From Brevundimonas naejangsanensis (GTDB taxonomy: Bacteria; Pseudomonadota; Alphaproteobacteria; Caulobacterales; Caulobacteraceae): DNA of 64,000 bases. The DNA is taken from positions 2,888,501 through 2,952,500 of the forward strand of contig NZ_CP015614.1 in the NCBI RefSeq assembly GCF_000635915.2, in the 5' to 3' direction. The notes below the pieces were generated by a model. It saw nothing but the letters and a program-made list of their open reading frames with translations. It searched no databases and had not been told where the DNA came from. The position numbers were made by a program, and so were the translations under genes. Shown piece by piece: positions 1 through 64,000 of this stretch. Numbering within the stretch: the stretch's first letter is position 1; every line of letters begins with the position of its first letter.

Positions 1-2
1 TG

Positions 3-536
3 GCCCGCGCGGCGCATCACCTGGGCCTCAACGACCGCTGGGAAGTGTGGCGCGAGCGGGCGCGCGTCATCCGCGAGCGCATCGAGGCCGAGGCCTATCT
101 GCCCGACGAGGGTCGCTTCGCCGCCAGCTTCGGCGGGACGGAACTGGACGCCGCGCTGCTGCAGATGACCGACCTGGGCTTCCTCGACGCCCGCGATCCG
201 CGCCAGGTGAAGACCTTCGAGGCGATCGAGCGCGACCTGAAGCGCGGCCCCTATCTGTTCCGCTACATCCACCCGGACGACTTCGGCGAGCCGGAGACCG
301 CCTTCAACTTCTGCACCTTCTGGTACATCGAGGCGCTGGCGCTGAACGGCCGGGTCGAGGAGGCGCGCGTCATCTTCGAGGAGATGCTCAGCCGCCGCAC
401 CCATGCGGGCCTGCTCAGCGAGGACATTTCGATCCAGGACGGCGAGCTGTGGGGCAACTACCCTCAGACCTATTCTCTGGTCGGGATCATCAACTGCGCG
501 GTCCTGCTCAGTCGTTCGTGGCAGGACGCCCGATGA
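3..536 (+). CDS. Glycoside hydrolase family 15 (glucoamylase/trehalase-like), C-terminal part
   Basis: The 5' part of this gene lies outside the window; about 177 C-terminal residues are visible, in frame from the first bases. The segment has the look of the last helices of a GH15 (alpha/alpha)6 barrel: alternating helical stretches, FNFCTFWYIEAL, and a C-terminal stretch reading LLSEDISIQDGELWGNYPQT that is typical of GH15 enzymes, where an acidic residue near this point acts as catalytic base. GH15 proteins hydrolyse alpha-glucosidic bonds, and bacterial members near otsA are often trehalases. The stop overlaps the next start as ATGA, so the two genes are translationally coupled. Coupling to a trehalose-6-phosphate synthase gene points to trehalose turnover, but substrate specificity cannot be told from this fragment. 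Confidence 0.85.
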   Translation, partial: ARAAHHLGLNDRWEVWRERARVIRERIEAEAYLPDEGRFAASFGGTELDAALLQMTDLGFLDARDPRQVKTFEAIERDLKRGPYLFRYIHPDDFGEPETAFNFCTFWYIEALALNGRVEEARVIFEEMLSRRTHAGLLSEDISIQDGELWGNYPQTYSLVGIINCAVLLSRSWQDAR

Positions 537-1903
537 GCCGCCTGATCGTCGTCTCCAATCGCGTCTCCGCGCCGAAAGACCCGGCGGCGGGCTCTGCGGG
601 CGGGCTGGCCATGGCCCTGTCGGCGGCGCTGCGGAAATATGAGGGGCTGTGGTTCGGCTGGTCGGGCGAGACCGTGGAGCGGTTCACCGGCGAGCTCAAC
701 ATCGAGGATCGCGCCGGCGTCACGGTGGCCACCGTCGATCTGGAGCCGCAGGATGTCGATGAATATTACAACGGCTACGCCAACAAGACCCTGTGGCCGC
801 TGTTCCATCACCGCGTCGACCTGACCGCCTATGAGCGGTCCTATGGCGAGGGTTATGAGCGCACCAACCGCCGTTTCGCCGAGGTGCTGCAGCCCCTGCT
901 CCAGCCGGACGACGTGATCTGGATTCACGACTACCACATGATCCCGATGGCGCGGGACCTGCGCCGGCTGGGCGTGAAGAACCGCATCGGCTTCTTCCTG
1001 CATACGCCCTGGCCTGCGCGGCAACTGCTCGTCACCCTGCCGCATCACCGGCGGCTGGTGAAATCCATGTTCCATTTCGACCTGCTGGGCTTCCAGACCC
1101 GCGAGTGGATGGAGCTGTTCCAGCGCTACGTCGAGGTCGAGGCCAAGGGCGTGGTCGGACCCGGCGGCCGGGTCGAAGCCTTCGACCGCAGCGTCCAACT
1201 CGGCGTCTTTCCGATCGGCATCGACGTGGACGGTTTCTTGGCGGCGCGCGATTCGCTGCTGGGCCAGAAGACCTATGACCGGATCGCGGCCAGCGCCGCC
1301 TTCCGCTCCATGATCGTGGGGGTGGACCGGCTTGACTATTCAAAGGGGCTGGAACAGCGCCTGCTCGGCTATGAGCAGTTCCTGGAAGACAATCCGTCGA
1401 TGCGCGGCGATGTCTTCCTGCTGCAGGTGACGCCGATCTCGCGCGACGACGTGGATACCTATCAGGACATCCGGGCGCGGCTGGACGCCCTGGCCGGACG
1501 CATCAACGGCGCCTACGCCGACATGGACTGGCAGCCGATCCGCTATCTGAATCGCACCTTCCGACGCGACCAGCTGGCGGGCATCTATCGCGCCGCCCGG
1601 GTCGGGCTGGTGACTCCGCTACGCGACGGCATGAACCTGGTGGCCAAGGAATACGTCGCGGCCCAAAACCCCGACGATCCCGGGGTGCTGATCCTGTCCC
1701 GCTTCGCCGGCGCCGCTGAACAGATGGGCGAGGCCCTGCTGGTCAACCCCTTCAGCCGTGAAGAACTGTCCGACGCCATCCACAAGGCCCTGACCATGCC
1801 CCGGGAAGAGCGCATTCGAAAGTGGAAGGCGCTGATGCAGGTTGTCCGCGACACCGACGTCGCCCACTGGCGCGATCAGTTCGTGCGCGCGCTGATCAAC
1901 TGA
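533..1903 (+). CDS. otsA: Trehalose-6-phosphate synthase (GT20)
   Basis: Encodes 456 residues, the usual OtsA length. It makes trehalose 6-phosphate from glucose 6-phosphate and a nucleoside-diphosphate glucose, in the cytoplasm. Visible GT20 marks are the N-terminal VVSNRV strand and GGLAMAL glycine loop, WIHDYHM with the conserved His, FFLHTPWP, the nucleotide-sugar site VGVDRLDYSKGL with its Arg and Lys, and DGMNLVAKEYVA near the C-terminus. The ATG at 533 is chosen because it overlaps the preceding GH15 stop and begins exactly at the family N-terminus. No otsB (phosphatase) gene follows; it may precede the GH15 gene outside the window. After the stop, about 180 bases of AT-richer DNA lead into a region of different composition. 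Confidence 0.95.
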   Translation: MSRLIVVSNRVSAPKDPAAGSAGGLAMALSAALRKYEGLWFGWSGETVERFTGELNIEDRAGVTVATVDLEPQDVDEYYNGYANKTLWPLFHHRVDLTAYERSYGEGYERTNRRFAEVLQPLLQPDDVIWIHDYHMIPMARDLRRLGVKNRIGFFLHTPWPARQLLVTLPHHRRLVKSMFHFDLLGFQTREWMELFQRYVEVEAKGVVGPGGRVEAFDRSVQLGVFPIGIDVDGFLAARDSLLGQKTYDRIAASAAFRSMIVGVDRLDYSKGLEQRLLGYEQFLEDNPSMRGDVFLLQVTPISRDDVDTYQDIRARLDALAGRINGAYADMDWQPIRYLNRTFRRDQLAGIYRAARVGLVTPLRDGMNLVAKEYVAAQNPDDPGVLILSRFAGAAEQMGEALLVNPFSREELSDAIHKALTMPREERIRKWKALMQVVRDTDVAHWRDQFVRALIN

Positions 1904-2082
1904 AAGCGCTGTCGGCTTTGAGGCGCTGCAGCGATCGAGCGCGACCTTTTGACGCACATAAATTTTTCTCAGACCGCGGACCATTCGTCTTATTTGAATG
2001 ACAGTAACGCGTAGATCGGCACTCCCTCGGTATTAATAACGACGATCTTGCGGTTTAGTTTTAGATTGCATTGGTCGCTTAG

Positions 2083-2493
2083 ATGAAGACAGTCATTACA
2101 TACGGCACTTTTGACCTGTTTCATGTCGGGCACCTGAGAATTCTCACTCGTGCTAAGGCGTTAGGTAACCGACTGATTGTTGCGGTCTCCACGGACGAGT
2201 TTAATTTCGTCAAAGGTAAGTCTTCCGTGATTCCCTATGCTTCTCGAGCTGAAATCGTCGCAGGACTGAGTTGTGTTGATCAAGTCATACCGGAAGAGAA
2301 TTGGGATCAGAAGATTTCTGATATCAAGAATTGGTCAGTTGATGTTTTTGTCATGGGGCATGACTGGGACGGCAAGTTTGATTATCTGTCGGATTATTGT
2401 GAAGTGACCTATCTTGATAGGACCAGTGGCGTGTCTTCTACAATGATTAAGCGCACTGTCGGCGCGTCTAGTTCTTCCGCGATTGGTTTCTAG
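2083..2493 (+). CDS. Glycerol-3-phosphate cytidylyltransferase-like protein (TagD/GCT family)
   Basis: 136 residues, the length of the single-domain cytidylyltransferases. The nucleotidyltransferase fold is shown by TYGTFDLFHVGHLRIL with the HxGH motif near residues 16-19 and by the C-terminal RTSGVSST, matching the RTxGxSTT signature of TagD-type enzymes. TagD makes CDP-glycerol from CTP and glycerol 3-phosphate; closely related enzymes act on other polyol phosphates or ethanolamine phosphate, so the exact substrate is open. The gene is visibly more AT-rich than its surroundings and no clear Shine-Dalgarno precedes the ATG, which suggests acquisition by transfer. It sits 12 bases before a TagF-like transferase that would use CDP-glycerol, which favours the CDP-glycerol reading. 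Confidence 0.8.
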   Translation: MKTVITYGTFDLFHVGHLRILTRAKALGNRLIVAVSTDEFNFVKGKSSVIPYASRAEIVAGLSCVDQVIPEENWDQKISDIKNWSVDVFVMGHDWDGKFDYLSDYCEVTYLDRTSGVSSTMIKRTVGASSSSAIGF

Positions 2494-2505
2494 GGTTGTA
2501 TAGTT

Positions 2506-3801
2506 TTGGCTAAATCTACCAGTGTGTATCTTTTCTCGTCGCAGGAGAAAGATAAGTATTGTTTAGACCCTTTGGTGTCTAATCTGAAGCCGTATTTCAA
2601 GGACGTATTTTCTTTGTCATTCGATAAAATCTGCTCTGATATGGCCAGATTTTCTGTCGATGAATGTCCGGTCGCTATATTTTCTTCTTTGTCCGCTTAT
2701 GACTTTGCTAAATTTGTCAGGGGCGGTCGTCCGTTCGTGGCGGTAGGCCTGGAGCACGGCGTGGCTCCATTTAAAGCTTATACCTACAATCCAAGATTTC
2801 TTGAGTACGACTGCTATGTTTCGCCTACCCGTCTATGGGCGAGAAGGTTGTCGTCTCTTCATCCGCGCTACGCGAACAAGTTTACTGAAGTCGCCTATCC
2901 GCGGATGGATGATCTGGTTTCGCGTTGCGACAGGCGCCGAGGCGAGAGCCATTCCGCCTGGTCAGGTGCGCAGCAGAGCGAAAGAGATCTGGTCATCCTG
3001 TCGTGGGGCGTGGATTTTTCGACCGTGCGGCGCATGCCGGACCGGGCGGGGGTCGTCTATCTGGTGCATCCTTCGATCGCCAAGGCGGCGCGTCGAACCA
3101 AGTTGAAGCACGCCAAGATCGTGGTTTCGACGCCCGACGACGCGGCCGCCCTGATTGTCGGAGCCAATCGGATTTTCGGTGATTTTTCGTCGATGACGCT
3201 GGAAGCCGCCGTCTTGAACCCTTCAGTCTATATGTTCGTAGACCGACGGTTCTATGGATCGGACTGTGATCTGAACCCGAGCTTCTTTGATCGTTCGGAT
3301 GCAGCCTTCGGCCGCGTGGAGCATGCCGATTGCTCCTTGCCTATTCAGCGCGTGCTCGACCTTGAGGGATTGAAGCGCGCCTTGGCTGGCGAGACGGTCG
3401 CTCCTGAAGCCGCGGTCGTGTCGTGGGCCGTCGAGGGAATGTTGCCCAAGGCCACGGGAGATCAAGGCGCGCAGGCGGCTGCTTTGATCGGCCGCGTCGC
3501 GGCGGCCCTCTTGCCCGAGAAACGAAAGCTGGCGACGATGTCGCCCAACCTGCTGGCCCTGAAGGCGGTTGAATCCGCCTACTATGACGTCCTGGGCCGC
3601 CAGCCTGATTATCCGGCGGCGCTGTCGCATGCGCGGAACTGGTTGAACAACCCAGCGCCGCGCCCTGCCAAGACCATCAGTCTGTACAATACGTTTGCGC
3701 AAAGCGCCGAGGGGCAGAAACGCTGGGTCGCAGGCAATTTCCAGCTGCCCGAAGTGCGAGTGGAGGCTATGGCTGGCGATGTGTCGGAAATCGTCAGCTA
3801 G
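2506..3801 (+). CDS. TagF/TagB-like CDP-glycerol glycerophosphotransferase with a DUF4214-like C-terminal segment
   Basis: 431 residues from a TTG start (an AGGG lies about 10 bases upstream; start uncertain). The family is suggested by LEHGVAPFK (His84, equivalent to the conserved HG motif of CDP-glycerol:poly(glycerophosphate) glycerophosphotransferases), VHPSI near residue 188, and IFGDFSSMTLEAAVL at about 223-237, which resembles the ISDYSS nucleotide-binding motif of that family. The last 90 residues are different: AYYDVLGRQPD resembles a DUF4214-type helical module seen in other proteins of this window. Base composition changes inside the gene: the first ~140 codons are AT-rich, the rest GC-rich. 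It would transfer glycerol phosphate (or another polyol phosphate) to a surface glycan. Alternatives are other GT-B transferases of capsule loci. Confidence 0.6.
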   Translation: MAKSTSVYLFSSQEKDKYCLDPLVSNLKPYFKDVFSLSFDKICSDMARFSVDECPVAIFSSLSAYDFAKFVRGGRPFVAVGLEHGVAPFKAYTYNPRFLEYDCYVSPTRLWARRLSSLHPRYANKFTEVAYPRMDDLVSRCDRRRGESHSAWSGAQQSERDLVILSWGVDFSTVRRMPDRAGVVYLVHPSIAKAARRTKLKHAKIVVSTPDDAAALIVGANRIFGDFSSMTLEAAVLNPSVYMFVDRRFYGSDCDLNPSFFDRSDAAFGRVEHADCSLPIQRVLDLEGLKRALAGETVAPEAAVVSWAVEGMLPKATGDQGAQAAALIGRVAAALLPEKRKLATMSPNLLALKAVESAYYDVLGRQPDYPAALSHARNWLNNPAPRPAKTISLYNTFAQSAEGQKRWVAGNFQLPEVRVEAMAGDVSEIVS

Positions 3802-3821
3802 TCCGTGACGGCGCGGGCGGG

Positions 3822-3850
3822 GGGGCCGGGGCGCCGGTCGCCCCGGCCCC
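3822..3850. terminator. 12-bp GC hairpin after the TagF-like gene (terminator-like, no T tract)
   Basis: A perfect 12-bp inverted repeat (GGGGCCGGGGCG and its complement) with a 5-base loop CCGGT lies 20 bases after the stop codon. There is no run of T after it, so it may act as an RNA-stabilising or weak termination hairpin rather than a full intrinsic terminator. Confidence 0.5.
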
Positions 3851-4098
3851 GTCTGGCCGCTGCCAAAAATGGCGCGTTCCGCGTGGCCTAGCGGTTCATC
3901 GCTTGTTCAGGTTCACTAGAACACCAAGGCAAACTTGTCAGGCACGCGGCGGGATCGGCTTTTTGTGTTGAAACGGCGCCACAGTCGCCATAATCAGCGC
4001 TAGAGCTGGGAACCGCTGCACTGCAACGTCGTTCGGGTTTGGAGCGCCGGTGCAGGACATGTGTCGGGGATCGGATCAACTACGAGTGTGAGGACACC
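3851..4098. other. Intergenic leader before the OmpA gene
   Basis: About 250 bases without a convincing gene. A GCTAGAGC at roughly 4001-4008 resembles the -10 element of Caulobacter housekeeping promoters (GCTANAWC), but no well-spaced -35 was found. The segment probably holds the promoter and 5' UTR of the downstream outer-membrane protein gene. Confidence 0.3.
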
Positions 4099-5253
4099 AT
4101 GAAGCTGAAACTTCTGGCCAGTGTCGCTGCGGCCGGGCTGTTCGCAGCCGGCGCTGCATCGGCTGAGCCCGATGGCTGGTACGGCGCGATCGACGCCGGC
4201 TACCACATCATCGACGACATCAATACGGAAGCCTCGGCGACCGGCCACAACTGGAACTGGGAAGTCAACGACGGCTGGGCGGCTTTTGCTCGCCTGGGCT
4301 ACCGTTTCAACCCGAACTGGCGCGCTGAACTCGAAGGCGGCTACCGCTCGGGCGACATCGGCACCGTGCGCGCCGTCTCGGGTCCGCAGGGCCTGTGCAA
4401 CCTGACGCCGGCCACCGGTCCGTGCCACTCGCCGGAAGGCGACATCACGTCGACCACCCTGATGGCCAACGTCATCTATGACTTCGGCACGCCGGACTGG
4501 ACCCTGCGTCCGTTCGTCGGCCTGGGCGTGGGCGTCAACCGCGTCAACACCGACACCGTCGGCCGCCTGCGTCAGACGCCGGGCGTGACCTTCGGCGCTG
4601 ACGACAGCTCGACCAAGTTCGCCGCCCAGGCGATCGCCGGTCTGGCCTGGGCCGTCTCGGACCGCGCCAACGTCGACCTGACGTACCGTTACCTGACGGG
4701 CGACATGGAGTTCGACACCCGCACCTCGGGCACGGGCGCCATTCCGTTCGGCACCCTGGCGGGCGACTATGACCAGTCGCACACCGTGACGCTGGGCCTG
4801 CGCTATGCGTTCGGCGCCGAGCCGGTCGCCCCGCCGCCGCCGCCCCCGCCGCCGCCGCCCCCGCCGCCTCCCCCGCCGCCGCCCCCGCCGCCGCCTCCGC
4901 CGCCTCCGGCCAAGCCGGCTGCCCGTCAGTTCGTGGTCTACTTCGACTTCGACCGTTCGGACCTGACGGCGGAAGCCCGCTCGGTGGTGACGCAAGCCGC
5001 CAACTACGCCAAGTCGGGCGCTCCGACGCGCGTGCTGGTGGTCGGCCACACCGACACCTCGGGCAACGCGGCCTACAACATGGGCCTGTCCAACCGCCGT
5101 GCGCGCACCGTGGCTGACGCCCTGGTCGCTCAAGGCGTCAACGGCGGCGTGATCTCGCTGGACGGCAAGGGCGAAACCGCCCCGGCCAAGGCCACCGGCG
5201 ACGGCGTGCGCGAGCCGCTGAACCGCCGCGCCACCGTCGACATCAACTTCTAA
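4099..5253 (+). CDS. OmpA-family outer membrane protein with a 26-proline linker
   Basis: 384 residues from the ATG at 4099, preceded by GTGAGGA; an upstream in-frame ATG at 4039 is rejected because the signal peptide starts at 4099. Residues 1-22 are a Sec signal peptide ending ASA, then EPDGWY. Residues 23 to about 240 look like an eight-stranded OmpA/OprF-type barrel with alternating strands and two Cys in a loop (CNLTPATGPC). Residues 245-270 are 26 consecutive prolines. Residues 275-384 form the OmpA peptidoglycan-binding domain: VYFDFDRSDLT, GHTDTSGN, LSNRRA, and a terminal RRATVDINF. The protein ties the outer membrane to peptidoglycan across the periplasm, the proline stretch acting as a rigid spacer. 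It appears monocistronic, with hairpins on both sides. Confidence 0.93.
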   Translation: MKLKLLASVAAAGLFAAGAASAEPDGWYGAIDAGYHIIDDINTEASATGHNWNWEVNDGWAAFARLGYRFNPNWRAELEGGYRSGDIGTVRAVSGPQGLCNLTPATGPCHSPEGDITSTTLMANVIYDFGTPDWTLRPFVGLGVGVNRVNTDTVGRLRQTPGVTFGADDSSTKFAAQAIAGLAWAVSDRANVDLTYRYLTGDMEFDTRTSGTGAIPFGTLAGDYDQSHTVTLGLRYAFGAEPVAPPPPPPPPPPPPPPPPPPPPPPPPPPAKPAARQFVVYFDFDRSDLTAEARSVVTQAANYAKSGAPTRVLVVGHTDTSGNAAYNMGLSNRRARTVADALVAQGVNGGVISLDGKGETAPAKATGDGVREPLNRRATVDINF

Positions 5254-5260
5254 GGCTCAA

Positions 5261-5284
5261 GGGGGCCGGTTCATCCCGGCCCCC
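5261..5284 (+). terminator. Hairpin after the OmpA gene
   Basis: A 9-bp stem (GGGGGCCGG / CCGGCCCCC) with the loop TTCATC starts 8 bases after the stop. No T run follows, so it is called a terminator-like hairpin only. Confidence 0.5.
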
Positions 5285-5327
5285 GCGACCATAGAAGCGT
5301 CGATAAGAACCTTCCGCCGAGCTCAGG

Positions 5328-6683
5328 TTGCTGAGTTCGGCGGTTGTGTTTGAGCTTCAGGCGGCGCACAGGCCTTATCGGCTTGTCCATCGGGGTCTGA
5401 AGTTTAATAAGGCTCTGTCGCTAGAGAGATATCAGCGTTTGCTCGCGCCCTTCGATCCAGACCAGCCGGTCGCCGGCCTAAAGGCTCCTGTCGACCTGAC
5501 CGGAAGGCGGTTCCTCATGGTGTCCGCGCCCTTCGGGCGGTTCGGGCGCAGGCTGGCGCGCGCCATCGAGAGCCGGGGCGGTGAAGTGCGCCGCATGTTG
5601 TTCAACGCCGGCGACCTTTCGAACTGGGCGCGGAGCGGCGGGCTCGCCTATCGCCGTCCCGCCAGCGAGTGGCCGCAGGACGTCGCGCGTCTGGCTAAAG
5701 AGTTCACCGACATCATCCTTTTCGGAGAGGGCGGCCCCTATAATCAGGGCGTGCTGACCCAGGCCAAACAGCTTCCCGCCCGTGTCTGGGTTCTGGAAAA
5801 CGGTTACTTCCGCCCCGATTGGATCACTCTGGAGCGCAACGGCGTCAATGCGTCGAGCGGACTGCCGCGCTCGGGCGCCGGCTATCCGCCGCCGCCGCCG
5901 GAACTGCCGATTTCAAGACCTGTCGGCAAGATCCTGCCGCATCACGTGCTCAACATCAGCTTCTATCATGCGGTCCAGCCCTTCGGCCGTTTGATGTTCC
6001 CGCACTATCGCCACTACTACAGCGCTTCGCCTTGGCGACAGTGCGTGGGCCACGTGCGGCGATATCTGGCCCTGGCGGTCTCGGGCGCGAAGAGCCGGGA
6101 TGTCGAGCGTCTTCAGGCTAAGGGCGACTTCTTCATCGCCTGCCTGCAGCGGGACGGCGACGCCCAACTGCTGCGCTACTCCGAGATTCACGACAATCTG
6201 TCCTTCCTGGATCGGGTGATGGCCAGCTTCGCCCGCTCGGCGCCGGCGTCGACGCGGCTGCTTGTCAAAAATCATCCGCTGGATCCCGGCGTGATCAACC
6301 TGGGCCGCGAGACGCGGCGCCTGGCGGCCAAGCATGGCCTGACCGGCCGGGTCGACTTCCTCGACGGCGGCAATCTGGCCCAATTGTGCCGTGCGTCACA
6401 GGGTATGGTCGTCAATAACTCCAGCGCGGCCTTGTCGGCGCTTGGTTTCGGCACGCCGGTCAAGGTTCTCGGCCAGGCCTTCTTTGATTTCGAGGGGCTG
6501 ACCGACCAGAAGCCTCTGGACGCCTTCTGGCGCGCGCCCGCTCCCGCGGACCGCAGCCTGTTTACGGCCTTCCGCGCCTATGTGATCAACAGGACCCAGA
6601 TCAACGGGAACTATCACGAGCCGCGCGCTCTGGATGCGACCGCCGAGCGCGTGGCCGACGCCCTGGCGACACGCCTGACCTAG
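5328..6683 (+). CDS. KpsS-like capsule polysaccharide transferase (Capsule_synth family)
   Basis: 451 residues if translation begins at the TTG at 5328; the start is uncertain (GTG at 5346 is an alternative; the conserved domain begins near RRFLMVSAPFG, residue ~60). The order of motifs matches KpsS: SAPFGRFGRRLA, MLFNAGD, VLENGYFRPDWITLE, NGVNASSGLPR, KNHPLDPG, NNSSAALSALGFGTPVKVLG, and FFDFEGLTDQKPLDAFW. KpsS adds beta-Kdo residues to the lipid acceptor on which group 2-type capsules are built, on the cytoplasmic face of the inner membrane. No KpsC, KpsE, KpsD or ABC exporter is visible. Its position just after the CDP-glycerol pair and OmpA suggests that the 2-6.7 kb block belongs to capsule or surface polymer synthesis. 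Confidence 0.85.
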   Translation: MLSSAVVFELQAAHRPYRLVHRGLKFNKALSLERYQRLLAPFDPDQPVAGLKAPVDLTGRRFLMVSAPFGRFGRRLARAIESRGGEVRRMLFNAGDLSNWARSGGLAYRRPASEWPQDVARLAKEFTDIILFGEGGPYNQGVLTQAKQLPARVWVLENGYFRPDWITLERNGVNASSGLPRSGAGYPPPPPELPISRPVGKILPHHVLNISFYHAVQPFGRLMFPHYRHYYSASPWRQCVGHVRRYLALAVSGAKSRDVERLQAKGDFFIACLQRDGDAQLLRYSEIHDNLSFLDRVMASFARSAPASTRLLVKNHPLDPGVINLGRETRRLAAKHGLTGRVDFLDGGNLAQLCRASQGMVVNNSSAALSALGFGTPVKVLGQAFFDFEGLTDQKPLDAFWRAPAPADRSLFTAFRAYVINRTQINGNYHEPRALDATAERVADALATRLT

Positions 6684-6854
6684 GGTCGCCGAACGGCTCT
6701 CGGTATGGTGTGGCTCTCAGGACACCCTTGGGCGCTGTCATCGTTCTGTCATCCAGTTGTCGTCCGAGCGTCTGATGGGGGGCCTAAAGCCGCCCCATCA
6801 ATGACCGCGCTGATTGCCGTTCTGGCAACTGCGTCGAAAAGGATCACAGCACCC

Positions 6855-9800
6855 ATGTTGAACCGCAACCTCGCCTATGGGGTTTCCGCCGCAGCCATCC
6901 TGTTGGCGACCTCCAGCGCCGCCTTCGCCCAGGAAACCACGGGCGGCATCCGGGGCGTGATCACGGACGCGGCGGGCGCGCCGGTGGCCAACACGGCTGT
7001 CGTCGTCACCCACATTCCGTCGGGCACCAGCACCACGACGGTCACCAATGAAGAAGGCCTGTACACCGCGCGCAACCTGCGCGTCGGCGGCCCGTACTCG
7101 GTGACGGTGATGGTCGACGGCCAGACCGAGACGGCTCAACTGGGCAGCGTCGGCATCGGCGCTCCGACCGTGTTCGACGTGACCGTTTCGGCCATGGCCG
7201 CCGACGCCGGCGCGACCGAAGTGGCCGAAGTAGTCGTGCGCGGCGTGCGTGCTGTGCGCACTTCGCCGACCGCTCGCCTGAACCTGGAAGACATCGAGAC
7301 GCTGCCGTCGATCAGCCGCGACATCAAGGACATCGTGCGCACGACCCCGTTCGCCACGGTGGACCCGACGAACAACGACGCCCTGTCGATCGGCGGCCAG
7401 AACACCCGCTACAACGCCATGCTGATCGACGGGATTAAGCAGGGCGACGACTTCGGCCTGAACGGCAACGGCTATCCGACCCTGCGTTCGCCGATCTCGC
7501 GTTCGGTGCTGCAAGCGGTCAGCGTCGACGTCGCCCCCTACGGCGTCCAGTACGGCAGCTTCACCGGCGGCGTGATCAACTCGGTCACCAAGTCGGGCGG
7601 CAACGAGTTCCACGGCGAAGCCTTCTGGGAAGTCACCAACGACAGCCTGCGCGGCGACAGCTTCAGCTATAAGGACTTCGTCTCGGGCGAGCGTCAGAAC
7701 CGCTCGCTGACCGGGGAGTTCGAAGAGACGACCTGGGGCGCGACCCTCAGCGGTCCGATCATCAAGGACCGCCTGTTCTTCCTGGTGAACTACGAAAAGT
7801 ATGAATCGACCCAGCCGGTCCTGTCGGGTCCGGAAGGCTCGGGCGCCGTCAACCAGGCGCCGGGCATCACCCAGGCCCAGGTCGACCAGGTCCGCGACAT
7901 CGCCAAGCGCATCTACGGCTACGACCCGCTCGACTGGTCGGCCGACGCCCTGACGGTCCAGGACGAGAAATACTTCGCCAAGCTGGACTGGAACATCAAC
8001 GACCAGCACCGCGCCGTCGTCTCGTACCAGCAGACCAAGGGCAGCGATCTGCGCCTGAACAACACGGTCACCAACGGCGCCTACGTCAGCGTCGGCCTGC
8101 TGTCCTCGGCCTATCAGATCGACCAGAACCTGACGGCCTACAAGGCTCAGCTGTTCTCGGACTGGACCGACACCTTCTCGACCGAGTTCTCGATCAGCCG
8201 CAAGGAAACCGAGAACCTGTCGAACGGCCTGGGCGGCAACGACTTCGCCGCCATGCAGGTCTATCTGGATGAACCGATCGGCCCGAACACGGGCGTGCGT
8301 CGTTCGATCCGCTTTGGGCCTGAGCGTTCGCGTCACGCCAACATGCTGACGGTCGACACCATGCAGTATCGCTTGGTCGGCAACTGGGAAGCCGGTTTCG
8401 GCCATCGCTTCACCGGCGGCTATGAGCGCGAAGAGCAGGACATCTTCAACCTGTTCGTTCAGGTCGCCAACGCCGAGTACGAGTTCGCGTCGCTGGCCGA
8501 TTTCGAGGCCCGCAAGGCGTCGTCGGTCGGCTACACCAACGCCGCCAGCAACAACAAGAACGACGGCGGCGCCAGCTTCAGCTACGCCCTGAACACCCTG
8601 TTCCTGCAGGACGAATGGTCGGTCAGCCCCAACCTGACGCTGACGGCCGGCCTGCGCTACGACTGGTACACCTCGGACGACAAGCCGAAGTACAACAAAG
8701 CCTTCTATGACCGCTTTGGTTTCGGCAACGACACCAACCTGGACGGCATCAGCATCCTGCAGCCGCGCTTCGGCTTCAACTGGCGCCCGGACCCCACCCT
8801 GACCGTCTACGGCGGCTTCGGTCGCTTCCAGGGCGGTTCGCCCAACGTCTGGATCTCGAACTCCTATTCGAACCCCGGCAACCTGACAGGCTCGTTCCAG
8901 TGCAGGGTGAACACGAACTACCAGTCCCAGTTCGCCGGCGGCTTCGGCGTCTGCCAGAACGGTTCGTATCTGACCAACGTCGATGGTCTGAACCCGAACC
9001 AGCAGCTCAAGGACAAGGTCACCGAGAGCGCCCAACTGGGCACCGGCAACATCAACCTGATCAGCCCGGCGTTTAAGACGCCGTCGATCTGGAAGACCTC
9101 GCTGGGCGTTAACAAGATCTTCGATCTGAGCCGCTTCAACATGGGCTCGGGCTGGAGCCTGACGGCCGAGTACGTTCACTCGGAACTCGAAAACGCCATC
9201 GGCTGGGTCGACCTCAGCATGGCTCAGACCCAGAACGGCACGGCGCCGGACGGTCGTCCGATCTTTGGTCCGAACCCGGTCCGTCGCGGTCAGCAGGTGC
9301 TGATGCTGACTAACCTGAACGGCGGCAAGACCGACCAGTTCGCCATCGGCCTGGACAAGGCCTGGTACGACGGCTGGCTGGACGGCGCGGGCTTCAACCT
9401 GTCCTACACCTACCTGGACAGCACGGACCGTTCGCCGGCGACCTCGTCGACGGCCAGCTCCAACTTCGGCAACAACGCCCTGTCGGATCCGAACAACCCG
9501 GAACTGGCGGACTCGAACTATGAGATCGAGCACGCGCTGAAGCTGAACCTGACCTACTCGCGCGCCTTCTTCGGCGACTACCGCACGCGCTTTAACCTGT
9601 ACGCCCAGCGTCGTTCGGGCCTGCCCTACAGCTACACCTTCGGCACCAGCCCGGCGAACCTGTACGGCGAACACGTCACGACCCAGCGTCAGCTGCTGTA
9701 CGTGCCGGCGGCCGACTCGGCCGGCAACGTAACGGCGACCAGCGACCCGCGCGTCACCTACGGCCCGAACTTCAACGTCGGCGCCTTCAACGACTTCCTG

Positions 9801-10145
9801 CACTCGACGGGCCTGATCAAGTACGCTGGCGAAATCTCGCCGCGTAACGCCTTCAAGTCGCCCTATGTGACGACGGTCGACCTGCACATCTCGCAGGAGC
9901 TGCCGGCCTTCTTCCCGGGCGGCGCCAAGCTGGAAGGCTATGTCGACGTCAAGAACCTGGGCAACCTGATCAACGACGAGTGGGGCACGATCCAACAGAT
10001 CGGCTTCCCCTACACCTCGAACAACGTCGGGGCCTCGATCGTGGACGGCAAGTACAACTACACGCTGTTCACGCCTCGCAGCCCCAGCACCTTCGGCACC
10101 GAGTCGGTGTGGCAGGTGAAGGTTGGCGTCCGCTACCGCTTCTAA
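6855..10145 (+). CDS. TonB-dependent receptor, Oar-like, with N-terminal carboxypeptidase-regulatory-like domain
   Basis: 1096 residues from the ATG at 6855 (AAGGA about 11 bases upstream). An in-frame upstream start at 6705 is rejected because the signal peptide begins at 6855 and ends AFAQ. After the signal come a CarboxypepD_reg-like Ig-type domain (GGIRGVITDAAGAPVANTAV), a plug domain with EVVVRGVRAVRTSPTARLNLED as the TonB-box-like region, and a long beta-barrel ending in VGVRYRF with a terminal Phe. Oar-type receptors are outer-membrane, TonB-powered transporters; in other bacteria they are linked to protein or peptide uptake or secretion, and the substrate here is unknown. The gene stands alone and is closed by a strong terminator. 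A same-length open frame on the opposite strand is a codon-bias shadow. Confidence 0.93.
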   Translation: MLNRNLAYGVSAAAILLATSSAAFAQETTGGIRGVITDAAGAPVANTAVVVTHIPSGTSTTTVTNEEGLYTARNLRVGGPYSVTVMVDGQTETAQLGSVGIGAPTVFDVTVSAMAADAGATEVAEVVVRGVRAVRTSPTARLNLEDIETLPSISRDIKDIVRTTPFATVDPTNNDALSIGGQNTRYNAMLIDGIKQGDDFGLNGNGYPTLRSPISRSVLQAVSVDVAPYGVQYGSFTGGVINSVTKSGGNEFHGEAFWEVTNDSLRGDSFSYKDFVSGERQNRSLTGEFEETTWGATLSGPIIKDRLFFLVNYEKYESTQPVLSGPEGSGAVNQAPGITQAQVDQVRDIAKRIYGYDPLDWSADALTVQDEKYFAKLDWNINDQHRAVVSYQQTKGSDLRLNNTVTNGAYVSVGLLSSAYQIDQNLTAYKAQLFSDWTDTFSTEFSISRKETENLSNGLGGNDFAAMQVYLDEPIGPNTGVRRSIRFGPERSRHANMLTVDTMQYRLVGNWEAGFGHRFTGGYEREEQDIFNLFVQVANAEYEFASLADFEARKASSVGYTNAASNNKNDGGASFSYALNTLFLQDEWSVSPNLTLTAGLRYDWYTSDDKPKYNKAFYDRFGFGNDTNLDGISILQPRFGFNWRPDPTLTVYGGFGRFQGGSPNVWISNSYSNPGNLTGSFQCRVNTNYQSQFAGGFGVCQNGSYLTNVDGLNPNQQLKDKVTESAQLGTGNINLISPAFKTPSIWKTSLGVNKIFDLSRFNMGSGWSLTAEYVHSELENAIGWVDLSMAQTQNGTAPDGRPIFGPNPVRRGQQVLMLTNLNGGKTDQFAIGLDKAWYDGWLDGAGFNLSYTYLDSTDRSPATSSTASSNFGNNALSDPNNPELADSNYEIEHALKLNLTYSRAFFGDYRTRFNLYAQRRSGLPYSYTFGTSPANLYGEHVTTQRQLLYVPAADSAGNVTATSDPRVTYGPNFNVGAFNDFLHSTGLIKYAGEISPRNAFKSPYVTTVDLHISQELPAFFPGGAKLEGYVDVKNLGNLINDEWGTIQQIGFPYTSNNVGASIVDGKYNYTLFTPRSPSTFGTESVWQVKVGVRYRF

Positions 10146-10170
10146 GCGACGCTGAACGAAGACTAGGGGA

Positions 10171-10203
10171 GGGCGGTCCGGAAACGGGCCGCCCTTTCTT
10201 TTT
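10171..10203 (+). terminator. Intrinsic terminator of the Oar-like receptor gene
   Basis: A 10-bp stem (GGGCGGTCCG / CGGGCCGCCC, one G-T pair) with a GAAA tetraloop, followed directly by TTTCTTTTT. A classic rho-independent terminator 25 bases after the stop. Confidence 0.92.
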
Positions 10204-10208
10204 GGTGG

Positions 10209-10278
10209 CCTACCGCGCAGTCGCGCTACTTGAGGCACTTGTTAAGTGGGCCTATCGCGCGTTCGCGCTGCTTGAGGC
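10209..10278 (+). repeat. Two 28-base direct repeats, 42 bases apart
   Basis: Copies at 10209-10236 and 10251-10278 agree at 24 of 28 positions. The 42-base period equals 14 codons, and one plus frame reads AYRAVALLEA then AYRAFALLEA. The frame has no convincing start or ribosome-binding site, so this is recorded as a repeat and not as a gene. Confidence 0.5.
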
Positions 10279-10292
10279 GAGTTGAGCAGGCC

Positions 10293-10405
10293 ATGTGCGT
10301 TGAAGCGGCTGACCCGGCGAGGCCGGCCGCCATTGAACCCGAGGCCTTCAGGGCCTATCTCGCCCCCTTCGTGCTTCATCCCTTTTATGTGGACGTTTTC
10401 GGCCC

Positions 10406-10409
<4 letters not shown>
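10293..10409 (+). CDS. Small ORF (38 residues) overlapping aguA
   Basis: An ATG at 10293 opens a frame of 38 codons whose TGA (10407-10409) overlaps the aguA ATG as ATGA. A weak GAGCAGG lies upstream. The peptide is not recognised. The stop/start overlap is the pattern of translational coupling, so it may be a coupled leader peptide, but it could equally be chance in GC-rich DNA. Confidence 0.22.
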
Positions 10410-11418
<1,009 letters not shown>

Positions 11419-11419
<1 letters not shown>

Positions 11420-12285
11420 TGACCCGTCAAATCACCGTCGCCGCCATCCAGACCTCGTACGGCGAGGACATGCAGGCGAACATCGACAAGACCATCGGCT
11501 TCATCCGCGATGCGGCGGCCAAGGGCGCCCAGGTCATCCTGGCCCCGGAGCTGTTCCAGGGGCCGTATTTCTGCGTCTCGCAGGAGGAAAAGTGGTTCGG
11601 CGCCGCCTATCCGTGGCGCGAGCATCCGGCCGTGACCCAGCTTCAGCCCGTGGCCAGGGAGCTGGGCGTCGTACTGCCCGTCTCCATCTTCGAGCGCGAG
11701 GGGCCGCACTACTTCAACAGCCTGGTGATGATCGACGCCGACGGCGAGCTGATGGGCGTCTATCGCAAGAGCCATATTCCCGACGGCCCCGGCTATCAGG
11801 AGAAATACTACTTCCGCCCCGGCGACACCGGCTTCAAGGTCTGGGACACGCGCTTTGGCCGCATCGGCGTCGGCATCTGCTGGGATCAGTGGTACCCGGA
11901 AACGGCCCGAGCGATGATGCTGCAAGGTGCCGAGGTGCTGCTGTACCCGACCGCCATCGGCACCGAGCCGCATGACGATACGCTGGACACCGCCGCCCCT
12001 TGGCGGCGCGCCATGCAGGGCCACGCCGTGTCCAACGTCGTGCCGGTCGTCGGCGCCAACCGCATCGGCCACGAGCAGGTGACCGAGGCGGGCCAGACCT
12101 ATTACGGCCACTCCTTCATCGCCGACCATCGCGGCGACCTGGTCGAAAGCCTGGACCGGGAGGAGGGCGTGCTGGTGCACACCTTCGACCTGGACTTCCT
12201 GGATCGCCACCGCGCGGCCTGGGGCTTCTTCCGCGACCGCCGCACGGACCTGTACGGCGCCCTGGCGACGGGCCGCCCGGCCTGA
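11419..12285 (+). CDS. aguB: N-carbamoylputrescine amidase
   Basis: 288 residues, carbon-nitrogen hydrolase (nitrilase) superfamily. It hydrolyses N-carbamoylputrescine to putrescine, CO2 and ammonia. The catalytic triad is visible: Glu in ILAPELFQGPYF, Lys in YRKSHIPDGPGYQEKYYF and Cys in GVGICWDQWYPE. The DGPGY-EKYYF segment is characteristic of AguB-type enzymes. The ATG at 11419 is preferred over the overlapping GTG at 11416: it shares its A with the aguA stop, and CAGGAG lies about 9 bases upstream. It ends 33 bases before a shared bidirectional terminator. Confidence 0.95.
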
Positions 12286-12309
12286 TCCGACAGTCTTAAA
12301 TCTGAGCCC

Positions 12310-12354
12310 AAAAGAAAAGAGGCGGAAGACCGGGGTCTTCCGCCTCTCTCATTT
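12310..12354. terminator. Bidirectional terminator between aguB and the convergent TonB receptor
   Basis: A perfect 13-bp stem at 12319-12331 / 12334-12346 (GAGGCGGAAGACC and its complement). A-rich DNA lies to the left and ATTTT to the right, so it can terminate transcripts from both strands. Confidence 0.9.
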
Positions 12355-12370
12355 TATGCGTTGAACGCTA

Positions 12371-15319
12371 TCAGAACTTCAGCGTGGCGCCGAAGGTGAA
12401 GTAGCGGCCGATCGCATCGTAGGTCTGCGGGAAGGTGTTCCCGTTGTTCGCCGAGGTGGTGCCGATCTGCGAGCCGACGATGGGCGGCGACTTGTCGAAC
12501 AGGTTGTTGATCGTCGCCGTCAGACGCACCGTTTGGGTGATGTCCCAGCGGCCGCTCAGGTCGAAGTAGTCGTAGCTGTCGATCTGGGCGTAGTCCGGGA
12601 ACCACTTGGTGTTGCTCGGCTCGACTTCGACGCCGGACAGATGACGCCAGTTCAGCGAGGCTGAGTAGTCGCCCAGCGTCCAGGTCGCGCGGCTGTTCCA
12701 GCGTTGTTTGACCTTGGGCTCGCCGCACGAGACCGAGTAGTAGCCGACGCAGTCACGCAGCACGGAGGCCGGGGTGGCCTGGGTTTCGTGCTTGGTGAGG
12801 ATGCTGCCGTTGACGCTCAGGTCGAGGCGGCCGATGTCGCCCCAGCCGAAGTCGGACAGCTCGACGCGGTAGTTGCCCGCGATGTCGAAGCCCGAGACGC
12901 GCTCGTTGCCGGCGTTGGTCGACGGACGGATCACGCCCTTGGCGTCGACGCCGTTCAGCGAGCCGTTGGCGGCGCTGCGCTGGATGGCCTTACAGCTGTC
13001 GTTGAACGCCAGCGTCGGGTTCAGAGCCTTGTCGTAGCAGCCGTTCATGACATCAGCCAAGCTGGGGCTGTTGATCGTCTTGTCGATCTTGATGTCGTAG
13101 TAGTCCAGGCTCAGACGCAGGCTCGGCACGAAGGACGGTTGCCAGACGGCGCCGATGGTCCAGGTGTCGGCTTCTTCCGGCCCCAGGTTCGGGTTGCCGC
13201 CCGTCTGCTGGTTGACCTGGCCAGAGTTCGGCGCAGCCACATAACCGATCGCGCCCAGCGGCACGCCGGTCAGACGGCACAGGTTGCTCAGCGTGCCGGC
13301 CGTGTTGGCGTCAGCCGAGTTGATCAGATTTAACTGGCACGGATCGATCGCCATATTGCCCAGGCCGGTGACCTGCGGGTTGAACAGCTCGCCGATGTTC
13401 GGGGCGCGGGTGGCGCGCTGATACATGGCGCGGACGCGGACGTCCTCGATCGGCGACCAGTCGCCGCCGAACTTGTAGCTGCCGTAGTTGGTCTTGGAGC
13501 TGCCGGCCTTGAACTCGGTCTGGCGGTAGCCGGCTTCCAGGTTCAGGCTGTGGATGAACGGCAGGTTCTCGATCAGCGGCACCGCCAGTTCGGCGAAGGC
13601 TTCACGCAGTTCGAACTGACCGTTGCGATCCGGAACCGGCGCGCCGGTGCCCAGGATTTCGCCGTTGGTCTGAGACGCCGCATCGCCGCGCGTCGAGGCG
13701 CCCGACCGACGCCATTCGGCGCCGAAGGCCACGGCGACCTGGCGCTCGCTCCACGGGCTGGACAGGCGTTCCGGCAGCAGACCAGAGATCGAGCCCGAGG
13801 CCACGTCCTGCTTGATCGTGGTTTTGCTCATCGACGACAGGTTGATGTAGTCGATCATTTCCTGCGTGATCGTGCCTTCCGGACCGAAGACGTTGATCGG
13901 CACGCAGCCCGCCACGGGGGTGGAGGCGCCCGGAACCAGACATTCGGTCGCCGAGACGGTGTTCAGGGCGTTGCGCAGCTTGGACAGCGAACCCCAGTTA
14001 CGACGCGTCAGCAGCTGCTGCGTCTCGCCGTGCGAAACATAGGCGTCGTAGTTCCAGTCGGCGTTGATGTCGCCACGGACGCCGGCCAGCAGCTGGACCG
14101 TCTTGTTCTCGATGTCGACCGGACGGGTGCCCATCTCGGTGAAACGACGGTTGATGGTCAGGTCCATCATGGTGTCGCCGCCAGCGCCGGCGACGCACTT
14201 GGCCGGATCGATCAGCAGGGCGCCGCAGAATTGCTGGCGCATGGCGTCCGGGATGAACGGGTTGCCGATCGGCACCTTATAGGTGTTGCCGAAGGTGCCG
14301 CTCGACGCGTTGTCCAGCGAGACGTTGCTCTGGACGTAGGTCAGGTGGCTGTAGACTTCAGCGGCCGAGTTGATCTTGAAGCTGCCCAGACCGTTGATCT
14401 GATAGCGGCTCAGCGGCGTCTGATACAGGTTGTACGGGTTGTAGTTGTAGCCCGCCGAGTTGTAGTTCGGGTGGTTCGAGCCGATCAGAGCGCCCGTGGT
14501 CGGGTCCAGCTCGGCGCCGGTCGGCAGGGCGACGCCGCCCTTGACCGGGGTCAGGTCGAAACGACCGGGGACCGAGGTGCCCGAACCCAGCGGCTTGCCC
14601 GAGGTCGAGGAGAGAGCGACCTCGCCCCAGGGGCGGCGCACCTGGTACAGCGGGTCGGTCTTGGTGTAGCCGAAGCTGACGACGGCGTTGCCGCGGTCAT
14701 CGGCGAAGTTGCCGCCCATGGTGACGTCGAACTTGCGACGCACGGCGTCGTCTTCGCCCGAGAAGCCGTAGGAGGAGTTGACCTCGACGCCTTCGAAGTT
14801 GTTCTTCAGGATGAAGTTGACCACGCCGGCGACGGCGTCAGCGCCGTACACGGCCGAGGCGCCGCCGGTGACGGTGTCGACGCGCTCGACCAGGGCCAGC
14901 GGGATGGTGTTGGTGTCGACCACGCCTTCGAGGTTGAACGGCACCACGCGGCGGCCGTTGATCAGCACCAGCGTGCGGTTGGTGCCCAGGCCGCGCAGGT
15001 TGATGGTCGCGCCGCCGCCCGAACCGTTGTTGGTGGCCGAACCGACGGCCGGCACGGCGGCCGGCAGATCCTTGACCAGCTCTTCGACAGCCACCGGCTG
15101 CGACATAGCGATCGATTCAGAGCTCAGCGACGTGATGGGGCTGGACGCCTCATAGCCCGGCTGGCGGATGCGCGAGCCGGTAACGACGATGGAAGCGACT
15201 TCGGCGACTTCTTCATTCGCCGACTGGGCGAACGCCGGCGTGGCGGCCATGAAGCTGAGGGCGGCGCCCCCGATAATGGTCGAAGCGAGCAAGGACTCGC
15301 GAACAATTCTCTTTTTCAA
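12371..15319 (-). CDS. TonB-dependent receptor
   Basis: 982 residues from a TTG at 15319, which follows GGAGAGGG at good spacing and begins the signal peptide (KKRIVRESLLAST, ending PAFAQ). The TonB-box region reads IVVTGSRIRQPGYE; the plug carries NLRGLGTNRTLVLINGRRVVP and VERVDTVTGGASAVYGADAVAGVVNFIL, typical of the large sphingomonad/Caulobacter receptors. The barrel ends FTFGATLKF with a terminal Phe. It is an outer-membrane active transporter; the substrate is unknown, and neighbouring genes do not decide it. A perfect inverted repeat covers the start codon (15308-15326). The protein resembles the receptor at 25126-28107 in length, signal sequence and plug motifs. Confidence 0.93.
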   Translation of the reverse strand: MKKRIVRESLLASTIIGGAALSFMAATPAFAQSANEEVAEVASIVVTGSRIRQPGYEASSPITSLSSESIAMSQPVAVEELVKDLPAAVPAVGSATNNGSGGGATINLRGLGTNRTLVLINGRRVVPFNLEGVVDTNTIPLALVERVDTVTGGASAVYGADAVAGVVNFILKNNFEGVEVNSSYGFSGEDDAVRRKFDVTMGGNFADDRGNAVVSFGYTKTDPLYQVRRPWGEVALSSTSGKPLGSGTSVPGRFDLTPVKGGVALPTGAELDPTTGALIGSNHPNYNSAGYNYNPYNLYQTPLSRYQINGLGSFKINSAAEVYSHLTYVQSNVSLDNASSGTFGNTYKVPIGNPFIPDAMRQQFCGALLIDPAKCVAGAGGDTMMDLTINRRFTEMGTRPVDIENKTVQLLAGVRGDINADWNYDAYVSHGETQQLLTRRNWGSLSKLRNALNTVSATECLVPGASTPVAGCVPINVFGPEGTITQEMIDYINLSSMSKTTIKQDVASGSISGLLPERLSSPWSERQVAVAFGAEWRRSGASTRGDAASQTNGEILGTGAPVPDRNGQFELREAFAELAVPLIENLPFIHSLNLEAGYRQTEFKAGSSKTNYGSYKFGGDWSPIEDVRVRAMYQRATRAPNIGELFNPQVTGLGNMAIDPCQLNLINSADANTAGTLSNLCRLTGVPLGAIGYVAAPNSGQVNQQTGGNPNLGPEEADTWTIGAVWQPSFVPSLRLSLDYYDIKIDKTINSPSLADVMNGCYDKALNPTLAFNDSCKAIQRSAANGSLNGVDAKGVIRPSTNAGNERVSGFDIAGNYRVELSDFGWGDIGRLDLSVNGSILTKHETQATPASVLRDCVGYYSVSCGEPKVKQRWNSRATWTLGDYSASLNWRHLSGVEVEPSNTKWFPDYAQIDSYDYFDLSGRWDITQTVRLTATINNLFDKSPPIVGSQIGTTSANNGNTFPQTYDAIGRYFTFGATLKF

Positions 15320-15326
15320 AAAGAGA
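15308..15326. promoter_or_regulatory. Perfect inverted repeat spanning the receptor start codon
   Basis: TCTCTTTTT-C-AAAAAGAGA, a 9-bp perfect inverted repeat. The TTG start codon of the minus-strand receptor gene occupies 15319-15317, at its centre. The symmetry could be an operator or an mRNA fold, but A/T-rich codons (KK) after a T-run can also give it by chance. Confidence 0.35.
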
Positions 15327-15533
15327 CCCTCTCCTGAACAAAACAAGCCCCCGTCGCCCCTTGAACGAAGGGACCGATCGACGGCTCGCGGCACATCAGG
15401 GCGGTTCGCCCTGCGCGGGGGACATTACGGCGAGGCCTGCCACAAGCAAGTCGGAATTACGTCAATAATGGCACAGAGCAGAAAAAAATACTGACAAATG
15501 AAGGAAATTCGGGATGAGGCGCAAAAAATACGC

Positions 15534-16499
15534 TCAATTCCCAAAACTGTAACGAACGATGTTGTGTGAGGCGCCGTCGCGATCATCGGCGCTGCTGCCC
15601 CAGGGGTAGCCTTTATCGTCGCCGCAGTAGGACCGTCGGCCCTCGCGAGCGTTCTGCACCACCAGGCGCGGGCGCAGCCGGGCGGCGCCGCTGAAGAGGT
15701 TGTCGGTGATGGTGTTGTAGGACGGCGTCTGGTGGCGGATGACGCCGCGCTCGCCGCAGTTGCGATAGAGGAAGACGCCGGGCCGCCCGCCCAGTTCGAA
15801 GCGGTTGCCGATGATGCGATTGCGGGTCGAACCGTCGATGGCGATCATCTCGCGCTGGGTCCGGGTGCGGAGCAGGTTGTCCTCGATCCGGTTGTCGGCG
15901 CTTTCGGCGTCCAGATAGATGGCGGTTGAGACGCTGTCGCCCTCCAGGATCGAACCCAGCAGGCTCAGCCGGGTGACGCCCGGACCGACATAGAGTGGGA
16001 TCGTCCCCGCCGCGCGGATCGTCACGTTCTCCAGCGTCACATGACTGGGCGCCGTCGCCTGCAGGCGGTCGGTGTGATCCCTTGTGCGCGAAGAGGCGCG
16101 CAGGTCGTCATAGCGTCCATCGGCGCCCATGCCCCAGACCCGCACGGCGCCGTTGATCCGGCAGTTGCGGATGCGGACATCGGTCGGACGGCTCCAGAGG
16201 GCGGCGTCGATGCGGCGCGACCAGATGGCGATGGTCGGCGCCGAGGCTGCGACCGGAACCTCCGGGCGGCCGACCGTCCCGCCGCCGCAGTCCAACTGGG
16301 CGCCTGAAGCTTCTGCGCCGATGATGCGCACGGGACGGACGATTGTCTGGTCCGGCGTAAGCGCTGCGCGGCAGGCCAGCAGGTAGGGGGTATCGGCCTC
16401 GGCGGTCAGGGCGGCGATGTCCTGCGCGTCGCAGGGGCGGGCGGCGGGCATGGACCAGGCTTCGGCGGAGAGCAGCAGGAAGGTCGCCAGAATGCTCAT
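15534..16499 (-). CDS. Secreted right-handed parallel beta-helix protein
   Basis: 321 residues with an N-terminal signal peptide (MSILATFLLLSAEAWS). From about residue 100 the sequence shows repeated short strands with Asn and Ile/Leu ladders (VRIRNCRINGAV, VTLENVTIRAAG, NRIEDNLL, NRIIGNRFE, NTITDNLFSGA), the pattern of pectate-lyase-like parallel beta-helix repeats. Such folds occur in polysaccharide lyases, hydrolases and binding proteins. No catalytic residue set is recognised, so no activity is claimed. It lies 27 bases after the acid phosphatase gene in the same direction and probably ends a three-gene operon of exported proteins (17836 to 15534). Confidence 0.7.
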   Translation of the reverse strand: MSILATFLLLSAEAWSMPAARPCDAQDIAALTAEADTPYLLACRAALTPDQTIVRPVRIIGAEASGAQLDCGGGTVGRPEVPVAASAPTIAIWSRRIDAALWSRPTDVRIRNCRINGAVRVWGMGADGRYDDLRASSRTRDHTDRLQATAPSHVTLENVTIRAAGTIPLYVGPGVTRLSLLGSILEGDSVSTAIYLDAESADNRIEDNLLRTRTQREMIAIDGSTRNRIIGNRFELGGRPGVFLYRNCGERGVIRHQTPSYNTITDNLFSGAARLRPRLVVQNAREGRRSYCGDDKGYPWGSSADDRDGASHNIVRYSFGN

Positions 16500-16526
16500 C
16501 GCGTCGCTGTCAACAGGACGCGGCCG

Positions 16527-17351
16527 TCAGGGCAGGGGCGTGGCCAGGGCCCGCGCCTCGGCCGCGCAGCCGGGGTTGCGCGCGCCCGTCGCACGCACGG
16601 CGGCCAGTTCCGCTCGCGCGGCGATCAGGTCGGCCTGAAAAGCGGGCTGGGCGGCGGCGGCCTGAAACACGGCGCGGCCCAGTTCGTCGCCGGCGGCCAC
16701 GTCGCGCGGATAGTGCATCGCGCAGACCAGTCGGCTGCGGCCCAGTTCGTCGCCCATGCGGCGGGCGGCCTCGGCGCGGGCCGGCTCAAGGGCGGCGAAG
16801 GCTTCGCCATAGACGGCGCCGACTGTCGAACTGCCGGATGGATAGGAGGCGCTGCGTCGGCCCGCCTCGGTCAGCCGCTGGCAGGCGTTGCGCTGAAGAT
16901 CGTCGCCGACCGGGCGGGGGCGATGGGCGCGGGCCTTGACCCTTTCGGCGACGGTGTCGGCGTCATGAAACAGCCGCTGCATCATCCGGGTCAGCTGCGG
17001 AACGGCGGCCGGGTCCAGGCGCGCGTCCAGGGCGCAGTCGAAATGCTGCAGCGCCAGCGGCGGGCGCAACTCGGCGTGAGCCGTGGCCAGCAGCCAGCGG
17101 TCGGTGTCTTCCAGGGCGATGAAGCGGGCGGAACGGGCCTTGTCGTCCAGATCTTCGGCCGAGCCGGGCGCAGGCGGCGGGGGGACGGCGTCGGCCAGGG
17201 CGGCCACGACGGTTTCGTCCAGATAGCCCGCCACGACAGGCGCGCGGGCGGCTTCAGGCCGCAGAGCGGCGGGCGTTCCGGCGCAGGCGCTTAACAAGAC
17301 GGCCAGGACAGCCGCCGTCGCCACGGCGCGCGGGCCGCCCGGTGTGCGCAT
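16527..17351 (-). CDS. Class A acid phosphatase-like (PAP2 superfamily) lipoprotein with altered motif
   Basis: 274 residues. The N-terminus ends LLSACAG, a lipobox, so the protein is likely lipid-anchored. The class A nonspecific acid phosphatase signature is present in order: KARAHRPRP (K-x6-RP), SYPSGSST, and SRLVCAMHYPRDVAAG (SR-x5-H-x3-D). The middle motif is normally PSGH; here the codons at about 16836-16841 read AGT TCG, so the His is replaced by Ser. That His stabilises or protonates the leaving group in the family, so activity may be reduced or changed. The start ATG overlaps the stop of the upstream lipoprotein gene as TGATG, showing coupling. Confidence 0.8.
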   Translation of the reverse strand: MRTPGGPRAVATAAVLAVLLSACAGTPAALRPEAARAPVVAGYLDETVVAALADAVPPPPAPGSAEDLDDKARSARFIALEDTDRWLLATAHAELRPPLALQHFDCALDARLDPAAVPQLTRMMQRLFHDADTVAERVKARAHRPRPVGDDLQRNACQRLTEAGRRSASYPSGSSTVGAVYGEAFAALEPARAEAARRMGDELGRSRLVCAMHYPRDVAAGDELGRAVFQAAAAQPAFQADLIAARAELAAVRATGARNPGCAAEARALATPLP

Positions 17352-17836
17352 CAGGCCCCGGCGCTCCAGGACAGTTGCACCGAGGTCAGGCCGTCTTCGC
17401 CCGGCGAGGCGACGACCTGGAGGCTGGCCCCGTTGTCGCCGGATGCGGCGGCGCCATAGGCGCGGGCCTCGCCCTGATTCATGGCCATGATCGAGGCCAG
17501 CCCCGCCTGCTCAGCCCGCTGGCGATAGAAGGCCACGACGGCTTCCGGGTCTGCATCGGTGCTGAAGGTGATCAGGCCGCCGGGCCCGCTTGGCCCATTG
17601 GCGGCGATCGGGGCGCCGTCAGCCTGGGCTCCGGGGTAGACGACGGCGAAGGCGGGCGCGCCGCGGATCGCCCCCGCCGAGGCCGGGGAGGCGCCGCCAG
17701 TCGAAGCGGCGGCCGAAGCGGCGTCCGGCTCGAAAGAGCGGGCCGCAGCCTCTTCGCCTTGGGACGCAGCGGGACCGTCGCACGCCGCCAGCCCGATGCT
17801 GAACGCCAGGACCCCGATCGCCACGCAACGCCTCAT
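17351..17836 (-). CDS. Putative lipoprotein of unknown function
   Basis: 161 residues from the ATG at 17836, which starts a lipoprotein signal (MRRCVAIGVLAFS, lipobox LAAC). A 12-codon upstream extension is possible but would bury the signal. After a low-complexity Ala/Ser-rich linker (about residues 25-60) comes a compact domain with FAVVYPGAQ, LITFSTDADPEAVVAFYRQRAEQAG and a C-terminal LTSVQLSWSAG, a pattern common to small envelope proteins that pair a ferredoxin-like fold with a lipid anchor. The function is not recognised. Its stop overlaps the acid phosphatase start. Confidence 0.75.
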   Translation of the reverse strand: MRRCVAIGVLAFSIGLAACDGPAASQGEEAAARSFEPDAASAAASTGGASPASAGAIRGAPAFAVVYPGAQADGAPIAANGPSGPGGLITFSTDADPEAVVAFYRQRAEQAGLASIMAMNQGEARAYGAAASGDNGASLQVVASPGEDGLTSVQLSWSAGA

Positions 17837-17905
17837 TCCCACTACATCCTTAATGTCGCTAATGGGGCGCACCGTGGCCTATCCGTGCGGCGGCAGCAAG
17901 GCGGT

Positions 17906-18226
17906 TCAACCGGTAGGGGCGTCGACGTCGTCGCCGGGCTGGCCGGTGGACTTGCGCGCCTGTTCAGGCCCGCCGGCAGGGCGCGTGGCGGCGTCGCGCG
18001 CGGCCACGCCTTCGCGAGCGAGCGCGTCGTTGATGACGTCCTGGTCCGGATCAATCTCGGAGCCCGACGCCGAGCCGCCCCGCAGGGAGCCGGCGCGGGT
18101 GTCAGAGCCCGAATCAGTGCCCTCCAGCGCCTTGTTCAGCGCGTCGCGCAGGTGGCCGCGATCGGTCTTCTCGCCCATGGCGGCGGCTTCGCGGCTTTCG
18201 TCGTTTTCGGTCTTGGGGTCGGTCAT
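17906..18226 (-). CDS. Small hydrophilic hypothetical protein
   Basis: 106 residues from the ATG at 18226, which has GGGAG about 7 bases upstream. The protein is rich in Asp, Glu, Gly, Ser and Ala, lacks hydrophobic stretches and is probably largely disordered. Segments such as HLRDALNKALEGTD and DPDQDVINDALAREG look like short helices. No family is recognised. It lies 70 bases upstream of the lipoprotein gene in the same direction and just downstream of the DHS-like gene's terminator. Confidence 0.6.
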   Translation of the reverse strand: MTDPKTENDESREAAAMGEKTDRGHLRDALNKALEGTDSGSDTRAGSLRGGSASGSEIDPDQDVINDALAREGVAARDAATRPAGGPEQARKSTGQPGDDVDAPTG

Positions 18227-18311
18227 GCAGATCTCCCGTGGCTGGACCAGAAACAAGCGGCCGGGAGGCGGGGCGGTTCCGTCGGGCCTGCGCACGCGCG
18301 AAGCGGACAAG

Positions 18312-18341
18312 AAAAAAGGCCGGAAGCGTGCGCTTCCGGCC
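18312..18341 (-). terminator. Intrinsic terminator of the DHS-like gene
   Basis: A perfect 11-bp stem (18318-18328 / 18331-18341) followed, on the minus strand, by six T residues (A6 at 18312-18317). It lies about 30 bases past the stop of the minus-strand gene. Confidence 0.92.
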
Positions 18342-18373
18342 CTTGATGCATCCGGCGAGCCGGAGGCGTCTTC

Positions 18374-19426
18374 TTATTTGCCGAACAGCTTGGCCCACTG
18401 GCGCGGCTCGCGCTTCTTCCACGAGTCGCGGTGATAGGCGTCCGAACCAATCAGCGGCACGACGGTGGTGGCTTCGGCGTAGACCATCTGTTCGTAGGTG
18501 GTCGAAACCTTGCCCCACGAGGCGGCTTCCTGCAGCGTCGAGGACGAGCAGGCGCCGTCGCGCACGTCGGCGACCGTGATCTGCACGGCGTATTTGTGCA
18601 TCTCGGCGTCTTCACCGAGGATCTCGGCGCAGACGACGGTGTCCTGGGCGAAGTTCTTGGGCACGCCGCCGCCGACCATGAACAGGGCCGTGGTGCCGGC
18701 CGCGATCTTGATGTCGGTCAGTTCGCGGAAGTCCGCGACCGCGTCGATCATCATGTACGGCTTGCCGGCCTTGGCGCGTTCCTTCTGGTGCTTGACCAGG
18801 CCGAAACCGGCCGAGCTATCGACGAAGGCCGGGCAGAAGATCGGCACGCCCTTTTCATAGGCGGTCTGGATCAGCGAGCCGGGCTTCTTGGCGTTGCCTT
18901 CCGACAGCCACTTGCCCATTTCCCAGATGAACTCGCGCGAGGAATAGCCGCGCGGCTCCAGGCGGTTGGCGATCTCATAGATCGCGTTGTCGCAGTCCTG
19001 CAGCTCTTCTTCGTCGATGTAGGTGTCGTATATGCGGTCGATGTAGTTGTCGCGCAGGATGTTGTCGTCGACCGGGCCCGCAGCCTGATAGTGCTTGTAG
19101 CCAAGCGCTTCGAAGAAATCCATGTCGACGATGGAGGCGCCGGTGGCGACCACGGCGTCGATCATGTTGAACTGCACCATGTCGCGATAGACGTGCATGC
19201 AGCCGCCGGCCGAGGTCGAACCGGCCAGGATCAGCCACGGCGAGCAGGTCTCGTCTTCCAGGGCCATGTTGAAGATGTCGGCCGCGCGGGCGGTGTCGCG
19301 CGAGCTGAACGACATCTTGCGCATGGAATCGATGATCGGGCGGGCGTCGAAGCTGGTGATGTCGACGTGCTCGACGGTGGTGGCCAGCAGTTCGGCTTTT
19401 TTGTTCGACTGAACGGGAGCGTTCAT
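18374..19426 (-). CDS. Deoxyhypusine-synthase-like protein, probable homospermidine synthase
   Basis: 350 residues, homologous in pattern to eukaryotic and archaeal deoxyhypusine synthase: the NAD-binding region LAGSTSAGGCMHVYRDMV, DSSAGFGLV, VGGGVPKNF, and EAASWGKVS with the Lys (about K306) that forms the enzyme-imine intermediate. Bacteria have no eIF5A, and bacterial members of this family are reported to make homospermidine from putrescine or spermidine. That reading fits the next gene upstream, an ornithine decarboxylase transcribed in the same direction, and aguAB 7 kb away. A hairpin between the two genes (19472-19501) may reduce read-through. Substrate choice cannot be decided from sequence alone. 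Confidence 0.88.
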   Translation of the reverse strand: MNAPVQSNKKAELLATTVEHVDITSFDARPIIDSMRKMSFSSRDTARAADIFNMALEDETCSPWLILAGSTSAGGCMHVYRDMVQFNMIDAVVATGASIVDMDFFEALGYKHYQAAGPVDDNILRDNYIDRIYDTYIDEEELQDCDNAIYEIANRLEPRGYSSREFIWEMGKWLSEGNAKKPGSLIQTAYEKGVPIFCPAFVDSSAGFGLVKHQKERAKAGKPYMMIDAVADFRELTDIKIAAGTTALFMVGGGVPKNFAQDTVVCAEILGEDAEMHKYAVQITVADVRDGACSSSTLQEAASWGKVSTTYEQMVYAEATTVVPLIGSDAYHRDSWKKREPRQWAKLFGK

Positions 19427-19471
19427 TTCAGCGGTTTCCCTCGGATTTGAGCGCCCGTCGTCAATAAGGAA

Positions 19472-19501
19472 CAGCGGCCCGGACGGAGCGACGGGCCGCT
19501 G
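19472..19501 (-). terminator. Hairpin between the ornithine decarboxylase and DHS-like genes
   Basis: A 10-bp perfect stem (CAGCGGCCCG / CGGGCCGCTG) with a 10-base loop, followed on the minus strand by TTCCTTATT. It may be a partial terminator or attenuator that sets the ratio of decarboxylase to DHS-like protein. Confidence 0.6.
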
Positions 19502-19552
19502 CTTGTACCAAAGCCTTGAGACATTTTTCAGTTCAAGGCGGGGTGTTGTGGA

Positions 19553-20815
19553 TCAGCGCTTGCGTTTGCGCTGGCCGGCCTTGCCCTTGGGACGCGACAG
19601 GCGAACGATCTTGCGGGCGTTCTCCTCGGCCGTGGTGCGCACGGTCGGGATGGAGCGCGGCGCCAGGCCGTACATCGAACCCATCGGGGCGTCCTCGACC
19701 ACGGCGATGTCATGTTCGCCATAGCCGTTGAAGCCCGTCGTCATGGCCACGCCATAGGCGCCCAGCATGCCGATCTCGATGAAGTCGCCTTCCTGCACAT
19801 CGGCGGGCAGCCAAAACGGGCCGGGCATGTGGTCGATGCTGTCGCAGGTCGGGCCATAGAAGCGGAAGGGCTTCAGTTCCGACGCCGCGTCTCCGTCCCG
19901 CACCAGCTTGGTCGGGAAGGGCCAGCGCGAGTGGGTGGCGTCGAACAGCGAGCCGTACGACCCGTCGTTCAGATAAAGGGCGTCGCCCTTGCGCAGGTCC
20001 ACGCGGCACAGCACCGACGACGATTCGGCCACCAGCGCCCGGCCGGGCTCGCACCACAGCTCGGTCGTTTCCGACACCGGCATCTCGTTGAAGCCGCGAT
20101 GGATGGCGTCGGCGTATTCGCTCAGGTCCGGCGGGACCATGCCCGGATAGACCGACGGGAAGCCGCCGCCGACGTCGACGATATCGACGAAGACGCCCGC
20201 CTTCTTGATGGCGCGGCCGACCTGGGTCATCGCCGCCTCATAGGCCGAGGGGCGCATGCACTGCGAACCGACGTGGAACGACACGCCCATCAGGCCGTCC
20301 TGAACCGCCTGGCGGGTGGCCAGCAGCAGGGCGGGGGCCTGATCCGGGGTGACGCCGAACTTGCCCGACAGCGAATAGGCGGCGCCATCGGCCGACACAC
20401 CCATGCGAACCACCAGATTCAGGTCCTCGGCGTGGCCGGTGGCCTCGAGGATCTTGTTCAGTTCGTCATGGCTGTCGAGCACGAAGGTGCGCACGCCGTG
20501 GTCGGCGTAGGCCGCACGGATGGCGCCGCGGCTCTTGACCGGGTGCATGAAGGCCAGGCGCGCGTTCGGGCTGACCGATCGAACCAGTTCGATCTCGGCC
20601 AGGGACGCGACGTCAAACGCGTTGACGCCCTGTTCGACCAGAGTCTCGATGACCCAGCGCGAAGGGTTCGCCTTCACCGCATAGAAGACGTCGGCTTTCA
20701 GATTATCCTGGAACCACTGCGCCGCTACGGCAACGGAGCGAGGACGCACGAGTGCGACCGGACGCTCCGGGGACCGCTGACGGACCAGGTCCAGGGGAAA
20801 CTGGTACGTGTGCAA
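19553..20815 (-). CDS. Ornithine decarboxylase (fold III, PLP, lysine/ornithine/DAP decarboxylase family)
   Basis: 420 residues from a TTG at 20815, with AGGGGG about 10 bases upstream. It is a PLP-dependent alanine-racemase-fold decarboxylase: PLP Lys in VFYAVKANP (K48), FHVGSQC, the glycine-rich DVGGGFPS, WCEPGRALVAES, the GPTCDSIDH motif with the catalytic Cys from the partner subunit, and GAYGVAMTTGFNGYG. These point to ornithine decarboxylase, which makes putrescine, rather than to DAP decarboxylase (LysA); in alphaproteobacteria the family can also use lysine. The C-terminal tail is strongly basic (KGKAGQRKRKR). With the downstream DHS-like gene it forms a putrescine-to-homospermidine unit. 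Confidence 0.9.
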   Translation of the reverse strand: MHTYQFPLDLVRQRSPERPVALVRPRSVAVAAQWFQDNLKADVFYAVKANPSRWVIETLVEQGVNAFDVASLAEIELVRSVSPNARLAFMHPVKSRGAIRAAYADHGVRTFVLDSHDELNKILEATGHAEDLNLVVRMGVSADGAAYSLSGKFGVTPDQAPALLLATRQAVQDGLMGVSFHVGSQCMRPSAYEAAMTQVGRAIKKAGVFVDIVDVGGGFPSVYPGMVPPDLSEYADAIHRGFNEMPVSETTELWCEPGRALVAESSSVLCRVDLRKGDALYLNDGSYGSLFDATHSRWPFPTKLVRDGDAASELKPFRFYGPTCDSIDHMPGPFWLPADVQEGDFIEIGMLGAYGVAMTTGFNGYGEHDIAVVEDAPMGSMYGLAPRSIPTVRTTAEENARKIVRLSRPKGKAGQRKRKR

Positions 20816-21293
20816 CGCACGTAACCCCCTGATGATTGTTAAACCCAGACCCGGCGTTAGCGGCGCAAGTAGGACCTACGGGGTCCGCCGGAACGCGCGA
20901 TATGGGGGCATTGGCGTGTCATGTAAAGCGGAAATATTGCGGCGCGGTTCCCCGATCCGCAGCGGCGATAGCGTCCCACGGTCTGCATCGGGCCGCCCGA
21001 CGGCGGCTTGGCCGAGACGGGGCCGGCCCGCTTGCCCTTCTGCTTCTATATGGGGTTGCCCGGGCTGACGCGGCTTGGGCGCGGCGTCCCGAACATGGGG
21101 CCGGTGGGGGCCGCGAGGCGGCGCTGCGCGGCCGGGGCGATCGGGTCGAACGGGCGGCTTCCAAGGCGGAGGCCCTGTGCTGAAAAGGCTCACCCACTGG
21201 ACGTAATCGACGCAGACATGCCATTAAGACTTGCCCTTGCGCCCATCTCGCGTCATGCGGCGCCCCCTTTGTCGCAACCTCATCCATGGGTTC
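20816..21293. other. Divergent intergenic region between ornithine decarboxylase and phnC
   Basis: 478 bases with no supported gene; short frames here look like GC-rich noise. The right-hand part should hold the phnC promoter and the left-hand part the leader of the decarboxylase mRNA on the minus strand. Several GC-rich inverted repeats are present, the clearest at 20851-20891. Confidence 0.5.
20851..20891 (-). promoter_or_regulatory. Structured leader of ornithine decarboxylase (speF RNA candidate)
   Basis: On the minus strand an outer 6-bp stem (CGCCGG / CCGGCG, 20886-20891 with 20851-20856) encloses an inner 5-bp hairpin (GGACC / GGTCC, 20872-20876 with 20882-20886). It lies 36 bases before the TTG start. 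The speF RNA motif is known upstream of such decarboxylases in alphaproteobacteria, and its position fits, but the full consensus was not verified by eye. Confidence 0.35.
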
Positions 21294-22088
21294 ATGAGTT
21301 CTTCAACAGCCGCCGTCGCCTCTGTCCGCGACGTCTCGAAGACCTACGGGGCCAGAAAGGCGCTCGACGGCGTGTCCGTCGAGGTCGGCGCCGGTGAAAT
21401 GGTCGCCCTGATCGGTCCTTCAGGGTCGGGCAAGTCCACCCTGCTGCGTTCGATCACGGGTCTGCACCCGATCGATCCCGGCGGGACCATCTCGGTTTTC
21501 GGCGATGTCGTTCAGCAGAACGGCCGCGTCACGGGCGCCGTGCGCCGTGCGCGCGGACGGCTGGGCATGATCTTCCAGCAGTTTAATCTGGTGGGTCGGC
21601 TGAGCCTGTTCTCCAACGTCATGCTGGGCGCGCTTGGCCGTCTGCCCGCCTGGCGCGGCCTGTTCGGCGTCTGGCCGGGCGCGGACAAGGACAAGGCCAT
21701 GGCGGCCCTGCACCGCGTCGGCGTGTCCGAATACGCCGCCCAGCGCGCCAACACCCTGTCCGGCGGTCAGCAGCAGCGCGGCGCCATCGCCCGCGCCCTG
21801 GTCCAGGGCGCCAAGGCCATTCTGGCCGACGAACCCGTCGCCTCGCTGGACCCGGTGTCGGCCCGCAAGGTGATGGAGCTGCTGGTCGAGCTGAACAAGC
21901 GCGACGGCCTGGGCGTCATCGTCACCCTGCACCAGGTGGACTACGCCATCCGCTACTGCGACCGCGTCGTCGCCCTGCAGAAGGGCAAGGTGGTTTACGA
22001 CGGGCCCTCGACCGGCCTGGACACCAAGCGCCTGATTGAAATCTACGGTCCCGAATACGAGGACGCGTTCTGGGAAGCCAAGGCATGA
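21294..22088 (+). CDS. phnC: Phosphonate/phosphate-type ABC transporter ATP-binding protein
   Basis: 264 residues from the ATG at 21294, which begins directly before the conserved domain; an in-frame ATG at 21231 would add a non-homologous tail. ABC ATPase motifs are complete: Walker A GPSGSGKST, Q-loop FQQFNLVGRLS, signature LSGGQQQR, Walker B AILADEP, and switch His in VTLHQVDYA. The N-LVGRLSLFSNVMLGALGRLP and VDYAIRYCDRV stretches are PhnC-like. It energises uptake through PhnE using substrate captured by PhnD. It overlaps phnD as ATGA. No C-P lyase (phnG-M) genes are present, so the transported compound may be a phosphonate, phosphite or phosphate ester. Confidence 0.92.
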   Translation: MSSSTAAVASVRDVSKTYGARKALDGVSVEVGAGEMVALIGPSGSGKSTLLRSITGLHPIDPGGTISVFGDVVQQNGRVTGAVRRARGRLGMIFQQFNLVGRLSLFSNVMLGALGRLPAWRGLFGVWPGADKDKAMAALHRVGVSEYAAQRANTLSGGQQQRGAIARALVQGAKAILADEPVASLDPVSARKVMELLVELNKRDGLGVIVTLHQVDYAIRYCDRVVALQKGKVVYDGPSTGLDTKRLIEIYGPEYEDAFWEAKA

Positions 22089-23095
22089 CCCATTCCAACT
22101 TGACCCGCCGGATGCTGGGCCTGGCCGCCGGCGCGGCCCTGGCCGTCAGCCTCGCGGCCTGCGGCCAGGGCGACAAGGCCGGCGCTGCCAAGGGCGCGCC
22201 GTCCGAGATCAGCTTCGCCATCCTTCCGGCCGAGGGACAGGCGTCCTCCGGTCCGCTGTGGCAGCCGCTGCTGGACGACATGACCAAGGCCGTCGGCGTG
22301 CCGGTGAAGCCTTATTTCGCGTCCAACTACACCGTGCTGGTCGAGGCCATGCGCGGCAATCAGATCCAGGCCGCCTGGTTCCCGGCCAAGACCGCCATCG
22401 AGGCGATCGAACGCTCCAAGGGCGAAGTCGTCGCCCGCATCGTCGACCCCGAAGGCCGCGATTCCTACCAGTCGACCCTGATCGTCAAAAAAGGCTCGGG
22501 CATCACGCTGGACGACGTGCTGGCCTGCGGCAAGAAATACGACTTCGGCATCGGCGACGCCCTGTCGACCTCGGGCACGCTGGCCCCGATGACCTTCCTG
22601 TTCAATCCGCACAATGTCGTGCCGAACGAGTGCTTCAAGACGGTGCGCACGGCCAACCACCAGGCCAACTCCTTCGCCGTGGCCAACGGCCTGGTGCAGG
22701 TGGCGACGTCGAACACCATCAACACCGTCTTCATCGGCCGCTCCAACCCGCAGATCGCCGCTCAGCTTGAGGAAATCTGGCGCTCGCCCCCGATCCCGGA
22801 GGCGGGCATCGTCATCCGCGAAGACCTGGATCCGGCGATCAAGGAAAAGATCCGCGGCTTCTTCCTGACCTATGGCCGGGGCGAGGGCGCCGAGGCCGAG
22901 CGCCAGCGCAAGATCCTGAAGGACCTGAACTATTCGGGCTTCAACCCGGCCGACGAATCCTATCTGAACCCGGTCCGCGAGATGATCGCAGACCAGACCC
23001 TGACCGAGGCCAAGGCCAAGGGCGACGCCGCCGGCGCCGCGCGCGCCGAGGCTGAACTGCAACGCCTGCGTCGCCTGCGCGAGGTCCAGCCTTGA
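22085..23095 (+). CDS. phnD: Phosphonate-type ABC transporter substrate-binding lipoprotein
   Basis: 336 residues. The N-terminus is a lipoprotein or twin-Arg-like signal (TRRMLGLAAGAALAVSLAAC, lipobox LAAC). The PhnD fold is indicated by SFAILPAEGQ, PYFASNYTVLVEAMRGNQIQ, AWFPAKTAIEA, DSYQSTLIVKKGSGI, FGIGDALSTSGTLAPMTF (the anion-binding Ser/Thr run) and KTVRTANHQAN. It binds the substrate in the periplasm and hands it to PhnE. The last 40 residues are rich in Ala, Glu and Arg and probably helical. Both ends overlap neighbouring genes (ATGA with phnC, TTGA with phnE), so the three are co-translated. Confidence 0.92.
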   Translation: MTHSNLTRRMLGLAAGAALAVSLAACGQGDKAGAAKGAPSEISFAILPAEGQASSGPLWQPLLDDMTKAVGVPVKPYFASNYTVLVEAMRGNQIQAAWFPAKTAIEAIERSKGEVVARIVDPEGRDSYQSTLIVKKGSGITLDDVLACGKKYDFGIGDALSTSGTLAPMTFLFNPHNVVPNECFKTVRTANHQANSFAVANGLVQVATSNTINTVFIGRSNPQIAAQLEEIWRSPPIPEAGIVIREDLDPAIKEKIRGFFLTYGRGEGAEAERQRKILKDLNYSGFNPADESYLNPVREMIADQTLTEAKAKGDAAGAARAEAELQRLRRLREVQP

Positions 23096-23907
23096 CCGAC
23101 GCTTCGCTTACCGCCGCCGCCGGCATTCCCAAGGCGCCCGCCAAATCGGCCGGCGCCTGGGCGCTGGACATCCTGATCTGGGGCGGTCTGGCCGTCCTGC
23201 TGCTGATCAGCATCGAGGCTGTGGATCTGGGCAATCTGTCGCGCCTGATCACCAACTCGTCCAATATCCAGACCTTCGCCGCCGACCTGCTGCGCCCGAA
23301 CTTCGCCGACTGGCGCCTGTTCGTCGGCAAGATGTGGGAGACGATCCAGATCGCCCTGTGGGGCACCTTCCTGGCCATCTTCCTGGGCGTGCCCATGGGC
23401 CTGGCCGCCGCGCGCAACATCGCCCCGGTCTGGGTGGTGCAGCCGGTGCGCTGGATCATGAACATGCTGCGCTCCATCCCCGATCTGGTGATGGGTCTGC
23501 TGTTCGTCGTCGCCGTGGGCCTGGGTCCGCTGGCGGGCGTCCTGGCCATCGCGCTGAACACGGCAGGCGTTCTGGCCAAGCTGTTTTCCGAAGCGGTCGA
23601 GTCGATCGACAAGGGCCCGGTCGAAGGCGTGCGCGCCACCGGCGCGTCCAAGCTGCACGAGATCGTCTGGGGCGTGATCCCCCAGGTGGCGCCTCTGTGG
23701 ACCTCTTTCGCCCTCTACCGTTTCGAATCGAACAGCCGCTCGGCCACCGTCCTGGGCCTGATCGGCGCGGGCGGCATCGGCCAGGTCCTGTTCGACCGCA
23801 TGAACGGTTTCGCCTTCCGCGACGTTTCGGCCGTGGTCATCGTGGTCATCGTCGCGGTGACCCTAATCGACTTCCTTTCGCAGGCGATGCGTCGACGTTT
23901 GCTCTGA
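23092..23907 (+). CDS. phnE: Phosphonate-type ABC transporter permease
   Basis: 271 residues from a TTG at 23092 that overlaps the phnD stop. Hydrophobic segments are visible at about residues 24-44, 85-108, 128-155, 212-232 and 243-262. The cytoplasmic coupling loop of BPD permeases reads EGVRATGASKLHEIVWGVIPQVAP, and ESNSRSATVLGLIGAGGIGQVLF is the PhnE-type segment. It forms the inner-membrane channel of the PhnCDE importer. The pstS-like gene follows after 78 bases that carry Pho-box-like half-sites, so that gene may have its own promoter. Confidence 0.93.
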   Translation: MTDASLTAAAGIPKAPAKSAGAWALDILIWGGLAVLLLISIEAVDLGNLSRLITNSSNIQTFAADLLRPNFADWRLFVGKMWETIQIALWGTFLAIFLGVPMGLAAARNIAPVWVVQPVRWIMNMLRSIPDLVMGLLFVVAVGLGPLAGVLAIALNTAGVLAKLFSEAVESIDKGPVEGVRATGASKLHEIVWGVIPQVAPLWTSFALYRFESNSRSATVLGLIGAGGIGQVLFDRMNGFAFRDVSAVVIVVIVAVTLIDFLSQAMRRRLL

Positions 23908-23936
23908 CTGTCACAAAGGTCTGGCCGGACCGTCAC
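23908..23936 (+). promoter_or_regulatory. Candidate Pho-box half-sites upstream of the pstS-like gene
   Basis: CTGTCAC at 23908-23914 and CCGTCAC at 23930-23936 are direct repeats 22 bases apart, i.e. two helical turns and twice the 11-base period of PhoB boxes (consensus CTGTCAT). The intervening half-site is poor. Position, just after the phnE stop and 50 bases before the gene, fits a PhoB-controlled promoter. Confidence 0.42.
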
Positions 23937-23985
23937 ACTCTCCTGCTTTAAGCGTCGCACACTGACGACTGGAGAAGGTCCGGCC

Positions 23986-25056
23986 ATGATCCGCACACTG
24001 AAGTTTACGGCCTGCGCGGCCGCCCTGCTGGCCCTGGCGGCCTGCGGCGACAACGAGGGCGGCGCCCCCGGTTCGCAGAAGGCCCGCACGGGCATCTGGG
24101 CCGCCGGCTCCTCGACCGTCTTCCCCTTCTCCACCCGCGTGGCGGAAACCTTCTCCCGCAACGGCGGCGGATCGTCGCCTCGGGTCGAGGCCCTGGGCAC
24201 CGGCGGCGGCATTCAGGCTTTCTGTTCGGGGATCGGCCCGTCGACCCCGGACATCGCCAACGCTTCGCGCCCGATGAAGGCCAGCGAGTTCGACCGCTGC
24301 GTCGCCAACGGCGTCACCGACATCGTCGAGCTCAAGATCGGCTATGACGGCATCGTCGTCGCCACGGCCCGCACCGGCCAGAGCTTCAACCTCGAGCTCA
24401 ACGACCTCTACGAGGCCCTGGGCAAGGACGTGCCGGGCGCCGACGGCCAGTTGATCGCCAACCCGGCCAAGACCTGGAACGAGGTCAACAAGGCCCTGCC
24501 GGCCACCCGCATCCAGGTCTATGGCCCGCCGCCGACCTCGGGCACGCGCGACGCCTTCCTGGAGCTGGGCATGGCGCCGGGCGCCAAGCTGATCCCGGCC
24601 GTCGCCGCCATCGAGAAGCAGGACAAGACCCGCTTCGAGACCATCGCCCACACCCTGCGCGAAGACGGCGCCTGGGTCGACTCGGGCGAGAACGACAACG
24701 CCATCGTCCAGACCCTGACCCGCACGCCGGGCTCGCTGGGCGTGTTCGGCTTCTCCTTCCTTGAGCAGAACATGGACACGGTGAAGGCCGAGACCATCGA
24801 CGGCGTGGCCCCCTCGGTCGCCACCATCGCCGACGGCTCCTATCCGCTGGCCCGCAGCCTCTACATCTACGTCAAGAAAGCCCACATCGGCGTGACGCCG
24901 GGCCTGGAACAGTTCGTACAGGAGTTCATGTCCGACGGCTCGGCCGGTCGCGGCGGCTATCTGCAGGACCGCGGCCTGGTGCCGCTGCCCGCCGACCAGC
25001 TGGCGGCCGAACGCGCCAAGGCGGCGGCCATGACCTCGATGTCGCGCCCGAACTAA
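23986..25056 (+). CDS. PstS-like phosphate-binding lipoprotein
   Basis: 356 residues, with GGAGAAGG before the ATG. The signal ends LALAAC, a lipobox. Phosphate-binding protein motifs are GSSTVFPFSTRVAETF, the Gly-rich GTGGGIQAFCSGIG, SRPMKASEFDRC, IGYDGIVVA, PPPTSGTRDAFLELG and a long C-terminal region with QNMDTVKAETIDGVAPS, all typical of PstS family II-like proteins of proteobacteria. It binds phosphate in the periplasm for an ABC importer. No pstC, pstA or pstB follows, so the protein either serves a transporter encoded elsewhere or works with PhnCE. The transcript ends at a strong bidirectional terminator. Confidence 0.9.
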   Translation: MIRTLKFTACAAALLALAACGDNEGGAPGSQKARTGIWAAGSSTVFPFSTRVAETFSRNGGGSSPRVEALGTGGGIQAFCSGIGPSTPDIANASRPMKASEFDRCVANGVTDIVELKIGYDGIVVATARTGQSFNLELNDLYEALGKDVPGADGQLIANPAKTWNEVNKALPATRIQVYGPPPTSGTRDAFLELGMAPGAKLIPAVAAIEKQDKTRFETIAHTLREDGAWVDSGENDNAIVQTLTRTPGSLGVFGFSFLEQNMDTVKAETIDGVAPSVATIADGSYPLARSLYIYVKKAHIGVTPGLEQFVQEFMSDGSAGRGGYLQDRGLVPLPADQLAAERAKAAAMTSMSRPN

Positions 25057-25071
25057 AGAGCGCCCCATCCC

Positions 25072-25111
25072 AAAAAAAAGGCCCGGCGAGTCTCCTCGCC
25101 GGGCCTTTCAT
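25072..25111. terminator. Bidirectional terminator between the pstS-like and TonB receptor genes
   Basis: A 14-bp perfect stem (25077-25090 / 25095-25108) with loop TCTC, an A8 run on its left and CCTTT on its right. It serves both convergent genes. Confidence 0.93.
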
Positions 25112-25125
25112 TTGCAGGCGACTGC

Positions 25126-28107
25126 TTAGAAGTCGGCGGTCAGGCCCACGAAGATGTAGCGACCCATCGCGTCGTAGGTTTGCGGATAGGTGTTGTTGTT
25201 GCCCGTCGTGCCGACGCTGTAGGACAGCGGCGGATCGCGATCGAGGATGTTGTTGACCCCTGCGCGCAGGCGCAGGTTCTCGCGAACCTGCCAGGTGCCG
25301 GCCAGGTCGAGGTAGTTCTGGGCGTCGAACGAGCCGTCCAGGCGATCGGTCCCGCCCAGATTGTCAACTCCGCCGTAGTAGCGCCAGGTCAGCGAGAGGT
25401 CGCTGCTCCACGGCGTCTGCCAGGTGACGCGAGCGCGGTGACGCCATTCGTTCTTGGGCGTGCCGCATTCATTGCCGAAGAAGCCGACGCAGTCATACGG
25501 GGTGACGCCTTCGCCCGGATCAGTCTCCAGCTTCTCCAACCACGAACCGACGAAGTTGAAGGCCAGCTTGCCGTATTCGCTGAGGTTGAAGCGCTCCAGC
25601 TCCAAGCCGTAGTTGACGTTCACATCGACGCCGGAGGTTTCTAGCCCGCCGATGTTGGTGTTGAACGCCTCCACATAGCCGCCGGTGGTCCACAAGGTGC
25701 CAATATCGCTGCGGACGATGCGGGCGCAAGCGGCCGGGTCGTCGTTCTCATAGCAGCGTTCCAGGGTCACCAGCGGATCGATGATGTCGATCCGGTCCTT
25801 CAGCTTGATCGAGTAGTAGTCGACCGAGATGTTCAGGCCGGGGGCGAACGACGGCGTAAACACCGTGCCGATGGTGAAGGTGTCGGCGGTTTCCGGCGCC
25901 AGGTCGGGGTTGCCGGCCTGCAGGAAGTTGTACTGACCGGCCGGGCTTTCCAGTAGGCCGCCTGCGTCCGTCGCCAGACCGTACTGGGCCGCAGGCACGC
26001 CGGTGGCGACGCACTGCGTCAGGCTGGCCGTCGGGTTGGGGCCGCAAGGATCGCCGTCGGAGTCGAACAGGTTCAGGCCTTCCGGCCGGAACAGTTCGAC
26101 CACGTTCGGCGCGCGGGTGGTGCGGGCGAAGCTGGCGCGGAAGCGGATGTCCTGCACCGGCGCCCAGTCGAGGCCCAGGCCATAGGCGTCCGAGTTGAAC
26201 TTGTCGTAGGTGGACCGACGATAGGAGCCGTTGATGGACACCTGCTCGGCCAGGGGTTGGCCCTCGATCAGCGGCATCCGGAACTCGCCGAACAGGTCGT
26301 AGACCTGAACCGAGCCGGAGACGTTCGGGGTGGGTCCGCCCTGACCGGCCAGGTCGCCGGTCTGGAAGGCCACGTCCGAAGCGGCGTCGAGCTTGTCACG
26401 ACGGTATTCGGCCCCGAAGGCCACCTGCAGACCCTGCTCGGCCCAGGGACTGGCCCAGCCGTACTTCGTCAGGTCGCCGGTCATGGCGGCCGTCAGAACC
26501 TGCTGCTCGGTCTTGCCGCGCTGAAGGCCGGCCACCTGGATGTAGTTGAGGGCTTCCTGCGTCACGCCGTCTGGCGAGTAGAGGTTGTAGGGCACGCAGG
26601 CGGCGTCGACCGGAGCCAGCGGGCCGGTCGGGCCGTCCGGATCGATGGCCGAGACGCAGGCGGCCTGACCCGTGGCGGGGTCGATGGCGACGTCCAGGGC
26701 GCGGCCGATGCGGATGTTGGAGAACTCGTTGCGGTAGATACGGCTCAGCTGGACCTTCGAATAGGTCGCCGCGATGTCGTAGCTCCACGCGTCGTCCAGG
26801 TCGCCGCGGATGCCCACCACCCCGCGATAGTTCTGCGAGCTGATGTCGTCCTGACGGCCGCCGCCTTCGACGTTGCGTCGGCCCACCAGAACCTCGACGG
26901 TTTCGACGCCGGCGGCGCACCCGAGACCGGCCGCCTGAGCGGCGCTGAGCAGGGGGTTGTCGCAGCTGATGTTGTAGCCGCCGTTGGCCGAGGTGCCGCC
27001 GCCGAAGAAGATGCCCGACGGGGCGATCTGGGCGACCGTGCTGTAGTCGCTGAACGACAGGCTGGTGAAGGCCTCGATCTTGTCGTTGACCTGATAGTTG
27101 CCGAAGGCCCCCAGGGTGTAGCGCTCATCGGGGCGCTGGAAGTGGTTCAGCGGCCCGAAGTTGTAGGCGTCGTTGCCCGTGTAGTTGCGGAAGCCGCCGC
27201 CGTCGGCCACGGTCAGGTTCGCGCCGTTTTCCAGCGACAGGAAGCGGCCGGTGGCGTTGGTCGACGAGCCGCCGCAGGTGAAGTCGTCCCCGGCTTCACC
27301 GCCCAGCGAACAGGCCGAATAGTCGCGATCGCGGCCCAGGATCTTGTTGTTCTTACGCCAACCGGCGTAGGCGGTCAGGTTGCCGCGATCATCCGGGGCG
27401 TTGACGCCCATGGCGATGGTGACCTCGCGGCTGAAGCCGTCCATCACATTGTCGTCGGGCAGTCGGAACTGCGACGGGTTGCCGCTGGCGCGGCCCTCGA
27501 TGACGCGGCGCAGGTTGCCGGGGCCGTCATAGTCGTTGTTGTGCTGGTTAAAGCCGTACTGCGCGTCGATCTGCAGACCTTGGAAATTCTTGCGCATGAT
27601 GAAGTTCACGACGCCGGCGATGGCGTCTGAACCGTAGACGGCGGCCGCGCCGCCCGTCAGGACCTCGACACGCTCGACCAACTGGCCCGGAATCTGGTTC
27701 AGGTCGGCGGCCGTGTCGTTCGGCGAGCCGTAGCCCATCCGGCGCCCGTCGATCAGGACCAGCGTCCGGTCAGGTCCGAGCGCGCGCAGGTCCACGCTGG
27801 CGGTGCCCGAGGCGCCGTTCGAGACGGTCGAGTTCTGCGCCGCGAAGGCCTGGGGCAGCTGATTCACCAGGTCTTCGACCCGAGTGACGCCCTGAACGTC
27901 GATGTCCTCGCCGGTCACCTGGGTCACGGGGCTGGTCGTAGTCAGGTTGGGCTGAGGAATGCGTGACCCGGTGACGATGATGTCGCCCACTCGGGCCGCT
28001 TCTTCCTGGGCCGACTGCGCGGCGGCCGGGCCCGCGAAGGCCGCGATCGTCATGCCTGTGATGATCGTTGATGCAAGCAAATGCTTGCGATTAATGAAGG
28101 TACTCAA
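25126..28107 (-). CDS. TonB-dependent receptor
   Basis: 993 residues from a TTG at 28107 with a perfect AGGAGG six bases upstream. The signal peptide (RKHLLASTIITGM, ending AAAQ) is followed by DIIVTGSRIPQPNLT in the TonB-box region, a plug with DLRALGPDRTLVLIDGRRMGYG and GGAAAVYGSDAIAGVVNFIMRKNF, and a long barrel ending FVGLTADF with a terminal Phe. It is an outer-membrane importer. It is convergent with the phnCDE/pstS block, which could mean a phosphorus-containing substrate, but the large receptor class is mostly linked to glycans, peptides and siderophores, so the substrate stays open. It is a paralogue-like match to the receptor at 12371-15319. Confidence 0.93.
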   Translation of the reverse strand: MSTFINRKHLLASTIITGMTIAAFAGPAAAQSAQEEAARVGDIIVTGSRIPQPNLTTTSPVTQVTGEDIDVQGVTRVEDLVNQLPQAFAAQNSTVSNGASGTASVDLRALGPDRTLVLIDGRRMGYGSPNDTAADLNQIPGQLVERVEVLTGGAAAVYGSDAIAGVVNFIMRKNFQGLQIDAQYGFNQHNNDYDGPGNLRRVIEGRASGNPSQFRLPDDNVMDGFSREVTIAMGVNAPDDRGNLTAYAGWRKNNKILGRDRDYSACSLGGEAGDDFTCGGSSTNATGRFLSLENGANLTVADGGGFRNYTGNDAYNFGPLNHFQRPDERYTLGAFGNYQVNDKIEAFTSLSFSDYSTVAQIAPSGIFFGGGTSANGGYNISCDNPLLSAAQAAGLGCAAGVETVEVLVGRRNVEGGGRQDDISSQNYRGVVGIRGDLDDAWSYDIAATYSKVQLSRIYRNEFSNIRIGRALDVAIDPATGQAACVSAIDPDGPTGPLAPVDAACVPYNLYSPDGVTQEALNYIQVAGLQRGKTEQQVLTAAMTGDLTKYGWASPWAEQGLQVAFGAEYRRDKLDAASDVAFQTGDLAGQGGPTPNVSGSVQVYDLFGEFRMPLIEGQPLAEQVSINGSYRRSTYDKFNSDAYGLGLDWAPVQDIRFRASFARTTRAPNVVELFRPEGLNLFDSDGDPCGPNPTASLTQCVATGVPAAQYGLATDAGGLLESPAGQYNFLQAGNPDLAPETADTFTIGTVFTPSFAPGLNISVDYYSIKLKDRIDIIDPLVTLERCYENDDPAACARIVRSDIGTLWTTGGYVEAFNTNIGGLETSGVDVNVNYGLELERFNLSEYGKLAFNFVGSWLEKLETDPGEGVTPYDCVGFFGNECGTPKNEWRHRARVTWQTPWSSDLSLTWRYYGGVDNLGGTDRLDGSFDAQNYLDLAGTWQVRENLRLRAGVNNILDRDPPLSYSVGTTGNNNTYPQTYDAMGRYIFVGLTADF

Positions 28108-28189
28108 AGGAAGCCTCCTCTTGTCTGCCCTGTCCTATGGGGTTCCCAAGGACTTTATCGATCAGGTCTTCGACATCGACATCGTGAGC

Positions 28190-28206
28190 ATTGATAACGG
28201 ATCAAT
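28190..28206. promoter_or_regulatory. Operator-like inverted repeat in a divergent intergenic region
   Basis: ATTGAT-AACGG-ATCAAT, a 6-bp perfect inverted repeat with a 5-base spacer, lies 83 bases upstream of the minus-strand TonB receptor start, in AT-rich DNA between divergent genes. The spacing suits a dimeric regulator. No regulator gene is adjacent. Confidence 0.35.
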
Positions 28207-28349
28207 CTCGATCAAATGTTAGGCGCGTTATGTCAGTCTTCGCTATGTCAAAGGCGATGGCGGATATAACGAGGTCTTCTGTGTCTCTAATTGAGCACAT
28301 ATTAGCCGCATTGATGCCAGATTTGATTAGGCCGGCTAGGGAGGGTTTC

Positions 28350-28907
28350 GTGCCAAAATTTTTCAGAAATCTGCGGCTAAGGCGCCAGGAAACGGCTGCT
28401 TTTTCAGCAGTCGCGATAATGCTGGTCTGGGGGGCGGGAGGTTCCGCCGCGGCTCAGGCCCAGGCTGGATCGGACCGGCTGACCCCCCTGCTGGACTGCC
28501 GCCGGATTGAGGACAAGCTCGCGCGCGTCGATTGCTATGACGCCGTGACGGATAGGCTGGCGGCGGCGCAGACAGCCGGGGACCTCGTCGTGGTCGATCG
28601 CGGCAAGGTCACGGAGTTGAGGCGGCAGCTGTTCGGGTTTGCAGCGCCGGCCATGGGCGCGCTGTTCGGCGCCGCAGACCACGATCGCGTCGAGGCTATC
28701 GAAACCACGCTGGATCGCGCCGTTCAGCAGGTCGACGGCAAGTGGCGGTTCCACTTGGGGGACGGCTCCCAATGGGGCCAGGTGGACTTCGATCCCGTCC
28801 GTTTTCAGAACAGGCCCGGTCAGGCCGTCAGGGTGCGCCGGGCGGCGCTGGGCAGCTATATGCTGACCACGGGCAACAGCCGCGCGGTCCGCGTCCAGCG
28901 CTACTAG
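28350..28907 (+). CDS. Secreted hypothetical protein with a CRxIxD...RxxCYD motif
   Basis: 185 residues from a GTG at 28350, chosen because AGGGAGGG lies 4-5 bases upstream and because it begins a signal-peptide-like N-terminus (basic residues, then SAVAIMLVWGAGGSAAA). A longer frame from 28191 has no ribosome-binding site. The mature protein starts with LLDCRRIEDKLARVDCYDAV, the Cys-x-x-Ile ... Arg-x-x-Cys-Tyr-Asp pattern found in a group of small exported proteins of proteobacteria, including some type VI secretion-associated proteins. The C-terminal half (GKWRFHLGDGSQWGQVD, RRAALGSYMLTTGNSRAVRVQR) looks like a small beta-rich domain. The function is not known. Confidence 0.7.
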   Translation: MPKFFRNLRLRRQETAAFSAVAIMLVWGAGGSAAAQAQAGSDRLTPLLDCRRIEDKLARVDCYDAVTDRLAAAQTAGDLVVVDRGKVTELRRQLFGFAAPAMGALFGAADHDRVEAIETTLDRAVQQVDGKWRFHLGDGSQWGQVDFDPVRFQNRPGQAVRVRRAALGSYMLTTGNSRAVRVQRY

Positions 28908-28914
28908 CGCGCCT

Positions 28915-30000
28915 CTACGCCGCCGCGCGTCGCCTCAGGCGCGCCACCCGGCGCAGGCGGCGCCAGAAGCGGCCGCGCGCGGGCTCGGGATAGGGCTGCA
29001 GGTTCTCGATGAACTGCTCGGCCGAGGCGCGCCAGCTGAACTTCTCAGCATAGGAGCGCACGTCTTTGCGGTCGAGCTCAAGGCACTTCAGACAGGCGGT
29101 CTTCAGGTCGTCGTCGATGAAGCCGGCGCCCGAGCCGGGGATCAGGTCGATCGGGCCATGCGCCGGATAGGCGGCGACCGGCGTGCCCGTGCCCATCGCC
29201 TCCAGAATCACCAGGCCGAAGGTGTCGGTCCAGCTGGGGAAGACGAAGACGTCGGCGTCGGCGAAGCAGCGCGCCAGCTCCTCCCCGAACTTGGCCCCGA
29301 GGAATTTGGCGTCCGGGTATTTCTCTTCCAGATCGGCGCGGGCCGGGCCGTCGCCAACGACGATCTTGGTGCCCGGCAGGTCCAGGCCGAGGAAGGTCTC
29401 GATGTTCTTCTCGACGGCCACGCGGCCGACGTTGAGGAAGAAGGGACGGGGCCACGCGTCGCCGCCCATCTCCTTGTAGATCGGTTCAAGGTCGGGGCGG
29501 AACAGCTCGGTGTCCACGCCGCGCGTCCACGGCGAGACGTTCTTGAAGCCGTGCTCGACCAGTTCGTCGCGCAGGGTCGGGGTGGCCACCATCAGCCGCC
29601 CCGACGGCTTGTGGAACCACTTCATATAGGCATAGCCGACCTGAACCGGGATCGGGAAACGAGCCGAGACGTATTCCGGGAATTTGGTGTGATAGCTGGT
29701 CGTGAAGGGCAGCTTCCACTCCACGCAGATGCGCCGCGTGGCGATGCCCAGCGGACCTTCGGTGGCGATGTGGACGGCCTCGGGCTCGAAGGCGCGCAGG
29801 CGTTCGCGGATCTCTTCCTCGGCGCCCAGGGCCAGCCGGATCTCCGGATAGGTCGGGCAGGGAATGGTCTTGAACTGGCTGGGTTCGATGACCTCCACCT
29901 CATGACCCATGGCGCGGCATTCGGCCACGGTGCGGGTCAGGGTGCGGACGACGCCGTTGACCTGAGGCTCCCAAGCGTCGGTGACCAGAACAATGCGCAT
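28915..30000 (-). CDS. GT4-family glycosyltransferase (MgtA/SqdX-like)
   Basis: 361 residues from the ATG at 30000, where the Rossmann N-terminus MRIVLVTDAWEPQVNGVVRT begins; an upstream in-frame start at 30075 adds a non-homologous tail. GT4 features are VNGVVRTL, the acceptor-side TSYHTKFPEY, the donor-site FLNVGRVAVEKNIE, VGDGPARADLE, and the EX7E-type FPSWTDTFGLVILEAMGTG. This N-terminal pattern is shared by lipid-linked glycosyltransferases that place mannose, glucuronate or sulfoquinovose on diacylglycerol. A basic, Arg-rich C-terminus could bind the membrane. It stands alone and is divergent from putA. Confidence 0.87.
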   Translation of the reverse strand: MRIVLVTDAWEPQVNGVVRTLTRTVAECRAMGHEVEVIEPSQFKTIPCPTYPEIRLALGAEEEIRERLRAFEPEAVHIATEGPLGIATRRICVEWKLPFTTSYHTKFPEYVSARFPIPVQVGYAYMKWFHKPSGRLMVATPTLRDELVEHGFKNVSPWTRGVDTELFRPDLEPIYKEMGGDAWPRPFFLNVGRVAVEKNIETFLGLDLPGTKIVVGDGPARADLEEKYPDAKFLGAKFGEELARCFADADVFVFPSWTDTFGLVILEAMGTGTPVAAYPAHGPIDLIPGSGAGFIDDDLKTACLKCLELDRKDVRSYAEKFSWRASAEQFIENLQPYPEPARGRFWRRLRRVARLRRRAAA

Positions 30001-30260
30001 GAAGTCGATAGGGCCTTGAGCCGTTCGCGAAGGTGAAACTTCTAGACGCTCCGCATGACGAAGGCGAGACGGCATGATATTGCGCTGTGCAGAGGGTTTT
30101 CGTCTCGACAGATGATCATCTCCGCGCGCACCCCCGTCCGGGCGCCGGTTTCCCCTGGAATGACGAGCGTACCCCGAAGCTTACGCGGAGTTATGGGTGA
30201 TCATGCGATGCACATTCGGGCGCACTGACCATATATCCAGAAATTCACAGGATGGATTTC

Positions 30261-33200
30261 ATGACGCCGACCGATCTTCGCCATTGGGATGAGCTGGACC
30301 GGAACAAGTACCGGGACGAACGTGAGGTGGTGGCCGAGCTGCTGGCCGCCGAACCCCTGACGCCTGACGGTCGCGCGGCGGTCCTGAACGACGCCATTGG
30401 CCTGGTCGAAAGCGCCCGCAAGAGCCAGAAGCGCCAGGGCGTGGTCGAGAGCTTCCTGCAGGAGTTCTCCCTGGGCACCCGCGAAGGTCTGGCGCTGATG
30501 TGTCTGGCCGAGGCCCTGCTGCGCACGCCTGACGCCGACACCCGCGATCGCCTGATCGCCGAGAAGATCGGCTCGGCCGACTGGGCCTCGCACCTGGGTC
30601 AGTCGGACAGCCTGTTCGTCAACGCCTCGACCTGGGGCCTGATGCTGACCGGCAAGCTGGTCGACGTCGACGATGAAGCGCGCAGCGACCTGCCGAACTT
30701 CCTCAAGCGTATCGCCGGGCGCCTGGGCGAGCCGGTCATCCGCCAGGCCGTCGCCACCGCCGTGAAGATCATGGGCGAGCAGTTCGTCGTCGGCCGCACC
30801 ATCGAGGCGGCGCTGAAGCGTTCCGACCGCGAAAACTGGCTGTGCAGCTTCGACATGCTGGGCGAGGGCGCCCGCACCGCCGCCGACGCCGAACGCTATG
30901 AAAAGATCTACGCCGACGCCATCGAGGCCGTAGGCAAGACCGCCAAGGGCGAAGGCCCCGAGCGCGGCCACGGCGTCTCGGTCAAGCTGTCGGCCCTGTC
31001 GCCGCGCTATCAGGCGGTGCAGGAGGACCGGGTGTGGGAGGAGCTCTATCCCCGCATCCTGCGCCTGGCGCTGATCGCCGCCAAATACGACATCAACTAC
31101 ACCATCGACGCCGAAGAGGCCGACCGTCTGGCCCTGTCGCTGAAGCTGCTGGAGCGGCTGGCGCGCGAACCGGCGCTGGGCGACTGGCAGGGCCTGGGCC
31201 TGGCCGTTCAGGCCTATCAGAAGCGCACGACCGAGACGGTGGCCAAGCTGGCCGAACTGGCCAAGTCGTCGGGCCGTCGCCTGATGGTGCGCCTGGTCAA
31301 GGGCGCCTATTGGGACACCGAAATCAAGCTGGCCCAGGTCAACGGCCGCACCGACTATCCGGTGTTCACGACCAAGCCGGCGACCGACCTGAACTATCTC
31401 GTCTGCGCCAAGGCGCTGATCGAGGCCTCGCCTTATATTTTCTCGCAGTTCGCCACCCACAACGCCCACACCCTGGCCGCCGTGCACCGCATGGCCGCCG
31501 ATCGCGGCGTGACCATCGAGTTCCAGCGCCTGCACGGCATGGGCGAGGCGCTGTATGACGGCGCCAAGGTCGAGTGGGGCGATGTCGTCGTGCGCGCCTA
31601 CGCCCCCGTCGGCGGCCACGAGGAACTGCTGCCCTATCTGGTGCGCCGTCTGCTGGAAAACGGCGCCAACTCCTCCTTCGTCCACGCCCTGCTGGACGAG
31701 CGCGTGCCTGCGGCCGACGTGGCCGCCGATCCCATCACCTCGGTCGAGGCCCAGCCCGATCGCCATCCGAAGATCCCTGTGCCCATGAACATCTACGGTG
31801 ACCGCAAGAACTCCCTCGGCCGCGACTATTCGCAGGCTTCCGACCGCGAGCTTCATGCGGCGGCCCTGGAGCGCGTCGACAGCGAGAAGCTGACCGCCGG
31901 TCCGATCATCGGCGGAAAACTCCGGGCGGGCGTGAACCCGCAGGACGTCACCAACCCCTATGACCGCAGCCGCGTGCTGGGCCATGTCTCCGAAGCCTCG
32001 GTCGAGGACGTCGACGCCGCCGTCAACGCCGCCGCCGAGGCCCAGGTCGCCTGGGACCGTCTGGGCGGCGCGGGCCGCGCCCCGGTGCTGCGCGCCATGG
32101 CGGACGCTCTGGAAGCCGAACTGGACCGTCTGGTCGCCCTGCTGTCGCGCGAAGCGGGCAAGACGCTGAACGACGGCGTGGCCGAGGTGCGCGAAGCCGC
32201 CGACTTCTGCCGCTACTACGCCCTGCTGGCCGAGCGCGACTTCGGCGGCCGCCAGACCCTGAAGGGCCCGACCGGCGAGACCAACGAACTGGTCCTGCAC
32301 GGCCGCGGCGTCTTCGCCGCCATCAGCCCGTGGAACTTCCCGCTGGCCATCTTCACCGGCCAGATCGCCGCTGCGCTCGCCGCCGGCAACGCCGTGGTGG
32401 CCAAGCCCGCCGAGCAGACGCCGCTGATCGCCGCCGAAGCCGTGCGCCTCTATTACAAGGCCGGTCTGAACCCCGACCTGCTGGCCCTGGTTCCCGGTCG
32501 CGGCGAGACCGTCGGCGTGGCCCTGACCAACCATCCGGGCATCGACGGCGTGGCCTTCACTGGCGGCACCGACACCGCCAACGCCATTAACCGCGGCCTG
32601 GCCGCGCGCCCGGGCGCCATCATCCCCTTCATCGCCGAGACGGGCGGCCTGAACGGCATGTTCGTCGACACCACGGCGCTGAAGGAACAGATCATCGACG
32701 ACGTCATCCTGTCGGCCTTCGGCTCGGCGGGTCAGCGTTGCTCGGCCCTGCGCATCCTCTATGCGCCCAAGGATTCGGCCGACGCCCTGATCGAGGGCCT
32801 GAAGGGCGCGCTGGCCGCCCAGGTGCTCGGCGATCCGACCGACGCGAAGACCGACATCGGCCCGGTGATCGACGCCGAAAGCCGCGCGAACCTGGAAGCC
32901 CACGTCGAGCGTCTGTCCAAGGAAGCCAAGATCATCGCCCGCGCCGAACTGCCGGCGGGCGCCGACAAGGGCGACCTGTTCGCCCCGGTCATCGCCGAGA
33001 TCCCGACCCCGGACTTCCTGGAACGCGAAGTCTTCGGCCCGATCCTGCACGTCTACCGCTACGACCCGAAGGATCTGGAGACGGTGGCCGGCAAGCTGGC
33101 GGCGCGCGGCTTCGGCCTGACGCTGGGCGTCCACAGCCGCATCGACGCCTTCGCCCGCGAGGTGATGGAGCTGGTCCCGGCGGGCAACGTCTACGTCAAC

Positions 33201-33371
33201 CGCTCGATCATCGGCGCGGTGGTCGGCGTCCAGCCCTTCGGCGGCGAAGGCCTGTCCGGCACCGGCCCCAAGGCCGGCGGCCCCAACAGTCTGATCCGCT
33301 ACGCCGCCGAGAAAGCCATCAGCATCAACATCGCCGCCCAGGGCGGGGACCCGGCGCTGCTGAATCTCTAA
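30261..33371 (+). CDS. putA: Bifunctional proline dehydrogenase / L-glutamate gamma-semialdehyde dehydrogenase
   Basis: 1036 residues from the ATG at 30261, which has AGGA 8 bases upstream; an ATG at 30252 is the alternative. It oxidises proline to glutamate in two steps. The FAD-dependent proline dehydrogenase barrel occupies about residues 1-480 (SVKLSALSPRYQ, YTIDAEEADRL, LMVRLVKGAYWDTEIKLAQ, FATHNAHTLAAV, RLHGMGEALY, RRLLENGANSSFV). The NAD-dependent aldehyde dehydrogenase follows (AAISPWNFPLAIFTGQ, FTGGTDTAN, ETGGLNG, and GQRCSALRIL with the catalytic Cys; terminal PFGGEGLSGTGPKAGGP). There is no N-terminal DNA-binding domain, so this is the minimal PutA type, not a repressor. A very long antisense frame across it is a shadow. 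Confidence 0.96.
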   Translation: MTPTDLRHWDELDRNKYRDEREVVAELLAAEPLTPDGRAAVLNDAIGLVESARKSQKRQGVVESFLQEFSLGTREGLALMCLAEALLRTPDADTRDRLIAEKIGSADWASHLGQSDSLFVNASTWGLMLTGKLVDVDDEARSDLPNFLKRIAGRLGEPVIRQAVATAVKIMGEQFVVGRTIEAALKRSDRENWLCSFDMLGEGARTAADAERYEKIYADAIEAVGKTAKGEGPERGHGVSVKLSALSPRYQAVQEDRVWEELYPRILRLALIAAKYDINYTIDAEEADRLALSLKLLERLAREPALGDWQGLGLAVQAYQKRTTETVAKLAELAKSSGRRLMVRLVKGAYWDTEIKLAQVNGRTDYPVFTTKPATDLNYLVCAKALIEASPYIFSQFATHNAHTLAAVHRMAADRGVTIEFQRLHGMGEALYDGAKVEWGDVVVRAYAPVGGHEELLPYLVRRLLENGANSSFVHALLDERVPAADVAADPITSVEAQPDRHPKIPVPMNIYGDRKNSLGRDYSQASDRELHAAALERVDSEKLTAGPIIGGKLRAGVNPQDVTNPYDRSRVLGHVSEASVEDVDAAVNAAAEAQVAWDRLGGAGRAPVLRAMADALEAELDRLVALLSREAGKTLNDGVAEVREAADFCRYYALLAERDFGGRQTLKGPTGETNELVLHGRGVFAAISPWNFPLAIFTGQIAAALAAGNAVVAKPAEQTPLIAAEAVRLYYKAGLNPDLLALVPGRGETVGVALTNHPGIDGVAFTGGTDTANAINRGLAARPGAIIPFIAETGGLNGMFVDTTALKEQIIDDVILSAFGSAGQRCSALRILYAPKDSADALIEGLKGALAAQVLGDPTDAKTDIGPVIDAESRANLEAHVERLSKEAKIIARAELPAGADKGDLFAPVIAEIPTPDFLEREVFGPILHVYRYDPKDLETVAGKLAARGFGLTLGVHSRIDAFAREVMELVPAGNVYVNRSIIGAVVGVQPFGGEGLSGTGPKAGGPNSLIRYAAEKAISINIAAQGGDPALLNL

Positions 33372-33378
33372 AGGATGT

Positions 33379-33411
33379 CGGCGCGTCGCCTCAGCGACGC
33401 GCCGTATTTTT
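33379..33411 (+). terminator. Intrinsic terminator of putA
   Basis: An 11-bp stem (CGGCGCGTCGC / GCGACGCGCCG) with loop CTCA, then TA and TTTTT, eight bases after the stop codon. Confidence 0.93.
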
Positions 33412-33457
33412 ATCGCCTTGCCAAAAATCAGTCTAAGGAGATCGGCAAGGAGCTCGA

Positions 33458-34717
33458 ATGTCTGACCTTTTCCGCAGCGACAATGTCGTCGTCCGCAGCG
33501 TCCCTGCTTCGGACCTCAGCCGCTGGGTGGTCACGTTCGACAACTACGGGATCGGCCACGGGTTCGATCGCCCCGGCTTCGGCGAGGAGTTCCTGCGCAA
33601 CGCAGGCATCTCCGCCATCCATGTGATGGGCGTGCGCGAGGACTGGTATCAATACCCTGAGATGCCGGCCGCCATGCAGGCCGTGCGTCAGGCGACGGCG
33701 GGCGCGGAACGGGTCATGACCTATGGCTCCAGCATGGGCGGCTATGCGGCCCTGCGCTTCGCCGACGCCGCCGGCGCCAACGCCGTGCTTGCGATCTCGC
33801 CGCAGTATTCGATCGACCCAAAGAAGGCGCCTTTCGAGAAGCGGTGGCTGCAGGACAGTCAGCGGATTCGCTGGCTGCCCGGGATCGATGGCCGCATCGT
33901 CTGCCAGGTTCGGCCGGTGGTGGTGTTCGATCCCTCCAAGGAGGACGGTCTGCAGATCGCTCTGATCCAGCGCGATATCGACATCGTGCCGATTCGCCTT
34001 CACCACGTCTCTCATCCCGCCACCACCTATCTGGGCGAGGTCGGGCTTCTTAAGGGTCTGGTTCTCCAAACCCTGTCGGGTGAGTTGGAGGCCGACACGT
34101 TCGCTCTCAAGGCGCGCCGCCTGCGGCGCACGAGTGGGGTCTACGTGTCGAACCTCGCCTTGAACCAGCCCGAGCATCGTCGTGAACTGGCGCTGTCGTT
34201 GGCGCGGCGTTCGGTTGAGGTCAGCCCAGGCAGTCCGTTGGCGAGCATGGCGCTGGCCAAGCTGCTCTCTCGGGCAGGGCGTCATGACGAGGCCGTAGAG
34301 CAGTTTGAAAGGATCATGGACGCGACCAATCGCGACCCGAACTACCTGGTCCCCTACACCGAAGTCCTCTTTGCGGGAGGGCGCCATCCCGAAGCGCTTG
34401 CCCACGCGCGCGAGGCGGTCGAGGCGATGCCGCATCTGGCTCACCTCCATGCCTGGGAAAGCGCCTTGTTGTGGGCTGGTAGCGAGAACACGGCCGCCGT
34501 GGCTGCTCTAGAACGGGCGATCGCACTGGATCCTCACCGCAAGCGTTATCGCAAGCTGATGCGGACCTATCGCCGCGAGATACGATTGCATGCAATCATC
34601 CGCGCAAAAAGCGTGGCGAGACGTTGGATAGTCAGACTGGCGCGGGCCTTGTCGCGCACGCGGACGTCATCCGCCGCGCTGGACCAGGATGCCGATCGAG
34701 GTCGTGGCGAAGCCTGA
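33458..34717 (+). CDS. Alpha/beta-hydrolase-like protein with TPR C-terminal half
   Basis: 419 residues; AAGGAG lies about 11-16 bases before the ATG. Residues 1-210 look like an alpha/beta hydrolase: VVTFDNYGIG, then YGSSMGGYAALRFAD with a G-x-S-x-G nucleophile elbow, and LHHVSHPATTYL late in the domain where the catalytic His would lie. Residues 240-370 consist of helical pairs with TPR character (SLARRSVEVSPGSPLASMALAKLL, AGRHDEAVEQFERIM, GRHPEALAHAREAVE). Such hydrolase-TPR proteins occur in glycan loci, perhaps as esterases. The 3' end overlaps the convergent methyltransferase gene by 51 bases. The enzymatic activity is inferred from the fold only. Confidence 0.7.
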   Translation: MSDLFRSDNVVVRSVPASDLSRWVVTFDNYGIGHGFDRPGFGEEFLRNAGISAIHVMGVREDWYQYPEMPAAMQAVRQATAGAERVMTYGSSMGGYAALRFADAAGANAVLAISPQYSIDPKKAPFEKRWLQDSQRIRWLPGIDGRIVCQVRPVVVFDPSKEDGLQIALIQRDIDIVPIRLHHVSHPATTYLGEVGLLKGLVLQTLSGELEADTFALKARRLRRTSGVYVSNLALNQPEHRRELALSLARRSVEVSPGSPLASMALAKLLSRAGRHDEAVEQFERIMDATNRDPNYLVPYTEVLFAGGRHPEALAHAREAVEAMPHLAHLHAWESALLWAGSENTAAVAALERAIALDPHRKRYRKLMRTYRREIRLHAIIRAKSVARRWIVRLARALSRTRTSSAALDQDADRGRGEA

Positions 34718-35710
34718 CAGCGCCATCTTCAAGTGCGGCTGTTCGCGGTAGGGGGGAACGTCGATGAATTGGTCCAGGACACCGACGCCAGCGTCATAAT
34801 TCACGGCGACAGCGTTATGCCCCTTGGCTCGCAGTCGCTGGAGCAGGCCCTCGATGTCGCGGCGACGGAAGAGGACCGTCGGCTGATGGTCCACTGTGAT
34901 ATCGTCGGAACTGACGTTGAACTCGGTCGTGTGCGCAGCCCATCCGCCCGGTTTGAGGCAGTCGATGGAGCGCTCGATGAAGGCTAGGCCGTGTTCGATG
35001 CTGCCCAGGTGTTCCAAGGCGCAGGCCGACCAGCAGAAGTCGAAATCGACGTAATCGGCCGGGATGTGGTTCATGTCGCATTCGTGGAACTCGACGTTTC
35101 GGTCAAACAGATCGTCGGGACAGACCCAAGGCTTGCGCAGGGCGACCTTGCCAGCCGCGTGCTGATTGGTTTCCGTCCATCCCAGATCGATGGCCTCGGT
35201 GGCCGCCAGGTCGGTGGCCAGGATGCGGCAATCCTGAGAGGCGAAGAAGGCCGCCAGCGGTTCGACGCCGACGCCGAAGCCAAGACCACGATGGCCTGAA
35301 ACGACAGCCCCGCGCTCCCACAGCGCCTGACAGATGAAGACGAACTCCCATAGCTTGCGGTGATAACGCAGCGGCTCGGCCAGCCGCGTGCTCCAGTAAC
35401 TGAAATAGGCTTGGCTGAAGTCTTCCTCGCGGCACAGGGCGCCGGTGGGAAATACGCCAGAGCCCGGACCCTCTCCGTTCGGCAGCAGCGCGTCGTGCCA
35501 GATTTCCCGCTCGGGCGTGACGAGGGAGCTCAGCAGCAGACGCACCTCTCGGATGTGGGCCGCCAGATCAGCTTCGATGCGCGTGACCTTGCTGTCGACG
35601 ATCCGAAGCTCGCGCGGCAGGTGATACAGCCTGCGGAAAAAACGATCGATCCGGGCTGCGACGCCGAGAGAGCCTTGGGAGGAGGTCAAGAGAGGGAAGC
35701 TCCGATCCAA
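34667..35710 (-). CDS. SAM-dependent methyltransferase, glycan-cluster type
   Basis: 347 residues if it begins at a TTG at 35710; no good ribosome-binding site is seen, so the start is uncertain. Residues 1-75 are probably a helical membrane-adjacent or coiled segment. The class I methyltransferase core shows GLGFGVGVEPLAAFFASQ (motif I), ILATDLAA, VEFHECDMNHIP, FDFCWSACALEHLGSIEHGLAFI and LKPGGWAAHTTEFN. The last feature set is common in methyltransferases that cap or modify surface glycans. The substrate is not known. Its 3' end overlaps the end of the hydrolase-TPR gene on the opposite strand. Confidence 0.78.
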   Translation of the reverse strand: MDRSFPLLTSSQGSLGVAARIDRFFRRLYHLPRELRIVDSKVTRIEADLAAHIREVRLLLSSLVTPEREIWHDALLPNGEGPGSGVFPTGALCREEDFSQAYFSYWSTRLAEPLRYHRKLWEFVFICQALWERGAVVSGHRGLGFGVGVEPLAAFFASQDCRILATDLAATEAIDLGWTETNQHAAGKVALRKPWVCPDDLFDRNVEFHECDMNHIPADYVDFDFCWSACALEHLGSIEHGLAFIERSIDCLKPGGWAAHTTEFNVSSDDITVDHQPTVLFRRRDIEGLLQRLRAKGHNAVAVNYDAGVGVLDQFIDVPPYREQPHLKMALSGFATTSIGILVQRGG

Positions 35711-35777
35711 CTAAGGGACGAAAAATGTCACCGTCGGCCTATAGGCAGGCGCACTCGCAGGCGCAACCAGCGACGGC

Positions 35778-36704
35778 CTAGGACGCTGAGCGGATTGGCC
35801 ATCCGCCCGCACGGCTGAGCGCGCTGGGGTTGGGCTTGCCGATCTGGGCGCCGATCCAGCGGGCGGTTTCGATCAGGGCGTCCAGGTCGTAGCCGGTTGA
35901 ATAGCCCGCGCGCTCCAGCATGTAGACCAGATCCTCGGTGGCGATGTTGCCGGTCGCGCCAGGCGCGAAGGGGCAGCCGCCGATGCCGCCGACCGAGGCG
36001 TCCAGCACGTCGACGCCGGCCTCGACGCCGGCGTAGGCGTTGGCCAGGCCGGTGTTGCGGGTGTCGTGGAAATGCAGGCGCAGGGTCGCATCCGGCGCGG
36101 CCTTTCGGGCGGCCTCGACCTTTTTGGTCACGCTCCACGGATCGCCGACGCCGATGGTGTCGGCCAGGGCGATCTCCTCGACGCCGAGCGCGGCGATGCG
36201 GGCGACCAGGTCGCCGACCTGCTGGACTGAAACCTCGCCGTCGAACGGACAGCCCCAGATGCAGGACAGGGTGGCCGACAGCTTCGGCGTCGCGCCGGGC
36301 GCGCCGTCTGCATTGGCGCGGCCCGCCATGATGTCGGCCAGCATCTGCACCTGCTGGTCGACGGTCAGGCCCTGGTTCTTCAGGCCGAAGCCGTCGGTGG
36401 CGGACATGGCGACGTTGACCTCGTCCACCGCCGTGCCCAGAGCGCGGTCGTAGCCCTTGCCGTTCAAGACGAGGCCGATGCGGCTGCGGCCCTCAAGGCG
36501 GGGCAGGGCGGCCATGACCTCTTCGGCGCCCGCCATCTGGGGCACGTATTTGGGGTGGACGAAGCTGACCGCCTCGATGCGTTTCGCCCCGGCCGCCTCC
36601 AGCCGCTGGACGAAGTCGGCGCGCACGGCGGGCTCCAGCACCGTCTTCTCGTTCTGCAGGCCGTCGCGCGGCCCGACCTCGACGATCTGGATGAAACGTC
36701 CCAT
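35778..36704 (-). CDS. Hydroxymethylglutaryl-CoA lyase
   Basis: 308 residues, the usual HMG-CoA lyase length. It cleaves HMG-CoA to acetoacetate and acetyl-CoA at the end of leucine breakdown. The TIM-barrel DRE-metallolyase marks are VEVGPRDGLQNEK with metal-binding Asp, EAVSFVHPKYVPQM, LVLNGKGYDRA, CIWGCPFDGEV, LADTIGVGDP, LHFHDTRNTGLAN (metal His pair) and the active-site Cys loop GIGGCPFAPGATGN. It begins with a TGATG overlap at the end of the ArnT-like gene upstream, so it is co-translated with an unrelated membrane glycosyltransferase. Confidence 0.95.
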   Translation of the reverse strand: MGRFIQIVEVGPRDGLQNEKTVLEPAVRADFVQRLEAAGAKRIEAVSFVHPKYVPQMAGAEEVMAALPRLEGRSRIGLVLNGKGYDRALGTAVDEVNVAMSATDGFGLKNQGLTVDQQVQMLADIMAGRANADGAPGATPKLSATLSCIWGCPFDGEVSVQQVGDLVARIAALGVEEIALADTIGVGDPWSVTKKVEAARKAAPDATLRLHFHDTRNTGLANAYAGVEAGVDVLDASVGGIGGCPFAPGATGNIATEDLVYMLERAGYSTGYDLDALIETARWIGAQIGKPNPSALSRAGGWPIRSAS

Positions 36705-38377
36705 CAGCGCGCGCTCCTGTCGCCTGAACCCGCCGGCGCGTAGACGGTCAGGCGCACGTCGTCGCCCGAGGAATAGTTGTGGCCGGTGACCACGCCGACG
36801 GCCCGCCCGGCGGCGCCCAGGTCGGCCAGGGCGCGGCGGAAGGCCTCGTCGTCGCGGGCCTCGACGATGGCCGGACGACCCTCGGCCAGGGCGCGGGCGG
36901 CGCCGGCGCCGTCGGTCAGCTGGGTGTCCTTGCCGGTCAGGAAGACGAAGCTGGGCTCATGGAAGGTGGTGATGGCCACCGGCCCCGGATAGCGGCCCTG
37001 GGCGGGGTTCAGCTCGGCCGAGTCCAGCGTCTGCACCAGGCGCGGCGCGATCGACAGCGGGCGCAGCTGGCGGATGGTCCCTGCCAGGCCCGCATGGGCC
37101 AGAATGCCGAAGACGACGGCGATCAGCACCCCGGTGATCGCCGCGCGGTTGACCAGCAGGAAGCCTCCGACCGCCGCGGCCATGACGGCGAAGACGATGG
37201 TGACGGTGGCCCAAGTCTGGGCGGTCGAGCGGCCGAACTCGGTCAGGCCGTAGACGGTGATCAGGCAGATGACCACGGCCGCGAACAGGCCCAGCAAGGC
37301 GCCGGTCACCCGCGACACCTTGCCGATCGGCTGGGTCAGGGCGGCGGCGGCCAGCAGGGCGATCGCGCCGAAGGTGGGCAGGGTGTAGTGCCACAGCTTG
37401 GTCGGGGCCAGTTCGAACATCAGCCAGGCCGGGACCAGCCAGCAGACGGCGAAGCGGATCGCCGGCTCGGCCCGGCGATGCCAGCCCGTCGACAGGGCGG
37501 CGGGCAGCATCAGGGTGACGGGGAACAGCAGCAGCGGCGACAACAGCACATACATGCCGGGGAAGCCGCCGTGGCTTTCGTGCGCGCCCGCGATCTTGGG
37601 CGCCAGGTCGCCGCCGATGGCTTCGCGCCAGAAGCCGCCGTCGGTGGCGATGGTGATGGCGATGGCCCAGGGCCCGACCAGCAGGGCCGTCAGCGGCAGG
37701 CCCCAGCCCCATCCCAACTGCCCCAGCCATTTGATGTTGCGGTCCCAGATCGACAGGGCGATGACGGCCAGCGCCACGACCAGAAGGCCGATCGGTCCCT
37801 TGATCAGGATGGACAGGCCGATCCCGACCCAGAAAAGCAGCTTGTGCAGCCGGTTCGACTTCTCGCCCGCCCGCGTGGACATGTAGATGCGCGCCAGCGC
37901 CGCCATCGACAGGGTGGTCAGACCCGCCAGCATGGCGTCGGTCTTGGCGATGCCCGCCTCGGTCGACAGCAGGAAGGTCGCGCCCAGCATCACGCCGGCC
38001 AGGAAGCCCGCCCTGTTGCCGAACAGGGCGGCGCCCGCCCAGGCCACGGCCCAGGCCGCCAGCATGGCGCCCAGCAGGGACGGCAGGCGATAGGGCTGGA
38101 TGGTGCGGTCCTCGACGTCCGAAGTCACGGCCACGGCGGCGGCCTGCATCCAGTAGATGCCGATGGGCTTCTTCCAGCGCGGATCGTCCTGGAAGCGGAT
38201 GTCGACATAGTCGCCGCCTTCCAGCATCTGGGCCGTCGCCTGGGCGAAGCGGCTCTCGTCCCGGTCCAGCGGCGGCAGCAGCAGCAGGCCGGGCAGGCCG
38301 GCGATCAGGGCCAGCAGGGCCGCAAGGACAGGGCCGCGCCAGCCGGCGATGTAATGATCCAGGTTCGGGCGGTTCAT
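36704..38377 (-). CDS. ArnT-like lipid-linked sugar transferase (GT83 / PMT family)
   Basis: 557 residues. The first periplasmic loop carries LLLLPPLDRDESRFAQATAQML with the DE motif of ArnT/PMT enzymes, then DIRFQDDPRWKKPIGIYWMQ, closely matching ArnT. About eleven to twelve hydrophobic segments fill residues 15-430; the C-terminal ~120 residues form a soluble domain. These enzymes move a sugar from undecaprenyl phosphate to lipid A or another acceptor on the periplasmic side. A divergent gene 104 bases away encodes an ArnC-like transferase that would load the lipid carrier, which supports a two-step system. Aminoarabinose synthesis genes are absent, so the sugar may be different. Confidence 0.88.
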   Translation of the reverse strand: MNRPNLDHYIAGWRGPVLAALLALIAGLPGLLLLPPLDRDESRFAQATAQMLEGGDYVDIRFQDDPRWKKPIGIYWMQAAAVAVTSDVEDRTIQPYRLPSLLGAMLAAWAVAWAGAALFGNRAGFLAGVMLGATFLLSTEAGIAKTDAMLAGLTTLSMAALARIYMSTRAGEKSNRLHKLLFWVGIGLSILIKGPIGLLVVALAVIALSIWDRNIKWLGQLGWGWGLPLTALLVGPWAIAITIATDGGFWREAIGGDLAPKIAGAHESHGGFPGMYVLLSPLLLFPVTLMLPAALSTGWHRRAEPAIRFAVCWLVPAWLMFELAPTKLWHYTLPTFGAIALLAAAALTQPIGKVSRVTGALLGLFAAVVICLITVYGLTEFGRSTAQTWATVTIVFAVMAAAVGGFLLVNRAAITGVLIAVVFGILAHAGLAGTIRQLRPLSIAPRLVQTLDSAELNPAQGRYPGPVAITTFHEPSFVFLTGKDTQLTDGAGAARALAEGRPAIVEARDDEAFRRALADLGAAGRAVGVVTGHNYSSGDDVRLTVYAPAGSGDRSAR

Positions 38378-38481
38378 GGCGCACTCGTATCACGCCGGAC
38401 GCGGCGTCCGGAAGCTTCGCCTTGTGCGACGGCTGTGGACGCGCCGTTTCGCCGAGGCGCGGCCTGCGCTAAGGAAGGCCG

Positions 38482-39219
38482 ATGACCGACCGCTCCGCTT
38501 CCTCGCCCGACATTTCCGTCGTCGTGCCCGTGCATGATGAATCCGGCGCCGCCGTGCCCCTGGCGCGCGAAATCGCCGAGGCCTTCGCCGGGCGGTCCTA
38601 TGAGATGATCTTCGTCAACGACGCCAGCCGGGACTCCACCCTGGCCGAGCTGCAGGCGGCGATGGCCGAACTGCCCGCCCTGCGGGTGCTGTCGCACGGA
38701 ACCAACGCGGGGCAGAGCCGGGCGGTGCGCACCGGCGTCCTGGCCGCGCGGGCGCCGATCATCGTCACCCTGGACGGCGACGGCCAGAACCCGCCCGCCG
38801 ACGCCCCGCGCCTGGTCGACGCCCTGATCGCCGCCCCGCCCAGCGTCGCCCTGGTCGGCGGCGTGCGCGCCAAGCGTCAGGACAGCAACGCCAAGCGCCA
38901 GGCGTCGCTATGGGCCAACCGCATCCGCAGGAAACTGCTGGGCGACGACGCCGACGACACCGGCTGCGGGCTGAAGGCCTTCCGCCGCGACGTCTTCCTG
39001 CGCCTGCCCTACTTCGATCACATCCACCGCTATCTGCCCGCCCTGATGATCCGCGAGGGGTATGAGAACCGCTACCTCGAGGTCGATCACCGCCACCGCG
39101 AGACGGGCCGGTCGAAATACACCAACTGGGGCCGGCTGCGGGCGTCCTTCTCGGACCTGCTGGGCGTGATGTGGCTGAAGTCGCGCTCGCGCCGACCGGG
39201 GGCGGTGACGGAGTTCTGA
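38482..39219 (+). CDS. Polyprenyl-phosphate glycosyltransferase (GT2, ArnC/DPM-like)
   Basis: 245 residues. A GT2 fold is shown by ISVVVPVHDESG, FVNDASRDSTLAEL, the donor-site TLDGDGQNPPAD with the DGD metal motif, and GCGLKAFRRDVFLRLPYFDHIHRYLPALM, which is the catalytic/acceptor region of dolichol- or undecaprenyl-phosphate transferases. The C-terminal HRHRETGRSKYTNWGRL is also typical of ArnC-like proteins. The usual pair of C-terminal membrane helices is missing; the protein ends soon after that motif, so it is probably peripheral at the membrane. It likely charges undecaprenyl phosphate for the divergent ArnT-like enzyme. Confidence 0.88.
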   Translation: MTDRSASSPDISVVVPVHDESGAAVPLAREIAEAFAGRSYEMIFVNDASRDSTLAELQAAMAELPALRVLSHGTNAGQSRAVRTGVLAARAPIIVTLDGDGQNPPADAPRLVDALIAAPPSVALVGGVRAKRQDSNAKRQASLWANRIRRKLLGDDADDTGCGLKAFRRDVFLRLPYFDHIHRYLPALMIREGYENRYLEVDHRHRETGRSKYTNWGRLRASFSDLLGVMWLKSRSRRPGAVTEF

Positions 39220-39275
39220 GGCGGCGGTCGCTTCGCTCATGAGCGGCCTGCTCTCACGCCCTTCCTTCCACCACC

Positions 39276-39381
39276 CCGTCATCCTCGGGCTTGACCCGAC
39301 GATCCAGTTGTCCGTCTGCTCAACGGTCGACCGTGAGCACGCTGCTGTGCTCGATCCTCGGGTCAAGCCCGAGGATGACGG
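39276..39381. repeat. Long inverted repeat, alphaproteobacterial palindromic element type
   Basis: Arms of 24 bases at 39276-39299 and 39358-39381 are perfect reverse complements and read CCGTCATCCTCGGGCTTGAC... in the left arm. Between them lie a 12-base palindrome (ACGGTCGACCGT) and a small GAGCAC/GTGCTC hairpin. The sequence style matches short dispersed palindromes scattered between genes in many alphaproteobacteria. Together with its flanks it fills most of a 355-base gap (39220-39574) that has no clear protein gene. Confidence 0.85.
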
Positions 39382-39440
39382 CGGAGTGTAGGGGACAGTG
39401 GGGAGGATGCCGGGGCAGTGGGCGGGGGCGCCATCGCCCC

Positions 39441-39518
39441 CTAGCTGAACGCCAGGAAGATCACCGCCACCACGGTGGCGTCGAACAGGCGGGCGGCGAG
39501 GCTGAGAACGGCGGGCAT
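39441..39518 (-). CDS. Small hydrophobic ORF (25 residues)
   Basis: A minus-strand frame of 25 codons from ATG at 39518 to TAG at 39441 encodes MPAVLSLAARLFDATVVAVI and a short tail, which could form a single membrane helix. No clear ribosome-binding site is visible. It is listed because small membrane peptides are often missed, and it sits in line after the two minus-strand genes that follow. Confidence 0.22.
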   Translation of the reverse strand: MPAVLSLAARLFDATVVAVIFLAFS

Positions 39519-39574
39519 GGCGCGATCCGAAGACGGTTGAGCCTGCGTCCTCGCAATTCAGGCGCCAGTCGCCG

Positions 39575-39940
39575 TCAGATCTCGGTCTTGCGCGCCCGAC
39601 CCGGCGAGGGGCGCCGGTCGTGCCGCCCTGAATATTCCCGGCCCAGATAGGTGGTGCGCGCCGCGTCCAGCACCGGAGCGCCGCCCTTCAGCCCGCGCTT
39701 CTGCCCTGACTGGCCCAGCACCTGAGCGGCGAAGGCGGCGGGCGGCGGGGGCGGGGTGACGGCAGGCTTTGCCGGGGAGGCGGCAGGATCGGCCGCCTGA
39801 TCCGCCGCTTCGGCCTCGGTCGGGACCAGGGCGCGCGCGCGACGCCGCTCGCGACGGCGACGGTCCTTGTCGCCCCGCTCATCGACCACGGGGTCGTTCA
39901 TCGGGCCCGCCGCGCCGATCGGACGGATCTCGTCCGTCAT
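39575..39940 (-). CDS. Conserved hypothetical protein downstream of phaR
   Basis: 121 residues. The N-terminal half is low-complexity and Arg/Ala/Pro-rich. The C-terminal half (AAFAAQVLGQSGQKRGLKGG, PVLDAARTTYLGREYSG, a final KTEI) has the pattern of a small protein found in many alphaproteobacteria, where it often lies beside phaR or in cell-surface gene groups. No function is recognised. It starts 6 bases after the phaR stop and is surely in the same transcript. Confidence 0.7.
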   Translation of the reverse strand: MTDEIRPIGAAGPMNDPVVDERGDKDRRRRERRRARALVPTEAEAADQAADPAASPAKPAVTPPPPPAAFAAQVLGQSGQKRGLKGGAPVLDAARTTYLGREYSGRHDRRPSPGRARKTEI

Positions 39941-39946
39941 CCCGGT

Positions 39947-40570
39947 TCAGTCCTTGGACTGGGCGAGGCGGTCGATCTGAGCCCGCATCTCGTCCATCTG
40001 GCGGCGCATCTCGTCCAGGGCCGCGTCGTCCTTGGCCGGCGCCGTCTTGGCTTCGGCGGGCGACGCCTCCGCCGCTTCGTCTTCGGCGCGGGCATGGGCG
40101 AAGCCGGGGAACATCCGCATGGCGCGCTCGAACATGGCCATGTTCTGGCGCACGGCTTCTTCCATCAGATTGCCGCCGGGCGCCGCAGAGAAGGCGCGGG
40201 TGAACTGGCCGCGCAACTGCTCCTGCTGGCGGGTGAAGCTGTCCAGCGACATCTCCAGATAGGACGGCAGCACCCCTTGCATGGAGTTGCCGTAGAAGCC
40301 GATCAGCTGACGCAGGAACTGCACCGGCAGCAGGGCCTCGCCCCGGCTCTCCTCCTCGAAGATGATCTGGGTCAGGATCTGGCGCGTCAGATCGTCGTTG
40401 GTCTTGGCGTCATGGACGGTAAATTCCACGCCTTCGCGCACCATCCGCGCCAGATCGTCCAGCGTCACATAGGCGCTGGTGGCGGTGTTATAGAGCCGCC
40501 GGTTTGCATATTTCTTGATGACGACCATGCCGTCACGGGTTTTTCCGCCCTCGGATTTCTTGTCGGCCAC
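39947..40570 (-). CDS. phaR: Polyhydroxyalkanoate synthesis regulator
   Basis: 207 residues from a GTG at 40570, which places the start near the family N-terminus; an ATG at 40603 is in frame but has no ribosome-binding site. PhaR has an N-terminal DNA/PHB-binding domain, seen here as VVIKKYANRRLYNTATSAYV, TLDDLARMVREG and DLTRQILTQIIFEEE, then PVQFLRQLIGFYGNSMQGVLPSYLE and a C-terminal coiled coil (DEMRRQMDEMRAQIDRL). It represses phasin and PHB genes and binds nascent PHB. A thiolase gene 950 bases to the right, on the plus strand, could feed PHB synthesis. No phaB or phaC is in the window. Confidence 0.92.
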   Translation of the reverse strand: MADKKSEGGKTRDGMVVIKKYANRRLYNTATSAYVTLDDLARMVREGVEFTVHDAKTNDDLTRQILTQIIFEEESRGEALLPVQFLRQLIGFYGNSMQGVLPSYLEMSLDSFTRQQEQLRGQFTRAFSAAPGGNLMEEAVRQNMAMFERAMRMFPGFAHARAEDEAAEASPAEAKTAPAKDDAALDEMRRQMDEMRAQIDRLAQSKD

Positions 40571-40648
40571 GCTTGTTCTCGCGATGTTGCAACGCCCAAG
40601 CATCCCGCATTGCGGCGGCGAAGGCGAGTCCCGTCTTTCCTAGTCGGC

Positions 40649-41344
40649 TCAGCCGTTGACCAGCACCACGCCGATCAAGATGGCTGCCCAGTGGACGCCC
40701 GCGCCCGTCACCACAAAGCCGTGCCAGATGGCGCGGCGGAACTTCACCTTCTGCCTGACGAAGACGAAGACGCCGGACGTGTAGATCAGCCCGCCGACGA
40801 CCAGCAGGCTCAGCGCCAGCGGGTGCACCGTCTCGATCATCGGCTTGAGCGCGAACACCGCCACCCAGCCGAACAGGACGTAGATCACGCTCCAGAAGGC
40901 GTCCGACAGGCGCGGCGCCAGCATCTTCACCGCTGCGCCGACCAAAGCCATCGTCCAGACGGCGGCGGTGAATCCGACAGACCAGGCCCCCTCGAAGCGC
41001 ACCGCCGTGAACGGCGTGTAGCTGCCCGCGATCATCAGGAAGATGGCCGCCTCGTCCAGCCGCCGCAGCACTGGCCGCGCGGCGCAGGGATGGGTCAGGT
41101 TGTAGACGGTCGAGGCCGCCAGCATGGCCACGAGACACAGGGCGTAGATCGCCGTCGAAACCGCCGCGCCGACGCCTGCATAGACGCTGGCCAGCACCGC
41201 CAGCACCACGCCGCCCGCCACCGCCAAGGCCAGCCCGATCAGGTGAACCCACAGGTCGGCCATGCGCTCGGCGCGCGTCTGATAATGCTCGATCATGTCG
41301 AGCTCGTCGGGGGTGCAGATGCGGCGGGCCAGATGTTTCAGCAT
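40649..41344 (-). CDS. Hemolysin III family membrane protein
   Basis: 231 residues from the ATG at 41344 (a frame extends upstream to 42565 but lies antisense to the thiolase gene and is not real beyond this point). Seven hydrophobic segments can be traced (from VHLIGLALAVAGGVV to VHWAAILIGVVLV). Conserved polar sites of the PAQR/hemolysin III superfamily are present: an N-terminal segment with HLIG, then SxxYN (ASTVYNLTH), DEAAIFLMIAGSYTP, and a C-terminal AIWHGFVVTGAGVHW with His residues that may form a metal site. The biochemical role of bacterial members is not settled. It is divergent from the thiolase gene. Confidence 0.9.
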   Translation of the reverse strand: MLKHLARRICTPDELDMIEHYQTRAERMADLWVHLIGLALAVAGGVVLAVLASVYAGVGAAVSTAIYALCLVAMLAASTVYNLTHPCAARPVLRRLDEAAIFLMIAGSYTPFTAVRFEGAWSVGFTAAVWTMALVGAAVKMLAPRLSDAFWSVIYVLFGWVAVFALKPMIETVHPLALSLLVVGGLIYTSGVFVFVRQKVKFRRAIWHGFVVTGAGVHWAAILIGVVLVNG

Positions 41345-41518
41345 GGACGAACTCTCAACGGGGCGACGTCTCCTTCCCTGTTTCAAAGCGCGTCTGCGGC
41401 CATCGTTCCCGGCTCTTGCTGCGACGCGGCGATGACGTTTTGCTGATTGCTGCATCGCAACAGGTGACGGCCGCGGCCGAATGCGGCACAACCCCGCCAA
41501 GATTTCTCCAGGGAGTGA

Positions 41519-42697
<1,179 letters not shown>

Positions 42698-42722
42698 GCG
42701 CGAAGCTACAGGCTGAAACAGC

Positions 42723-42752
42723 AAAGGCCGGCGAGCGATCGCCGGCCTTTTT
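42723..42752 (+). terminator. Intrinsic terminator of the thiolase gene
   Basis: A 12-bp stem (AAAGGCCGGCGA / TCGCCGGCCTTT) with a GCGA tetraloop, ending in a five-T run, 25 bases after the stop. Confidence 0.93.
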
Positions 42753-42757
42753 GCTTT

Positions 42758-42916
42758 CCTCCCCATGCAATGGGGAGGGGGACCACGAAGTGGTGGAGGG
42801 GCCAGCTATGGGCGCTGGCCTGTCAGAATCAGCTCGCCGTCTCGCCATCTGTTCGCGTCAGCGCGCGGACAGCCCCTCCACCGCTACGCGGTCCCCCTCC
42901 CCACGCTGTGGGGAGG
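42758..42916. repeat. Mosaic inverted-repeat element
   Basis: A left module (42758-42802) and a right module (42872-42916) are imperfect reverse complements built from two smaller hairpins each: CCTCCCCA/TGGGGAGG and a CCAC...GTGG or CCGC...GCGG part. They flank about 70 bases of unrelated DNA. This is the layout of dispersed intergenic repeats found in alphaproteobacteria. It lies between the thiolase terminator and the convergent protease gene. Confidence 0.8.
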
Positions 42917-42930
42917 AAAAATAGCGCGTC

Positions 42931-45264
42931 TCAGAACCCTCGCCGCCAGCTGCCGAGCAGGGCGTAGCCGGTCGGGGCGTCGGCGCGGTGCTGTTCTTCG
43001 CGGCTGGCCACGGCCTCCAGCTGCAGCCACGACCGGCCGGGCAGGGCGTGCAGGCTGCGGACGCTGAAGTCGATCTGCCGTCCCGACGGCGCGGCCGAGA
43101 AGCGCCGCTCCGAGAAGGTCACCGGGTCGAAATACTCCAACGGCGCATCGGCCAGGAAGGCGCTGAACGTCCCGTCCTCGATCCGCAGCGGCTGGGAAAT
43201 TTCCCAGCTCAGGCTGCTGCAGCCCAGCGCCTTTGCGATTGACCAGGACGGGCAGGCCGACTGCAGGGCGATGCGCCAGGTCGAGCTGAGCGCCGGGGCG
43301 GACAGATGCAGGAACCGCCCCTCCAGCTCGGTGCGGCCCAGGCCCGCCTCGCCCGACAGGGTCAAACCGCGTCCCAGCGCCACATCCGCCCCGACCGCCG
43401 CAAAGCGGGTGCGCGACGGCAGGGCGAAGTCCGAGCGCGTCGGCAGATAGGCGCCCAGCGGCCCCATCCCTTCGTCCAGAGACCCGACGCTGAACGACAG
43501 GCCCCCTCGGTCTTGGCCGCCGCGATCCTGCTCCTCGCCTGCAAAACGCCAGTCCAGCCCGGCGCGGGCGTAGGTCGAGGCGTCGCGCTCGACCGGACGC
43601 AGCGGCGCGCGGCGGTCGCCCGACCCGGTCTCGGCGCTGAAGGTCAGGGCGCCGAGCTTCAGCCCCCCGCGCAGGGCGTGGTCCGCCTGGGTCAGGGCCA
43701 CAAAACCGTCGCCGGACCCGCTGCGGAAGGGCGAGCTGGCGCCGCCCTGACCCTGCCAGGCGGTCAGGGACAGCGGACCCGCCTGCACGTCGAACAGAGC
43801 CTCGCTGCGCGTCTCGTCGCCCAGCCACGGCGCGTCAAACGGGGTGTAGCGGGCGACCACCGGCTCGGGCACGGCCACCGGCGTGGCGGCGGCCAGCGAC
43901 AGACGCGTCCCGCCCGGCGCATCCAGCGTCACCTGCGACTGCTGCATCGGCGTCGGATTTCTGGGCTGATAGCTGCGGCGCGGCGCGGGGCCGTAGGCGG
44001 CGCCCAGGTCCACGCGGAACAGCCGCTCATATTCGTCATAGGCGATGGTGCTCAGCGCCCCCGTGCGGCCCAGGGCGTCGCCGAACGGTCCGCCGACATG
44101 GGCGCCGGGCTCCAGCGCGATATTCACCGCCGCCCCGGTCGCCATCGGCGCCGAGGTCGCGCCCACCGGCTGGAAGGCGCGGGCGATGTCCAGCAGGCCG
44201 CGGCCGTAGACGATGTCGGTTCCCGCATCGCCCGCCTCGCGCCCGGTGCGCAGCAGGATGTCGATGGCCTGCCGTCCGGTCAGGTTGGGGAAGGCCTCCA
44301 GCAGCAGGGCCAGCGCCCCCGCCACGGCGGGCGAGGCGAAGGAGGTGCCGTTCACCCGCCAGCAGCCCTCGTCCTCGCAGTCGACAATGACGTCGACGCC
44401 GGGCGCGGACAGGAAGGCGTTCTGCGACACGCCGGCGCGGTTGGAGAAGGCGGCGATCTGCTGGGCCTGGTCATGCGCCCCCGTGACGATGATGGCGCCG
44501 GCGAAACGCGGATCGCTGGCGTAGCGGCCGGGCCATTCGGGGTTGGCGCCCTCCTCATTGCCCGAGGCGATGGCGAAGACCACGCCCGCATTGATCGCGC
44601 GCAGCAGGGCCGCCTCGAACTGGGCGCCCAGCGGGCCTTCGCCGCCGAGCGATAGATTGATCACCCGCGCCCCGTTCTGAACCGCGTAATCCAGCGCGCG
44701 CGCCAGGTCGCTGCTTTTGAAGCACATCTTGTCTTCGGGTTTGGCGCAGTCGCTGACGTCGGCTCGGACCGACAGGATGGTCGAGTTGAAGGCCACTCCG
44801 ACCGTGCCGTAGTTGTTGAAGGGCGCGGCGATGACGCTGGCCACCCGCGTCCCGTGCCGGTCCTCGCCCTCGCGCTCGTTGCGACCGGCGACGATGTCTG
44901 TGGACAGGGGCGAGATGTTCGCGCCCAGGTCCTGATGGTTCATGCGGATGCCGGAATCCACCACCCCGACGGTGACGCCGCGCCCGGTCGCGCCCGTGCG
45001 CCAGGCGGCGATGGCCTGAGCATCGGCCACGCCCCAGTTGCGTTGGTATTCGCGCGAGGCTTCCGACGGGATCGGCGGAGGGGGTGGCGGGGGCGGTGGT
45101 GGAGGAGGCGGCGGCGGCGGTGGCGGCGGCGGCGGTGGAGGCGTGGGCGTGACGATGCCGCCTCCACCACCCCCTCCGCCCCCGCCGCAAGCGGCCAGCG
45201 GCGTCGCCAGCAAGCCCAGGACGCTGATCGAGATCGCGATCCGCCGCAGTCGATGAACAGCCAT
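42931..45264 (-). CDS. Surface subtilisin-like protease (S8) with lipobox, poly-Gly/poly-Pro linker and C-terminal barrel-like domain
   Basis: 777 residues. A signal with lipobox LAAC (Cys26) is followed by ten Gly, then IVTPT and 23 consecutive Pro (45073-45141). The S8 catalytic triad is complete: Asp in VGVVDSGIRMNH, His in EDRHGTRVAS, Ser in NGTSFASPAVAG; the oxyanion Asn lies in IASGNEEG. After about residue 370 the sequence becomes beta-rich and Arg/Leu/Phe-alternating to a terminal Phe (SWRRGF), as in autotransporter-type outer-membrane barrels. The expected role is a cell-surface protease. The combination of lipid anchor, homopolymer linkers and barrel is unusual. Cleavage of the passenger cannot be judged from the sequence. 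Confidence 0.85.
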   Translation of the reverse strand: MAVHRLRRIAISISVLGLLATPLAACGGGGGGGGGGIVTPTPPPPPPPPPPPPPPPPPPPPPPPIPSEASREYQRNWGVADAQAIAAWRTGATGRGVTVGVVDSGIRMNHQDLGANISPLSTDIVAGRNEREGEDRHGTRVASVIAAPFNNYGTVGVAFNSTILSVRADVSDCAKPEDKMCFKSSDLARALDYAVQNGARVINLSLGGEGPLGAQFEAALLRAINAGVVFAIASGNEEGANPEWPGRYASDPRFAGAIIVTGAHDQAQQIAAFSNRAGVSQNAFLSAPGVDVIVDCEDEGCWRVNGTSFASPAVAGALALLLEAFPNLTGRQAIDILLRTGREAGDAGTDIVYGRGLLDIARAFQPVGATSAPMATGAAVNIALEPGAHVGGPFGDALGRTGALSTIAYDEYERLFRVDLGAAYGPAPRRSYQPRNPTPMQQSQVTLDAPGGTRLSLAAATPVAVPEPVVARYTPFDAPWLGDETRSEALFDVQAGPLSLTAWQGQGGASSPFRSGSGDGFVALTQADHALRGGLKLGALTFSAETGSGDRRAPLRPVERDASTYARAGLDWRFAGEEQDRGGQDRGGLSFSVGSLDEGMGPLGAYLPTRSDFALPSRTRFAAVGADVALGRGLTLSGEAGLGRTELEGRFLHLSAPALSSTWRIALQSACPSWSIAKALGCSSLSWEISQPLRIEDGTFSAFLADAPLEYFDPVTFSERRFSAAPSGRQIDFSVRSLHALPGRSWLQLEAVASREEQHRADAPTGYALLGSWRRGF

Positions 45265-45273
45265 GGTTCCCTC

Positions 45274-45310
45274 TTCCGAAACCTATTGGGCCATTAGGCC
45301 GGTTTCGGAA
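45274..45310. terminator. Hairpin between dapD and the protease gene
   Basis: A perfect 10-bp inverted repeat (TTCCGAAACC / GGTTTCGGAA) with a 17-base loop lies after the dapD stop and 9 bases before the protease start, both on the minus strand. It may end the argB-dapD operon or act in the protease leader. No T run is obvious. Confidence 0.45.
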
Positions 45311-45347
45311 CGATTGACGAGCCTGTTTCGACAGCGCCGCTTGGGAA

Positions 45348-46217
45348 TCAGTCGCGCAGCAGTTCGTTCACGCCGGTCTTGGCGCGGGTCTGGGCGTCGA
45401 CGCGCTTGACGATGACGGCGCAATACAGGCTGGGGCCGCCGTTCGGGTCGGGCAGGGCGCCCGGCACCACGACGGAATAGGCCGGCACCTCGCCGCGGAA
45501 GATCTCGCCGGTCGCCCGGTCGACGATCTTGGTCGAGCCCGACAGATAGACGCCCATGGCCAGGACCGCGCCTTCGCGGACGATCACGCCCTCGGCGACC
45601 TCGGCGCGGGCGCCGATGAAGCAGCCGTCCTCGATGATGGTCGGGTTGGCCTGCAGCGGCTCCAGCACGCCGCCGATGCCGGCGCCGCCCGACAGGTGGA
45701 CGTTCTTGCCGATCTGGGCGCACGACCCGACCGTGGCCCAGGCGTCGACCATCGAGCCTTCATCGACATAGGCGCCGATGTTCACGAAGGACGGCATCAG
45801 CACCACGTTCTTGCCGACATAGGCGCCGCGACGGACGATGGCGCCGGGCACCGAGCGGAAGCCGGCGGCCTGATAGTCGGCCGCGCTCCAGTCGCCGAAC
45901 TTGTTGGGCACCTTGTCCCAGAAGGGGCCGACGGCGGCCGGGTGATCGGCCGACAGCGGCAGGGTCGGGGCGTGTCCGGCGCGCATGACGACGTTGTCGT
46001 TCAGGCGGAAGGACAGCAGCACCGCCTTCTTCAGCCATTGATGCGTGGTCCACACGCCGTCTTCGCCGCGCGAGGCGACGCGCGCCTGGCCGGAATCCAG
46101 CAGGGCCAGGGCGGTCTCGACGGCGTCGCGCACCTCGCCTCGCGTGGCCGAGGATACCTCGGCGCGATCTTCCCAGGCGGCCTCGATCACGGATTCCAGG
46201 TGGGTCAGGTCGGTCAT
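45348..46217 (-). CDS. dapD: 2,3,4,5-tetrahydropyridine-2,6-dicarboxylate N-succinyltransferase
   Basis: 289 residues. It succinylates tetrahydrodipicolinate in the lysine/diaminopimelate pathway, so it also supplies peptidoglycan. The N-terminal helical domain ([16 protein letters not shown]) and the left-handed beta-helix hexapeptide region ([63 protein letters not shown]) match DapD closely. The ATG overlaps the end of the upstream nucleotidase gene (ATGA), so argB, the nucleotidase and dapD are co-translated. Confidence 0.96.
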
Positions 46218-46924
46218 TGCGGATCTCCGTCAAGCATGGCGGCAGCCAGGAAGGGGCCCAGGGAGGCGGCCCGGTGTTGGATGTGGTCGCCCTCGGCGGT
46301 GAAGGCCTTGGGCCCGACCAGGACGGTGGTCATGCCGATGGCGTGCGCCGGTTCGAGGTTCTTGGGCGTGTCCTCGAAGAAGCAGGCGGTCGCCGGATCG
46401 ACGCCGAAGCGGGCCAGCATCTTGTCGAAGGTGCGCGGGTCCGGCTTGGGGATCAGGTCGGCGTCCTCCAGGGCGAAGACGCCGTCGAAGAAGCGCGTCA
46501 GCTCCAGCCGCTCCATCACCCGCCGGGCGTGGCCGATCGAGCCGTTGGTGAAGATCAGACGCGGGCCTTGCAGCCGCTCCAGCGCCGCGTGCAGGCCGGG
46601 ATCGGGCGTCAGCACGTCCAACGGCACGTCATGCACCTCGGCCAGGAAGTCGTGCGGGTCGATCTGATAGTGCAGCATCAGCCCGGCCAGGGAGGTGCCG
46701 TAGTCGTGCAGATAACCCTTCTGCACGCTCAAGGCCTCGGCCGACGGCAGGCCCGAGGTGCGCACCACATACTGGTTGATGCGCTGCTCGACCTGCGTCA
46801 GGAACTGGCTTTCCGGCGGGTAAAGGGTGTTGTCGAGGTCGAACACCCAGGACCGCACGTGGCGCAGGTCGGCGCCGATCTCGGTGCTCGCCGCCAGCGG
46901 CCCGCCCGAAGCGTCTGCCGTCAC
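46214..46924 (-). CDS. HAD-family pyrimidine 5'-nucleotidase-like protein
   Basis: 236 residues from a GTG at 46924 that overlaps the argB stop (GTGA). HAD motifs are [11 protein letters not shown] (nucleophile Asp), LIFTNGS (motif II), [11 protein letters not shown] (motif III Lys) and [13 protein letters not shown] (motif IV). The DLDNTLYP start is typical of SDT1/YjjG-like pyrimidine 5'-nucleotidases. It dephosphorylates nucleotides or similar small metabolites; its link to arginine and lysine synthesis is positional only. Confidence 0.88.
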
Positions 46925-47850
46925 TTCGCCTTCACCAGGGTGCCGGCGCCGTGCTCGGTGAACAGTTCGACGAGCATGGCGTGCGGACGTCGCCCGTCCA
47001 GGATGACCACGGCCTCGACCCCGGCGCGGACGGCGGCCATGGCCGTCTCCAGCTTGGGGATCATGCCGCCGGTGGCGACGCCGTCGTCGATCAGGCCTTG
47101 CGCCTCTTCCAGCGTCATCTGGCGGATGATCTCGCCGTCGGCGCCCTTGACCCCCGGCACGTCGGTCAGCAGCAGCATCCGCTTGGCGTGCAGGGCGCCT
47201 GCGACGGCCCCGGCCACGGTGTCGGCGTTGACGTTGTAGGTCAGGCCGTCTTCCGCCACCCCGATGGGGGCGATGACCGGCACCCAGTCCTCGGTCTCCG
47301 AGGCGATCAGGCCCTTGATCAGCTTGGGATCGACCTTGGTCGGCTCGCCGACGAAGCCCAGGTCGACCTCGTGTTCGATCATGCTGTCGGGGTCGCGCTT
47401 GGTGCGCTTGGTCTTCTCGACCGTCAGCAGGCCGGCGTCCTTGCCCGACAGGCCGACGCCGCGCACGTCGGCTTCCTTGCCGGCGACGGTGATCCAGTGG
47501 GCGATCTCTTTGTTCACGGCGCCGGACAGGACCATCTCGGCCACCGACATGGTGTCCTTGTCCGTCACGCGCAGGCCGTCGACGAAGGCCGACTTCACCC
47601 CCGCCTTGTCCAGCATGGCGCTGATCTGCGGCCCCCCGCCGTGCACGACCACGGGGTTCACCCCCATCAGCTTCAGCAGCACCACGTCGGCGGCGAACTG
47701 CCGGGCCACGGCGCTCTCGCCCATGGCGTGGCCGCCGTATTTGATGACCACGGTCTCGCGGTCATACACCTGGATATAGGGCAGGGCCTCGGCGAGCGTC
47801 TTCGCCGTCTCCCAGCCGCGTTCCTCGGATTGCCGATCAGTCTCTATCAT
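46921..47850 (-). CDS. argB: Acetylglutamate kinase
   Basis: 309 residues from the ATG at 47850; a frame continues upstream to 48027 into the sulfotransferase gene but has no homologous sequence there. It phosphorylates N-acetylglutamate in arginine synthesis. Amino-acid kinase motifs are [44 protein letters not shown] and [11 protein letters not shown], with a final [10 protein letters not shown] and [13 protein letters not shown]. The gene is first of a three-gene overlapping operon with the nucleotidase and dapD. It feeds the ornithine pool that the ornithine decarboxylase at 19.6 kb would use. Confidence 0.96.
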
Positions 47851-47908
47851 GGTGCGCGCTCGATAGCGGGCACGGACGCGGGAGTCACGCCTGAAGGCGC
47901 TTGGCCCG

Positions 47909-48745
47909 CTAACGCGGCGCGTCGCTGAACAGGTCGCAGGCTTGGTCGAAGTCGCTGCGGAGATCGTCCAGGGCGAAATGCAGATCCGAGTGTTCGCCGT
48001 GACGCGACAACTGCGCCAGCAGACCATAGGTTCGGGCTACGGCTGAAGGCGGGGGCGAGGCGTCCGACTGTCGTCTGAGGTCGGTTGACAGGAAGGCGTC
48101 GATTTCACTCGAGCGGGCGTCGTCCAGGTTCAGCGTTGTGGCCGAAAGTTTATTGATGGCGTCGAAAACCGTGCGCCACTGATGCAAGAAATCTGGCCAC
48201 AGCACAAAACGTCTATCAAGACCTCGGGATGCCTGCTCTGCGTCCAGTACGTGACGCATCCACAGCCGCAGCGCGTGGTTGCGGCTCAGTGCGTTTCGAG
48301 ATTCCAGCGAGGCGGCCACCTCGGACGGAGCCCGCACAGGGCTGACGACGAGAGGATTGTACCCGGCTTCCAGCAAGGCCTGACGCCACAACGGGAAAAT
48401 ACGGCAGATGCGGGGATCCTTCAGCACTATGACTGCAGCGTCGCCGAATTCATCCTGCAACAGGTCGATGGCGTCGTTTCGTGCAGATTTGTCCGCCAGA
48501 AGAGGTGCTTTGGGGATGGCCCGCCAGTCGTGCCAGTTAGAGCCTTCACGGTTCAATATGCGGTCGTTGAAATCGGCGACGGCGCTGCTTTCCCAGAAAC
48601 CCTTGGGGTTGTCAGCGGCGGCGGGCATCAGGTGTTTCGGCGCCGCAGCCCCGGCCAGCGCGAGCGCGCCGGCGACCGACGACGTGCCGCTGCGATGCAT
48701 ACCCAGAACGATCAGAGCCGTTTTTTTCGTCATCTTCGCCAGCAT
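47909..48745 (-). CDS. Sulfotransferase-like protein
   Basis: 278 residues from 48745, or 274 if the ATG at 48733 (MTKKTAL) is used; neither has a strong ribosome-binding site. The PAPS-binding P-loop analogue is [19 protein letters not shown]; the 3'-phosphate-binding strand is [19 protein letters not shown] with a Ser/Arg pair. The rest ([27 protein letters not shown]) is typical of glycan-modifying sulfotransferases found in polysaccharide loci. It probably transfers sulfate to an exported glycan or glycoconjugate. It is divergent from the GDP-mannose fusion gene and reads into argB after a 58-base gap. Confidence 0.82.
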
Positions 48746-48829
48746 CGTTTGTTAGACACGCGTCACTAGCGGTTCACGACCGCCTGTCCTAGCCTTCGCA
48801 TCGACAGCGCCGCAGTCTAATGGGATGCC

Positions 48830-51049
48830 ATGAATCTATATCCGGTGATAATGTGCGGTGGTTCCGGCACTCGGCTGTGGCCCTCCTCTCGTCCCTCCAG
48901 GCCGAAACAATTCATACCGTTAGCTGGGAACAGGTCGCTGTTTCAGGAAACGGCCATGCGTGTGGCGCCGCTCATCGGCGACGGGGTGATGGTCGTCGTG
49001 GCGGGGACGCGGCACCGGCACTGGGTGCTGGAGCAGCTTGAGCAATTGGAGCTGCAGGATCGGACCCAGATTCTGCTAGAGCCGGAAGCGCGCGATTCGG
49101 CCGCTGCTATGGCCGCCGCCGCTGCCTGGACGCTGGCGCGCGATCCGGAAGCGGTGAACGTATTTGTCGCTTCCGACCATCACGTACCCGATCATGAAGC
49201 GTTCCGCGCGGCCGTGCGTGAGGCCGCCGCCGCCGCCGCCGCGGACGGGCGGATCGTCACCTTGGGCGTGAAGCCGACGTCGGCCTCGACCGCCTATGGC
49301 TACATCAACCCGGAGGGGCCTGGGTTGGCCGCTGTTAAAGCGTTCCGCGAAAAGCCGGATCGCGATAGCGCCGCCGAGTTCATCCGAGATGGGTATTTGT
49401 GGAACAGCGGCAACTTCATCGTGTCGGCCGCCACTCTGACGGAAGAGCTGGAAGCTCGCGCGCCGGGCGTGGCGGATGCGGCGAGACGATCTCTCGAGCA
49501 TCTGCCCTCAGGCCACGTCCAGGTGCTGGGCGACGCCTTTCGAAACGCCCCCAAGATTTCCATCGATTACGCCGTCATGGAAAAGACCCTGCGCGCCTCA
49601 GTCCTGGCGGTTGATTTCGCCTGGTCTGATTTGGGCGCATGGGACGCCATCGCTGAGACGGGCGAGGGCGAGTTCGGATCTCATATCTTTGAGGATTCAG
49701 AAGGATGCCTCGTTCGAGCGCCAGAAGGCGTGCTGGTGGGGGTTTTGGGGGTCAGCAATCTGGCGATCGTGGCTGAGGAGGACGCCATCCTCGTCTGCGA
49801 TCTGGACCGCGCTCAGGATGTGAAGAGCGTGGTCGAACGGGTTCGCGCCGCGTTCCCGCAGCATCTCGACTTCCAACAACCTGAGCCGGAGACTCTAGAC
49901 GCGGGCGGGCGTCGCTTTGGGGACTGGTTGCGTCAGTCCGCCCTGCCCCTGTGGGCGACGCTCGGGCAGGACGACGACGGCCGTTTCGCCGAGGCCTTGA
50001 GTTTGGACGGCCGTGTCATGAAGCTCGCTCGTCGAGCGCGCGTCCAGGCCCGCCAGGTCTGGTCCTATGCCCAAGCCGGACGGCTAGGGTGGCAGGGTCC
50101 CTGGCGCCGCGCCGTGCGGGCCGGGTTGGAGCGTCTTGAGGCGGAGTATTTGCGCCCAGACGGCCTTTGCAGGACCCTTCTGACAGCGGAGGGCGCGCCG
50201 TTGGACGAGACGGCCATGCTTTATGATCAGGCTTTCGTGCTTCTGGCTTTGGAGGCGGGGCGCTCTCATGCGGACGATCCCGCTGCGGTGGAGAAAACGG
50301 CCCTCCAGATTCGTGAAAGGCTGAAGGACTGGCTCCTTCCGGGCGGCGGCTGGCGGGAGCAGGGAGAGCATCCCTATCAGTCCAATGCGCACATGCATCT
50401 GTTGGAAGCCTGCCTGGCCTGGGAAGAAGGGGGAGGCGACGCCGCATGGGGCGCCATGGCCGATGACATCGTGGACCTGGCGCAACGGCATTTCATCGAT
50501 CCAGACGGCGGTTTCCTGCGGGAGTTCTTCGACGAACAATGGCGCCCCGCCCCCGGCGAGCCTGGCCGTCTGGTCGAGCCTGGGCATCAGTTTGAATGGG
50601 CCTGGTTGCTGGCGCGCCACGCGCGACTGCGCGGCGACGTCGCCTCGATAGGTCTCGCCCGGCGGCTGTTTGATTTCGGCGCCAGGGGGATCAGCGACGA
50701 CCGGGTCGCTGTGGACGCCATCAACCTCGACGGCCGCCCCCGGGGGGAGCGTGCGCGGCTTTGGCCACAGACGGAATGGCTCAAGGCCGCTTTGATCCTG
50801 GCGGAAACCGCAGAAGACGGCGAACGGCGCCGCTATCTGCTGGAGGCTGCGGACGCGTTGAGGGCTCTATGGCTCTATCTGACGCCCAACGGCGTCTGGC
50901 GCGACAAGCGTTTGGGTCGCAAGGGCTTCATCAATGAGGCGGCGCCCGCCAGTTCGCTTTATCACATCATGGGCGCGTTCGGGCAGTTTAGCGCCAGCGC
51001 GCGGCGCCTGGACCTTACGGCTGCGGATATGAGCAAACCGCTGGGCTGA
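48830..51049 (+). CDS. Mannose-1-phosphate guanylyltransferase fused to AGE-family isomerase
   Basis: 739 residues, two enzymes in one chain. Residues 1 to ~350 form a GDP-mannose pyrophosphorylase: CGGSGTRLWPSSR, PKQFIPL, FREKPD, YLWNSGNFIV, SIDYAVMEK, FAWSDLGAWDAI. Residues ~370-739 form an N-acylglucosamine 2-epimerase-like (alpha/alpha)6 barrel: NAHMHLLEACLAWEE, EPGHQFEWAWLL, RLWPQTEWLKAAL. That family includes mannose-6-phosphate isomerases, so the chain may supply both mannose 6-phosphate and GDP-mannose. Usual bifunctional ManC enzymes have a cupin isomerase instead. A phosphomannomutase would still be needed and is not seen. The pyrophosphorylase EARDSAAAMAA region departs from the usual RNTAPA motif. 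GDP-mannose feeds the neighbouring glycan genes. Confidence 0.88.
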   Translation: MNLYPVIMCGGSGTRLWPSSRPSRPKQFIPLAGNRSLFQETAMRVAPLIGDGVMVVVAGTRHRHWVLEQLEQLELQDRTQILLEPEARDSAAAMAAAAAWTLARDPEAVNVFVASDHHVPDHEAFRAAVREAAAAAAADGRIVTLGVKPTSASTAYGYINPEGPGLAAVKAFREKPDRDSAAEFIRDGYLWNSGNFIVSAATLTEELEARAPGVADAARRSLEHLPSGHVQVLGDAFRNAPKISIDYAVMEKTLRASVLAVDFAWSDLGAWDAIAETGEGEFGSHIFEDSEGCLVRAPEGVLVGVLGVSNLAIVAEEDAILVCDLDRAQDVKSVVERVRAAFPQHLDFQQPEPETLDAGGRRFGDWLRQSALPLWATLGQDDDGRFAEALSLDGRVMKLARRARVQARQVWSYAQAGRLGWQGPWRRAVRAGLERLEAEYLRPDGLCRTLLTAEGAPLDETAMLYDQAFVLLALEAGRSHADDPAAVEKTALQIRERLKDWLLPGGGWREQGEHPYQSNAHMHLLEACLAWEEGGGDAAWGAMADDIVDLAQRHFIDPDGGFLREFFDEQWRPAPGEPGRLVEPGHQFEWAWLLARHARLRGDVASIGLARRLFDFGARGISDDRVAVDAINLDGRPRGERARLWPQTEWLKAALILAETAEDGERRRYLLEAADALRALWLYLTPNGVWRDKRLGRKGFINEAAPASSLYHIMGAFGQFSASARRLDLTAADMSKPLG

Positions 51050-51075
51050 GCAGCCGTCTCAGGAAATTCACTATA

Positions 51076-52047
51076 ATGACCAACATTTTAGTTACCGGCG
51101 GCGCTGGCTACATCGGTAGCCATACGTGCATGCGTCTGGCGGAGGCGGGCTTTCAGCCCGTCGTGTTCGACAACCTGTCCAACGGCCATCGCGAGGCCGT
51201 GCAATGGGGGCCGCTGGAAGAGGGCGATGTTCGCTCTGCGACCGACATCAAGCGCGCGTTGGAGCGTTGGCGCCCGGCCGGCGTGATCCACTTCGCCGCC
51301 CTGATCGAAGTGGGCCTGTCTTTTGACCAGGTCAGCGACTTCTACGCCGTCAATGTCGGGGGCGCGCTCAACGTTCTGGCGGCCATGAGCGATGCGGGCG
51401 TCGCGCCGTTCGTCTTTTCATCCACCTGCGCGACCTATGGCGAGCCGCAGTATCTGCCTCTGGACGAGAGCCACCCTCAAAACCCGATCAATCCCTATGG
51501 TCGAACCAAGCTGGCGGTCGAGCAGGCGCTGGCTGACCTGACGCGCTTTGGCGCGATCCGTCCGATCATCCTGCGCTATTTCAACGCGGCGGGCGCCGAT
51601 CCCGAGGGCCGGATCGGCGAGCGCCACGAACCCGAGACGCACGCGCTGCCTCTCGCCATCCAGACGGTCCTGGGTCAGAGGCCTGTGTTCTCGATTTTCG
51701 GCGACGACTACGATACGCGCGACGGCACGGCGTTACGCGACTATGTTCACGTTCTCGACTTGGCGGACGCCCATGTGTTGGCGTTGCAGCGCTTGTTGGA
51801 CGGCGCGCCGGGCGGCGAGGCGTTCAATCTAGGCACCGGCGCTGGAACTACGGTCAAGGAGCTGATCGCCGCTGTTGAAAAGGCCAGCGGGCGGGCGCTT
51901 CCGGCAAAACCGCAGCCTCGACGCCAAGGGGATGCGCCCAGCCTTGTAGCCAATAATGCGGCGGCGGCCGGGACGCTGGGTTGGCGATTAAGGTGGAGTC
52001 TGGCCGATATGGCTCAGCATGCCTGGAACTGGCATTCCAAGAGCTAG
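51076..52047 (+). CDS. galE: UDP-glucose 4-epimerase
   Basis: 323 residues. An extended SDR with VTGGAGYIGSHTC (NAD-binding), DVRSATDIKRAL, FSSTCATYGEPQYLPLDE, the catalytic YGRTK, LRYFNAAGADPEGRIGE, DYDTRDGTALRDYVHV and a C-terminal LGWRLRWSLADM. These match GalE, which interconverts UDP-glucose and UDP-galactose. It starts 26 bases after the GDP-mannose fusion gene, so the two supply sugar nucleotides from one transcript. It ends 4 bases before a convergent glycosyltransferase gene. Confidence 0.94.
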   Translation: MTNILVTGGAGYIGSHTCMRLAEAGFQPVVFDNLSNGHREAVQWGPLEEGDVRSATDIKRALERWRPAGVIHFAALIEVGLSFDQVSDFYAVNVGGALNVLAAMSDAGVAPFVFSSTCATYGEPQYLPLDESHPQNPINPYGRTKLAVEQALADLTRFGAIRPIILRYFNAAGADPEGRIGERHEPETHALPLAIQTVLGQRPVFSIFGDDYDTRDGTALRDYVHVLDLADAHVLALQRLLDGAPGGEAFNLGTGAGTTVKELIAAVEKASGRALPAKPQPRRQGDAPSLVANNAAAAGTLGWRLRWSLADMAQHAWNWHSKS

Positions 52048-52051
52048 CCGA

Positions 52052-52984
52052 TCAAGCTAGGGCGGCCGCCAGCGCGCGTCGCTCTTCTTCCGTCAAAATC
52101 CGCTTCAAAAGCTGCGGGAGGCGGTCCTTGAATTCCGGGCTCTCCATGCAGCTGTTCAGGTCGTCGCGATAGGTGCGCTCGCCGCTGCGCAATGCCGCCA
52201 GCGAAGACAGCCGACCGCCAGGATCCGGGTGGCGGCCGAACATCACCTTATAGATGGCCTCGACGAACTCTTCGTTGGCCTCTTCTCTGTTTCCGCCGCT
52301 GGCCTGGGGAACGCCGGAGGCGTCGATCCCCGCATCAGCTAGGCTTTGGCTGACAGCCTGTTCGATCCGCTCGATGCGCAGCCACATAGGAGCCGCGTCG
52401 CGGACAACCTGACGGATGAAGCGTGCGTTCCAGTTGAAGACCCCTTCGTCCCGCAACAGCACGTCTTCAAAGCCGTCGACAGCATTCAACGCCTCATGCA
52501 GGATCGCCTGGTCGTCGATCACATCGCCCCAAACGGCTTCTGCGGAGAGCACGTCTAGCGGCGGCGCCATGAACTTTTCGAACCAGAGATCGACCAGCTC
52601 GCGCGCCTTGTCGTGCCCGAGGTTGATCGCGAAAACGCCGGCGTTGATGTCCCACCATCGCGGCGGCGTCAGGCCGCTGGGGGCGGCGATGAGAGCGTAC
52701 TGGCTCCGTTCAGCCAGGTAAGCGCCGATGTCGAACGACAGGTCGGCGATATAGGCGTCGGCATCAACATAGACGACCCAGCCGTCATATCCCGCCTGCG
52801 TGTAGGATTTGAGGATGGGAATCCTGTTCAAAGAGGCATGCCAAGGCTTGGCGCCTCGCTTGATCCCGTAGAAGCACTCGTAAGCGTGTCCAAACTTCTC
52901 GCAGTATGCTTTCAGCGAGAGCGAGGACCTGTCGATAAGAGGGCGATACTTCGAGACGTCGGACGTTTGAATGAAGGTGATCAT
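52052..52984 (-). CDS. GT-A glycosyltransferase with C-terminal DUF4214-like module
   Basis: 310 residues. The N-terminal ~200 residues have a GT34-like fold: SLKAYCEKFGHAYECF, WHASLNRIPIL, a DxD motif in WVVYVDADAYIAD, and WWDINAGVFAINLG with WGDVIDDQAIL downstream, like small galactosyl- or mannosyltransferases. The last ~65 residues carry AIYKVMFGRHPDPGG and CMESPEFKDRLPQLLKR, a DUF4214-like pair of helices. Catalytic and auxiliary parts are joined by a variable linker. It is likely to act on an exported glycan. The ATG is 95 bases from the next minus-strand gene and no strong ribosome-binding site is visible. Confidence 0.75.
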   Translation of the reverse strand: MITFIQTSDVSKYRPLIDRSSLSLKAYCEKFGHAYECFYGIKRGAKPWHASLNRIPILKSYTQAGYDGWVVYVDADAYIADLSFDIGAYLAERSQYALIAAPSGLTPPRWWDINAGVFAINLGHDKARELVDLWFEKFMAPPLDVLSAEAVWGDVIDDQAILHEALNAVDGFEDVLLRDEGVFNWNARFIRQVVRDAAPMWLRIERIEQAVSQSLADAGIDASGVPQASGGNREEANEEFVEAIYKVMFGRHPDPGGRLSSLAALRSGERTYRDDLNSCMESPEFKDRLPQLLKRILTEEERRALAAALA

Positions 52985-53079
52985 GAGGATATTTGTGGAT
53001 CTTTGTGGATCGGTCGCTCATCACAACGCCGTCACCATCTCGGTGAACAGTATGGTGGTTTTGCGGGGGGCTGGACGCG

Positions 53080-53745
53080 TTAAAGCAGGCCGGTGGTGTC
53101 GAAGCGGAAATCCGGATGGTAGGGACCTGGCAGCTGGCCGCCCCATCGCGAGCCGAATTCCTCGCTCCACACCAGATCGTCGATATAGCTGGATATCCGC
53201 TTTTCGTCTTCGGCGATTTCGCCGTCAGGATAGGGCGCGGCTGCGTCGGGCCAGCGCCCGAGCAGGGTCAGGTAGGCCATATCCCGAAACGATTGGACGC
53301 CATGGCGTCGATAGTGATTGAGCGCGAACGGCAGCAGCGTCTCTGAGTTGGGGCAGCAGCGCGGCGCACGGACCTCGCTCAGCAATTCTTCAACGCTCAG
53401 CGACCGGCTGACCGTGGACAGCGGCGGCATGTCGCCAGCGCCGAAGGTCATCGTTTTCAGAATGCGGCCAGAGACGGCGCAGGCGATCTCGATACGCTCG
53501 CCCAGGGCGATGGCCAGGCGCAGACCATGGAGCTCAAACCCGCACCAGCCGCTGCGCAGCCCTTCGGCGGCCGCAACCTCGGAAAAGCCGCCCGCCATGG
53601 CAAAGCTAATCGGCGTGTCGTCGGCTGAAAGGCGAAGCAGGCACGGTCCGCCGGATTGCGGCGCGGCGTAACCGAAGATGCGACCGCCCTCGACCACGAT
53701 GTCGTATGCGGTCACCGGGGCGTGGGAATATTGGGAGCTGCTCAT
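53080..53745 (-). CDS. Non-catalytic beta-sandwich plus DUF4214-like protein
   Basis: 221 residues from the ATG at 53745, which overlaps the upstream glycosyltransferase stop as TGATG. Residues ~10-100 (VEGGRIFGYAAP, PISFAMAGGFSE, GLRSGWCGFEL) resemble the Gly-Trp/Tyr-Ala beta-sandwich segment also seen in the GT2 protein at 56880. Residues ~150-205 show FRDMAYLTLLGRWPDAA and YIDDLVWSEEFGSRWGG, a DUF4214-like helical pair. No catalytic motif is present. It may be an accessory protein that helps glycosyltransferases recognise or anchor to a common glycan. Function unknown; the modules are inferred by pattern only. Confidence 0.62.
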   Translation of the reverse strand: MSSSQYSHAPVTAYDIVVEGGRIFGYAAPQSGGPCLLRLSADDTPISFAMAGGFSEVAAAEGLRSGWCGFELHGLRLAIALGERIEIACAVSGRILKTMTFGAGDMPPLSTVSRSLSVEELLSEVRAPRCCPNSETLLPFALNHYRRHGVQSFRDMAYLTLLGRWPDAAAPYPDGEIAEDEKRISSYIDDLVWSEEFGSRWGGQLPGPYHPDFRFDTTGLL

Positions 53746-54866
53746 CACTGTTCCTTCACCCAGCGCGCGATTTCTGCATAGCAACGGTCCCATCCGTGCG
53801 GTGCGGCCCGTTCCAGAAGATCCGACACCGATTGTCCGGCGGAGCGCGTCTGCGCAGCGCGAAGTTCGGCCGTGCGCAGGGCTTGAGCGAACTCGAACGG
53901 TTCAGTCGGGTCGAAGAAGACGCATTGTTCCGGAAATACTTCGGGCATGCTCGAACTGTTGGAGCAAACGGTGACCTTGCCCATGGCGCCGGCTTCCAGA
54001 ACCGGCAGGCCGAAGCCTTCGAAGAAGGACGGGTAGATGCAGAAGGCGCTGTTCAACATCAGCGCGGTGCGCTCTTCGTTGGAGATGAAGCCGGTGAACA
54101 GGATGCGGTCGGCGGCGACGCCGGCGCCCTGCAGCCGGCTCATGAGGCGGCTTTTCTCATCCAGCCAGCCGTCACGACCGACGAAGACGACTTTGAAGCG
54201 TGAGGCGAAGCCCGGATCCGTCATCAGGTAGTCGAAGATCAGGCTGCCGTTCTTGCGCGGCTCGAGAGTGCCGATGACGACGACATAGGGCTCAACCGAC
54301 AGTTCGGGGCGCAACTGCAGGGCGCCGGCGCTCAGCTCGTTCGGTTCGAACTCGCAACCCAGCCGGATGACCGACATTTCAGAGGCTGGTTTGCCGAAAT
54401 AGGCTTCAACATCGGTCAGGGTGGCGCGCGACACGCAGAACAGGTGGTCGGACGTCTCCACATCCGCACGGATGCGGTTGGCGAAGTGGAAGATGTTGTC
54501 GGCGTTGTGGAACTGCGGCGTCACGATCGGGCTGAGGTCGTGAATGATGGCCGCTTCCTTCCCGAAATAGCGTCGGACCGGTTTGATGTTCGGGAAAATC
54601 GCGACCATCTCGGCCGCGTCGGCCTGGGCGATCGGAGGCACGTCCCAGACGAGTTGAGACAGGGCGTCCAGTCCACCGGCGCCGGAACGCTGGCGTAGAA
54701 ATTTCACCACCAGTTCGCGGGGCAGCGGGACGGTTTCATGGGTGAAGACCCAGTCGATGCTCTGATCGTCCAGCGCATGACGAACCAAGGCGGCCACGAC
54801 GTTGGGAATGCCGGTCCAGTGCTCCTCGAACAGGGCGCCGACATCGAGGACTGCCTTACGCGTCAT
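53745..54866 (-). CDS. GT4-family glycosyltransferase
   Basis: 373 residues. A GT-B glycosyltransferase of the GT4 mannosyltransferase type: an N-terminal VLDVGALFEEHWTGIPNVV loop, IIHDLSPIVTPQFHN, LFCVSRATLTDVEAYFG, VVIGTLEPRKNGSLI, LFTGFISNEERTALM and the EX7E-like YPSFFEGFGLPVLEAGAMG, followed by CSNSSSMPEV. Such enzymes add mannose or rhamnose units to growing glycans. Its start overlaps the end of the upstream TPR-glycosyltransferase by 11 bases and its stop overlaps the beta-sandwich gene, so three genes form a coupled operon. Confidence 0.88.
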   Translation of the reverse strand: MTRKAVLDVGALFEEHWTGIPNVVAALVRHALDDQSIDWVFTHETVPLPRELVVKFLRQRSGAGGLDALSQLVWDVPPIAQADAAEMVAIFPNIKPVRRYFGKEAAIIHDLSPIVTPQFHNADNIFHFANRIRADVETSDHLFCVSRATLTDVEAYFGKPASEMSVIRLGCEFEPNELSAGALQLRPELSVEPYVVVIGTLEPRKNGSLIFDYLMTDPGFASRFKVVFVGRDGWLDEKSRLMSRLQGAGVAADRILFTGFISNEERTALMLNSAFCIYPSFFEGFGLPVLEAGAMGKVTVCSNSSSMPEVFPEQCVFFDPTEPFEFAQALRTAELRAAQTRSAGQSVSDLLERAAPHGWDRCYAEIARWVKEQ

Positions 54867-56664
54867 GTTGGGACTCCCCGGCCTTCAACTGTTCAACCGT
54901 GTTCCAGAACCGTTCCGCGAAGGGTGCGAGGCCGAACTGGCTGCGGACCTCTTCGAAGGCGGCCGAAGATCTGTGGGCGTAGTCGGCCTCCTCCAGCGTC
55001 ACGGCGCGCTCCAGAGAGGCGCGGACGTCTTCGGCGGAGACATAGTTGGTGTCCGTTCCGAACATGCGGTAGCGGGCGGTCAGGCGGATATCCAAGGGGC
55101 GACGTTCGGACGGGATGACGATGGCGTCGTTTTCGGAAATATAGTCGCTCATGGCGGTGTGATTGACCGTCACCGGCACCACGCCTCGGCCCATGGCCTC
55201 GATCAGCGGCAGGTTCTGTCCTTCGGCATAGGAGGTGCAGACGTAATAGGTCGCCGCATCATACAGCCGGTTCAGTTCGTTGCGCGTCAGCACGGAGTCG
55301 GTCAGCCAGATGCGGTCGCTCACCATCGGCGGGATCAGGCGCCCGGCGTCGGAAATCTGCTCTTCCATCAGGATGCGGTTGGCCAGGCGCTTGGCCCGGT
55401 GAGGCGTCGTCATCTTCAGCAGCAGCAGCGCGTTCGGACGGTGCTCCAGGAACCGCATGAACCCGGTCAGCATGGGCTCGATCTGCTTGCGATAGTCGTG
55501 AACGTTGAAGACGCTCAGGAAAATCTCGGGCCGTTCTTCCCCGTCCAGCGAGGACAGGATGGCGGGCAGGGAGGCGGCCTTGGCCCGCGCGGCGTTGTCC
55601 AGCATCGGCTGAAGACGCGGCAGGATGCTCAGCGGCTCCCAGTTGACGCCCGCCAGGTCGCGGCCGATGCGCTCCAGTTCACGCAGGTCCGGACGTTGTG
55701 AGCGCGGTCGTCGGCTCAGGTTCGACAGCACCGGCGAGGGTACGCGCGTGGCGGGTTTGGTGATCTGGGCGGCGACAGCGTCGGTCGCGTGCTGCGACGT
55801 GACCCACAGTTCGTCTGCGACATCCAGCATCTGGGCCTGGTCAGCAAAGGCGTGGTGACTGAAGGCCTCGGTCGGCAGGCGCAGTCGGTCGAACTCCCAG
55901 GCGAAGCAGTTGATGTTGTAGGCGCCTTTCAGCACCCGCATCCGCTCCGGCGGATAGAAGCCCAGGTGAATGTTGATCTCGGCGCCCGAGCGCTCACGGA
56001 TGTCCGAGATGTATTCGGGCTTGTCGATCACCGTGTAATCGACCTCCATCTCCTCGAAGGCCTGGATGAAGCCGCGCATGGCGAAGGAGTAGGAATAGTC
56101 GGCGGCGCCCAGGCCGGCCGCAGCCGCTTCCTTGTCGCCCTCTTGGACCTGGCCGCCGGGCACGGACAGGAAGACGCGCAGAGGCGCCTTGGGAGCCTTG
56201 GGATTGACGCCCCGGAAAACGAGGGTGTTGTCGATCCGTCGAAGCAGCTTGAGTTCCAGCGCGATCTGGTCCGCAGCCGGATGACCCAAGGCGACGGCGG
56301 TCTCGAATTCGCGGGCTGCAGTGTCGAAGTCGCCGCGAATTTTGGCCAGGTGGCCCAATTGCAGAGCCGCTTCGCCCTCGTCGCCCCCCAGTTCTCTCGC
56401 CTTGAGGTAAGCCTCGGCGGCGCGGCTGTGGAAGCCCGCTTCCTTCAGGGCGTGACCCTTTTGAATCCAGGCGCCGGGCTTGGTCGGCTCCATGCCGGAG
56501 ATCTGGCGGCGATAGGCCAGATCCAGCGCCCAATCTCTCTGGGTGCGCGCCTTCTCCGCCTGACGTTTCAACTCCTGTGTCGACTGGCGACGGCCCATCA
56601 GCGGCGCGCCTAGTTCGGTGATGCTCCGAACAACGCCCTGAGGCGTCGGCATTTTGTCACTCAT
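54856..56664 (-). CDS. TPR-GT4 glycosyltransferase
   Basis: 602 residues from the ATG at 56664, which has GGAG about 7 bases upstream; an upstream in-frame ATG at 56718 lacks one. The N-terminal ~140 residues have helical TPR-like pairs (AWIQKGHALKEAGFHSRAAEAYL, ALQLGHLAKIRGDFDTAAREFE). The rest is a GT-B/GT4 domain: AEINIHLGFYPP, NINCFAWEFDRLRLP, ELWVTSQHATDAV, FLSVFNVHDYRKQIEP, LLLKMTTPH and YYVCTSYAEGQNLPLIEAMGRG with the donor-site Glu. The TPR may bind partner proteins in the glycan machinery. It is first in a minus-strand operon with two further genes. Confidence 0.82.
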   Translation of the reverse strand: MSDKMPTPQGVVRSITELGAPLMGRRQSTQELKRQAEKARTQRDWALDLAYRRQISGMEPTKPGAWIQKGHALKEAGFHSRAAEAYLKARELGGDEGEAALQLGHLAKIRGDFDTAAREFETAVALGHPAADQIALELKLLRRIDNTLVFRGVNPKAPKAPLRVFLSVPGGQVQEGDKEAAAAGLGAADYSYSFAMRGFIQAFEEMEVDYTVIDKPEYISDIRERSGAEINIHLGFYPPERMRVLKGAYNINCFAWEFDRLRLPTEAFSHHAFADQAQMLDVADELWVTSQHATDAVAAQITKPATRVPSPVLSNLSRRPRSQRPDLRELERIGRDLAGVNWEPLSILPRLQPMLDNAARAKAASLPAILSSLDGEERPEIFLSVFNVHDYRKQIEPMLTGFMRFLEHRPNALLLLKMTTPHRAKRLANRILMEEQISDAGRLIPPMVSDRIWLTDSVLTRNELNRLYDAATYYVCTSYAEGQNLPLIEAMGRGVVPVTVNHTAMSDYISENDAIVIPSERRPLDIRLTARYRMFGTDTNYVSAEDVRASLERAVTLEEADYAHRSSAAFEEVRSQFGLAPFAERFWNTVEQLKAGESQHDA

Positions 56665-56879
56665 GAAGGGCTCCGAGGCGTCTAATGCAGTCAACCGACA
56701 TCGCGTGCGGCAGACCAAGTCCTGTTCCCGTCGTCAAGATATTTCCTACAAAATATATCGTCGATCTTTCTAGCGTTATCTTGGTAGCGGCGGTCCCGCG
56801 CTGAGCGTGTCCTAAATGCGTCTGGATCGACGAAGCGATTGGAGCAGTCTAGAGACGGACCTGTGTGTACGGGGATTGC

Positions 56880-59405
56880 ATGGTGGCAGGGTTGGAAACG
56901 GTCGAGGCTGTCTGGAACGAGGAAGACGTTCGAAACCTGTATCGGCTCGCATTGCGTCGTGAAGCCGAGGCGGAAGCTATTGTGCAGGAAATGACGGCAT
57001 GGCCGTCGGACAGACTGGTACGCACGTTTTTCACCTCGCCCGAGTTCCTTGAACGTCTGGAGCCGGACTTCCAGAAGGGCGAGCGCCCCTGGCGTGAGGA
57101 GGAAACTAGTCCCAGCGAGCTTCTGCGGGCTTGGGCCGCGGGGCGTCTGCCGCTGTCGGAAGGGGGGCGGCTCGCCATCGTGCAGGCGAGGTCGTGGACG
57201 CGCGTTTACTGGCTCTTGTTCAGCGATCCTCAGTTCAGTCAGGTCGTCGGTCCAGAGTTGATCGGCGGCGCCGAGGTCGTGGCGTGGCTGGAAAAATTCG
57301 CCAAAGCCGATGGCCGGATTGAGCAGGTCGACGGGCACGTGATCCGTGGCTGGGCGGTGCGCTTAGATGACATCGCCCAGTCGGCGATCGTGGAAGCCTG
57401 GTCCGGCGGCGCCTTGTGTTCCGCGACGACAACCAACTTGTTCCGGCGCGACATCCAAGATCGTTTCGGCGGCGACGGGCGCTTTGGTTTTGAACTCAGC
57501 CTACCTGCTGAAATGGCGCGCCGAAATGGCGGCGAGGTCGAGGTCGAAGTCCTGGGCGTCCCGATTGCGCGCGTTCGGTTGCAGCCTGAAGAGCAGGTGC
57601 TGGACGATATCGCGGCGGCGGCGCGAGAACTTGGCGAGGTGCGCGCCTTGCTTGAGCGGCTGGAGGCGCGTCTGCCTGCGGCCGAAAGCGGTCTTGCCCA
57701 GCCTCTGTCCGACTATGGCGCCTACGCTGCGGCTTGGCGCGATAGCGGCCTGGACGCGGCATCGTCGTCACGGAGAGGTTTGGTCGTGGTGGACGCGGTC
57801 GGCGCCCCTCCGCGCGCACTGGATGACACGGTTCGCAGCCTGCTGGCGCAGACGGCGCCGTTGGAGAGGCTGTCCGTCGCTCTCGTCATCGACAGCAGCC
57901 AGGCCGCCTTGGCGGAAGACCTGCGTAATCGGTGCAGTTGGCAGGGACTTGGTGGCGTTTCCATCCATCTGGCCGAGCCGTCGGCGCCGGCCCAGCGTCT
58001 CATGGCTGCGGTCGAACAGGTAGGCGCACGAGGCGAGTTCTGTCTCTTTGTGCGCGCCGGCGATGACCTCGCCCCCGGCGCGGTGCGCCGGATCGCTGCG
58101 CGCATGGACCGAAGCGCCCAGGTGCAGGCTGTCTATTTTGATGAAGATTGCTTTGCGGACGGGCAGCAGGAAATGGACGCCGTTCTGCGCCGCCGCAAGG
58201 ATCCGGTGTTGAAGCCGGGCTTTGACCGGGACCTGCTGCTTCAGACACCCTATGTCGGTCAACGAGCGGCCTTCAACACTGAAGCTCTCCGCCGATTCAG
58301 CTTGGAAGAGGCGGCCGGCGATCATTTTGCTGCTGACCTGATGCTGCGTATCGACGCCGAGGGCGGCGTGATTGATCACGTGGGTCGGGTTCTGTTGAGC
58401 CGGTGGCCTGAAGATTCCGGATCCATTTCTTGGCGCCAGGCGGTCGAGTCTCATTTCCGCGCCGAGGGGGCCGTGGCGTCAGATCATGAAGACGAGCTTG
58501 GCGCTCGCGTTCCAGGGGCTGTGCGCGTGCGTCGTCGTGCCGATGCGGCGAAGGCCTGCATCATTATTGCGACCCGGGACGCCGTCGACCTGCTGCGGCC
58601 TTGCGTGGAGAGCATCTTCGCGATGCGGCCCGCCAATGCGACGCCTTACGAGCTGTTGATCATCGATCATGAAAGCCAGGAGCCTGAGACGCTGGCCTAT
58701 CTTGCGCAGCTGGAGGCCGCTGGCGATGCGCGTATCATGCCGTATCAGGGCGAATTCAACTGGGCGCTGATGAACAATCTTGCTGCGGCCCAGACAGACG
58801 CTGACGTCCTGATCTTCCTCAACAACGACACGGTGGTTCGCACCCGCGACTGGTTGGACGAGCTGGTCAGCCAGGCGCAGCGTCCGAACGTCGGCCTTGT
58901 CGGTTGCCGTCTGCTTTACGCAGACGGGACGATCCAGCATGCCGGCTTCGTCGCGCGAGAAGAGGTGTATTCGTTTCTGACCCATGAGGGCGTGGGCGAC
59001 ATGGGTTCGTCGCCGGGTTATCTGGGCCGACATGCCTTGGTGCATGGTTGCGTCGCAGTAACCGGCGCCTGTATCGCCATCCGCGCCGAAACGTTCCGGG
59101 AACTGGGCGGCTTCGACTCGGCCGCATTCCCGATCGAAGGGAACGACGTAGACTTGTGCATGCGGGCTCAGGCGCAGGGATTGAAGGTGATCTACGACCC
59201 CTTTGCGACCCTCTATCACTTGGAATCAAAGTCTCGCGGCTTCAACACCGACCCTGTGCGCCAGGCCAGGGCTGAGGCGGCGTCGCGGTTGCTGTGGCGC
59301 CGCTGGGGCCCGCAATTCAGCCGGGACCCGGGCTTCAATCCGCATTTCGATCGCTTGTCGCGACCCTTCTCTCGGCTGCGGCCGCCGCCGTCCTACGCAG
59401 GTTGA
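56880..59405 (+). CDS. Large multidomain GT2 glycosyltransferase with DUF4214-like and beta-sandwich modules
   Basis: 841 residues from the ATG at 56880 (GGGGA 5 bases upstream; a GTG at 56865 is the alternative). Domain order: a DUF4214-like pair (NLYRLALRREAEAE, FFTSPEFLERL; and again LLRAWAAGRLPLSEGG, LLFSDPQFSQV), a beta-sandwich (GHVIRGWAVRLDDIA, FRRDIQDRFGGDGRFGFELSLP), a short coiled linker, a first GT2-like domain with a DED site (VYFDEDCF) that looks degenerate, and a second GT2 domain with CIIIATRDAVDLL, LIIDHESQEPET, FLNNDTVVRTRDWL and HGCVAVTGACIAIRAE. The pattern is that of rhamnosyl/O-antigen transferases. The stop overlaps rfbD (TGATG), linking it to dTDP-rhamnose supply. Confidence 0.82.
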   Translation: MVAGLETVEAVWNEEDVRNLYRLALRREAEAEAIVQEMTAWPSDRLVRTFFTSPEFLERLEPDFQKGERPWREEETSPSELLRAWAAGRLPLSEGGRLAIVQARSWTRVYWLLFSDPQFSQVVGPELIGGAEVVAWLEKFAKADGRIEQVDGHVIRGWAVRLDDIAQSAIVEAWSGGALCSATTTNLFRRDIQDRFGGDGRFGFELSLPAEMARRNGGEVEVEVLGVPIARVRLQPEEQVLDDIAAAARELGEVRALLERLEARLPAAESGLAQPLSDYGAYAAAWRDSGLDAASSSRRGLVVVDAVGAPPRALDDTVRSLLAQTAPLERLSVALVIDSSQAALAEDLRNRCSWQGLGGVSIHLAEPSAPAQRLMAAVEQVGARGEFCLFVRAGDDLAPGAVRRIAARMDRSAQVQAVYFDEDCFADGQQEMDAVLRRRKDPVLKPGFDRDLLLQTPYVGQRAAFNTEALRRFSLEEAAGDHFAADLMLRIDAEGGVIDHVGRVLLSRWPEDSGSISWRQAVESHFRAEGAVASDHEDELGARVPGAVRVRRRADAAKACIIIATRDAVDLLRPCVESIFAMRPANATPYELLIIDHESQEPETLAYLAQLEAAGDARIMPYQGEFNWALMNNLAAAQTDADVLIFLNNDTVVRTRDWLDELVSQAQRPNVGLVGCRLLYADGTIQHAGFVAREEVYSFLTHEGVGDMGSSPGYLGRHALVHGCVAVTGACIAIRAETFRELGGFDSAAFPIEGNDVDLCMRAQAQGLKVIYDPFATLYHLESKSRGFNTDPVRQARAEAASRLLWRRWGPQFSRDPGFNPHFDRLSRPFSRLRPPPSYAG

Positions 59406-60289
59406 TGAGCGGGGGGGTCCTGATACTGGGGGCGGGCGGCCAGGTGGGGCGCGCGACCGCAGCCGTTTTGCGCCGCCAGGGCCGCGCTGTGACCGGCCTG
59501 ACACGAGGCGACCTGGACATCACCGACGAGTCCGCCTTGGACGAGGTCTTCCGCCGTGTTCGTCCCGCGACGGTGATTAACGCCGCAGCCTTCACGGCCG
59601 TCGATCGGGCGGAAGCACAACCTTGGCGGGCTGAAGCCGTCAATGGCCTGGCGCCGGGATTGATCGGCGCCTCGGCGCGTCGTCATGGCGCTGCCTTGAT
59701 CCATCTGTCGACGGATTATGTTTTCGACGGAGAGAAGGGCGCGCCCTATGTCGAAGCCGATACGGCGGCGCCGGTGTCGGTATACGGTCGCAGCAAGCTT
59801 GCGGGGGAGGCGGCCGTGCTTCGCTCCGGCGCGGCGGGAGTGATCCTGCGCACGTCCTGGCTGTTGTCTGCAGGGGGGTTCGTCGGGGCTATTCTGTCGC
59901 GCGCGCGCTCTGGCGAGGTGTTGCGGGTCGTCGGCGACCAGAAGGGCCGTCCGACTTTGGTCGACGACCTGGCTCAGGCGCTCGCCGCCCTGGCGCACGA
60001 GACCCTGCCGCAGGCCGCTGAGGTCTATCACTACGCGGGCGCGACCGATGCGACATGGTTCGAGCTGGCCGACGCCCTCGTCGACGAATGGAGCGGCCGC
60101 ACCGGCGCCGCCCGGCCTGTGATGACCGGCGTCACCGCCGCGAGTTGGAACGCCCCGGCGCGCCGCCCCTCTGATTCCCGGCTCGACAGCGGGCGCATCG
60201 CGGCTGATTTCGGCTTGCTGGGCCGGGATTGGCGCGAGGGCGTTCCCGAACTGGTTGAAGCCTGGTTGAACAAGGAGCCGGACCAATGA
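59405..60289 (+). CDS. rfbD: dTDP-4-dehydrorhamnose reductase
   Basis: 294 residues from the ATG at 59405; longer in-frame starts lie inside the upstream gene and lack the Rossmann start. An extended [17 protein letters not shown], the DLDIT and [13 protein letters not shown] motifs typical of Rml[12 protein letters not shown], the catalytic [21 protein letters not shown], and [15 protein letters not shown]. It makes dTDP-L-rhamnose in the last step of the pathway. The ATG overlaps the GT2 gene stop and its own end overlaps rfbA, so the three are co-translated. The genes for the middle steps (rfbB, rfbC) are not in the window. Confidence 0.93.
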
Positions 60290-61170
60290 AGGGCATCATC
60301 CTGGCCGGCGGCGCGGGCTCGCGCCTGCATCCCATGACCACGGCGGTCTCAAAGCAGTTGATGCCGGTCTATGACAAGCCGCTGATCTACTATCCGCTGA
60401 CGACCCTGATGCTGGCGGGGATCCGCGAGATCCTGATCATCACCACCCCGCGCGACCAGCCCGCCTTCCAGAGCCTGCTGGGCGACGGCGGGCGCTGGGG
60501 GCTCGATCTGACCTTCGCGGTGCAGGATCAGCCGCGCGGCTTGGCCGACGCCTATCGCATCGGGGCCGACTTCGTGGACGGCGGCCCCTCGGCCCTGATC
60601 CTGGGCGACAACCTGTTTTACGGCCATGAGGCCGGCCGCGTCTTCGCCCGCGCCGCCGACACGCTGGACGCCCGGCGCGGCGCCGTGGTCTTCGCCTATC
60701 GCGTGTCCGACCCGCGCCGCTACGGCGTGGTCGAGCTGGACGGGCAGGGCCGCCCCCTGTCCATCGAGGAGAAGCCGGACGACCCCCGCTCCCCCTGGGC
60801 GGTGACGGGTCTTTATATCTATGACGGCCAGGCCCCCGAGCTCGCCGCCCGCCTCCAGCCCTCCGCGCGCGGCGAGCTGGAGATCACCGACCTGAACCGC
60901 GCCTATCTGGAGCAGGGCCGCCTGGGGGTCGAGCGTCTGGGCCGCGGCTTCGCCTGGCTGGACACCGGCACCCCCGACAGCCTGCTGGACGCCGCCGCCT
61001 TCGTGCGCACCCTGGAGCAGCGCCAGGGCTTCAAGATCGCCTGCCCCGAAGAGGTCGCCTGGCGCATGGGTTGGATCGACGCCGCCCAGCTGGCCCGCCT
61101 GGCCGAAGGCTTCGGCGGCGCCGATTACGGGGCCTATCTGCGGGGGGTCGCGAACGATGAGGCGCGCTGA
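60286..61170 (+). CDS. rfbA: Glucose-1-phosphate thymidylyltransferase
   Basis: 294 residues. The nucleotidyltransferase motif [16 protein letters not shown] opens the protein, followed by [96 protein letters not shown] and [17 protein letters not shown]. It makes dTDP-glucose, the first step to dTDP-rhamnose. It overlaps rfbD by ATGA. The DNA here is more GC-rich at third positions than in the genes before it, suggesting that this gene has a different history from the glycosyltransferases. Confidence 0.96.
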
Positions 61171-61206
61171 GGCGTGGCGGTCGGGTTGCAGCGCAGGCTG
61201 GCTGCC

Positions 61207-62346
61207 TCAGACGCCAGCCCTCAGCGCCCGGTCGCTGAGTTGCTCGGTTCTCAGCGGTCTGCCTTCCTCCCGCCCGGCACGCATCCAGTGTTCGAAGCCG
61301 GATGAGAGGTCGCCTCGGCGCACGGCGTCTTCAACGTCGGGATTAGCGTCCAGGTAGCTCAGCTCTGTAAAGTCGTCCGGCGCCAGCCGTGGCGCGGCCT
61401 CGCCGAGATAGGCCTGCATGAACTGCTCCATGACGTGGCCGACGATTTGGTCCGAAACGTGCAGGCAGTCGAGGCCGTATGCGAACGTCCGAGGGCTCAG
61501 CGTCACGATCTCATAGCTGGGGAAGTAGTCCACGTCCGCGTGACGGGCTTCAAACGCCCCCGCCGCCGCCCGCAACACCGATTTGGACAGGCTGTTCGCC
61601 ACGGCCACGTCTTGATCTGAGAAAGTGGTTCCCATCGGCACGGGCGACACCGTGACCACCATCTTCATTGCGGGGTTCAGCCGTTTCAGGCGCTCGCGAA
61701 TCTCCTCCAGGGCGTCCAGATTGTCCTGCGCGTCCGTGATCTCTAGCTGGTAGCGGTCCGGCCGCCGACGCACCTCCCACGGCCCCGGCGCGGCGTTCAG
61801 CCGGGTATCGGTCTCCTGGTCGCGCCACACCTCGTTCAGGCCAAGGGTCATCAGGACGACGTCCGCCGCCCTCAGCCGAGGGAAGTATTCGGCCGCCAGC
61901 CAGGCCCGCCGCTCCAGGGCCCGTTCCAGCGTCGAACTCTGCAGGCCGGGCGTCAGATGAAGATCGCGCCAGCCGTTGGCCGTTTCCGTCAGGTGCGCTT
62001 GCGGGTCGCCGGGCGGCGTTTCCAGCCAGCGAAGCTCCTGCAGCATGGAATGGGTCGTGAATTTGTTGAGAAAGCCGTTGGCGCGCGCCGGCCATTCCGA
62101 CTTAGGCGACACGACCCTTTTGCTCAGCACGTTCGCGCCGCGATAAATCAAGTGCTCTTCGATATTGCGCGCGAAGCATGAGCCCATGCAGAAAAACCGC
62201 GCGTCGCGATCCAGGCCGAAGCGGGGGGTGTGGCTGATCCGCACCGGCTCGCTTTGAAAACGATCTACAGTCGCCGCCCATTGGCTCGCCTCACTGCGCG
62301 CCGCGCCGCGCCAGGCCTCATTCCCTTCCACCGTGCGGACCGCCAT
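61207..62346 (-). CDS. GSCFA-domain protein with C-terminal ANPDV...EGR motif
   Basis: 379 residues from the ATG at 62346, with AGGAGA 6 bases upstream. The name-giving motif FFCMGSCFARNIEEHL lies near residue 55; LMTLGLNEVWRD and VVTVSPVPMGTTF belong to the same SGNH-like hydrolase fold, which occurs in acyl-modifying enzymes. The C-terminal ~50 residues (YLDANPDVEDAVRRG, FEHWMRAGREEGRPL) match a short motif found at the ends of many surface-glycan and surface proteins. Possible roles are O-acyl transfer to or removal from a glycan. It lies between rfbA and a large secreted protein, and is read toward rfbA. Confidence 0.78.
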   Translation of the reverse strand: MAVRTVEGNEAWRGAARSEASQWAATVDRFQSEPVRISHTPRFGLDRDARFFCMGSCFARNIEEHLIYRGANVLSKRVVSPKSEWPARANGFLNKFTTHSMLQELRWLETPPGDPQAHLTETANGWRDLHLTPGLQSSTLERALERRAWLAAEYFPRLRAADVVLMTLGLNEVWRDQETDTRLNAAPGPWEVRRRPDRYQLEITDAQDNLDALEEIRERLKRLNPAMKMVVTVSPVPMGTTFSDQDVAVANSLSKSVLRAAAGAFEARHADVDYFPSYEIVTLSPRTFAYGLDCLHVSDQIVGHVMEQFMQAYLGEAAPRLAPDDFTELSYLDANPDVEDAVRRGDLSSGFEHWMRAGREEGRPLRTEQLSDRALRAGV

Positions 62347-62746
62347 CGTCTTCTCCTGGGCTGGCCTGCCGCTCATCCAGAGGCCGTCCCGAAACTAGGG
62401 GAAGCGCCCCTCCGGACTCAAGCCGGCAGCCGAAACAAGGCGAAAAAGCGAATAAGCTTTACAATAAGTTCCGCTGCTTTCATCTTAAGCGAATCGCGTT
62501 GGGTGAATTCTCTCAGCGATACCTGCGTTTATAAAGCGTAAGCAAGAACGCAAAAAACATAGAAAATATAGATGTCGAGTTACGTCGATCCATATCGCCG
62601 TCATGCCTTGACGGCGTTCTGATAGCCACGTTAGAAGCAGGTTGCCGTGGCGCAGCCATTCCCCTCACAAGGGTCTGAACTGTGGCCGAAAGGCGCTCAC
62701 ACTTTGGCTACGCCACTCAATTCGTTTCTCTGGGGGACATTCCCGA
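62347..62746. other. Divergent intergenic region with promoter for the secreted protein
   Basis: About 400 bases with no supported protein gene and an AT-rich middle (62450-62580). It holds the GSCFA gene promoter on the left and the putative promoter at 62608-62637 plus a ~100-base 5' UTR on the right. No clear RNA element was recognised. Confidence 0.5.
62608..62637 (+). promoter_or_regulatory. Candidate housekeeping promoter of the terminal secreted protein
   Basis: TTGACGG at 62608-62614 is a full match to the Caulobacter-type -35 element, and GTTAGAAG at 62630-62637 fits 6 of 8 positions of GCTANAWC, with 15 bases between them. Transcription would begin about 100 bases before the ATG at 62747, giving a moderately long leader. 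Confidence 0.5.
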
Positions 62747-64000
62747 ATGACTAAGAAGCTTCTTCTTGCCGCTGCCGCCGTGTCGGCCATCGGCTTCGCC
62801 GGCGCTGCCGGCGCAATGGACATCACGACGGCACGCGTTGCGGGTATCACCGTGTACACGGGCACCACGGCCTCGCCTTACGGTCTGGCTTCGCAAGCCA
62901 CCGTGCCGGTCGCGGGTCTGTCGACCCCCGCGTCGGGTGTGGGTGTTGAAACCGATCTCGTCGTCTCGCTGAGCGCGGGCGCAGGTGCTCTGGCTCCCGG
63001 CAACTATGTGATGACCTTCACCTATACGGGCATCGCTGGTTTCGTGGGTACGCCGCAGCTCCAACTGCAAGGCGCCGCTGGGTGCACGCCCTCGGCGGTG
63101 TTGTCGACGGGTGGGACGGCTACCTCGCAGACCGTTTCTTATATCGTCGGCGTGGATGTCGCCTGCACCACCAACCCGACCTTCCGTCTGACTGCGCCGT
63201 TCAAGATTTCTGCGGCAAACGCTGTTACGGTTCAGGCTTCGCTGACGCAAGGCGGCCTGCCGGTCGATAACAGCCCTTCGGCCACGCGTACGCTGGTCCA
63301 GCCTCGCTCGGCCTATACCGCTTCGGTCAATGGCGCGGTTGACGGAAAGGGCGGCGCTACGGACACTCCCGCCAACGCTGCTGATAACGCCGACTTCCCG
63401 ACTCAGCTGGCTCTGGGGTCCGGCTCGACTCCGTTCCAAGCGTTCCGCACGGGTGCAGAGTTCGATGCCATTATTGGTGCGCTGGGGTATACTTCGGTTG
63501 CAAACACCTACGCCGACCTGTCTAAGACCGCTCTCCCGACGCCGGCTATGGATGTTACGCTGAGCGGTAACTTTGCCGGTCTGACGCCGACGTTGACGAC
63601 CGATGACACCGGTGCCGGCCCTGTCGCGGCTACGACTGTAACTGCATCGACGGCTACTTTCGCTGCGGTGCCGGCCGGCCGCTACAACGTTGTGGTTGCA
63701 GCGACCAGCAGCGCTGCCAACGCTCCGCAACTCGCTGGCGGTGCCTATACGGCCACGTTCTCTTCTGCATCGAGCTCGCCGCTGGCTGCTGGCGCGATCT
63801 CTGCGTCGGGCGCGCTGGAGACCATTGGTCTGCAAGGCACCAACTTTGTGGCTCCGTGGGTGCAGTCGGCCAACCCGAACTTCAACACTGTGCTGCGCCT
63901 GTCGAACAGCGGCGCGGTCACCGGCCCGGTGACGCTTTCGCTGACCAGCCCCGCTGCCACGCCGACGGCGACGACCTGCGGCGCTGCCCAGCTCGCTAAG
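62747..64000 (+). CDS. Secreted Ala/Thr/Ser-rich surface-like protein, 3' end missing
   Basis: At least 418 residues, open to the window edge; the frame was read codon by codon without a stop. GGGGGA lies about 8 bases before the ATG. Residues 1-24 form a Sec signal peptide (MTKKLLLAAAAVSAIGFAGA, then AGA). The mature part is rich in Ala, Thr, Ser, Gly and Val, with few charged residues, strand-like stretches (YVMTFTYTGIAGF, MDVTLSGNFAGL, YNVVVAATSSA) and few Cys (CTPSAV, VACTTNP). No domain is recognised. Composition and position next to glycan genes suggest an abundant surface or S-layer-like protein; this is inference only. Its codons use more GCT/GCG and GGT than neighbours, as expected for a highly expressed gene. 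Confidence 0.75.
   Translation, partial: MTKKLLLAAAAVSAIGFAGAAGAMDITTARVAGITVYTGTTASPYGLASQATVPVAGLSTPASGVGVETDLVVSLSAGAGALAPGNYVMTFTYTGIAGFVGTPQLQLQGAAGCTPSAVLSTGGTATSQTVSYIVGVDVACTTNPTFRLTAPFKISAANAVTVQASLTQGGLPVDNSPSATRTLVQPRSAYTASVNGAVDGKGGATDTPANAADNADFPTQLALGSGSTPFQAFRTGAEFDAIIGALGYTSVANTYADLSKTALPTPAMDVTLSGNFAGLTPTLTTDDTGAGPVAATTVTASTATFAAVPAGRYNVVVAATSSAANAPQLAGGAYTATFSSASSSPLAAGAISASGALETIGLQGTNFVAPWVQSANPNFNTVLRLSNSGAVTGPVTLSLTSPAATPTATTCGAAQLAK

Follow-up and report, generated by a model that had tools for sequence, protein, structure and literature searches.

A candidate S-layer protein of Brevundimonas naejangsanensis encoded beside a type II secretion system

A gene located at the end of the 64,000-nucleotide stretch of Brevundimonas naejangsanensis DNA analysed here (the window, C1:2888501-2952500, part of a single 2.97-Mb contig) probably encodes an S-layer protein that leaves the cell through a neighbouring type II secretion system (T2SS) of its own. 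As far as our searches reached, the best reading is that it represents a family of T2SS-exported S-layer proteins new to Caulobacterales. The first-pass annotation of the window had proposed the product as a candidate S-layer or major surface protein, a prediction that is now supported by a T2SS gene cluster found downstream, by the one-to-one co-occurrence of this system with the gene, and by a C-terminal domain similar to that of the S-layer protein Slr4.

An S-layer is known in the same family, Caulobacteraceae, but it is built from RsaA of Caulobacter crescentus, which belongs to the RTX proteins and takes the type I secretion route (PMC7821379, in the part available, and general knowledge), and is unlike the protein studied here. 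A 2025 survey that started from rsaA states, in the sections at hand, that most Caulobacterales are without genetic potential for S-layers and that rsaADEF is confined to the C. crescentus-segnis clade and to scattered Phenylobacterium (PMC12700997). In the open-access papers searched we found none that joins Caulobacterales or Brevundimonas with both an S-layer and type II secretion; the available portions of PMC11055950 and PMC5380434 are silent on an S-layer in Brevundimonas, and those of PMC10765051 mention Slr4 orthologs in Alphaproteobacteria in passing.

Closer counterparts have been described outside this class. Slr4 of Pseudoalteromonas tunicata is an S-layer protein with a Sec signal, without a Pfam domain when it was described, and with an adjacent gsp cluster (PMC7821379, accessible part). 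It shares with the window protein the Sec signal, the neighbouring gsp cluster and a homologous C-terminal domain, but its mature form is larger (~57 kDa vs 45 kDa), nothing outside the C-terminal part can be aligned, it belongs to marine Gammaproteobacteria rather than to Brevundimonas, and a structured leader is not mentioned for slr4 in the same part of that paper. In A. salmonicida the S-layer gene vapA (49 kDa product) is accompanied by a dedicated T2SS located between wzm and wzt of an rml-bearing O-antigen cluster (PMC4483657, as excerpted); the A-layer with its Sps T2SS thus combines a single S-layer gene, a dedicated T2SS and an rml setting in the same way, with a gene order unlike that of Brevundimonas and with a likeness that rests on the description of the locus. 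NpdA of Paracidovorax citrulli, an S-layer protein of 52 kDa in its mature form, carries a signal peptide and is encoded beside a 12-gene gsp cluster (PMC10765051, partial text); its likeness to the window protein, again taken from the description, consists of the signal and the gsp neighbour, and it is known from Beta- and Gammaproteobacteria.

The gene, its product and its control region

The gene begins with an ATG at 62747 on the forward strand and continues without a stop to 64000, which places 418 codons inside the window. The annotation had reported an ORF of at least 418 residues and had asked for the gene to be completed; this was done from the same contig (C1:2952501-2952710), where a TAA is reached 69 codons beyond the window edge, giving a protein of 487 aa, of which a further 17 Brevundimonas genomes encode full-length relatives. 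The ends of the contig overlap by ~22.85 kb at 98.8% identity (C1:1-22850 vs ~2948921-2971535, with differences mostly within 15-21 kb), which probably reflects an uncircularised long-read assembly rather than a duplication. Because of this overlap the candidate gene is present in two identical copies, the second in the opposite contig end.

By inspection of the sequence, the protein starts with a Sec-type signal peptide (residues 1-23, positions 62747-62815, forward strand), MTKKLLLAAAAVSAIGFAGAAGA, with putative cleavage between AGA and MD. Such a signal is seen by inspection in all 18 sequences, with A-x-A/G sites and with K3 and L7 invariant, in agreement with the N-terminal Sec signal proposed earlier. 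The mature protein has a mass of 45.4 kDa and a pI of 4.65. Its description as Ala/Thr/Ser-rich and poor in charges was accurate: charged residues make up 7.5%, whereas 34 other long ORFs of the window have a median of 22.4% and go no lower than 14.0%, and Ala+Ser+Thr reach 41.4%, compared with a maximum of 27.5% (the 34 ORFs were chosen by length and GC3 and are not proven genes). Cysteines are present in 15 of the 18 relatives (each has 0, 2 or 4; three have none) and, where present, they stand in pairs whose alignment columns coincide or almost coincide in 15/15. Their occurrence only in paired positions, as disulfides would require, fits folding in the periplasm before export by a T2SS; in the window protein the predicted disulfides are C113-C140 and C411-C438. 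The signal and the C-terminus are the best-conserved regions of the protein.

Codon use had been taken as a sign of high expression, a claim that holds by one measure and fails by another. The ribosomal-versus-background codon log-odds of 0.074 exceeds that of 33 of the 34 window ORFs and is typical of ribosomal genes, 20 of which span -0.022 to 0.142. On the other hand, the plain CAI of 0.50 is middling within the window and lies under all 20 ribosomal genes (0.55-0.80), which are the same genes that define the index.

The DNA upstream of the gene is conserved much better than the protein, with a mean column identity of 75% for 12 leaders versus 37% for 18 proteins. The housekeeping promoter and the leader of ~100 bases that had been proposed are both corroborated. 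The -35 element TTGACG (62608-62613, forward strand, as are all elements that follow) has its TTGAC invariant in all 18 loci, own included, and is followed after a 17-nt spacer by the -10 element TTAGAA, read from the upstream sequence (62631-62636). The promoter spacing suggests a transcript start at 62643 and a structured 5' leader RNA of ~104 nt (62643-62746), which is made up of a closing stem and two hairpins, one variable and one with a GAAA loop. The strands of the closing stem, helix 1, are GTGGCG-C-AGCC (62647-62657) and GGCT-A-CGCCAC (62706-62716), with 98.5% of cells paired; the hairpin GCC-GAAA-GGC, supported by folding and covariation, spans 62685-62694, and a Shine-Dalgarno-like GGGGGA (62732-62737) lies partly within helix 5 of the leader. 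In total the leader has 25 pairs with 95.6% of cells paired, and both sides are changed in 6 of them in the structure-fitted alignment from which these counts come (in 5 in the unfitted one). The alignment, A4, comprises 12 of the 18 leaders, with the more diverged L048 and L050-L054 excluded. Five measures all exceed every one of 500 shuffles, and slid controls score far lower; by folding energy the 9 leaders examined are ordinary, with z from -1.9 to +0.2.

The leader model R1 matches its own locus at 62644-62749 with 91.9 bits, this sequence being among those used to build it, and misses 6 of the 18 leaders. Strong matches (E<=1e-16) were found in 13 of 131 genomes, every one at the candidate gene; 12 of them were already in the model, and the thirteenth, in genome G109, was not. 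Five weak matches (E 0.03-0.56) were dropped, and the one that was examined, in G097, appears to be protein-coding. The leader has no match in Rfam. In a subgroup of loci (L050, L051, L052 and L054) the leader sequence is different and the closing stem is a similar CTTGG/CCAAG, as judged from folding for L050 and by eye for the rest. Past the stop codon, 17 of the 18 loci have a putative terminator, a hairpin followed by a T-rich tail; the scan itself required such tails, and the hairpins were judged by eye to be of one type. The conserved promoter, leader and terminator of what looks like a single-gene transcript suggest strong expression.

The locus and its type II secretion system

Upstream of the gene lie a rmlD-like reductase gene (59294-60289, forward strand; PF04321, E 4.1e-85, matched from residue 42, with a true start that is probably later), a rmlA-like nucleotidyltransferase gene (60286-61170, forward strand; PF00483, E 3.3e-67) and a divergent GSCFA-domain gene (61207-62376, reverse strand; PF08885, E 5.2e-52). 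The dTDP-rhamnose genes reported as neighbours are thus present, with the opposite-strand GSCFA-domain gene intervening. On the 3' side, past the window, the gene is followed by gspE, a sulfotransferase-like gene, a GT2-like gene, gspF and a pseudopilin gene, then by gspD and two more genes on the opposite strand, gspG and a second pseudopilin gene, and gspK with another gene, again on the opposite strand (the names gspC, gspM and gspL are assigned from position only). Beyond the gspK region there are rmlC, rmlB, ABC-exporter genes and a Wzz-like gene, so that the T2SS is located inside an rml/ABC-export locus. The sulfotransferase-like and GT2-like genes (L003:9981-11563), both just under the Pfam cut-off, occur in or beside gsp in the window genome and in 5 of the 17 relatives (L043, L045, L048, L055 and L056); it is possible that they modify the cargo or its anchor. 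In the neighbouring GspE, the ATPase of the system (L003:8170-9981, outside the window), an MshE-type c-di-GMP-binding domain is recognised by NF053729 with 56 bits against a cut-off of 38, and secretion by this T2SS may, to judge from this domain, be under c-di-GMP control.

At 1.57 Mb the same genome encodes another T2SS, distinct from this one (GspE 49%, GspF 24% and GspD 24% identical), and a further secretin locus that we read as CpaC-like. It is the neighbouring type of system that follows the candidate gene across the genus: a full-length relative (E<=0.001) and a GspE of the neighbouring type (E<=1e-120) are found in the same 18 of 131 Brevundimonas genomes, and neither in the other 113 (nominal Fisher 1.7e-22, a value blind to kinship). 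Each positive genome has one copy of the gene. Going downstream from the gene along its own strand, the first T2SS gene encountered is gspE in all 17 of the relatives retrieved, although two transferase genes precede it in L045.

These counts come from the four-sequence profile A1, which matched in 22 of the 131 genomes, 18 times over the full length (own genome included) and 4 times partially; the genus was searched with this profile only, not with A2, and more diverged relatives could be missed. The partial matches in G099, G067 and G068 were excluded as what we read as TonB-receptor-like proteins that are alike in the signal region. G109 (L098:9695-9952) holds what is left of a 19th allele at a contig end, namely the promoter, the leader and 38 codons that include the signal; a GspE search of this genome, which is split into 260 contigs, gave no match, and the partial allele was excluded from the counts. 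Among 385 alphaproteobacterial genomes there was no further full-length relative and one signal-only match, which was dropped, and a plasmid search gave no match.

The suggestion that export follows a route other than that of RsaA is supported by the T2SS cluster directly downstream together with the lack of the RTX (HemolysinCabind) repeat, for which the own genome has 0 matches and the Caulobacter vibrioides control is positive. As a marker of mutual exclusion with RsaA this repeat is useless, since it occurs in 85 of the 131 genomes, including 10 of the 18 positives.

Fold, kinship with Slr4 and divergence

Pfam and NCBIfam assign the window protein to no family above cut-off, and sequence searches of the PDB gave nothing convincing. 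Pfam searches of the 18 relatives returned CARDB in two, DUF2807 in one and ZirS_C in one, all of them weak and none an enzyme. AlphaFold, run with the 18 sequences, predicts an all-beta chain (full-length pLDDT 69), whose structural neighbours are mostly Ig-like domains of adhesins, pilins and integrins; no solved S-layer lattice protein was prominent in the fold searches, an absence that is not evidence. The annotation had named an enzymatic domain or an outer-membrane barrel as findings that would refute its proposal, and no enzyme family and no barrel emerged from Pfam, NCBIfam, the AlphaFold model or the fold searches.

The conserved C-terminal domain is a predicted beta-sandwich (residues 354-487, beginning within the window at 63806-64000, forward strand) that reaches a pLDDT of 87 when modelled alone. 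Its fold resembles that of the ASRT/TM1070 (ASRAH) superfamily, with a Z of 11.7 and an rmsd of 2.4 over 104 residues for TM1070 (1nc7) and a Z of 9.2 for ASRT (2ii8). Those who described the ASRAH fold predict, in the text available, that it binds sugars, extracellular glycans included (PMC2739507). The SHExxCxxN-type ligand signature of the ASRT-like family is missing from the window protein, which has no histidine, and for this reason sugar binding by the C-terminal domain is only a guess from fold and context.

In a Pfam scan of the 18 C-terminal domains, two matched the Slr4 family (PF19526), those of L040 (E 0.0021) and L047 (E 0.0029), both from profile position 262 and with 17.8 and 17.3 bits, below the cut-off of 25; CARDB matched five of the same 18 domains. 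PF19526 gave no match at E<=1 in the window protein and 0 in its genome. A search of 398 genomes from across the phylum gave Slr4 members in five, none of them in Alphaproteobacteria, and in 5/5 of their loci gspD, gspF and gspE lie alongside. With these members aligned, hhalign, run on the full alignment, joined the two families C-terminus to C-terminus, over the stretch also matched by the domains of L040 and L047, with a probability of 89%, an E of 2.2e-6 and a score of 56, which none of 150 column shuffles reached (maximum 18.2), and the reversed profile scored 16.6; the homology spans only ~150 C-terminal residues. Judged by sequence, this signal together with the PF19526 scores below cut-off makes the window protein a distant relative of Slr4 in one domain, outside the PF19526 family.

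Divergence of the protein stands out against that of its export machinery. Among 17 genomes (L051, whose contig ends inside gspE, is absent) each of the 136 pairs shows it to be less similar than GspE, with medians of 27% vs 78%. In comparison with B. guildfordensis (L047) the candidate protein is 30% identical, GspE 95% and GspF 98%, and dS is 1.09 for the candidate gene, a rough value at 30% identity, vs 0.23 for gspE and 0.15 for gspF. This elevated dS suggests allele replacement of the candidate gene. The nearest partner by candidate protein also differs from the nearest by GspE in several genomes, and in all 7 pairs examined the candidate gene has a higher dN/dS than gspE and gspF (for example 0.45 vs 0.13 for L041-L043, with the smallest gap, 0.33 vs 0.22, for L044-L045). 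The glycan side of the locus seems to have been exchanged as well: towards B. guildfordensis RmlD (59294-60289) is only 36% identical, while RmlA is 90%.

Proposed mechanism and competing readings

In the mechanism that we propose, a single-gene message would be made from a promoter of the housekeeping type and would begin with the structured leader, which probably stabilises the mRNA. The product would cross the inner membrane by Sec, with removal of the 23-residue signal, fold in the periplasm with two predicted disulfides, and be pushed through the outer membrane by the dedicated downstream T2SS. Outside the cell the Ig-like beta-sandwich domains would build an abundant layer, presumably a lattice, and the conserved C-terminal domain would anchor it, perhaps to a rhamnose-containing polysaccharide made by the flanking genes. 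The exposed body would vary fast, partly via allele replacement, while the frame and the machine stay. A further step, which we take only tentatively and regard as doubtful, would see the locus as a swappable cassette, in which the promoter, leader, signal, glycan-binding anchor, terminator and T2SS with its c-di-GMP-binding ATPase are fixed, the lattice body is recombined under pressure from phages or predators, and the leader RNA, as a specific regulator, matches synthesis to secretion.

The same data could be explained by a surface adhesin or biofilm-matrix protein that the T2SS secretes and that coats or glues without crystallising into a lattice, and this we consider unlikely. Among solved structures, residues ~35-361 come closest to adhesin, pilin and integrin domains, such as the BspA C-domain, with a Z of 8.4 and an rmsd of 9.5 over 246 residues, and LrpA (Z 7.8, rmsd 3.7 over 119 residues), but a Z near 8 may reflect only a common arrangement; the MshE-type c-di-GMP-binding domain of GspE suits biofilm control, and Slr4 itself is a major component of the biofilm matrix, according to the part of PMC7821379 at hand. 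The Slr4-type C-terminal domain, the single copy per genome and the dedicated machine argue for the S-layer instead.

A fast-evolving surface receptor or decoy, a target of phages or predators and not a bulk coat, with a T2SS linked to it merely by co-transfer in a glycan and secretion island, would account for the lower similarity than GspE in every pair, for the higher dN/dS and for the dS towards B. guildfordensis that allele replacement would give. S-layers, however, also serve as targets of phages and predators, and the conserved promoter, leader and terminator suggest strong expression, and we hold this explanation to be very improbable. Enzymes are common T2SS cargo, and sialidase, peptidylarginine deiminase and subtilases do appear in the structure lists via their beta-domains; nevertheless, neither Pfam nor NCBIfam gives an enzyme family above cut-off for the protein, Pfam gives none for the 18 relatives, and the predicted chain of short sandwiches, with very few charged residues and no long-strand barrel in its secondary structure, leaves a secreted enzyme or an outer-membrane barrel independent of the T2SS hardly credible.

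If the S-layer reading is true, it would extend the pairing of T2SS and S-layer to Caulobacterales and tie it by sequence to Slr4. The genus Brevundimonas has been thought to be without S-layers, a view on which the candidate locus bears directly: ~14% of the species examined (18/131) are suggested to have an S-layer of a different family and with a different export route. The candidate coat protein evolves much faster than its export machine, and its diverged alleles on one conserved chassis would provide a natural series for studying what selects for S-layer diversity, and would be equally useful for asking how cargo recognition by a T2SS copes with a changing cargo body.
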